Assembly (NCBI GenBank): GCA_016937215.1
Contig: JAFGWI010000150.1
Location: 1-33,590 of the forward strand
Length of the DNA stretch: 33,590 nucleotides
Origin: Spirochaetales bacterium
GTDB taxonomy: Bacteria > Spirochaetota > Spirochaetia > SZUA-6 > JAFGRV01
Direction of reading: 5' to 3'
Position numbers and translations under genes: made by a program. Numbering within the stretch: the stretch's first letter is position 1; each line of letters begins with the position of its first letter. Shown here piece after piece: positions 1 to 33,590 of the stretch. The notes below the pieces were generated by a model, which saw only the letters and a program-made list of their open reading frames with translations, had not been told where the DNA came from and ran no database searches.

Positions 1-35
1 AAGTCACGTGCTCTGGCCAGCTGAGCTAAGGTGGC
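1..35 (-). tRNA. tRNA 5' half, cut by the window edge (probably tRNA-Thr, UGU)
   Basis: Read on the minus strand from 35 down to 1, the sequence gives a 7-base acceptor strand (GCCACCT), T8-A9, a D-stem GCTC/GAGC enclosing a nine-base loop, A26, an anticodon 5' strand CGTGA and the loop start C-T-T. The wobble base of the anticodon is therefore U; the other two anticodon bases and the 3' half lie outside the window. The sequence around the stems resembles bacterial tRNA-Thr(UGU), but this identity is a guess from similarity. The gene starts 20 bases downstream of the methionine aminopeptidase stop codon on the same strand with no terminator between, so read-through transcription is possible. 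Confidence 0.85.
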
Positions 36-55
36 GTTATTGAGTCATGAATATA

Positions 56-856
56 TTATATCTCTGGAGGATAGTCAATACTTTTTAATAATTTTTTAGA
101 AGAAAGTGTCAAGATTTCTATGCGGTCTTTAAACACAGCTATGGTCTGTTCAAACTGGGCTGAAAGGGCCTGGTCGGCTTTCAAACTCCATTGGTCTGTC
201 AATAAAGTCAGAGGACTATTTATTGTGACCAAAGCTGGTTCTATCGTAAAAACCATTCCGGGTTTAATGGTAATGCCCTGCCCGCTTTTACCTATATGAG
301 GAACCTTAGGCCCCTCGTGTAACTGCTGACCAATACCGTGGCCAACAAAATCCTCGACCACGTAATAACCCAGTCGCCGCGCCATATTTGAAACCGCTTC
401 TCCTACATCACCCAGGGTGTTACCCGCGCGTACAGCAGCTATTCCGGCAATCAGGGATTTCCACGCTGCCGCGACAAGCGGGTGCCGGCCCTGCTTATCC
501 ACCCAGAAAGTCCAGGCACCATCGCCATACCAGCCGTTATACTCAACCGCGATGTCGATTGATAACAGGTCACCTTGTTTCAAGCGGCAGTGATCCGGCA
601 CACCATGGGCGGCCACTTGGTTAACAGAAGTGCAAATATGAGCAGGATAGCCCTGGTGTCCCTTTATAGCTGAACGGCAATGGTGTTTTTTTAAAAAATC
701 ACCAGCCAGATTATCCAGTTCAAGAGTTGTTATGCCCTCATGGATGAATGAGCTAAGATAACAGATTGTTTTCTCTACAATTTGACAACTTTTACGAATA
801 TGAGCCACATCAATGGAAGTTTTAAAGTGAATATCATCCATAAAGCGGCTAAACAC
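56..856 (-). CDS. map: Type I methionine aminopeptidase
   Basis: A 266-residue cytoplasmic metalloprotease that removes the initiator methionine from nascent proteins. The five metal ligands of the family are visible: D101 (in SIDIAVEY), D112 (in WYGDG), H173 (in VGHGIG), E206 (in FTIEP) and E236 (in QFEQ). The substrate-site histidines H84 (AHGVP) and H180 are also present. Length fits type I enzymes without the extra N-terminal zinc or SH3 module. The GTG start at 856 is preferred because AGAGG lies six bases upstream; the internal ATG at 841 has no ribosome binding site. The start overlaps the end of the upstream alcohol dehydrogenase gene by eight bases, so the two are cotranscribed. Usual map neighbours (adk, secY, infA) are absent, so this may be a second, accessory copy. 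Function is confident; sole or extra copy is unknown. Confidence 0.93.
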   Translation of the reverse strand: MFSRFMDDIHFKTSIDVAHIRKSCQIVEKTICYLSSFIHEGITTLELDNLAGDFLKKHHCRSAIKGHQGYPAHICTSVNQVAAHGVPDHCRLKQGDLLSIDIAVEYNGWYGDGAWTFWVDKQGRHPLVAAAWKSLIAGIAAVRAGNTLGDVGEAVSNMARRLGYYVVEDFVGHGIGQQLHEGPKVPHIGKSGQGITIKPGMVFTIEPALVTINSPLTLLTDQWSLKADQALSAQFEQTIAVFKDRIEILTLSSKKLLKSIDYPPEI

Positions 857-2000
857 GAAAAACCTCTTTTAAAATTTTACAACGGCTTTCCAAAGTCATT
901 GAACATGGATTACCCGACATACTGGAGCCGCTGGTTTTATTAGCCACCTCCTCTATATCGCTTTCCGAAATTGAAAAGTGGGATAAATTTAAAGGCAGTC
1001 TGAAATTGGATAAAATACAGGTGAATATCTTCTTTAACCATTCAAAAGGATCTTCTCCTCCGGCAGCAGATGCCAGTAATTTGTCAAGCTTTGATCCGAT
1101 GGATTCTCGATTGTGTTCTAGTACCGGGTTAAAAAACAATGCGCAAATCTGACCATGGGGTATATCGAATTTACCACCGATCGATGATGCAAAACCATGA
1201 ACCGCTCCCAGACCCGCGTTGGCAAGGGCAATACCGCTTATCAGTGACCCATAAGCGATGATGGTCCTGTTTTCCAGCGTGTTTTTTCCAAGTGATAATG
1301 ATAGCAAAGCAGAGAGGCTATGAACAAAACAACCCTCAACCAAAGCCGATGTCATGGGCTGGGCCTTTTTAGACACATAGGATTCAAAAAGCTGCACAAT
1401 GGCATCTAACCCTGCATAAGCCGTAACCTCGGAAGAAGCCGAAATATGCAGTTCCGGGTCAACAATAACATGAGAAGCCATAATCAATGGCGACCTCATG
1501 CTTTTCTTTACACCATGAACCGGAGATTTGATCACTGCGTTTTTACTTACTTCCGAACCTGTTCCGGCTGTAGTTGGTATGGCAATCCAAGTTAGTCCAG
1601 GTTTTACTATTGGCCGATTCTGCCCTATGCCTTCAAGATAATCCAGCACGTTTCCACCATTTGTCAAAAGCCCGGAAAGCGCTTTGGCACTGTCCAGCAC
1701 ACTTCCTCCCCCAACAGCGATCATGAGGTCTGGTGAAAAATCACGAGCCTCGTTTAGCGCGCCAGCGATTGATTCAACTGTGGGTTCATTTTTTTCAATA
1801 CGGCAAAAACGACATTGATTCCCTTTCAAAATTTGTGAGAATTCCTTATCCAATTCCAGCCGATAAAACCAGGAAGAACCAGTCAATATCAGTATTTTTA
1901 AAGGGCTCGTACCCAGAATATTATTCAATTCAAATCGTTTTCCTGGCCCGAAAATAAGACTTCCTGGTATTGAAAAATTAAAATCGTAGAGACTTGTCAT
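849..2000 (-). CDS. Iron-containing (group III) alcohol dehydrogenase
   Basis: A 383-residue cytoplasmic NAD(P)-dependent dehydrogenase of the Fe-ADH/butanol dehydrogenase family. The nucleotide-binding GGGSVLDSAKA motif is at residues 97-107 and the TTAGTGSEVS motif at 143-152. The metal site has D199 (in GLDAIVQ), H268 (in VHGFASSIGG) and H282 (in IPHGQICA). The fourth ligand, His in classical members (DALTH), is Gln203 here; from memory, a sub-group of the family carries DALTQ at this site, so this need not mean loss of function. The ATG at 2000 has AGGAGC nine bases upstream. The 3' end overlaps the aminopeptidase start by eight bases. Substrate cannot be told from sequence; a short- or medium-chain aldehyde/alcohol is the usual guess. 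No convincing promoter was found in the 143-base gap upstream. Confidence 0.9.
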   Translation of the reverse strand: MTSLYDFNFSIPGSLIFGPGKRFELNNILGTSPLKILILTGSSWFYRLELDKEFSQILKGNQCRFCRIEKNEPTVESIAGALNEARDFSPDLMIAVGGGSVLDSAKALSGLLTNGGNVLDYLEGIGQNRPIVKPGLTWIAIPTTAGTGSEVSKNAVIKSPVHGVKKSMRSPLIMASHVIVDPELHISASSEVTAYAGLDAIVQLFESYVSKKAQPMTSALVEGCFVHSLSALLSLSLGKNTLENRTIIAYGSLISGIALANAGLGAVHGFASSIGGKFDIPHGQICALFFNPVLEHNRESIGSKLDKLLASAAGGEDPFEWLKKIFTCILSNFRLPLNLSHFSISESDIEEVANKTSGSSMSGNPCSMTLESRCKILKEVFRV

Positions 2001-2143
2001 AATAAAATGCTCCTAATACCTAATTGCTGTATACTTATCTATCGGTTTGTTTTTGCTGCTTTTTTAAATTTCTTTACCAACAGGATTTTGCATCGTGAAT
2101 TCAAGGACAGGCGCCATAAATTTGATGCTCAACCTTATAGAAT

Positions 2144-2533
2144 TTAAAAATGAAACCAGGCAGTGAAGAATTTAAAAAACAATGTGAGCAGTAACATCAC
2201 AAATGAGAGAAAAAAGGCCAGTATCAGCCGGATGATTCTGCCTTTTCGCTGCCGGAAGGAATCAAAAAAAAGACAAACCAAATAGAAGACACCAACAAGA
2301 AAATTCAGCAAAGTCAATACAGAAATGATGTTGATCAATACAATCTGGGTCTGGTCAAGGAAGTTCTGAAAATTGCCAATCACAAAATAAATGATGAAAA
2401 TAAGGGTGATTAAAAAAACAAATCCAAAGATTTTGCCAAGCAACCCTGTAAGCCAGATCCAGGAATCATGAATTTCCTGTTTTATATTATGTGATGTTAT
2501 TTTTTTTATTATTTTTATCAACTCCGGCTTCAT
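2144..2533 (-). CDS. Small membrane protein of unknown function
   Basis: A 129-residue protein I do not recognise. It starts with a basic amphipathic stretch of about 25 residues (rich in Lys and Ile), followed by three hydrophobic segments at roughly residues 35-54, 64-89 and 100-126, which predict an inner-membrane protein with few soluble residues. The ATG at 2533 has AAGGGG directly in front of it with almost no spacer, an unusual arrangement that leaves the start uncertain. A TATAAT box lies about 27 bases upstream on the same strand (2560-2565) without a good -35. It is transcribed away from the SPFH/HIT pair. Coding status is supported by an uninterrupted hydrophobic frame and a fitting gap, not by homology. 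Confidence 0.6.
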   Translation of the reverse strand: MKPELIKIIKKITSHNIKQEIHDSWIWLTGLLGKIFGFVFLITLIFIIYFVIGNFQNFLDQTQIVLINIISVLTLLNFLVGVFYLVCLFFDSFRQRKGRIIRLILAFFLSFVMLLLTLFFKFFTAWFHF

Positions 2534-2537
2534 CCCC

Positions 2538-2567
2538 TTGATAGAATTTCATGATTTTCATTATAAT
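2538..2567 (+). promoter_or_regulatory. Sigma-70-type promoter for the SPFH-like/HIT operon
   Basis: TTGATA at 2538-2543, an 18-base spacer and a perfect TATAAT at 2562-2567, reading toward the gene at 2703. The predicted leader is about 130 bases and contains a weak inverted repeat (ATAGTG near 2610, CACTAT near 2640). The AT-rich -10 region also reads as TATAAT on the other strand (2560-2565), so the site may serve both directions. Confidence 0.55.
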
Positions 2568-2702
2568 GATTCCAGGCTCTAGGATGAACCAAATCATAAA
2601 AATTGTAAAGATAGTGCCAACCGGCAGCCTTCTTTTTCGACACTATTGCGGGTTTACCTAAAACAGCTCTGTTATCATTTTATCGGAAAGATTGGGAGAA
2701 CT

Positions 2703-3551
2703 ATGAAAATCTTTATCAGTTTTTTGATTATTCTTATTCTTGGCGGAGTTGTTTTTTATCTAGGATGGATCAACAATCAGATACCTTTGGGTTATATCGC
2801 GGTTATCCACACTTCCACCTCAGGATTTGTTGAACATCCGGTAAAATCCGATGAATTCACCTGGATGTGGGAAAACATTCTTCCAACCAACATGACAATC
2901 TACAAATTTTCACTTACATCCTATCAAAGTAAAATCGATTCGCCTGTTAAAGGCTATTTGTATCCATCTGGAGAAAGTTACGCGCAGGCTATTGGCCTTT
3001 CCGAGGATTTTTATTTTGAAATGGAACTTTCCCTTGTTTTCAAAATCAGGGAAAACAACCTGGTCTCCTTGGTTATCAACGAAAATCTGACACCTGATAC
3101 CTTGAACACTTACTACCAAAAAAAAGCCGAAGACATGGCTCTGGCCATTTCCAAGCTGGCTCTCAGTGATCCTCTCCTGTTTTCCGGCGGTGATTATGAA
3201 GAAAAAATCAAAGAGCAACTATCAAAGGACAATAATTTTGTTTCACTTGAAATCCTTCAGGTCATTCCCAGCAATATCAAAAAAATTCCCGATTATGATA
3301 ATTACCTTTATGCGAAAAAGTCATTTTTTGCCTTAAAAGAAGAAGAAATGAAAACAAAACTCCAGCTTATCCAGCTGGAACGTCAACGCGATGAAGAAGC
3401 CTTGAAAAAGGAAATCCAGATTATCCAGCAGATCGAGGATTATGGAAGCCTTTTGGAAAACTATCCCATTCTTATTGAATTTCTCCAATTACGGAAACTT
3501 TCTTCAGAGGAATTTTTAAAATTCTCGGAAATTAAAAACCAGGGTGAATAA
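2703..3551 (+). CDS. Membrane-anchored SPFH/band 7-like protein
   Basis: A 282-residue protein with one N-terminal membrane segment (about residues 2-22) followed by a beta-rich part whose opening (IPLGYIAVIHT, then a Gly-rich turn and EFTWMWENILPTN) resembles the start of SPFH/band 7 domains. The C-terminal third is a charged helix (about residues 200-255, rich in Lys, Glu and Gln) suited to coiled-coil assembly. The ATG at 2703 is chosen because GGGAGAA lies just upstream and the hydrophobic anchor follows at once; a TTG at 2646 in the same frame has no ribosome binding site. The stop codon shares its last base with the next ATG (TAATG), coupling translation to the HIT gene. The SPFH assignment is from general sequence look only; role unknown. 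Confidence 0.7.
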   Translation: MKIFISFLIILILGGVVFYLGWINNQIPLGYIAVIHTSTSGFVEHPVKSDEFTWMWENILPTNMTIYKFSLTSYQSKIDSPVKGYLYPSGESYAQAIGLSEDFYFEMELSLVFKIRENNLVSLVINENLTPDTLNTYYQKKAEDMALAISKLALSDPLLFSGGDYEEKIKEQLSKDNNFVSLEILQVIPSNIKKIPDYDNYLYAKKSFFALKEEEMKTKLQLIQLERQRDEEALKKEIQIIQQIEDYGSLLENYPILIEFLQLRKLSSEEFLKFSEIKNQGE

Positions 3552-4051
3552 TGCCGAAACAGGACCATAGTTATTTTTACAGCTTCAATAAACTGGATTA
3601 TGTCCAGGGTATGAAAAAACCGGAAGGCTGCATTCTCTGTCACTTGCGAGACCATCATAAAAACGTGGAAAATCTCTGTGTTCATGAGGATTCACATTTT
3701 CTGGTCAGCATTAATCTTTATCCTTATAACCCCGCCCATCTGATTGTATTTCCGAGGCGTCACGTTGAAGACATTCGTGAATATAGCGAGGAAGAGGTCT
3801 CGGCTTTGCACAGTCTGACATCCCGCTTTCTTACGGTACTTGAAGATTTATACTCGCCTAAAGGTTTTAATATTGGTTACAACCAGGGACAGGTGGCCGG
3901 TGCTTCTATTTCCCATCTCCATTGCCATATTATACCTCGCTACCCTGGTGAAATAGGTATATCCGACCTTATCGGAGGCCAACGTGTGTTAGTTGAAGAC
4001 CCCCGTGTCACCCGAAAAAAAATCCTCAACCATTTGAAAAATAGGAAATAG
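3551..4051 (+). CDS. HIT-family nucleotide hydrolase/transferase
   Basis: A 166-residue histidine-triad protein. The signature HLHCHIIP, with the H-x-H-x-H triad that forms the nucleotidyl intermediate, lies near residues 121-128 after the GASIS loop. A CILCH motif near residue 28 and a downstream His match the zinc-binding site of the branch that resembles AP4A phosphorylase or ATP adenylyltransferase (the type with NPAHLIVFPRRHV and FNIGYNQG). The likely reaction is cleavage or phosphorolysis of dinucleoside polyphosphates or related nucleotidyl compounds in the cytoplasm. The start overlaps the upstream stop by one base. A Cys lies between the second and third triad His, which is tolerated in the family. 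The exact substrate is not deducible. Confidence 0.88.
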   Translation: MPKQDHSYFYSFNKLDYVQGMKKPEGCILCHLRDHHKNVENLCVHEDSHFLVSINLYPYNPAHLIVFPRRHVEDIREYSEEEVSALHSLTSRFLTVLEDLYSPKGFNIGYNQGQVAGASISHLHCHIIPRYPGEIGISDLIGGQRVLVEDPRVTRKKILNHLKNRK

Positions 4052-4132
4052 CAGCCGCGAATCTGATTTTTCAATTTTCTCGTTTTAATAAATCAAAATA
4101 AAATCCATATTTGTCTAACCTCTTTACTTTTT

Positions 4133-4386
4133 GGACATTGCCTGGTTAGCCAGGGGCTTTATCAGGCTTGGCCATTTGGCAATAGGCTGCCGCTTCGAAG
4201 GTTTTCGTGCTGGTAATAAATACACTGTATTTATGGCTCGCTGACATGAATGCTCATTGGCATTCACTATTGACGTGATTGCTCATTGGCATTCACTGTA
4301 CACATGCGACCATGCCGGAAATTATCCGGCAAAAAAGGCTTAGCTTGCAATTTTCCAGAAAATGACAAGCCATGTGTCCCTATCCA
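4133..4386 (-). repeat. Degenerate copy A of the modular stem-loop element
   Basis: Read on the minus strand, this stretch keeps the order of modules seen in the better copies: a head resembling TAGGGAC...GGCTT near 4386-4370, an imperfect first hairpin (about 4341-4370), an AAGCCTTTTTT-like linker, a second stem with GCCGG/CCGGC partners, the CCTTCGAAGC box near 4192-4200, an AAAGCCCC remnant of the core, a short third hairpin CCTGG-TTAG-CCAGG (about 4140-4155) and a degraded tail. Many core positions are changed and the closing stem no longer pairs well. The interior of the second hairpin is enlarged and holds two copies of a 29-base tandem repeat. The assignment rests on module order rather than identity. 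Confidence 0.5.
4242..4299 (+). repeat. 29-base tandem repeat, two copies
   Basis: 4242-4270 and 4271-4299 are adjacent 29-base units differing at only a few positions. Each contains the 18-base run TGCTCATTGGCATTCACT, and the first copy also reads as an interrupted palindrome (GAATGC-TCATTG-GCATTC). The pair sits within the interior of degenerate element copy A, upstream of flaB. Confidence 0.8.
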
Positions 4387-4474
4387 TAAGCCATTTATAG
4401 CCAAATTGTGATTTAGCTGAACAAATACTAAAATTCTACCCGCTCAAACCGCCCTGAATAAAAAAATAAAAAAG

Positions 4475-4503
4475 TTGAAAAATATCTAAAGGGAATTTTT
4501 AAT
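4475..4503 (+). promoter_or_regulatory. Candidate flaB promoter
   Basis: TTGAAA at 4475-4480, a 17-base spacer and TTTAAT at 4498-4503 form a reasonable sigma-70 promoter about 110 bases before the flaB ATG. A weaker alternative nearer the gene is a sigma-28-like ATCGATAA at 4551-4558 with TTTA 14 bases upstream; its -35 is poor. Which one is used is unclear. Confidence 0.35.
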
Positions 4504-4612
4504 TAACCGAGATTCTAATTAAGAATAAAAGATTTACAGATTATGTATGTATCGATAATTTTCAAAACAGGAACAGGGATGTTCTTGCTGTAATGATATC
4601 AAGGAGGATGAA

Positions 4613-5485
4613 ATGATCATCAATCATAACATGAGCGCTCTGTTCGCCCAACGTCAATTAAAAATAAATAACCGTGATGTAGACAAAGACATGGAAAAGC
4701 TTTCTTCAGGTTTTCGCATTAATCGAGCTTCTGATGACGCCTCTGGCCTGGCTGTGTCTGAAAAAATGAGGTCTCAGATCAGGGGTCTTATTCGCGCTGA
4801 AAAAAACGCGGCTGACGGTATTTCATTTATTCAGACAGCAGAAGGATATTTACAAGAAAGTCAAAACGTTCTCCAAAGAATACGTGAACTGGCTATTCAG
4901 AGTTCCAATGGAATCTATACAGCTGAAGACAGGCTACAAATCCAGGTTGAGGTGTCTCAACTTGTTGATGAACTTAATCGCGTGGCTTCTCACGCCCAAT
5001 TTAACGGCATGAACCTTCTAACAGGTCGCTTCGCGAGGCCCACAGGAGAAAATGCAGTGACCGGCAGTATGTGGTTTCATATTGGAGCCAATATGGACCA
5101 GAGAGAGCGAGTTTATATTCATACAATGACAGCCCAAGGGCTTGGTCTTCAAGCAGTCAATGGCTATCCCCATTCAGCAACCTTTATTTCATTATCAACA
5201 CCTGACAGATCAAACATGATTATCGGAATGGTCGACGACGCTTTGTTAAAAGTAAGCAAACAACGAGCAGACTTGGGAGCTTATCAAACCCGTCTTGAGA
5301 TGGCCAGTGAGGGTCTTTTATCCGGGGCTGAAAACCTTCAAGCAAGCGAATCGCGCATTCGTGATGCTGATATGGCTGAACAGATGGTCAGTTTCGTTAA
5401 AAACCAGATACTGGTGTCATCAGCCACATCCATGCTGGCACAGGCAAACACAAAACCGCAATCCATTCTTCAATTGATGCAATAA
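4613..5485 (+). CDS. flaB: Periplasmic flagellin core protein FlaB
   Basis: A 290-residue flagellin forming the core of spirochaete periplasmic flagella. The N-terminal D0/D1 region ([46 protein letters not shown]) and the C-terminal D1/D0 region ([30 protein letters not shown]) are nearly identical in pattern to Treponema FlaB, as is the central [18 protein letters not shown]. Length equals the usual 286-290. There is no signal peptide because flagellins use the flagellar type III export system. An excellent ribosome binding site AAGGAGG lies six bases upstream. The gene stands alone between two large intergenic regions and is followed by a long inverted repeat. No chaperone, cap or other flagellar gene is in the window, so this is probably one of several flaB paralogues. 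Confidence 0.97.
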
Positions 5486-5489
5486 AAGC

Positions 5490-5555
5490 GCATTACCCAC
5501 TTTTCGCGATAAATATAGCCATTTCTTAAATTCATCGCGGAATGTGGGTTAGTGC
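5490..5555 (+). terminator. Long inverted repeat after flaB, probable terminator
   Basis: The arms 5490-5510 and 5534-5555 pair over about 20 positions with a few mismatches (key paired blocks ACCCAC/GTGGGT and CGCGAT/ATCGCG) around a 23-base loop. It begins four bases after the flaB stop codon. The following sequence is only moderately T-rich, so it may stabilise the flaB mRNA 3' end as much as stop transcription. Confidence 0.55.
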
Positions 5556-5611
5556 ATTTCAAATTTTGGTTTAACATTTGTTTAGCCAAAGCTTACGTTT
5601 CGATTCAAACA

Positions 5612-5890
5612 GGTTAGGGATCGGAGCCATGAGAGCGCATTTTTTAAAAAATGCGCTCTCAAAGCGTTTTTTCCCGGTTAATTTCCGGGAAAAAACCTTC
5701 GGAGGCGGAAGCCGAAGTGGCCGAGAGCCCGGCCAGAGCCCTTTCAGGAAAGCCATTTTACATTTGGACAGCCACTTGACAAACAAAGATAACAGCCCTT
5801 TTTTAAGATTGCATAATGATCGGACAAATGTAAAATGGCCTCTCCATGGACTGATAACAAGGCGCATTGATAAAGGGCTGGGGCAACCCC
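5612..5890 (+). repeat. Copy B of the modular stem-loop element
   Basis: Head GGTTAGGGATCGGAGCC from 5612; hairpin 1 is a perfect 30-base palindrome at 5631-5660 (15-base arms); linker AAAGCG; hairpin 2 has 11-base arms at 5667-5677 and 5685-5695; core with CCTTCGGAGG and a GGC-GGAA-GCC mini-hairpin ends in AGCCCGGCC at 5734; third stem AGCCCTTT at 5737-5744 pairs AAAGGGCT at 5872-5879; tail AACC at 5885-5888 pairs the head GGTT at 5612-5615. The third stem encloses about 127 bases with their own perfect 15-base inverted repeat (5752-5766 with 5825-5839). It fills the gap between flaB and the end of the TPR gene. Reading frames across it are by-products of the palindromes. Confidence 0.85.
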
Positions 5891-5931
5891 CATCTCCTGA
5901 AAAAAAATAATAGCCCCGATAAAATGTCAAA

Positions 5932-8859
5932 TCAGAAATTATTTTTAATAATGGCGTAATAGGATGTTGTGTTATATTCAAGCTTTATTTTCTGAACAAT
6001 TTTTTCAGCATCATCATTTCGGCCAAGGTCATTCAATATTAGATAAGCCTGATAAAGGGCCTTAACAGCAACCTCTTTATATTGCGGAAAAAGATAACTT
6101 GTCTTGATGTATTCATCAGCAGCCAGAATCATGGAACCTTGAATTTTATAGATTTTCGCGACAAGACTCTGAGCCTCGGCTCCAGTTGAGCCAACCGAGT
6201 TATCACTCAGGCCCTTAAAAATATTCTGAGCGTATTGATAATTTTCTTTTATCAAATAATATTCGCCAATGCGAAATACAATTTGGTCTGAAAGCTGAGA
6301 ATCGAGCACTTCCTTTTGAAGCGCGAGAAGCTGCTTGTAAGCCTCTTCAGGTTCTTTATCCAGCAGCCAGGAAGCATATTCATAGGCTATTTTCTGCTGA
6401 ATCAAAACCGGTATTTCCTTGTCATCATTTATTTTGTTAACAAAGTCTAAAACATGATCAGCATTTCCCTGCTTTTGGAGAATATCTTTGATGGTTTCTA
6501 TAATCTGGTCCTGATTACGGTCCTGATCTGTGGTTTTTAAATACTGGTAATAATAATCAAGACTTTTTTGAGAATATCCCATTTCATTATTGGCAACAGC
6601 TAATTGATAATAAGCTCGCTGGATAAGCTGTGAGCTTTTAAACAGCTTGAGAAATTCTTCAAATCGTGTAATGGCCCGAAGAAAATTCCGTTTTTTCATG
6701 TCATCTTCTCCAAGATCAAACCAGGCTTCAGCAGCCAGTTCACTTTGAGGAAATTCCAAAGCCAATTGCTCAAAAACATCCTGCGCCTTGCCGCTGTCTC
6801 CGAGATGGGTCAACAATATTCCCTTTTGATACAGAATATTCTCACGTATTGGACTTTTACCGTATTCCTTATCAAGGGCAAGGGCTTTGTTGTAATATAA
6901 CAGAGCTTCTCCGTAATTCTGTTCTTCTGGATCTTCAGAGGCAAGGCCGGCACGAAAATAGGCTTCAGAGATTAGATTTGAATCATCATACAGGCGCGTT
7001 AATTTCAAAAAAGTATCCTTCGCGGCCTTCATGTGTTTCTGGCGATATTGCGCCCATCCCAGCCAGTAAAGAACTTCCGCTCCTTGGGCTTGGGTTTTTA
7101 ATAATTCAAAAGCAAAATTAAAATTTTCCGCTGCCAAAGGAAGAAGCCCCTCTTTCATCATGGATTTGCCAAGATAAAAATAACCCAGACCTTTCCATTG
7201 TAGATTTTCGGAAGGCTCCTGATTTTTTTTATCATTAGCTATTTCAGCATTTTTTTCCGATGTCAGTTTTTTGAAATAATCTTTGGCATTTTCAATATCA
7301 TCATAATTAAAATAATTAATGCCAATTGCCAATAAAGAACGTTTTTCCAGTTCTGTCCCCCTACCCCATTGGGCTGCTTGTTGATAAAATTCAAGGGCAC
7401 GGTTGTATTCTTTTCGCTGCGAATAAATATATCCGATTTTATAATAGCTTTCGCCCAACAAATCCGAGTGGCTGTGATTTTTTACAATATTCTGAAAATC
7501 CATAAGGGCGGCAGAATAATTTTCCGCCTTCAAATGTGTGTCAGCCCGAAAAAAAAGAAATTCAGGGTATTCCTTTTCAAAGGCATATTGCGATAATATC
7601 TGGTCCCAAATTTTAACAGATTCCTCGAACAAAGCTTCGCTGCTTTTAAGTTTCCCAAAGATGATTAACGCCTGTTTATGATAGGGGCTTTGTTTTTCAG
7701 TCACATAAAGATTAAGGTATTGATAGGCTTTTTGAAATTCCTTTTTTATCACATAAATATCCGCCAGCTTCAAGCGAATTTTATGGTTCAATTCATCCTG
7801 ATTTTCAATATCATTCGTTTTTAATGCTTTCTTAAGCGATTCTTCAGCGCTATCATAATCTTTTGCCAGGTAAAACAAAAGTCCATTATTATACTGGGCA
7901 AGTCGAATATCTTCGGGTGTTTTTAGAAAATCCAGAATCAAATGATACTGATACAAGGCCTCATCATAATCGTTTTTCTGCACATAAATATCGGATTTTA
8001 ATTTTAATGATTCCGCGTAGTACTCTCCTTGTGGATACTCTGTAATTAGGGTATGGATATAGTCCAAAGCCTTTTCAAAATCCATTTTTATATAATATAT
8101 TTGAGCGAACCTAAGGAATACAGCTTCCATATGCGAGTTTTTTTTATTTAATCTGATCAAAGATTCATAATGTCGAAGGGCTTTATCGTATTTAGCCTGT
8201 AAATAGTCACATTCACCTAGATAAAAAAGGGATTCATCAAAATACTGCGATTCAGGATAATTCAAGACAATCCGATTAAAAAGCTCGGCTGCTTTCTCAT
8301 AATGACCGGCCAGCAATTCATTATTCCCTGCCTGATAATAAATATAATCAGCCTGGCTTATTTGAAGATTCGATTCCAATAAACTATTAAAACAAAGTGA
8401 TGCCTCAGTATAATTCTGTATTTTTTTTAATCCAATCCCTTTCAAGATCAGGCTTTGCTGATAATAATATTCCTCCTGGGGAAATTTCAGCTGCTGATCC
8501 AGATAATTTATGGATTTATCATAAATTTCCTGATAATAATAACTGGCGCCTATCCAGTAATTAATCTTGCTGCAATAGGGACTGGATGGGAAATTCTGTT
8601 CAAAACTGACTAACCGGGTAATAGTCTGATTGTATTGTTTTGAATAAAAATAGGATAAACCAAGAAAATAAGCCGCGTCATCGGCCAAAGTATCCTGAGG
8701 AAAAATCATGAGTAATTTTTCAAAACTACCTGCTGCCACAGAAAAAAAATGGTCTTTAAAAGCCTGATTTCCAATTTTGAAAATATCTTCAGCACTTTCG
8801 GAATATAACATTCCCGCCATAGCGAGCAACAGGGGAAAAAATATTCCCTTTTTTATCAT
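5932..8859 (-). CDS. Large exported tetratricopeptide-repeat protein
   Basis: A 975-residue protein starting with a signal peptide (KKGIFFPLLLAMAGMLYS, likely cleaved near residue 20-22) and then made almost wholly of helical TPR units, many with the pattern A-x-x-x-F-x-x-(V/L)-(V/L)-x-x-(Y/F)-P-x-S/D-x-(Y/L). The repeats resemble those of BamD, YbgF/CpoB and PilF-type outer-membrane scaffold proteins, so a periplasmic protein-binding role is inferred. No Cys follows the hydrophobic core, so it is not an obvious lipoprotein. Its ATG overlaps the clpC stop codon in an ATGA, which couples its translation to clpC. This partnership with a cytoplasmic ATPase is unusual. No catalytic domain is visible. 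Base use resembles neighbouring genes. Confidence 0.88.
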   Translation of the reverse strand: MIKKGIFFPLLLAMAGMLYSESAEDIFKIGNQAFKDHFFSVAAGSFEKLLMIFPQDTLADDAAYFLGLSYFYSKQYNQTITRLVSFEQNFPSSPYCSKINYWIGASYYYQEIYDKSINYLDQQLKFPQEEYYYQQSLILKGIGLKKIQNYTEASLCFNSLLESNLQISQADYIYYQAGNNELLAGHYEKAAELFNRIVLNYPESQYFDESLFYLGECDYLQAKYDKALRHYESLIRLNKKNSHMEAVFLRFAQIYYIKMDFEKALDYIHTLITEYPQGEYYAESLKLKSDIYVQKNDYDEALYQYHLILDFLKTPEDIRLAQYNNGLLFYLAKDYDSAEESLKKALKTNDIENQDELNHKIRLKLADIYVIKKEFQKAYQYLNLYVTEKQSPYHKQALIIFGKLKSSEALFEESVKIWDQILSQYAFEKEYPEFLFFRADTHLKAENYSAALMDFQNIVKNHSHSDLLGESYYKIGYIYSQRKEYNRALEFYQQAAQWGRGTELEKRSLLAIGINYFNYDDIENAKDYFKKLTSEKNAEIANDKKNQEPSENLQWKGLGYFYLGKSMMKEGLLPLAAENFNFAFELLKTQAQGAEVLYWLGWAQYRQKHMKAAKDTFLKLTRLYDDSNLISEAYFRAGLASEDPEEQNYGEALLYYNKALALDKEYGKSPIRENILYQKGILLTHLGDSGKAQDVFEQLALEFPQSELAAEAWFDLGEDDMKKRNFLRAITRFEEFLKLFKSSQLIQRAYYQLAVANNEMGYSQKSLDYYYQYLKTTDQDRNQDQIIETIKDILQKQGNADHVLDFVNKINDDKEIPVLIQQKIAYEYASWLLDKEPEEAYKQLLALQKEVLDSQLSDQIVFRIGEYYLIKENYQYAQNIFKGLSDNSVGSTGAEAQSLVAKIYKIQGSMILAADEYIKTSYLFPQYKEVAVKALYQAYLILNDLGRNDDAEKIVQKIKLEYNTTSYYAIIKNNF

Positions 8860-11360
8860 TTAGAAACAGGTTCCATCTCTTCCATTGTATTTGTATCTAC
8901 TACAGGTTTTCCCTGTTTAAAAACAATTTTATCATTTTTAAAGTCAACAAGTATAGAGGAACCGTTTTTAAATTTACCTTTCAAAATCTCGATGGATAAT
9001 GGATCTTCCAAATGTTTTTGAAGAGTACGCCGCAAGGGCCTGGCCCCATACTTTTCATCAAAACCTTCTTTAACCAGAAAATCCTTGGCCTTTTTATTGA
9101 TTTTTAAAGTCATATTCTGATCTTTCAAGCGCTCTTCTATTTCCAGAATAAGCAAATCGAGGATCTTGGCAATATGCTCTTTCATGAGGCTGTGAAAAAC
9201 GACAATTTCGTCAACACGGTTTAGAAATTCGGGATTAAAAAGCCGTTTTAGTTCATTCATGGCAGAATTCCGGATTTCGCTAAAAGGCATCATCCCGCCT
9301 TCAGCCTGAAAACCAAGAAAGGAATCCTTGCTGATTTGTCTGGCTCCGGCATTGGATGTCATGATCAAAACCGTGTTTCTAAACGATACAGTATGCCCCA
9401 GATTATCCTGCAACTGGCCTTCTTCCAATACCTGCAAGAGCAAATTAAAAACATCCTGATGAGCCTTTTCAATTTCATCAAGAAGAATCACACTATAGGG
9501 ACGACGACGGATTTTTTCCGTAAGCAAACCACCCTCTTCATAACCAATGTATCCCGGAGGCGCTCCAACCAGACGTGAAACATTGTGCTTTTCCATAAAA
9601 TCGGACATATCAATACGAATCAGAGCGTCTTCATCCCCGAATAAAAACTCAGCCAGGCTTTTGGCTAAAAAGGTTTTTCCAACACCTGTGGGTCCAAGAA
9701 AAATAAAGGAACCTCTGGGTCGTTTTGGCGAACTCAAGCCAGTTCGGGAACGCCTGATAGCCGAAGCGATGACCTTAATGGCTTCATCTTGTCCGATCAC
9801 GTTTTGATGAAGCTCCTCCTCAATATGAAGCAATTTCTCAGATTCGGTTTGGGCAATTCGATAAATGGGGATACCTGTCAAGCTAGAGATGATCTTCTGG
9901 ATTTCATCAACATCGATAATGTTTTCTTCAACCTTGATCTTGTTTTCCCATTCTTTTTTCTTATCAACCAGCTTTTCTCGTAATTTATTTACCTTATCAC
10001 GAACCCCTGCGGCTTTTTCATAATTCTGATTGTTCACGAATTTGGTTTTTTCAAGCATAAGCGATTCAATTTCTTTTTCCATATCAGATATTTCCTTGGG
10101 TTTCACGCTGTTGGAAATTCGTTTTTGAGAGCCTGCTTCATCAATAAGATCGATGGCTTTGTCGGGCAAAAACCGTTCTGTCACATAGCGGTGTGATAAA
10201 ACCGCTGCGGCTTCAAGAGCATCATAGGTATAGGTAACATGATGATGTTCTTCATATTTGCTTTTGATACCTGTGAGAATTTGAATGGTTTCCTCAACAG
10301 CGGGCTCATCCACAAAAATAGATTGAAAACGGCGCTCAAGAGCAGCATCCTTCTCGATGTATTTTTTGTATTCATTCAGTGTGGTTGCGCCAATACATTG
10401 CAACTCGCCTCGTGACAAGGCTGGTTTAAGCATATTCGAAGCATCAATGGCTCCTTCAGCGCCGCCTGCACCGATTATGGTATGAAGTTCATCGATGAAA
10501 AGAATGACATTGCTGGTAGACATGATTTCCTGCATCACCTTTTTAAGGCGTTCTTCAAATTCACCGCGATATTTTGTACCAGCTACAAGAGAGGCCAAAT
10601 CAAGTATGACCACACGTTTTCCGTAAAGCACATCCGGTGCTGAGCCGTCGATAACACGCTGGGCAAGCCCTTCAACAATAGCGGTTTTTCCAACACCTGG
10701 TTCACCGATGAGCACAGGATTATTCTTGGTTCTTCTTGCCAGGATCTGTATTACCCGCTGAATTTCATTCTCTCGGCCTATCACCGGGTCAAGTTTTCCT
10801 TCACGAGCTAAAGCGGTTAAATCCCTTGAAAATTCATTCAAGGTGGGTGTAGGTGTTTTAGGGGGAATCACGTTTTTTTTCTTGATTCCCTGGGGTGTGC
10901 GGCGGGTTGTTCCTGGAGTATTAATTGAAAAAACCGCGTCCTTCAGATCATTGGTGGAAATCCCCTGTTCTGCCAGATAATTTCGTGTAATGCTGTCGTT
11001 TTCATTGGCACAAGCCAAGAGCAGATGCTCGGTACCAATATATTCATGACCAAGGTTCCTGGCTTCTTCCTGGGATACATCCAGAATCTTCTGCAAACGT
11101 TTGGAAGGAAACAATTCGGCTTGAATAGTTTCCTTTACCACATTTTTTGGAATACGATGTTCCATAACCTGGATCATGTCCGCGATATTAATGCGAATTT
11201 TCTGTAAGGCCTTTACAGCCACCCCTGTGCCATCTTTTAATAAAGCAAGAACAATATGTTCCGGCTGAATTTTATCGGAATTGAGTTTTTTAGCTTCTTC
11301 CGGTGCCAATATGGACAAAACACGTTGCGCCCTTTGTGTTAATCCTCGAAATTTAAACAT
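8856..11360 (-). CDS. clpC: ATP-dependent Clp protease ATP-binding subunit ClpC
   Basis: An 834-residue Hsp100 unfoldase that feeds substrates to ClpP. Order of parts: two-repeat Clp N-domain (about 1-145); first AAA+ module with Walker A GEPGVGKT at 219-226 and Walker B ILFIDE near 286-291; middle domain with a UVR-like segment (about 440-465), which marks ClpC rather than ClpA/ClpB; second AAA+ module with Walker A GPTGVGKT at 556-563 and Walker [13 protein letters not shown]-terminal D2-small domain. Key motifs appear intact. The ATG at 11360 is preceded by AGGGAGGG. A promoter candidate lies at 11398-11424. No CIRCE or CtsR-type operator was seen and there is no ctsR gene nearby. clpC is separated from mcsA-mcsB by 616 bases but shares their strand, as in the Firmicutes mcsA-mcsB-clpC order. 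Confidence 0.96.
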
Positions 11361-11397
11361 GATTCCCTCCCTGATTCAACAATTCAAGTGTCACAAA

Positions 11398-11424
11398 ATT
11401 GTATATTTACAAATCCCAAGTCAA
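11398..11424 (-). promoter_or_regulatory. Candidate clpC promoter
   Basis: On the minus strand TTGACT (11424-11419), a short 15-base spacer and TACAAT (11403-11398) lie about 40 bases ahead of the clpC ATG. The spacer is shorter than optimal. No heat-shock operator is visible next to it. Confidence 0.4.
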
Positions 11425-11606
11425 GAAATTTTAATCCTTAGGAATTATCTCTTCTTTGGCTGATCATACTTGTTTCTGATAGTTCCTTTAAAAGATACTA
11501 AGAAAATTACAGATAGCTCAAGGCTTTAATTCAGTTTTTTTTTTATTCATTACTAGATAATAATCAGTCTTGAATGAAAATTCTAATCTTTTTTTTTCTT
11601 GTTAAC

Positions 11607-11765
11607 TCATTGGATACGATTATCTGATTTTTTAGAAATCTGGAGTATCCGAGTCTTTAAAATCAATTTTCTGATACTCGATATTTCGCATTTTTCATTT
11701 GCCCACGCAAAAATGGCTACAGACTCCTCAAACAGGAAACCCTTACTCTTTACCTGGTGAATCAT
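11607..11765 (-). CDS. Possible 52-residue small protein
   Basis: An ATG at 11765 opens 52 codons ending in TGA at 11609-11607. The predicted product begins MIHQVKSKGFLFEE and is basic, with Trp at residue 21 and Cys at 26; no motif or membrane segment is seen. A purine-rich GAAAAGAG about 10 bases upstream is a weak ribosome binding site. It lies in the large gap between mcsB and clpC on the same strand. It may be a chance frame or a remnant; there is no homology support. Confidence 0.2.
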   Translation of the reverse strand: MIHQVKSKGFLFEESVAIFAWANEKCEISSIRKLILKTRILQISKKSDNRIQ

Positions 11766-11976
11766 CACAATTCACTCTTTTCTATGTTTTGTCGATACAT
11801 TACTTTTTTTATTTTTCTTAGCAACTACCAGGTGCCAAGATAAGAAAAATCAGTGGAAAACCCATTTGGCCGGAGGTTTTTGGAAATCCACTTAAGTAAA
11901 AAACTCATCCTATAGGCTGTAATCGTAACCCTTTAATCTCAAAGGATGCTCTCATTAAGCGATTTTTTTCTATTAT

Positions 11977-13026
11977 TTACAAGATATCACGAATAAGTTT
12001 AGCTCGCATTAAATCGTTATTTATTTTTGTAGATTGGTTATCCTTCTGAGAAGGATAATTCCTGATCTGGTTTTTTTGCGACAAAAATAACAAGGAAGTA
12101 ACTTGCCCCAGAGAATGGTCTTCAACAAAACCCATATTAACCCCCAGCCGAATGATGGAAAGCAGCTCCATGGCCTCCTGTGAAGAAAGCGAAGAAGAGT
12201 ATTTTAATATTTCTCTGGAACGTTCAATTTTTTGCCTTAACTCAGATTCCTTTTTTTCTATTAACGCATTCCGAATTTTCCTTTCCAAACTGATAAGAGG
12301 AATCAATAATTCCCTGAAACCATCGAGAAAAGAGTTTTCATTAAAACCAATGGACCATTTATTGCTGATTTGATAAAGCGATGCTAAAGTGGAATTTCCC
12401 TGCCCTCTGTAGCATTTGACCAAAAGCCCCTTATCCATGATGATTTTCAAAGTATCCTGAATAATGGAAGAAATCTCCAAGGCTGGCAAATGAACAAGAA
12501 CCGAGACTTGCAAACCTGAACCAGCATCCTTTAAGGAAGAGCTTTGATAGCCCCATTTCAGGGAAACAGCATACTGAATAAGCTTTTCAAGGCTTTTGTC
12601 AATGTAAAGGCAATCAGCATAGGCATCGATCAGGCTTAATCCTCCCTTGATAGTGGAAATTTTAAGGTGGTCCTGATCCATTAATGTCAAGGATAGATTT
12701 TTGCTTTTATGAATACCTATAACAGAATAGAGATTTTGAATTAAAGCATCTGAGGCAATATTTCTCTCAACAATAAGATCCTTTTCTTCAGTTGTTAATT
12801 CATTCATCGCGTAAAAATCAAATTGAGACGCTAAATCGGATTTTTTGATCATGGAGATGATCAACTCTAGGGCGGCATTTTTCTGTTCATCGCTCATTTG
12901 ATGAGGAAAGGGATAACCCTGAATATTTCTGACAAGTCCGATTTGACTGGATAGAATAATATCGCTCTCAGGGCCTTGCTGATAAAACCAGTTAAAATGC
13001 TCAATTGTTTTTGTTAAATTACTCAT
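11977..13026 (-). CDS. mcsB: McsB-like protein, probably a catalytically inactive protein-arginine kinase
   Basis: A 349-residue homologue of the phosphagen-kinase-fold protein-arginine kinase McsB, which in Firmicutes tags proteins with phosphoarginine for ClpCP. The fold is recognisable throughout (GPESDIILSS at 18-27, VLVHLPALE at 176-184, LYQISNKWSIG at 218-227, LGVNMGFVE in the C-terminal helical part). Yet the motifs that bind ATP and do catalysis are changed: SSRIRLARN is SSQIGLVRN (26-34), NEEDHLRIQ is MDQDHLKIS (116-124), SCPTNVGTGLRAS is SSLKDAGSGLQVS (163-174, one residue shorter in the loop), and YGEGSEA is RGQGNST. The C-terminal RDxxRA phosphoarginine-pocket motif is NDLMRA. The ATG at 13026 fits the usual McsB start; it overlaps mcsA by eight bases. 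An upstream in-frame start at 13059 is less likely. The frame is intact, so a regulatory or adaptor role is inferred. Confidence 0.85.
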   Translation of the reverse strand: MSNLTKTIEHFNWFYQQGPESDIILSSQIGLVRNIQGYPFPHQMSDEQKNAALELIISMIKKSDLASQFDFYAMNELTTEEKDLIVERNIASDALIQNLYSVIGIHKSKNLSLTLMDQDHLKISTIKGGLSLIDAYADCLYIDKSLEKLIQYAVSLKWGYQSSSLKDAGSGLQVSVLVHLPALEISSIIQDTLKIIMDKGLLVKCYRGQGNSTLASLYQISNKWSIGFNENSFLDGFRELLIPLISLERKIRNALIEKKESELRQKIERSREILKYSSSLSSQEAMELLSIIRLGVNMGFVEDHSLGQVTSLLFLSQKNQIRNYPSQKDNQSTKINNDLMRAKLIRDIL

Positions 13027-13534
13027 AATTATACCAATTGCTCTCGGTAAGGATTTCAATATCCTTTTTTATCTGCTGAGCCGATTCAAAATCCTCTCGT
13101 TCAACAGCATGGCCAAGGCGTGTTTTTAATTTATCCAGTGAATACAAATAATTTTTATAAAAAGTCAGATTTTCCGGCACGCGTCCTTTGTGCCGAATAT
13201 GATCGGGAAAACCGGAAAACAGGCTTTCAATTTGTTTATCAAACTGGATATAACATTCAGGACAGCCCACGGTTTTGGTATCCAGGATTTCACTTAATGA
13301 AAAACCGCATTCCTTGCAAATTTGTTTCTTCAATTTTCTGTCTCTGGGGCGTTTAAAAGAAACAATATTGCTTAATAGTTTGGCGATCGAGTATTCTTCC
13401 GGGTTATCATGGCAAATAAATCCTACGACTTTCGCGCATTCCTCACATACAAAAATCCTGTCTGTTTTTGAATTGATTACGCGGGTAATTTCTATTTTTG
13501 CTTTTTTCTTTTGACAAATTTCACAATCAGCCAT
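13019..13534 (-). CDS. mcsA: McsA-like zinc protein, activator/adaptor of the McsB-ClpC system
   Basis: A 171-residue protein with four C-x-x-C zinc-binding pairs (CEIC at 4-7, CEEC near 30, CKEC and CPEC in the middle) and a C-terminal UVR motif (residues near 140-165, with AVEREDFESAQQIKKDIE). This is the standard McsA layout: tandem zinc modules plus a UVR helix pair that in Firmicutes binds and activates McsB and contacts ClpC. The ATG at 13534 has AGGAAG five to six bases upstream. It follows the lolC/E-type permease gene after 40 bases and overlaps mcsB by eight, so it is part of the long minus-strand operon. The zinc ligands are intact, in contrast to the altered active site of its partner. 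Confidence 0.9.
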   Translation of the reverse strand: MADCEICQKKKAKIEITRVINSKTDRIFVCEECAKVVGFICHDNPEEYSIAKLLSNIVSFKRPRDRKLKKQICKECGFSLSEILDTKTVGCPECYIQFDKQIESLFSGFPDHIRHKGRVPENLTFYKNYLYSLDKLKTRLGHAVEREDFESAQQIKKDIEILTESNWYNYE

Positions 13535-13574
13535 AGATACTTCCTATCATATTTATATATATAACTAAAAACAA

Positions 13575-15077
13575 TCAATATTTCCGAATAATATCCAGAG
13601 GCTTGATTTTTCCTGCTCTATTGGCCGGCAAATAAGCTGCGAAAGTGGCCAAGGTGACTGTTAAAATAAGAACCCCGGACACCTCCAAAAAGGATAAACT
13701 TACTGGAATTTCCTGTAAATAAAAATCAGGATTTAGGATTTTCCAATGATGATACTCCTCTAATTGCAATATCGGCTTAAAAAGGATATAAAACCACTTA
13801 TTTATTTGATTTAGTATAATTTCAAGTGTTTTTATCACCTCATTAATATTAACCGCGACGATCAATCCTCCAATTATACCACCTAAAGCGCCAATTAGTC
13901 CGCATAAAAACCCCAAAAACATGAAAATAAGGGCAATATTTTTACGGGACATACCCATACTCTTTAAGATGGCAATTTCCTGACTTTTTTCCATGGTCAA
14001 CATCATAATTGATGAATAAACATTCACCGATGCCACCATAACAATCAATATCATGATAAAAACCAATAGGGTTTTAATAGATTGATAGGATTGATATTGG
14101 GTTTGTCGCAATTCATACCAGGTTGAAATCGGATGAAAAACTGAAGAGATTCCACCCAACTTATTCTGTATTTGACCAATGGCCCGATTAAGCTCAGTAA
14201 AAGGGTCATTAACTTTAATTCCCAGATATTCCCGGTCATTATTGGATACCAATAATTTTCTTCCCAAATCGTATGAAATATATCCAAGATATTTATCAAT
14301 ATCCTGATAACCAGTAGAAATGATTCCGGTTACAATAAACCTTGTTGTTTTAAATACCTGACGCTGGCCGAGTTGCTTAAAGGTGATCAGAAACACCAAA
14401 TCACCTGGACCTATTTTCGCGAGCTGGGCCAAACCTTTGCCAATGACAATATTTTTATCAAAAGCAACAGTCGATAAAATGCTTTTTGCTTTTTGAACAT
14501 CCTCAATGGTTCTATGGGTTTGTAATTGATAGGAAGTTTGCATTTTTTCATAACACTTTAAAAGAATAGCCCGATGGTCATCCTTGAGTTTAGGAAGAAT
14601 CATGGTTTCAAAAACTTCAGCTGCAATTTCAAAGGGCAAATCCACCAGATTAAAATTTCCTTCTGAAAGAGTTAGGTATTCCTGCAGATTTTTATCCCGC
14701 TGATACAAATCAGGAGCGATGGCCTTGATTTCCGTACCAATCAATTCCTCTTTGGCACTAATAAAGACAACTCCCGAACGTTCGGGAAAGGCAATTTTTA
14801 CAGAGTCGAGTTTTTCAATTTCTCCGGCTTGTTCAAATATCTCGTTTTTTCCTATGGTCTGAGGATAGGAAACCTGGAGATGGTAGGTTGAATTTTCGAT
14901 GGTATGATTGATTATGCCCTCTATCATACCATTGGTAACTACCATCACCAGCAAAAGCGGAAAAATACTAATTATAATTCCAATCATCGCTCCTTTGAGA
15001 TGATAAAAAAAACCTTTTTTTTCTCCAGAACTAAGCATTGTTCGAAGGGCAATATAAAAAGGGATTTTTAAATTCAT
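13575..15077 (-). CDS. LolC/LolE-type ABC transporter permease (FtsX/MacB fold), large form
   Basis: A 500-residue inner-membrane protein with one N-terminal membrane helix (about 30-52), a long periplasmic domain, and three C-terminal helices with the FtsX signature (KSQEIAILKSMGMSRKNIALIFMFLGF, followed by the last helix and NRAGKIKPLDIIRKY). This topology matches LolC/LolE, which extract lipoproteins from the inner membrane for delivery to the outer membrane. At 500 residues it is about 80-100 longer than typical; the excess lies in the periplasmic domain, including a region near residues 145-190 with charged helices, and around the last loop. Its start overlaps the lolD stop by four bases (ATGA). 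With the other permease it would form a heterodimer around LolD. Which of the two corresponds to LolC or LolE is not clear. Confidence 0.85.
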   Translation of the reverse strand: MNLKIPFYIALRTMLSSGEKKGFFYHLKGAMIGIIISIFPLLLVMVVTNGMIEGIINHTIENSTYHLQVSYPQTIGKNEIFEQAGEIEKLDSVKIAFPERSGVVFISAKEELIGTEIKAIAPDLYQRDKNLQEYLTLSEGNFNLVDLPFEIAAEVFETMILPKLKDDHRAILLKCYEKMQTSYQLQTHRTIEDVQKAKSILSTVAFDKNIVIGKGLAQLAKIGPGDLVFLITFKQLGQRQVFKTTRFIVTGIISTGYQDIDKYLGYISYDLGRKLLVSNNDREYLGIKVNDPFTELNRAIGQIQNKLGGISSVFHPISTWYELRQTQYQSYQSIKTLLVFIMILIVMVASVNVYSSIMMLTMEKSQEIAILKSMGMSRKNIALIFMFLGFLCGLIGALGGIIGGLIVAVNINEVIKTLEIILNQINKWFYILFKPILQLEEYHHWKILNPDFYLQEIPVSLSFLEVSGVLILTVTLATFAAYLPANRAGKIKPLDIIRKY

Positions 15078-15757
15078 AATTGACTCAGTCTTCCCCCGTC
15101 CAATTGGTAATGGGTATATTGATCTGTTTTGAAATGACTGTTATGAGTTACCATAATGAGGGTTTTGGATAATTTGGTGACAAGCGAAAAAAGGACATCC
15201 TCTACCAGCCGGGTATTTCCTTCATCCAGATTTCCTGTGGGTTCGTCGGCAATAATGACAGGGGGATCATTCATCAATGCCCTGGCCAATGCTACTCGCT
15301 GCCTCTCGCCGCCGGAAAGTTGGGTCAGGTAATGATTTTCCCTGTGGGACAAGCCGACCTCGGCCAAAAGTTTTGATGCCTTGGTTTTAGCCGCTGCCAT
15401 AGGTTGTTGAGCAATCAGGGCCGGCATCATGACATTTTCGATTGCAGAAAAATCCTTTAATAGAAAATGAAATTGAAATATAAAACCAATAAAATCCATG
15501 CGAAAACGAGTCAGAGCATCTTCATTAAGATGGGTAATATCCTGGTCACGAAACCAGATTGAACCGGAACTGGGATTATCTATACCGCCTATCAAATTCA
15601 ACAAGGTGCTTTTTCCGCTCCCGCTTTCACCGGTTATGATGTAAATTTTTCCTTGTTCAAAATCAAGATTGATATCTCTTAAAACTTGAATTTCCTCGTT
15701 TCCTGTATGGTAAATTTTATTCAAAGATTCACTTCTTATTAAGCTCATACTATTCAT
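15074..15757 (-). CDS. lolD: LolD-type ABC transporter ATPase
   Basis: A 227-residue cytoplasmic ATPase. Walker A is GESGSGKST (about 42-50), the Q-loop follows as FIFQFHFLL, the ABC signature LSGGERQR is near residue 145 and Walker [16 protein letters not shown] near 168, with a downstream switch histidine in MVTHN. The FQFHFLL segment and [17 protein letters not shown] are typical of the LolD/MacB branch. It is flanked on both sides by FtsX-type permeases with overlapping ends, so it powers the lipoprotein-release complex. Two ATGs compete: 15757, with GAGGT immediately in front, and 15748, which has GAGGT at the more usual nine-base spacing; the second would give 224 residues. Confidence 0.93.
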
Positions 15758-17033
15758 ACCTCAATATACCTGCTGGCCTTATTTCTGATATTTTTCGAGA
15801 TGCAAAAAAGGCCGCTCCGCTGGTACTGACCAAGGCAAACAAGGAAATAATAAAGGCATCTGAAAAAAACACTTTACTCACAATGGAATTGATATAAAAA
15901 ACCCTGGGAGAAAATAATTCCACAGGCTGAATATATAAATGTTCATTAAATGGCGATAAAAGCTGCTCTAAGGCAGGAATAAAGATGGTGTTGCTGACCC
16001 ATTCAATTACCTTAAAAAAAGCGGAAATATTATTGGAGATAAATAAGCCGAATCCCAAACCAAGGCTTATTCCCAATAAACTGATAAAAAAACCTTCAAA
16101 AATAAATATGGCCCGGATATTCCGCGGTGATGCGCCCAAGGCTTTTAATACCGCAATCTCTTCGTTTTTCTGATAAACAAAACGCTTTAATGATTGAAAA
16201 ATATTATAACCAACAACAATGAAAATCAGGCCGATTATGATCAGCATTAGCATTTTTTCCATAAAAAGAGCACTGAACAAACTTTTATTATATTCTCGCC
16301 AGGGAACAATTTTCAATTGCGGAAATTCTTTTTGCAGACGCAATTGTGTTTCCAGGTCCTTGTCGCGGTTTTTCAATTTAATACCCAGAGTGTAATCGTC
16401 TTTTTTAAAAACCCTTTTAGCAGTATCCAATGAAACAAAGGCCCATGAGGAATCGAGAGTAAAATACCAGGTTTTAAAATAACCAGAAACAAAAAGATCT
16501 TCGGAACTCTGTCCCCGCCGGGTAAAGAGTGAAACGCTGTCGCCTCTAAGCACGCCTAGCTCGCGGGCCAGATAATCGCCAAGTATAATGGAATTGGGTG
16601 TCGCAAAATTATCGGACCGGGGATACTCATAATCCTTCCTGTCAAAGGAATCCTGAAAGGAGGGATCAACCTGTTCAATATCCCAAGGGATGGCTCTGAT
16701 AAGGCAGCCCACCCTGCCGTTCAATATAGCTTGGATTTCAGCAAAGGGAATAACCGCGGACACATCAGGATTCTTTTTTATTTCACATCTGATGTTCTCC
16801 AGATTTTCAGCTAATGAAGGCCCTGAAATTTGAAGATGAAAGGAATTTATATTCAGAATCGGTTCAATATAATTAGCCTGAAAACCATTCATTACTCCCA
16901 TAACAACGATAAGTGTCATAACCCCAATGGTTATTCCGACTATGGAAAACAATGATGAAGCTGTGCGATTGGTTTTACGTTTTTCCTTAAAATAACGCTT
17001 GGCCACAAATAGAATAAATGAAATATTTAACAC
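15750..17033 (-). CDS. LolC/LolE-type ABC transporter permease
   Basis: A 427-residue inner-membrane permease with the LolC/E topology: an N-terminal helix after the conserved AKRYFKEKRK-SLFSIVGITIGVMTLIVVMGVMNGF start (about residues 10-50), a periplasmic domain, and three C-terminal helices with KNEEIAVLKALGASPRNIRAIFIFEG and a final [20 protein letters not shown]. Length is normal for the family. The start is a GTG at 17033; AGGAG lies about 14 bases upstream, a longer spacing than usual, but the family alignment supports this start. It begins three bases after the stop of the exported repeat protein and overlaps lolD by eight bases. It is the partner of the 500-residue permease. Confidence 0.9.
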   Translation of the reverse strand: MLNISFILFVAKRYFKEKRKTNRTASSLFSIVGITIGVMTLIVVMGVMNGFQANYIEPILNINSFHLQISGPSLAENLENIRCEIKKNPDVSAVIPFAEIQAILNGRVGCLIRAIPWDIEQVDPSFQDSFDRKDYEYPRSDNFATPNSIILGDYLARELGVLRGDSVSLFTRRGQSSEDLFVSGYFKTWYFTLDSSWAFVSLDTAKRVFKKDDYTLGIKLKNRDKDLETQLRLQKEFPQLKIVPWREYNKSLFSALFMEKMLMLIIIGLIFIVVGYNIFQSLKRFVYQKNEEIAVLKALGASPRNIRAIFIFEGFFISLLGISLGLGFGLFISNNISAFFKVIEWVSNTIFIPALEQLLSPFNEHLYIQPVELFSPRVFYINSIVSKVFFSDAFIISLFALVSTSGAAFFASRKISEIRPAGILRYE

Positions 17034-17036
17034 TTG

Positions 17037-18137
17037 TTATTGAAAACTCCTTTCTTTAACCAATTCGCCCTTCTCAAAAATTTCTTCTTTGATCTTTTTT
17101 TCATCCTTGAAAAAAACAGAAAGGATTTTTTCTTCCTTGCGAAAATAATCTTCTACTCGTTCCATGTCATCAATATAAGAAACACTTTTAACCAAGCTGC
17201 CTCGTTCATAAAAATAATGCTTTAATAAATCACCCTGCTCATTATAATCGAAAATTTCTTCCAATAGACCTTCCGGCCCTTTAAATTGCTTTTTCGAAAT
17301 CAGATTATCATCGTTATAGTAATAAAGCAATTCAGATAATACCTTAGAGCCCTCTTTTTGAATTTCCTTAAGCAATTGACTTTTATCATTAAAAACCCTC
17401 TCCTGCACATTATCTGATCCAGGATTCTTTTTGATTGTTTTATGGTTACCATCCTCGGTCGGTACATATTCTATCCTGTCGATCAATTTATCATCTTCAT
17501 AGGACTCCATCATCAGTACACTTCCGGATGAATCATACTTAATAACGCTTGTTTTATGATTACTTTCGTAGATTTCCTGAACTATCCCCTTTTTTCCGAA
17601 AACAAATGATGAACGCTGGAAATTTTTCTCGCCCCATCGCTGTTCGATCGAACGAATTTGCCCCTGAGAAGTTAATTCATAGTACTCGGTATATAATAAT
17701 TGATTATCTTTATCGTAATTTTCCTTTTTGCTTATTCCTTGCTGTTTATCATAAAAAAAGAGGATTTTTCGATTTAACTCTCCCTGAATATATTTTCTTT
17801 CTTCAATTTCATTTCCGGAAATATTATAGAAAAACTCCTGAACCACCACATCCCCTTCCATTTCCTTTATATGGGAAATTTTTCCAGGGCTGTAATATTT
17901 GATCTTCCATTGCTTTTTAAGCTCATTTTTAAAAAACAGTTTTTTATGTTCAAGTAATTGGTCAATAGAAACCCTGAGTATCCAGTCATGCTCATCCAGT
18001 TGATAAAATTTAAGTTTTTTCAGAATCTGACCAATGGAATTGGATTGATAAACCTGTTCCTCGGCTTCAAGGCTAAAAACTGAAACGCTAAAAAAAAGAC
18101 AAATAAAAAACAGGGCTTTTGAAAAGGCCTTCATCAT
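17037..18137 (-). CDS. Exported protein with MORN/YwqK-like repeats
   Basis: A 366-residue protein with a signal peptide (KALFFICLFFSVSVFS, cleavage near residue 26) and no lipobox Cys. The mature part consists of short beta-hairpin repeats of the type (I/L)-x-x-(Y/F)-x-Y-D-x-x-G-x-L-x-x-x-x-x-Y, for example YYNDDNLISKKQFKGPEG and FDYNEQGDLLKHYFYERG, as in MORN_2/YwqK-like and Rhs-like repeat proteins. It is probably periplasmic or surface linked. Two adjacent ATG codons (18137 and 18134) are possible starts. It lies three bases from ftsY and three from the lol permease, so it is a tight operon member; a role alongside lipoprotein or envelope sorting is inferred from place only. I do not recognise the specific family. 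Confidence 0.75.
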   Translation of the reverse strand: MMKAFSKALFFICLFFSVSVFSLEAEEQVYQSNSIGQILKKLKFYQLDEHDWILRVSIDQLLEHKKLFFKNELKKQWKIKYYSPGKISHIKEMEGDVVVQEFFYNISGNEIEERKYIQGELNRKILFFYDKQQGISKKENYDKDNQLLYTEYYELTSQGQIRSIEQRWGEKNFQRSSFVFGKKGIVQEIYESNHKTSVIKYDSSGSVLMMESYEDDKLIDRIEYVPTEDGNHKTIKKNPGSDNVQERVFNDKSQLLKEIQKEGSKVLSELLYYYNDDNLISKKQFKGPEGLLEEIFDYNEQGDLLKHYFYERGSLVKSVSYIDDMERVEDYFRKEEKILSVFFKDEKKIKEEIFEKGELVKERSFQ

Positions 18138-18140
18138 CTA

Positions 18141-19022
18141 TCACGACACTCCTAAAAGTGAATTCAGAAAATTGTCGCGGTCAAAGGGAACAAGGTCCTC
18201 CCATTTTTCACCAATACCCATAAATGAAAAGGGAATTCCCAGATTTTTGCTAATGGAAATAACCGATCCGCCCTTGGCCGTAGAATCATATTTGGTAAGA
18301 ATGATTGAATCAATACCAACTGCCTTATGAAAGGTTTCCGCCTGCTGATAGGCGTTTTGTCCTGTAGTCGCGTCCAGCACCAGAATCTTCTTATAGTGCG
18401 CCGGGTCAATTTTGTTGCTAACAATTTTGTGGATCTTGGTTAATTCCTTTACCAGATTATCTTTATTATGCAAACGCCCTGCTGTATCCGCGATGACCAA
18501 GTTAAAATCCTTTGACATGGCGCTGGAAAGTGAATCGAAAATCACCGCTCCCGGGTCAGAACCAGGTTCCTGATGAACGACCTTGAACCCCAAGCGTTCG
18601 CCGTGCAGCTTCAACTGGTCGATAGCCGCTGCCCTGAATGTATCACCAGCGCTTAATAAAATTTTATCGATGGATTTTTTCTCTCTGTAGAAATTGGCCA
18701 GTTTGGCAATGCTTGTCGTTTTACCCACTCCATTCACACCTAAAACCAGAAAAAGATTCACCTTGTCCTTTTCAACGGCAAGCTCATGGGTTAAAACATA
18801 GGGGCCAAGTATTTCCTTTAATAAGCCGATAAAGTCTTCTTTTGATTTTAACCGCTGTTTCGATGCTCCTTGACGAAGTTCATCAACAATCTCCAGGGAT
18901 ATTCGGGCGCCGATATCACCTTCAATCAGGGCCTCTTCCAGATCTTCGTAAAATTCTTCTGTTGCCTTGCCTATACCGAATATTTTCTTAAGTTTATCAC
19001 CTAAAGTCATTTTTCTGAGCAT
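18141..19022 (-). CDS. ftsY: Signal recognition particle receptor FtsY
   Basis: A 293-residue GTPase that docks SRP-ribosome complexes at the inner membrane. The short helical N domain (about 1-85) is followed by the G domain: P-loop GVNGVGKTTSIAKLA (near 95-109), the DTFRAAAIDQL insertion-box motif, DTAGRLHNKDNLVKEL (G3), TKYDSTAKGG (G4) and the closing GIGEKWEDLVPFD. The acidic A domain found in E. coli is missing, as in many spirochaetes and Gram-positives, so membrane contact relies on the N-terminal helix. ATG at 19022 has AAAGG six bases upstream. It sits 14 bases after the PEGA-protein gene. Identity is certain. Confidence 0.97.
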   Translation of the reverse strand: MLRKMTLGDKLKKIFGIGKATEEFYEDLEEALIEGDIGARISLEIVDELRQGASKQRLKSKEDFIGLLKEILGPYVLTHELAVEKDKVNLFLVLGVNGVGKTTSIAKLANFYREKKSIDKILLSAGDTFRAAAIDQLKLHGERLGFKVVHQEPGSDPGAVIFDSLSSAMSKDFNLVIADTAGRLHNKDNLVKELTKIHKIVSNKIDPAHYKKILVLDATTGQNAYQQAETFHKAVGIDSIILTKYDSTAKGGSVISISKNLGIPFSFMGIGEKWEDLVPFDRDNFLNSLLGVS

Positions 19023-19036
19023 AAAAAACCTTTCAT

Positions 19037-20482
19037 TTAGTCGACCAGTTTATTTGTGGAATCGATGTATAAATATAACTGCCAGAGCATATTTGCAGCT
19101 AATCCTCCGGACACGGCCCAGGCAGCCCACTGGCTAATCCTAAAACCATTGGAAGTGTTAAAGAAAGTCTCCTGATCTCCTTCGCTTAAATAAAAAAAAT
19201 TGGACCTATAATAGTCGTAATAATCCTTACTATAAACATCCAAAAAAAAGGAAACAGGCAATGACAGCAAAAAAAAGCCAAAGGCAAAATAAAAATCATT
19301 CCGCTTTTTTTGCTGCAATTCACTGAGGGATTCACCCTCCAGGAGAAGCGGTATATTCAGTTGATCAGATGAATTTTTATCAACGGTAAGGCTTTTGTCC
19401 TGATACCCTTCCTTTTTAAGAAGGATCTGATTAGCTGTGTCCAGTTTATTTATAACCAGAGGCGTCATACCTATGTATTGGGAATTCTCATAGACCATGG
19501 CCTCGGAGGGTTCGCTGTTAAGCGCAACCTGGCCGAAATCCAAAGCAGTCAAATCCACAGCTAGTTCAATTTCATCACCCTTTTTTAAAGTGACTGCCAA
19601 CTTTTTCGTTTCAAAGCCTTTTTGCGCGACTTCGATCGAATAATCCCCTGGTTCGATAAAGGGTATTTCGGTTTTACCGATTCCGGCAAAAGAACCGTTT
19701 AAAAAAACAAAGGCCTTGGGATCACTGGGCAGAATGCTCAGCCGCCCATATTCCCGCCCCAGAACAAGAGGAATAACTTGTGCTTTAAGTTCTGACAATT
19801 CTTCTATAATATCCGAAGCTTCACCTGAATTATTATAATCAAGAATAAGCTTTGCTTTCAGCCGGTCATAGAGTCTGATCTGCAAATAAAAATAACCGAA
19901 AATTTCCTCAATTGAACCTGTCAGCAATAAATCCCCATTGTTTTCCTTTGTATAGGTAAGTGGTGAAAACTCGGGAGGCGCAAACAATTCTCCCTTCTTT
20001 TGTGGACGCAACAAGCTTACTGGCAAAATTTCCTTAACTTGTATGTTTTCAAGTGGATAGGCCTTTATTTCCCTGATTTCATCCAGATACCCCTCAATCT
20101 GTTTTTGATATTCACTCTTCTGGCTGCTGCTGCTTTGAGAATAGGGCAGCTGGTCTCTGTCTTTTTTTTTATCCCGCAGGTTTTCATACACTTGGATCAG
20201 TTTTGTGTTCACAGCCTCCTCACGCAGGGCCGATATTTCCTCAGGATCCAGATGATGTGTTGTAATAGCTGAAATTGATTCCTTAAGCAACAAAGGAATG
20301 CTGTTAAGTAGAGCCTGGTTTTCAGCGGACAAATTATTGCCCTTTAATTGGGTAATTATAATAGTGTAAGTTTCTTGAGCGCTCACAATGTCCTGAGCGC
20401 CTAAAGAAATACAAGTCAAAAGCAGAATGACAAAGGAGAAACAGAAATTTCTTTTTAACAACAGCTGCCTCTTAATTTTCAT
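19037..20482 (-). CDS. Exported PEGA-domain protein with C-terminal membrane segments
   Basis: A 481-residue protein with a signal peptide or anchor (about 12-29, ending SLGAQ). Residues about 30-235 form a mixed domain that seems to handle an output value (DLLLTGSIEEIFGYFYLQIRLYD). Two PEGA-type beta modules follow: the first near 245-310 (GRLSILPSDPKAFVFLNGSFAGIGKT, PGDYSIEVAQKGFE) and the second near 315-380 (GQVALNSEPSEAMVYENSQYIGMTPL, LKKEGYQDKS). Near the end are two hydrophobic helices (about 395-412 and 450-470). PEGA modules are surface or periplasmic beta domains linked to the cell envelope. The ATG overlaps prfB by 11 bases, and no strong ribosome binding site is seen, so translation probably depends on coupling. 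Function unknown. Confidence 0.8.
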   Translation of the reverse strand: MKIKRQLLLKRNFCFSFVILLLTCISLGAQDIVSAQETYTIIITQLKGNNLSAENQALLNSIPLLLKESISAITTHHLDPEEISALREEAVNTKLIQVYENLRDKKKDRDQLPYSQSSSSQKSEYQKQIEGYLDEIREIKAYPLENIQVKEILPVSLLRPQKKGELFAPPEFSPLTYTKENNGDLLLTGSIEEIFGYFYLQIRLYDRLKAKLILDYNNSGEASDIIEELSELKAQVIPLVLGREYGRLSILPSDPKAFVFLNGSFAGIGKTEIPFIEPGDYSIEVAQKGFETKKLAVTLKKGDEIELAVDLTALDFGQVALNSEPSEAMVYENSQYIGMTPLVINKLDTANQILLKKEGYQDKSLTVDKNSSDQLNIPLLLEGESLSELQQKKRNDFYFAFGFFLLSLPVSFFLDVYSKDYYDYYRSNFFYLSEGDQETFFNTSNGFRISQWAAWAVSGGLAANMLWQLYLYIDSTNKLVD

Positions 20483-21585
20483 CGGGTTTTTCAGACCACA
20501 GATACTTTAAAAAAGCCTGGATAAAACCATCGAGCTGCCCGTCCATGACTGCCTGAATATTGCCCACCTCAAACTTGGTACGGTGGTCCTTGACCATGGT
20601 ATAGGGTTGAAACACATAGGAGCGAATCTGGTTACCCCAGCCTATATCCTTTTTCTGGCTCTCCATCTGGGCTTTGTCCTTTTCCCTTTGCTTCAATTCA
20701 TGTTCATACAAGCGCGACTTCAATACCTTCATGGCCGTGTGCTTGTTTTTATGCTGACTTCTCTCGTTTTGACATTGAACAACAATGCCTGTGGGGATAT
20801 GGGTAATTCGAACAGCCGAATCGGTTTTATTAACATGCTGGCCACCAGCCCCGGCTGCCCTGTAAGTATCGATGCGAAGGTCATCGGGCTTGATATCAAT
20901 TTCAATGGTATCGTCAATAACCGGACTGCAAAAAACCGAGGCAAATGAAGTGTGCCGCCTTGCTGATGAATCAAAAGGGGAAATTCGCACCAAACGGTGA
21001 ATCCCCACCTCTGTCTTTAAATAGCCGTAGGCAAATTCGCCTGTCACTTCCAAAATAACCGATTTGACCCCTCCCTCAGCTTCAAGAAGGTCAATTATTT
21101 CTGCCTTGAAACCATGCTGCTCGGCCCACCGGGTGTACATACGAAGCAACATCGAGGCCCAGTCATTGGCTTCGGTCCCTCCGGCGCCGGAATGAATGGT
21201 TAAAAAGGCCGATGCCCTGTCATGAACCTCATTGAGCAGCTCCAGAATCTTCGCGGAAGCAAATTTTTCCTCTAGCTTATCAAGATCTGAATCGATTTCC
21301 TTTTCAAGAGACCTGTCCTTTTCCTCCACGGCCATTTCATAAACCGCGAATAAATCTTCAAAGCTATTTTTAATATTCTTCCAGTTATTAAAGCGATTTT
21401 GCATGGATTTTAACTGGGACAGCTTTTTTTCAGCTTTTTCCCTGTCATTCCAGAAATCGGACTCAGCTGTCTGGGCTTCTAGATCCTTTATTTTCTTTTC
21501 ATCGACCTGAAGGTCAAAGATACCTCCATGATTCGGTGAGTTCCTTGTTCAATTCATCAAAACGTGATTGCAAATCCTCGAGCAT
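20472..21585 (-). CDS. prfB: Peptide chain release factor 2, with programmed +1 frameshift
   Basis: RF2 ends translation at UGA and UAA. The gene starts at an ATG at 21585 (AGGAGG seven bases upstream) and runs 23 codons to an in-frame TGA at 21516-21514; a +1 shift at CTT-TGA-C then enters the main frame, giving about 370 residues in all, normal for RF2. The shift site matches the classic one: an internal ribosome-binding-like GGAGG just before TAT CTT TGA C. Continuity after the shift is shown by the typical LEAQTAESDFWNDREKA. Further marks are the RF2 anticodon tripeptide SPF (in RISPFDSSARRHTSFASV) and the catalytic GGQ (in GAGGQHVNKTDSAVR). A simple frame scan would find only 20472-21404 and call it truncated; it is not. 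Overlaps the PEGA gene by 11 bases. Confidence 0.96.
21514..21528 (-). promoter_or_regulatory. prfB +1 recoding site
   Basis: On the minus strand TGG-AGG-TAT-CTT-TGA-C at 21528-21513: an SD-like GGAGG three bases before the CTT slip codon and a poorly terminating UGA-C. RF2 shortage slows termination at this UGA and promotes the shift, so RF2 limits its own synthesis. This is established knowledge for the family; here the elements are read directly. Confidence 0.93.
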
Positions 21586-21611
21586 AATCGCCTCCTAAAG
21601 CGCCAATTCCA

Positions 21612-21881
21612 TCAGAGCACCACTTTTATTTTCCGCCATTTTTTCTTTTCCATGGCGGAAATCACAAGAGTATCGTCCATTGGATACTGATAAATTCGAA
21701 TATTATCATATGAATCTGTACTTCGGTCTATATCCAGCTTTAAACGAGCCAGTTCATCCTCATCAACCGAGGATGATTCAAAAAGATTCTTCATGACCTC
21801 TGAAAAACCATATTGACTCAGAATAAGGCTGACTTCCTGATGATTATCAGCTGAAATATCACAAAATACCGATACAAACAT
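21612..21881 (-). CDS. Stand-alone Cas2-like small protein
   Basis: An 89-residue protein with the size and pattern of the Cas2/VapD ferredoxin-like fold: a first beta strand ending in Asp (MFVSVFCDIS, D8, where Cas2 has its metal-binding Asp), a helix, a YGF turn and second strand (YGFSEVMKNLFES), a helix with DEDELARLKLDIDRS, then DNIRIYQYP, which matches the DSVRIY-type strand of Cas2. No Cas1, effector or CRISPR array is in the window, so a role outside adaptation is likely. The ATG at 21881 is preferred over an upstream in-frame TTG at 21926, because a strong promoter lies between them. It stands 26 bases before prfB and heads the long operon. Fold assignment is by eye. Confidence 0.65.
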   Translation of the reverse strand: MFVSVFCDISADNHQEVSLILSQYGFSEVMKNLFESSSVDEDELARLKLDIDRSTDSYDNIRIYQYPMDDTLVISAMEKKKWRKIKVVL

Positions 21882-21886
21882 AGGGC

Positions 21887-21916
21887 ATTTTACTGTTTTA
21901 AAACGCAATTTGTCAA
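21887..21916 (-). promoter_or_regulatory. Promoter of the ten-gene operon, probably giving a leaderless mRNA
   Basis: Minus strand: a perfect TTGACA (21916-21911), an 18-base spacer and TAAAAT (21892-21887). Only five bases separate the -10 box from the ATG at 21881, so the transcript should start at or next to the start codon. No ribosome binding site is present upstream of that ATG. Confidence 0.7.
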
Positions 21917-21990
21917 ATAGCAGCAACCAGCTTTGATGAAAATTTAATGAGGAATTTTAAAGCAGAGGCATTTTTCGGTTTTGGTTAAAA

Positions 21991-22188
21991 GGGCGTATCC
22001 CGGTCCAGGATAAAAAGCATTCAACAACACAATAAATCCTCCTGCTTCAACTTTTTATCCAGGACCGGGCCGGGCTTTCTGCCACTCCACTGTCGTTCCG
22101 AAGGTTTTTGACGGGAAATTGTCCCGTCAAAAACGCTTGGCCGCGCCATTTTTGAAAAAATGGCTTGCCTGGCTCCAATCCCTTACGC
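21991..22188 (-). repeat. Copy E of the modular stem-loop element
   Basis: Read on the minus strand: head GCGTAAGGGATTGGAGCC (22188-22171); hairpin 1 with nine-base arms at 22164-22156 and 22153-22145; linker AAGCG; hairpin 2 with perfect 12-base arms at 22133-22122 and 22116-22105; core beginning CCTTCGGA and ending GTGGCAGAAAGCCCGGCC; third stem of 19 bases with a single mismatch (22069-22051 with 22017-21999); tail TACGC at 21997-21993, pairing with the head GCGTA. The third stem encloses only 33 bases, so the fold is compact. It lies between the promoter of the long operon and the divergent copy C. Confidence 0.87.
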
Positions 22189-22228
22189 GACCTTGAGAAT
22201 AGCCTAAAGTCTCGTCAGGCAGCCCCTC

Positions 22229-22253
22229 AAAAAAAAAGAGACCCGAAGGCCTC
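22229..22253 (-). terminator. Intrinsic terminator with UUCG tetraloop, no gene upstream
   Basis: On the minus strand GAGGCC (22253-22248), loop TTCG, GGTCTC (22243-22238) and nine consecutive T (22237-22229). This is a textbook rho-independent terminator. No coding region ends before it on this strand; a promoter-like pair lies about 30 bases upstream. Confidence 0.8.
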
Positions 22254-22281
22254 CCTTTATTTTTGGTCATTTACAGATGCC

Positions 22282-22310
22282 ACTATAGCATAGCTGATTT
22301 TTACTGGCTA
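22282..22310 (-). promoter_or_regulatory. Candidate extended -10 promoter of a very short transcript
   Basis: Minus strand TGCTATAGT (extended -10; TATAGT at 22287-22282) with a weak TAGCCA 17 bases upstream (22310-22305). Transcription from here would end at the terminator 22229-22253, giving an RNA of about 45 bases. Inference only. Confidence 0.35.
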
Positions 22311-22390
22311 TACGGCGATTCCCTTAAATTATCACCAGGAAATACCATTATTATTTAAAGTGAAATCCCTAAAGGAGGAATCATCAAATA

Positions 22391-22418
22391 TTGATATAGC
22401 CTAGTCCTTGTGTATTAT
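22391..22418 (+). promoter_or_regulatory. Candidate promoter reading into element copy C
   Basis: TTGATA at 22391-22396, a 16-base spacer and TATTAT at 22413-22418. Transcription would start near 22425, about 55 bases before the head of copy C. A ribosome-binding-like AAAGGAGG just upstream (about 22371-22379) is not followed by a usable frame. Confidence 0.35.
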
Positions 22419-22480
22419 TATACGGGTACATCGCAGTGAACAAAGGCATGGATTTTTATAATAAGGGCATTGGCAGGGCA

Positions 22481-22739
22481 ACGCGTTAGGGATTGGAAGC
22501 CAATTTTCAGGTTTTTCAAAACCTGAAAATTGCCTTTTAAGGCGCGCTTAATAAGCGCCTTAAAAGGCCGAAGCACCAGCGGAGTGCTGCAAAGCCCGGC
22601 CTGCCTGCGCGAAAGAAATAAAGGCATAAAGATTTTCGCGTAAAACCAGGCAAGGCATTTTGATAAAAGATTTAACGATTGTCAAAATGTTACCTTGCCG
22701 CTATGATGCTAGAAACAAAGAAAAAGGCAGGCAACGCCC
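22481..22739 (+). repeat. Copy C of the modular stem-loop element
   Basis: Head GCGTTAGGGATTGGAAGC from 22483; hairpin 1 has perfect 15-base arms at 22501-22515 and 22518-22532 around a two-base loop; hairpin 2 has perfect 13-base arms at 22533-22545 and 22555-22567; core with an AGCAC/GTGCT stem ends in GCAAAGCCCGGCC; third stem CCTGCCT (about 22600-22606) pairs AGGCAGG (about 22726-22732); tail AACGC at 22733-22737 pairs head GCGTT. The third stem encloses about 120 bases holding an imperfect inverted repeat (GGCAAGG...ATTTTGA with TCAAAAT...CCTTGCC) and a promoter. It lies directly before the 1605-residue gene. Confidence 0.87.
22679..22707 (+). promoter_or_regulatory. Promoter inside element copy C
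   Basis: TTGTCA at 22679-22684, a 17-base spacer and TATGAT at 22702-22707, each one base from consensus. It points out of the element toward the gene at 22805 and would give a leader of about 90 bases. Confidence 0.55.
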
Positions 22740-22770
22740 AAAATCACTTGATTTTTAAAAAAACCGATAA

Positions 22771-22798
22771 TGGACAATCGCCAAAAGCATAGTATACT
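22771..22798 (+). promoter_or_regulatory. Promoter next to the 1605-residue gene, leaderless start
   Basis: TGGACA at 22771-22776, a 16-base spacer and TATACT at 22793-22798, with six bases before the ATG at 22805. No ribosome binding site is present, so a leaderless mRNA is suggested. Confidence 0.6.
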
Positions 22799-22804
22799 TA
22801 AGAT

Positions 22805-25800
22805 ATGAAAGCAGCTTTGTTTATCCTGTACCTCCTGTTTTGCTCCCATCTTTTTGCCCAAAGCCCTGCTATCATGGAAAGTGAAACCAAAGAAACTCCC
22901 CAGGCAATTTTGGATTTCAAACTGGGCGACAGTGAAGTGGATTTTTTTATTACCGGTTCCTGGGAATTGTCTTTGCTGGGATGTTTTGGTTTTATCGTTC
23001 ACCCGGAAAATGGCATACAGGGGCTTGATGGCTTTAATGATTTTGTGCCCGGAATTATCTTTGAGCAATTACCTGATATTACTCTTTCACTTTGGATCAT
23101 GAACATGTTTTTTCTTGATTTCACTTACCGAGGCGATTTTGAAGACAATTTGTTTTTAATGGGTTACGAGGGTGATGGTTCCATTCCCTTGAGCCATTTA
23201 TACATTGGTAATCGTGAGATCATCTTGCCGCCCTACCCCTATATTACCGTGCCTGAGGCCGGGCAATCCTCCATTGGAATCGAGGCACAGTTTTTAACCG
23301 AAAATACCCAGCACGATCTGCTATTGCGATACGATAATAACGAAGAGGAGTCCAAGGTTTATAATGGCAACCGGGAAATCACGGAGCTGCGTATTTCACC
23401 GGCTGATTATATACAGGGGCGTTTTTTTCTTTTGCCTGATCGGGATGTTCAGAATCTGGAGGTGCTGATTCAGGATGCCACAGGGTCTTACACTGACGCG
23501 AATGGCATAAAATACCGCAAAGCTGATTTTGACGACGCCTTTGTTTCGTCTTCTTTGGGAGAAATTGAATTTTACAAGCCAGTGTTTAGCCGGGTTTTAG
23601 TGTATTACGAAAAAAATGGCCTGGCTGTGGGAACAAATGATTCAGGATTGGGTGTGGATTATCTTCCCGCTGAATCAGCCACAATAACTGAGGCCATTGA
23701 TGTTAATCTGCCAGCCTTACGCTTTTATTTTGGTATGGGATCTTATTTAGGTGAAAACATGAGTCAACGCCAAATTTCAATTAATGGCAAGGATTACCTT
23801 TTGATTTACGAGGCCAATATGTTTTCACCCTTTCAAGTGTGCTCCTATTACCCGGCCGGTTCCGGTGATTCCCAATCCACAGCAGGCTCATGGGTAACCA
23901 GGAACAGCAGCCAGGCTTTAAGCGGTTCTGACTGGCCCCTTTTGCAGTACCAGAAAGACAAAGAAAGGCTCAAGGCCTATTACACATCAGACCTTCGTTC
24001 CGATGTGGCCAATCGCTTTCCTTTGATCAATTCAGCCAGTATTATCTATGGCCAGGGTACAGGTAAAACAGACTATCCCTTTGATTACGAGCTTCTTGTA
24101 AAAAACAGTTATCTGGTTGAGCACTATTCCATTGATGAAGATTTTATTCCAAGCAGTGTGCGAATTACGCGAAACGGCCGTGAAGAGACCAATTTTACTG
24201 TGGATGAAGAATCGGGAATCATCAGCTTCACTTTTCCTCCTCTGCCTGGTGAAAAAATCGAGATTTTTTACCGAAAAAAATCATCTGGTTTGAATCAGGG
24301 GGATATTATTGTCGGCTGGGGGAACCGCTTCAAGCTCGATGATTCCCAGGAAATCAAGGTGGCAGCAGGTTTACGATGGAACCTTTTGCCTGGTGCCTAT
24401 ACAGACAAAGGCTTTTCACGGCGGGGCGCCCTGCTTGCCTCTACTTCCTACAATTTGAAGCAGAGTGGTCACGATCTGAATATCAGCCTGGGGGCTTCTT
24501 TTACAAACCCAGATACCACTGGAGTCTTCCGCCTGGCAGGCATGGAAAAACAGAACCTGCTTTTTGAAATGGGCGATTTCGAATTTTATCCAGGCTCAGT
24601 CCCTACTGAACCTGTGGTAGAAAACCTCAATTCCAGTAACCGGGGCATATTAATTTATAAAAATTACCGGTCCTATGATGTTTTTGGTTCCAGCTCACTG
24701 AATCCAATCAGCTGGGACTCACCCGAGGTTTTTGACTATAAAGACAAGTGCGGGCCTTATCTGACCGCCGGTGAGCCAGGCAGTGAAACAACTGGCCAAA
24801 GCCTGGTCATGGATTTCAGCATCGCGCCTGGTCAAAAATGGGTGTCTGCCCAGGTACCTTTGCCCAAGGGAAGTGAGATTTGGGACTTGTCATTTGCCCA
24901 GTCTCTTTATTTCACTTATCGCGGTTTAGATATTGCTCCCCTTTCAGGGGCGTCATTTCAGCTTTATTTACAAATTGGCGAGATTTCCGAAGACCTGGAC
25001 AACGATGGAAAGCTGGATTCAGAAACAGAAGCAGAAGGATTTGTTTTTAACGATACGGCCAATAACGCCGCCCCTTTGCTTGGAACCGACCCCAAAAACC
25101 AGCCGGATTATAAATTTCAAAGCGAGGACATAGACCAGAACGGTTTTTTGGACAATGAAAACTCAGCTTTTTTGCTTCATATTGATGATCCTGCTTTGAT
25201 TCTTTCCGAAGGAGACAGCTCCTGGAAACTTTACCAATACCATTTGAGTTATAGTGATAAAAAACTTCTGGCCAAAAGCCGCGCCATTCGTTTTGTCATC
25301 CTTGATACCACAGCAAATGGAGGCTCCGGTAAATTAGAGATCAACTCGGTGCGTTTGGCCGGAAGCCCGGTAAAAGGCGAAATAGAAAATGGGGACAACA
25401 GCAAGGTGAAGGTCCGGGAAATTCCAGAGAGCTTTAGCCTAGATAAAAGCGCGTCCCAGTCTTTGCCAACGCGCTTTCCTGAGGTGATCACCCTGTTTCA
25501 CAACCAGGATGAAGACCAGCGGATTCTGGAAACCCAATGGTCAGGCCTTGGGGCCGGTGAAAATGTCAAATTATCCTATTACAGCTTAAACCTCAACAGA
25601 AATATCGATTACAGTGAAGTCATTTTTTTCTACCGCCTGCCCCAGTTTACAGCTACAAACTCGGAAAAAATTGAATTCCGCTTTCTTGATGTTAAAGGCA
25701 AGGGGCTTCGCTTTTCCTTTACCCCTTTAGTCCAGACAGAGTGGCAGAAGATAAGCCTTGATTTACGAAAACTCACAGCCACTCAGAATGATATTCCCCT

Positions 25801-27622
25801 GGACGCTAGCCTTTTAAAAGACAGCGACAGCGGCGAATGGATCACTATGGAAGTGGTGATTTCAGGAAGTTCGGCAGGCATCCTCTATCTGGATGAGTTT
25901 TACCAGCAGGAACCCGGTGCCCAGTTGGGAGCAGCCGGCGACATTAACTATCAATGGCTTTATCAGCCGGAGCAACAAGACCAGTCTTTTCTGAAACTCA
26001 GGGAAATCCGCGTGAATCAGGAAGGGGGTTTTTCAACCACAGGTTTTTCAACCCTCTACGGACAACCTGCTGATTATCTTAGCTACTATAACAACAGCTC
26101 TGTTGCCATAAAATTGCTGTTATCTTCGGTTGTCACCCGACTTATGCTTCAGGGGCAGGAAACAGAGTTTACCATCAAAGGGGGCCACACCATCACCGTT
26201 CCAGAACAAGCTGATCCGGTTTCTCTTTCAAACAGCTTCAGTTATTCACCCTCACCCTTTGCCTATGACCAAAGCACAGAAATCAAAGTTTCCCTAAAGG
26301 ATTTTCCCCAATTATTTTCAATCAAAAGCCAGAATAATTATAATCAGGAACAGCTTAATCAGAACTGGAACAGCCAGCTTCAATTTCTCAAGGGGAACTG
26401 GAGCCAAACAAACCAATTAAGCCTGTCTCGAAGCATTGCCAAGGCCCAAAGCGAAAAAAATTATGGCGAAACCTGGCTCAACAGCCTGGGAGCCGCTTGG
26501 CCATACCCAGTTCAGGAAGAAAGCCAGAGAAACCAGGAGCTTCAATTATTCTACACCCTGAACCCTGATCCCTTTGGCGTTTTCGCGACAACCCGGCTGT
26601 CGAGCATGGCTCTTGAGTTCAGCCCCCAAGGATATACCCAAAAATCCGCCTTGAATTATAGCCTTGGCCTTCCCCTGGAATTGAATCTCTCTCAGCTCAT
26701 GACACTATCTATCATTCCATCCTATAGCCGGGATTTATCCATTCAGCTGGACAAATCAGAACACGGTCACTTTTGGGCTGACAGTGAAAATTATTTCAGC
26801 GATGTTTTTTCACAAAGTTACGGTTATAATCAAATTCCCTACTGGGAATTATTCAGTGACCAGCTTGCCCTGCTTTTTCTTGAAAAATCACAAGCTGCTC
26901 CTGCTTCATTTTATCAGCCAGGAGCTGGCATAAAAATAAGCCGTTCGAACGGTTCATCCCTTTGGGACCTTTTCACCCCTTCCCAGCTGGATTTCTCGAT
27001 AAACCGGAATTTCAGCCGTCAGGGAGATTTTATTTCCTTAAAACGGAATTATAATGTGGCTCTGGGCCAACAGGCAATCAATCTCTTTGGCCGCTTTGGC
27101 TCTCATTCGCTTTTCAATTTTTATACCCTTGATAATTTCACCTCCCAATTTAAAGTGGCTCTGGCTGAGGATGAGGTCGCTGATACATGGGAGCAAAACT
27201 ACCAATTCCTGGGAAAGGCCTATTTTGAAAAAAAAGATTCTGGTTCCCTGACCATTGAAGGTGATTTAAAGTGGGAGCTGGGAAAAAACCCGGGCAATTC
27301 AATCAGCCAGTCTAACGCTTTTTTATGGCAGCTTCATCCAGAAAATCCCATCAAAATCCCCTTTCTGGACATAAAAGACCCTGTGGAATACTGGATTGAA
27401 AATAACGAGACCTTGAAAATCGACTTTCAGAACAGGGAAAACACAGCGAATCTTCATTTTTTTAATTTTGAAATGCGCCATGAAACCTCAATAAAATTCG
27501 CGGACATCGGTTATGGCAAAGCCATTCTGGCCTTTGCCATGGATCTTGAGCGTTATGAAAAAGAAAATTCGATCTCCCGGCTGGGTTTCATGGGTGGAAT
27601 CGAGATGAATTTGAAATTTTAA
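22805..27622 (+). CDS. Giant exported protein, probably outer-membrane or surface located
   Basis: A 1605-residue protein with a signal peptide (KAALFILYLLFCSHLFAQ, cleavage after residue 19). The first ~500 residues form beta-rich repeats (PDRDVQNLEVLIQDATGSY and IPSSVRITRNGREETNFTVDEESGIISF). The middle has jelly-roll-like segments and two Ca-binding loops of the D-x-D-x-(D/N)-G-x-x-D type (DLDNDGKLDSE near 730 and DIDQNGFLDNE near 776). The C-terminal ~500 residues consist of alternating aromatic/polar strands ending in Phe, as in large beta-barrels. The overall plan, large size and paired carbohydrate-binding-like segments recall SprA of the Bacteroidetes type 9 system, but this is a weak resemblance, not an identification. 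It is transcribed from its own promoters and followed by element D and two outer-membrane-like genes. Function unknown. Confidence 0.85.
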   Translation: MKAALFILYLLFCSHLFAQSPAIMESETKETPQAILDFKLGDSEVDFFITGSWELSLLGCFGFIVHPENGIQGLDGFNDFVPGIIFEQLPDITLSLWIMNMFFLDFTYRGDFEDNLFLMGYEGDGSIPLSHLYIGNREIILPPYPYITVPEAGQSSIGIEAQFLTENTQHDLLLRYDNNEEESKVYNGNREITELRISPADYIQGRFFLLPDRDVQNLEVLIQDATGSYTDANGIKYRKADFDDAFVSSSLGEIEFYKPVFSRVLVYYEKNGLAVGTNDSGLGVDYLPAESATITEAIDVNLPALRFYFGMGSYLGENMSQRQISINGKDYLLIYEANMFSPFQVCSYYPAGSGDSQSTAGSWVTRNSSQALSGSDWPLLQYQKDKERLKAYYTSDLRSDVANRFPLINSASIIYGQGTGKTDYPFDYELLVKNSYLVEHYSIDEDFIPSSVRITRNGREETNFTVDEESGIISFTFPPLPGEKIEIFYRKKSSGLNQGDIIVGWGNRFKLDDSQEIKVAAGLRWNLLPGAYTDKGFSRRGALLASTSYNLKQSGHDLNISLGASFTNPDTTGVFRLAGMEKQNLLFEMGDFEFYPGSVPTEPVVENLNSSNRGILIYKNYRSYDVFGSSSLNPISWDSPEVFDYKDKCGPYLTAGEPGSETTGQSLVMDFSIAPGQKWVSAQVPLPKGSEIWDLSFAQSLYFTYRGLDIAPLSGASFQLYLQIGEISEDLDNDGKLDSETEAEGFVFNDTANNAAPLLGTDPKNQPDYKFQSEDIDQNGFLDNENSAFLLHIDDPALILSEGDSSWKLYQYHLSYSDKKLLAKSRAIRFVILDTTANGGSGKLEINSVRLAGSPVKGEIENGDNSKVKVREIPESFSLDKSASQSLPTRFPEVITLFHNQDEDQRILETQWSGLGAGENVKLSYYSLNLNRNIDYSEVIFFYRLPQFTATNSEKIEFRFLDVKGKGLRFSFTPLVQTEWQKISLDLRKLTATQNDIPLDASLLKDSDSGEWITMEVVISGSSAGILYLDEFYQQEPGAQLGAAGDINYQWLYQPEQQDQSFLKLREIRVNQEGGFSTTGFSTLYGQPADYLSYYNNSSVAIKLLLSSVVTRLMLQGQETEFTIKGGHTITVPEQADPVSLSNSFSYSPSPFAYDQSTEIKVSLKDFPQLFSIKSQNNYNQEQLNQNWNSQLQFLKGNWSQTNQLSLSRSIAKAQSEKNYGETWLNSLGAAWPYPVQEESQRNQELQLFYTLNPDPFGVFATTRLSSMALEFSPQGYTQKSALNYSLGLPLELNLSQLMTLSIIPSYSRDLSIQLDKSEHGHFWADSENYFSDVFSQSYGYNQIPYWELFSDQLALLFLEKSQAAPASFYQPGAGIKISRSNGSSLWDLFTPSQLDFSINRNFSRQGDFISLKRNYNVALGQQAINLFGRFGSHSLFNFYTLDNFTSQFKVALAEDEVADTWEQNYQFLGKAYFEKKDSGSLTIEGDLKWELGKNPGNSISQSNAFLWQLHPENPIKIPFLDIKDPVEYWIENNETLKIDFQNRENTANLHFFNFEMRHETSIKFADIGYGKAILAFAMDLERYEKENSISRLGFMGGIEMNLKF

Positions 27623-27680
27623 GTCGCCTGTCTTGTCCTTTCCAGAAAAATCCGGCTCACCGGCCATAGCTTAGGGCCAC

Positions 27681-27835
27681 GCGTTAGGGATTGCAGCCAT
27701 GTTGACTCATTTTTTCAAAAATGAGTCAACAAAGCGTTTTCCAGCTGATATTTTCAGCTGGAAAACCTTCGAAGGCGAAAGCCGGAGTGGCGAAAAGCCC
27801 GGCCTGCTGGAATGAAATGAAAGCAGGTAACGCCC
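27681..27835 (+). repeat. Copy D of the modular stem-loop element (most compact)
   Basis: Head GCGTTAGGGATTGCAGCC from 27681; hairpin 1 has perfect 14-base arms at 27701-27714 and 27717-27730; linker AAAGCG; hairpin 2 has perfect 12-base arms at 27737-27748 and 27754-27765; core with CCTTCGAAGG, a GGC-GAAA-GCC GNRA mini-hairpin and AAAAGCCCGGCC; third stem CCTGCT/AGCAGG (27803-27808, 27822-27827) with a 13-base loop; tail TAACGC (27828-27833) pairs head GCGTTA over six bases. At 155 bases this is the clearest full form. It follows the giant gene's stop after about 60 bases. Confidence 0.9.
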
Positions 27836-27935
27836 GGAAACTTAAGGTGAAGAATTTAAAAAAAATTATTCTTGTCCAACACAAAAAAATTTCTATAATC
27901 TATTGTCAAAGAAAATTGATTGAATACAATTATAA

Positions 27936-27965
27936 TTGGAAATTATTGTACCTGTGGTATATATT
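27936..27965 (+). promoter_or_regulatory. Candidate promoter of the barrel/FecR gene pair
   Basis: TTGGAA at 27936-27941 and TATATT at 27960-27965 with an 18-base spacer (or TATATA at 27958 with 16). It lies between element D and the gene at 27991, leaving a leader of about 20 bases with a strong AAGGAGG ribosome binding site. Confidence 0.4.
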
Positions 27966-27990
27966 CTAAAAGGGGCCTAAGGAGGTAGCT

Positions 27991-29355
27991 ATGGCGCATC
28001 CGAATAAAATTCTTACTTTTTTGATCATCCTATTTTTTTTAATGGGGTCTCAGGCTTTTTCAGAGGAAGAAGCAGAAGATGGCTTTGGTTTTGATTTCAG
28101 CCTCGGTTTGGGTGTTGAAAGCTTTTCCGAAGAACTCAATGGTGAAATGGCTTTAGTCACCTATCAAAAATTAGCCATTAGTCCGGATTTTTCCTTTGGT
28201 AAATTCGGCATAGGCCTGGATTTGATTATTCACTATCAATTCCAGAATTCCGAATTAACCATTCGCTCACAGGATTGGGTGCCAATCAATCCCAATTTTC
28301 AAAACGTCCTGGAATTATATTTGTCCAAGATAAAATACCTGCGATACGGACACAAGGGAGAAGCCATTTATGCCAAATTCGGTTCCATCGACGACGCGAC
28401 CCTGGCCAATGGTTTTATCCTGGGGAATTATTCCAATAGCATGTTCATGCCTGAAAGAAGGATACTCGGATTAAGCCTGGATTTGGATGGTAAACTCTTC
28501 GATTTTCCATTAGTGGGTATTGAAACCCATGTGGGTAACCTTGGAAAATTCGACGTTTTAGGAGCCCGGCTCTTTTTCAGACCCCTTGTTTTCCTGGATA
28601 TCCCGGTTTTCAGTCAAATGCAGATTGGCGGGTCTGTGATTGCCGATACTCAACCCTATGCTTATTCTGATTTACCGGTACCAAATGAGGCGTTAGCGCT
28701 TTTTTTGGGGATTGATGCTTTTCAGCCTCTCATAGCAAGCGATATCACCAATCTGGCTGCTTTTGCTGATTATGCCACCTACAAAGGCAAGTCACATGGA
28801 GGAATGCTGGGAATGGCTGGTGATTTATTCTCCATTTTAAATTATGGGGCACAGATTCGCTTGGCCGGCGATGGTTTTATTCCTGTTTATTTTAACCAGG
28901 GCTATGATCTTAGCCGGGATTACAAATACGAGATGATCGAAAACGGAAATATACCGGGTTTCTTCGGCTGGCTGGCTTCAATAGGAACGGACATTCCGCT
29001 GTTTAACAGCGCCATTGCCCTTGGTTTTTCGCTTGACGGTCCTTTTGGTCAGGTGGTACCCGCAGGTGATGTTAATGAGTATTTGAATTATCCTCATCTG
29101 ATGGGTTATTTTAACATCGGCGAAGGTATTTTGCCGGGTTTCAGTTTTGACGCGTCCTACGACAAGGTTGGTATACAATCTTTTCAAGATATAGTTGATC
29201 CTACAGGAGCCATTATCAATGCGTCTATCAATTACCAAACCGGACCAGCGGTTATCACTTTTTTCTACCAGCTGACCTTTGTTGACGGTGTCTGGCAGGA
29301 AAATGGTACGCCTGATGTGACATCGGGTTTGGAAACATCAATTAAGCTTTTTTAA
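27991..29355 (+). CDS. Outer-membrane beta-barrel-like protein
   Basis: A 454-residue protein with a signal peptide (KILTFLIILFFLMGSQAFS, cleavage near residue 25). The rest consists of short alternating strands rich in Gly, aromatic and acidic residues, ending with a terminal strand IKLF, as in porin-like barrels. ATG at 27991 has AAGGAGG seven bases upstream. From about residue 60 on it aligns by eye with the C-terminal part of the next gene: compare AKFGSIDDATLANGFILGNYSNS with its partner's KVGNMDNFTIGHGLIMKNYAND, and GARLFFRP with GGRVYFDI, so the two are tandem paralogues. No transport substrate can be named. The spacing of 12 bases to the next gene implies one transcript. Confidence 0.8.
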   Translation: MAHPNKILTFLIILFFLMGSQAFSEEEAEDGFGFDFSLGLGVESFSEELNGEMALVTYQKLAISPDFSFGKFGIGLDLIIHYQFQNSELTIRSQDWVPINPNFQNVLELYLSKIKYLRYGHKGEAIYAKFGSIDDATLANGFILGNYSNSMFMPERRILGLSLDLDGKLFDFPLVGIETHVGNLGKFDVLGARLFFRPLVFLDIPVFSQMQIGGSVIADTQPYAYSDLPVPNEALALFLGIDAFQPLIASDITNLAAFADYATYKGKSHGGMLGMAGDLFSILNYGAQIRLAGDGFIPVYFNQGYDLSRDYKYEMIENGNIPGFFGWLASIGTDIPLFNSAIALGFSLDGPFGQVVPAGDVNEYLNYPHLMGYFNIGEGILPGFSFDASYDKVGIQSFQDIVDPTGAIINASINYQTGPAVITFFYQLTFVDGVWQENGTPDVTSGLETSIKLF

Positions 29356-29367
29356 GGGGAGGTAAAT

Positions 29368-31611
29368 ATGGAAAAACGATTCCTGATATCCATTTTATTA
29401 ATTTTATTAACACTGGGAATTTTCGCCCAGGCATCGACCGCGGAAATTCAATTGATTTATTACCAAGGCGAAGTCAGCATTTTCGACTCCTATGATGACG
29501 ACGTTACGGTTTGGGTCCTTGATGAAGGTGATCCAATTGAAGAGGGTTATCGAATCTCAACAGGCATTGATGGAGAGGTTGAAATGGAAATGCAAAACGG
29601 TTCCATCATTCGCCTGGGCCATGAAACCGATTTCGCCATTCACACCCTTCGCGATACAGAGGGCCAGGGAGTAAACAGTTTTGAAGTTTTTGCCGGAAAA
29701 TTCAGGGCTGTAGCCGCGGCTTTGACTGGCGGTGAAAATGACTACGGTTATACTGTCGGCGGGCCATCAGCTGTCTGCGGGGTGCGTGGTACTGACTTCG
29801 GCCTTGATGTTGACAAAAATCTGGGTGTTGAAGAAGCCTATGTACTCAATGGGGCCATCGACTATACCAAAAAGGGACCTGGAAACCAGAAGGGCAAATC
29901 CATTCGCCTTGGAAAAGAAGAAGAGGCCAACGGTTTAGCGCCTGACGATACCTTTGGACCCAAAAAGATTTCAACAGAAAAACTGGCCAAAATTCGGGAA
30001 AACATGAAGTTCAAAAAAGCTGATCCTGATAAGGTCAAACAGGGTAAATATGAAGAACCCACTCCTGAGCCGGAAACAGAAGTTGATACCAATACAGAAC
30101 CTGTTGTGGACACACAAGCTGGAACAGAGGATACAGAAACAGTTGCTGAGGCTGGACCGGAAATCCCTGAATGGCTTCAGGAATTACTGGGTATGGAAAT
30201 AGGATCTGTTACCATTGGTGAAAAAACCTATGCCAAAGCCGTTATTCAGCCCACTTTTACCATCGGCAAAGTGAAAACATCACTTTATTTACCTATTATT
30301 TACGAAAAGGACATGTTTAATCCCGATTACTGGTACAAACCCAAGGGAAATAACGAATGGTCCTTTGGCACAGATCAGACCGGTACCCTGAACATCGTGG
30401 TTGATGTTGTCAATGACTTGTTCCTGAAGATCAAATATGTACAATGGGGCGAACAGCGTGACGATTTCTTTTTCAAAGTGGGTAACATGGACAATTTCAC
30501 CATTGGCCATGGTCTTATCATGAAAAATTACGCCAACGACGCTGATTTTCCAGCCATTCGCCGAATCGGCATTAATTTGGGTGTCAAACTGGAAGGCTGG
30601 GGAATTGAAACCATTGTCAACGATGTAACAGACCCAAGCATTTTCGGCGGCCGTGTTTATTTTGATATTGGAGAAACCCCTCTGGATGTCGGCCTTTCTG
30701 CTGTTACCGATATCAGCCCTGCCGGCGACTTGCCTAATGAAGGGGCCATGATAAATGGCAAGCTTGTAACCGAACAAGCCTTGGGAAATCCGATTTTCCT
30801 GGGTTTAGGTGTTGATCTTGATCTTGAATTAATTAAATCAGATTTCTTATCCATTATCGCTTTTGCTGATCTGGCAACCATGCTGCCGGTATTAAGAAAC
30901 GCGACATTTGGGGATTTCAACGGTGTATCCGCCGGCCCGGCAACAAGTGCCATCATCACAGGTGACGCAGAATCTCCGGTGAGGAACTATGGATTGATGA
31001 CCGGTTTCTTCGGGAATGTGCTCTTTATCGATTATCAGCTGGATTTCCGCTATTTCACCGGCACCTTCCAGCCCGAATTCTTTAACACCTCCTATGACAG
31101 AACCAGCATCGACAAAGCCATTCAGACTGTGGAGTATTTGCAGGATCCTGATAATCCCAAATGGGACAACCTCACTACCGGTATTTACGGTGAAGCAGGA
31201 TATGAAATGCCAAAGATCTTCTTTGTTAAAGCCGGTTACCTTTTGCCCATGACACAGGACAACAGCGGTTTCCACGCTGGCGAAGGTATTGACGGGCTCC
31301 ATGTTGAAGCTGGGATCGATTCAGGAATCATTCCTTTGGTGAACCTTTCCGGTTCAATCAGCTACGACCGTTCCTATTTCTGGCCCATGCTTGCAGGCGA
31401 ACTTTCAGACACAGGGAAAAGCCTGAACTGGATTGATGAATACAGCGTACTGAACGGAAAAATCGTTTACGGCGTAAACAAAAATCTGGACATTCTTGGT
31501 TTGATCACAACAGCTGCTTCTCGCGATGAAAATGGTGATGTGATTTACAATGAAAACGGAACACAGCAAATGTCTTTCACATTTAGTCTTGAAACACATG
31601 TCCATTTTTAG
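29368..31611 (+). CDS. FecR-domain protein fused to an outer-membrane-type barrel domain
   Basis: A 747-residue exported protein (signal peptide about 1-21, ending FAQASTA). Residues about 25-190 form a FecR domain: IQLIYYQGEVSIFD, the IEEGYRISTGIDGEVEMEMQNGSIIRLGHET repeat, FEVFAGKFRAV and the late CGVRGTDFGLDV with LNGAIDY. In FecR itself this part senses in the periplasm; here there is no cytoplasmic segment or sigma-factor gene. An acidic, Pro/Thr/Glu-rich linker (about 215-265) leads to the C-terminal domain (about 270-747), homologous to the whole mature part of the preceding protein. GGGGAGG lies seven bases before the ATG. The FecR module is likely a peptidoglycan- or surface-facing accessory in this setting. 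Fusion is clear, role unknown. Confidence 0.85.
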   Translation: MEKRFLISILLILLTLGIFAQASTAEIQLIYYQGEVSIFDSYDDDVTVWVLDEGDPIEEGYRISTGIDGEVEMEMQNGSIIRLGHETDFAIHTLRDTEGQGVNSFEVFAGKFRAVAAALTGGENDYGYTVGGPSAVCGVRGTDFGLDVDKNLGVEEAYVLNGAIDYTKKGPGNQKGKSIRLGKEEEANGLAPDDTFGPKKISTEKLAKIRENMKFKKADPDKVKQGKYEEPTPEPETEVDTNTEPVVDTQAGTEDTETVAEAGPEIPEWLQELLGMEIGSVTIGEKTYAKAVIQPTFTIGKVKTSLYLPIIYEKDMFNPDYWYKPKGNNEWSFGTDQTGTLNIVVDVVNDLFLKIKYVQWGEQRDDFFFKVGNMDNFTIGHGLIMKNYANDADFPAIRRIGINLGVKLEGWGIETIVNDVTDPSIFGGRVYFDIGETPLDVGLSAVTDISPAGDLPNEGAMINGKLVTEQALGNPIFLGLGVDLDLELIKSDFLSIIAFADLATMLPVLRNATFGDFNGVSAGPATSAIITGDAESPVRNYGLMTGFFGNVLFIDYQLDFRYFTGTFQPEFFNTSYDRTSIDKAIQTVEYLQDPDNPKWDNLTTGIYGEAGYEMPKIFFVKAGYLLPMTQDNSGFHAGEGIDGLHVEAGIDSGIIPLVNLSGSISYDRSYFWPMLAGELSDTGKSLNWIDEYSVLNGKIVYGVNKNLDILGLITTAASRDENGDVIYNENGTQQMSFTFSLETHVHF

Positions 31612-31618
31612 TTAAATT
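31589..31618 (+). promoter_or_regulatory. Weak candidate promoter at the mutL start
   Basis: TTGAAA at 31589-31594, an 18-base spacer and TAAATT at 31613-31618, five bases ahead of the GTG start at 31624. It overlaps the end of the FecR gene. AT-rich sequence makes chance likely, but the spacing repeats the leaderless arrangement seen twice elsewhere. Confidence 0.25.
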
Positions 31619-31623
31619 ACAGT

Positions 31624-33426
31624 GTGAAAAATGAAACAAAAACAAAAGCCCGGAGGATTGAAATCCTCCGGGAGGATGTGGCTCTTAAAATCGCGGCCGG
31701 CGAGGTAATCGACCGGCCTTTTTCTGTTCTTCGTGAATTACTGGACAATTCCATCGACGCTGATTCCACCGAAATCGAGATACAGGTCAATGACGGCGGT
31801 GTCGGGAGCATCAGGGTCAGTGATAATGGCACCGGAATGTCTGATGAGGATTTAAAACTCTGCTACCTGACCCATGCCACCAGCAAAATCAAGGAAGAAG
31901 AAGATATTTACCATATCTCGACCCTGGGCTTCAGGGGTGAAGCTCTTTCAAGCATCGCCACTTGCGCGCGCCTTGAAGTGGTTTCAAGGCCGCGTTCTGA
32001 CAAAGCCACAGAGGCACACCAGCTTTTGGTAAAGGGAGGCAAGCTCCTGAATCTGGCTCCTCATAAAGGCCAAAGCGGTACCACCATTAATGTGAGCGAT
32101 TTGTTTTTCAATATGCCGGCGCGTAAAAAATTCCTGAAATCGCCATCCGGGGAAAGCCAGATGTGCGCGTCCACCTTCCTGGACAAAGCCCTGCCCTTTC
32201 CCCAGATCAGTTTCCGCTACATGAATAATGACAAGCTCAAATATTTTTTTCCCCAGTCTGATCAATTGCTGCGCTGTCAAACGGCTTTTAAGGAGAGCAT
32301 CACACCGGAAGCCCTGGAAAGCTCAAACCAGAGCTGGGAGAATTTCAGAATAGACGTGGTTGCCGCCAAACCTGATGTGGTACGCCGGGACAAGCGCTTT
32401 ATCCGCATATTTGTAAACCGCCGAAGGGTTTACGAATACAGTCTGATTCAGGCTGTGGAATATGGTTATTCCGGTTTTGTTCAGGGCAAGGACTATCCAG
32501 CCTGTTTTGTTTTCATTGATCTGGAACCAGAGCTGGTGGATTTCAATATTCACCCTGCCAAAAAGGAATGCCGCATCAGAAACCTGCCGGAAATCCGGAG
32601 CGCCTTGATCGGGCTTTTAAAGCAGCACCTTGAAGGCGCCAAAATTTATGTGCCGCGAAAAACAGAGTCTTCATCAAAAAGCCCTGACCAAAACAATTAC
32701 ACTTCTGATTTTTTTGACAGTAAAGCCTATACTCCTTCAACATCTTATTCACCGCCGAAATCCTATTCAACGGTTTTTGAGCGGCCGGTAAAAAATTACT
32801 CTGATTCAGGCTTTGCCAGCCTTCCCAGGCAGCCCATCAGCTCCATTCATACCAGCCAGATTCAAAAGGATGATAAGAAAAGCTACCCCTTCACCTACCT
32901 GGGGCAGCTCTGGAACCTCTTTTTGCTGGCACAAATGAATGATTCCTTTTACATGATTGATCAACACGCGGCCCATGAAAAAATCCTTTTTGTGAAACTC
33001 ATGGAACAGGAAACCCTGGCACAGGAACTATTGTTTCCAATTTGCTTTGAACTGGATGATGAGGAAGACGAGCAATTGTCACGTCAAAAGAAGGAGCTTT
33101 CAGAATATGGCATAAGCTTGAACCGCCAGTCCATGGGTTTATGGGAAATCGAAAAGCTCCCCGAAGATTTGCACCAGCTCAAGGCCAGTATCTGGATCGA
33201 TTTTTTCAAAAACCTGAAAGGCGATTTCAAGGACCTTAAAAGCAAGGTCATGAGCATGGCAGCCTGTAAAATGGCCATAAAAGAAGGCGACACCCTGGAT
33301 GCTTTAACAGCCTATGAAATAATCGACAAGGCCTTTAAACTCGATAATGCCCGCTGCCCCCACGGTCGACCCATCTGGATGGAACTGAGCCAGCAGGAGA
33401 TGATGAAAAAGGTCGGCCGCCTTTAA
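31624..33426 (+). CDS. mutL: DNA mismatch repair protein MutL
   Basis: A 600-residue mismatch-repair ATPase that couples MutS recognition to strand cutting or removal. The GHKL ATPase domain is complete: RIEILREDVALKIAAGEVIDRP, catalytic Glu in RELLDNSIDAD, DNGTGM, THATSKI and STLGFRGEALSSIA. A transducer domain follows (to about 340), then a Ser/Pro/Tyr-rich linker (about 345-410) and a C-terminal dimerisation domain. The endonuclease motif DQHA-x2-E-x4-E is present as DQHAAHEKILFV (446-457), with Val in place of the last Glu; ACKMAIK and CPHGRP, which help to form the metal site, are kept. The GTG at 31624 is the only start that preserves the RRIEIL strand; there is no ribosome binding site, and a perfect hairpin covers codons 9-17. 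It follows the FecR gene after 12 bases. Confidence 0.95.
   Translation: MKNETKTKARRIEILREDVALKIAAGEVIDRPFSVLRELLDNSIDADSTEIEIQVNDGGVGSIRVSDNGTGMSDEDLKLCYLTHATSKIKEEEDIYHISTLGFRGEALSSIATCARLEVVSRPRSDKATEAHQLLVKGGKLLNLAPHKGQSGTTINVSDLFFNMPARKKFLKSPSGESQMCASTFLDKALPFPQISFRYMNNDKLKYFFPQSDQLLRCQTAFKESITPEALESSNQSWENFRIDVVAAKPDVVRRDKRFIRIFVNRRRVYEYSLIQAVEYGYSGFVQGKDYPACFVFIDLEPELVDFNIHPAKKECRIRNLPEIRSALIGLLKQHLEGAKIYVPRKTESSSKSPDQNNYTSDFFDSKAYTPSTSYSPPKSYSTVFERPVKNYSDSGFASLPRQPISSIHTSQIQKDDKKSYPFTYLGQLWNLFLLAQMNDSFYMIDQHAAHEKILFVKLMEQETLAQELLFPICFELDDEEDEQLSRQKKELSEYGISLNRQSMGLWEIEKLPEDLHQLKASIWIDFFKNLKGDFKDLKSKVMSMAACKMAIKEGDTLDALTAYEIIDKAFKLDNARCPHGRPIWMELSQQEMMKKVGRL
31649..31672. repeat. Perfect hairpin within the mutL 5' coding region
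   Basis: CCCGGAGGAT (31649-31658), loop TGAA, ATCCTCCGGG (31663-31672): ten perfect pairs inside codons 9-17 of mutL. There is no T-run after it on the plus strand. On the minus strand it is followed by a T-rich stretch, so it could work as a terminator in that direction. Confidence 0.7.
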
Positions 33427-33590
33427 TAGTTTTCAGAATTCGGCTGTCATTTTTATTTTTCTCTGACTTCCATTAAGGGTGACACGAACCATGCGTTAGG
33501 GAAGGTTATGTCCACCTTTTAACTAGCGGTGGTTCCCTCATCAATCCACCTTGCTTCATTCAAAATTACCCCTTCCACCCCGGAAAGTAC
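33427..33590 (+). repeat. Region after mutL with a possible sixth element head
   Basis: GCGTTAGGGA at 33493-33502 matches the head of the modular element exactly and lies about 65 bases after the mutL stop, a position like that of copy D. A small stem CCACC/GGTGG (33512-33516, 33528-33532) follows, but the core ending AAGCCCGGCC is not reached before the window ends. The copy may be truncated, degenerate or a coincidence. Confidence 0.35.

Follow-up and report, generated by a model that had tools for sequence, protein, structure and literature searches.

The Flavo-1 motif, Rfam family RF01705 (Weinberg et al. 2010, PMC2864571), has been a candidate RNA since 2010, and its function is not known. 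In the transcriptome of F. psychrophilum, Flavo-1 matches are found sense and antisense alike, and many of them lie beyond transcribed regions (PMC9723704). The repeated element described here is, as judged from its sequence, a three-stem relative of Flavo-1. It is called a relative and not a formal member because all RF01705 matches in its own genome were below the cutoff (40 matches at E<=1, the best with 35.7 bits and none reaching the 42-bit gathering cutoff). No Rfam family was found at gathering level in the window, that is, the whole stretch of 33,590 nucleotides that was analyzed, and a permissive search of the stem-3 region of one copy, copy C, gave no credible family. The element shares with Flavo-1 the conserved ends and core, a variable hairpin tip, and the presence of many copies. 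It differs from Flavo-1 by having two long hairpins, a long stem 3, and far more copies, whereas many Flavobacteriaceae copies have no stem 3 or a very short one. The genome also seems to hold a further subtype that is closer to Flavo-1 and scores just under the Rfam cutoff (L091, positions 12368-12504, and about 30 more RF01705 matches, e.g., GCGCGAGGGATTGAAGCGGAAACCCC). Literature searches by motif sequence and by repeat terms returned nothing on this element.

The structure was modeled from an alignment of 18 compact copies, and a covariance model, R1, was built. The element is closed by a stem of GCGTT and AACGC, inside which lies a second stem, GGGATT/AAAGCCC; in addition, it has hairpins 1 and 2, one small hairpin, and, adjoining the 3' end, stem 3. 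Covariation was found in the form of double-sided changes at 29 of the 47 pairs in this alignment, and the conserved core reads GCGTTAGGGATnGnAG ... AAAGCCCGGCC ... AACGCCC. With R1, at least 150 copies were found genome-wide (150 of 150 scored candidates matched), and 170 were counted in a 1.19-Mb sample made up of longer contigs and covering 23% of the genome. Extrapolation gives about 730 copies per genome, a rough figure because the sample was drawn from longer contigs. The element occupies 2.6% of the sample, and its copies are nearly all intergenic, with 5 of 129 lying within a long ORF. The ends are sharp, with GCG at one side and AACGCCC at the other, and the flanks are often T-rich before and A-rich after the element. 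A pattern scan of viral contigs gave no match. We also observed that 18 of about 40 sampled contigs start inside a copy or within 20 bases of one; these contig starts (position 1) include those of L089, L093, L097, L108, L111, and L115, as well as L117, L120, L126, L132, L133, and L141. The assembly is thus broken at the hairpins of the element.

The distribution of the element among other genomes was then examined. A scan with the exact core pattern, for which about 0.85 chance matches are expected in the whole collection, gave at least 21 loci among the matches listed, mostly in Flavobacteriaceae and other Bacteroidota, plus one Spirochaetes and one Fibrobacter locus. Rfam assigns Flavo-1 to two of the Flavobacterium exact-core loci. 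R1 detected copies in all 8 genomes tested, with 66 in one Flavobacterium; according to both the core pattern and this cross-detection, the conserved core and the closing stem are common to the element and the Flavobacterium copies. The copy number spanned 0 to >100 across 25 Flavobacterium genomes. With filters stricter than those used elsewhere, four genomes of the same family gave no match, and three other genomes of the same class gave two or three weak matches each. Stem 3 among the relatives is absent, a few bases long, or up to about 50 nt; it is missing, for example, in several Flagellimonas/Muricauda loci (GGCCAACGCC).

R1 detected five copies in the window (A to E). They are listed here with their R1 scores and with the stem-3 features of copies B and C; the closed stem 3 of copy C was found by script, and the hairpins nested in it were obtained by DNA folding.

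4131-4392, minus strand: copy A, decayed (25.9 bits)
5611-5891, plus strand: copy B, with closing stem GGTT/AACC and class IV stem-3 content (100.5 bits)
5732-5884, plus strand: stem 3 of copy B, holding a nested 15-base inverted repeat
21990-22188, minus strand: copy D (81.1 bits)
22483-22739, plus strand: copy C, from GCGTT to AACGCCC (84.8 bits)
22599-22732, plus strand: stem 3 of copy C, 120 nt of single-copy sequence between 7-bp arms
22607-22641, plus strand: nested hairpin 1 in stem 3 of copy C, with CGCGAAA-type arms
22649-22699, plus strand: nested hairpin 2 in stem 3 of copy C, GGCAAGG/CCTTGCC
27681-27836, plus strand: copy E, compact form (159.7 bits)

The stem-3 arms of copy C are GCCTGCC (22599-22605) and GGCAGGC (22726-22732), with 120 nt between them. 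When folded as DNA, this interior formed the two nested hairpins with a z score of -4.0, and none of 200 shuffles was equally stable. A second copy of this content was absent from the whole genome. In copy B, the nested arms at 5752-5766 and 5825-5839 match perfectly over 15 bases (fold z = -2.1), and its stem-3 content has relatives at 7 further genomic places, with 70-91% identity over 32-121 nt. Stem 3 of copy D (21998-22070) has long arms and a 33-nt loop, and that of copy E (27802-27828) has a 13-nt loop. An earlier note on this DNA had set these short loops in D and E against about 120-127 nt with a further inverted repeat in each of B and C and had described the 15-base arms of copy B as perfect; all of these were found where it had placed them, stem 3 of B and C carrying about 120-150 nt. 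In copy A, stem 3 is short but the tip of stem 2 is expanded, with a cargo that includes two tandem 29-nt units (4242-4299). This cargo (4193-4310), in which tandem units of about 29 nt are combined with the palindrome TAAATAC..GTATTTA, occurs at 20 more places in the sample, often in stem-2 tips, yet at about 7 of the 21 places it lies outside recognized copies.

To see how far stem 3 varies, its contents were compared across the 1.19-Mb sample. A long stem 3 (>=34 nt) was found in 37 of 112 closed copies, the others being short, mostly 25-29 nt. Expansion was seen in 6 of 137 copies at the stem-2 tip (p=2e-9 for stem 3 versus stem 2), in 4 of 135 at the small hairpin, and in none of 138 at the stem-1 tip. 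Besides stem 3, cargo is held by the stem-2 tip, as in copy A among others, and by the stretch preceding AAAGCCC. The lengths of the long contents cluster around 60-90 nt; their arms are still complementary, and the AACGCC end is intact. Relatives in the sample were found for 10 of the 37 long contents, and 27, those of C and D among them, had none. One recurrent content, class III (TACAACAATTCCAAATATAAACC ... GTTTATATTTGGAATTG), was present in at least six backbones and only in, or beside remains of, stem 3. No shared motif was found within the long unique stem 3s. With the exception of one related pair, the stretches that they share exactly with the remainder of the sample were 12-16 nt long, compared with up to 16 nt for shuffles.

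Two lines of comparison bear on how these contents came to be where they are. The copies in L092 and L097 have a stem 3 that is 98% identical over 186 nt, whereas the identity of their stems 1 and 2 together is 51%, no better than the 52% averaged by random pairs; the likeness spans the whole of stem 3, arms included, in backbones that are otherwise unrelated. In Mantel tests on 59 copies whose stem 3 is short, stems 1 and 2 were correlated (r=0.45, p=0.001), while stem 3 was correlated neither with stem 1 (r=0.02) nor with stem 2 (r=-0.05). Stems 1 and 2 are therefore co-inherited, and stem 3 is linked to neither. Quick evolution of the short, 26-nt stem could also depress the stem-3 correlations, but it cannot explain the stem 3 shared by L092 and L097. 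At one orthologous intergenic site in Flavobacterium, most of the 29 related genomes have the element and several no recognizable copy, with a spacer too diverged for calling precise empty sites. In two genomes that are 89.8% identical over 4,751 bp at this site, the 5' core of the element was 96% identical and the tips were 27% identical, showing that the hairpin tip had been replaced.

Our favored explanation, which we consider fairly probable, is a dispersed, mostly intergenic Flavo-1-related repeat in which the core is conserved and the hairpins are replaceable modules, stem 3 being the most open position. Most likely, the conserved blocks on either side of stem 3 would allow gene conversion or template switching to swap its content between copies, so that the hairpin with which a copy ends up could be short, could be single copy and about 60-90 nt long, or could hold one of several recurrent palindromic contents. 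Such a process would act on DNA, and the element itself would spread as a nonautonomous repeat. Exchange is demonstrated for the recurrent classes only, because 27 of the 37 long contents had no relative in the 23% sample. The same number is what would be expected if the long stem 3s were random drift or capture, with neither function nor exchange, as would the lack of a common motif. We regard this as unlikely, given the complementary arms, the intact AACGCC end, the clustering of lengths, the concentration of expansion at stem 3, and the existence of recurrent classes. It is also rather doubtful, if somewhat easier to entertain, that the long contents are separate MITE-like repeats transposed into stem 3. 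The recurrent palindromic contents of classes III and IV would fit such nested mobile elements, and so would the copy A-type sequence found outside recognized copies; against them, class III was seen only in stem 3 or beside its remains, and the inclusion of the arms in the L092/L097 likeness suits replacement of a hairpin over insertion. The proposal in the earlier note that stem 3 acts as a cargo slot, possibly for insertions, is supported in part. The slot itself, taken as an exchangeable module, is supported and strengthened: stem 3 is by far the position most often expanded, its contents recur in unrelated backbones, and it is unlinked from stems 1 and 2. Free insertion is a poorer fit than an exchange of modules: class III was seen only in stem 3 or beside its remains, the content of copy C is single copy, and the stem-2 tip and other positions likewise take cargo.

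The mispairs in the stems were counted as an indication of whether pairing is maintained at the level of DNA or RNA. Stems 1 and 2 contained 43 A-C and 40 G-T mispairs among about 3,120 cells, many hundreds of which were altered on both sides; in the core stems, 54 G-T and 16 A-C mispairs were found (Fisher p=0.0003). These counts depend on an alignment fitted to the structure, and a tRNA control for G-T pairs offered 5-6 usable tRNAs, too few for comparison. An RNA constraint should tolerate G-U pairs, and the finding that A-C is about as common as G-T in stems 1 and 2 points instead to a process at the level of DNA. Most simply, such a process would renew these two stems as palindromes, and the core would be read in one polarity, as a folded single strand. 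That each copy is a structured noncoding RNA, with stem 3 as a variable target- or protein-binding arm, would account for the extensive covariation and for the excess of G-T over A-C in the core stems, as in a folded single strand of this polarity. It seems improbable to us because G-T is not preferred in stems 1 and 2, the copies number in the hundreds, no notable exact match to a unique stem 3 was found elsewhere in the sample, and Flavo-1 matches in F. psychrophilum have no consistent orientation to transcripts, many of them lying beyond transcribed regions (PMC9723704). We tentatively suggest that Flavo-1-type elements might be DNA hairpin cassettes and not RNA genes, with a fixed core around which the hairpins, particularly stem 3, would be renewed and swapped as perfect palindromes among hundreds of copies, their RNA-like covariation arising from a DNA process. 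The linkage, mispair, and tip data offer a testable DNA-level alternative for Flavo-1, and covariation alone may mislead RNA discovery when repeats exchange palindromes.

The earlier note had further proposed that stem 3 might bring a promoter to a neighboring gene, as in copy C, in which it had described a promoter-like site directed at a 1605-residue gene. Two plus-strand sites are relevant here.

22679-22707, plus strand: promoter-like TTGTCA-N17-TATGAT in copy C (TTGTCA at 22679-22684, TATGAT at 22702-22707)
22771-22798, plus strand: rival promoter-like TGGACA-N16-TATACT (10/12), outside the element, ending 7 nt upstream of the ATG at 22805

The site in copy C was exactly as described and faces the gene. 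This sigma-70-like site matches the consensus at 10 of 12 positions. When the stem-3 interior was shuffled by dinucleotides, 0.8% of the shuffles scored as well, and for 22600-22804 the figure was 2.2%. The copy strand is that of the next gene in 73 cases versus 35. That the gene downstream receives a promoter or leader from stem 3 is nevertheless quite unlikely. The content of copy C is single copy, the TTGTCA hexamer sits in the 3' arm of nested hairpin 2, the minus strand of the same palindrome holds a rival 10/12 site (TTGACA-N17-CAAAAT), and the other rival lies directly before the gene. Among long stem 3s, 7 sites scoring >=9 were forward (2.6 expected) and 5 were reverse (2.5 expected), in totals that count related contents more than once; this is a mild excess on both strands, without direction, as AT-rich palindromes might give. 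The 73:35 bias leaves some regulatory effect possible, and a preference for one replication strand could also yield it. The promoter of copy C, a single candidate site, would be at most a local by-product; as a general role, promoter delivery is not supported, and the cargo-slot appearance of stem 3 in this genome can be explained without a role in promoter delivery. For the gene itself (22805-27622), no obvious ribosome-binding site was seen, and TATACT ends 7 nt upstream of its start codon; the transcript might be leaderless. Its 1605-residue product has a signal-peptide-like start, and neither this protein nor its 454-residue neighbor (27991-29355) matched a Pfam family at E<=0.001.

Finally, the element was compared with other known repeats. 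No target-site duplication was found, the flank matches being equal to those of shuffled pairing, and in the searched part of the genome, none of the joined flanks of 104 copies corresponded to an empty site; both results count against the favored explanation, as does the lack of a transposase tied to the copies. Two Y1 transposase genes, of 159 aa each, were noted (L158, positions 1471-1950, and L159, positions 1387-1866). About 200 bp downstream of one of these Y1_Tnp genes, and on that side only, lies a copy of the element, and the other gene has no copy nearby; no transposase could be tied to the element copies. Integron attC sites have conserved ends and hairpins that are variable in sequence but conserved in structure, and they act as folded DNA. 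The element resembles them in its conserved ends and its variable hairpins with conserved structure; the RYYYAAC/GTTRRRY boxes of attC were absent from both strands of copy E, and the copies are dispersed singly and not in cassette arrays. Like REP/BIME sequences, which are mobilized by RAYTs, it forms hundreds of dispersed intergenic palindromic repeats in a genome with two Y1 transposase genes, but it is larger, with multiple hairpins, and a copy lies beside just one of these genes, on a single side. With MITEs such as the enterobacterial RU-1/ERIC, it has in common that it is small, noncoding, intergenic, palindromic, and present in many copies; it differs from them in lacking a target-site duplication and in having whole hairpins replaced while the core is kept.
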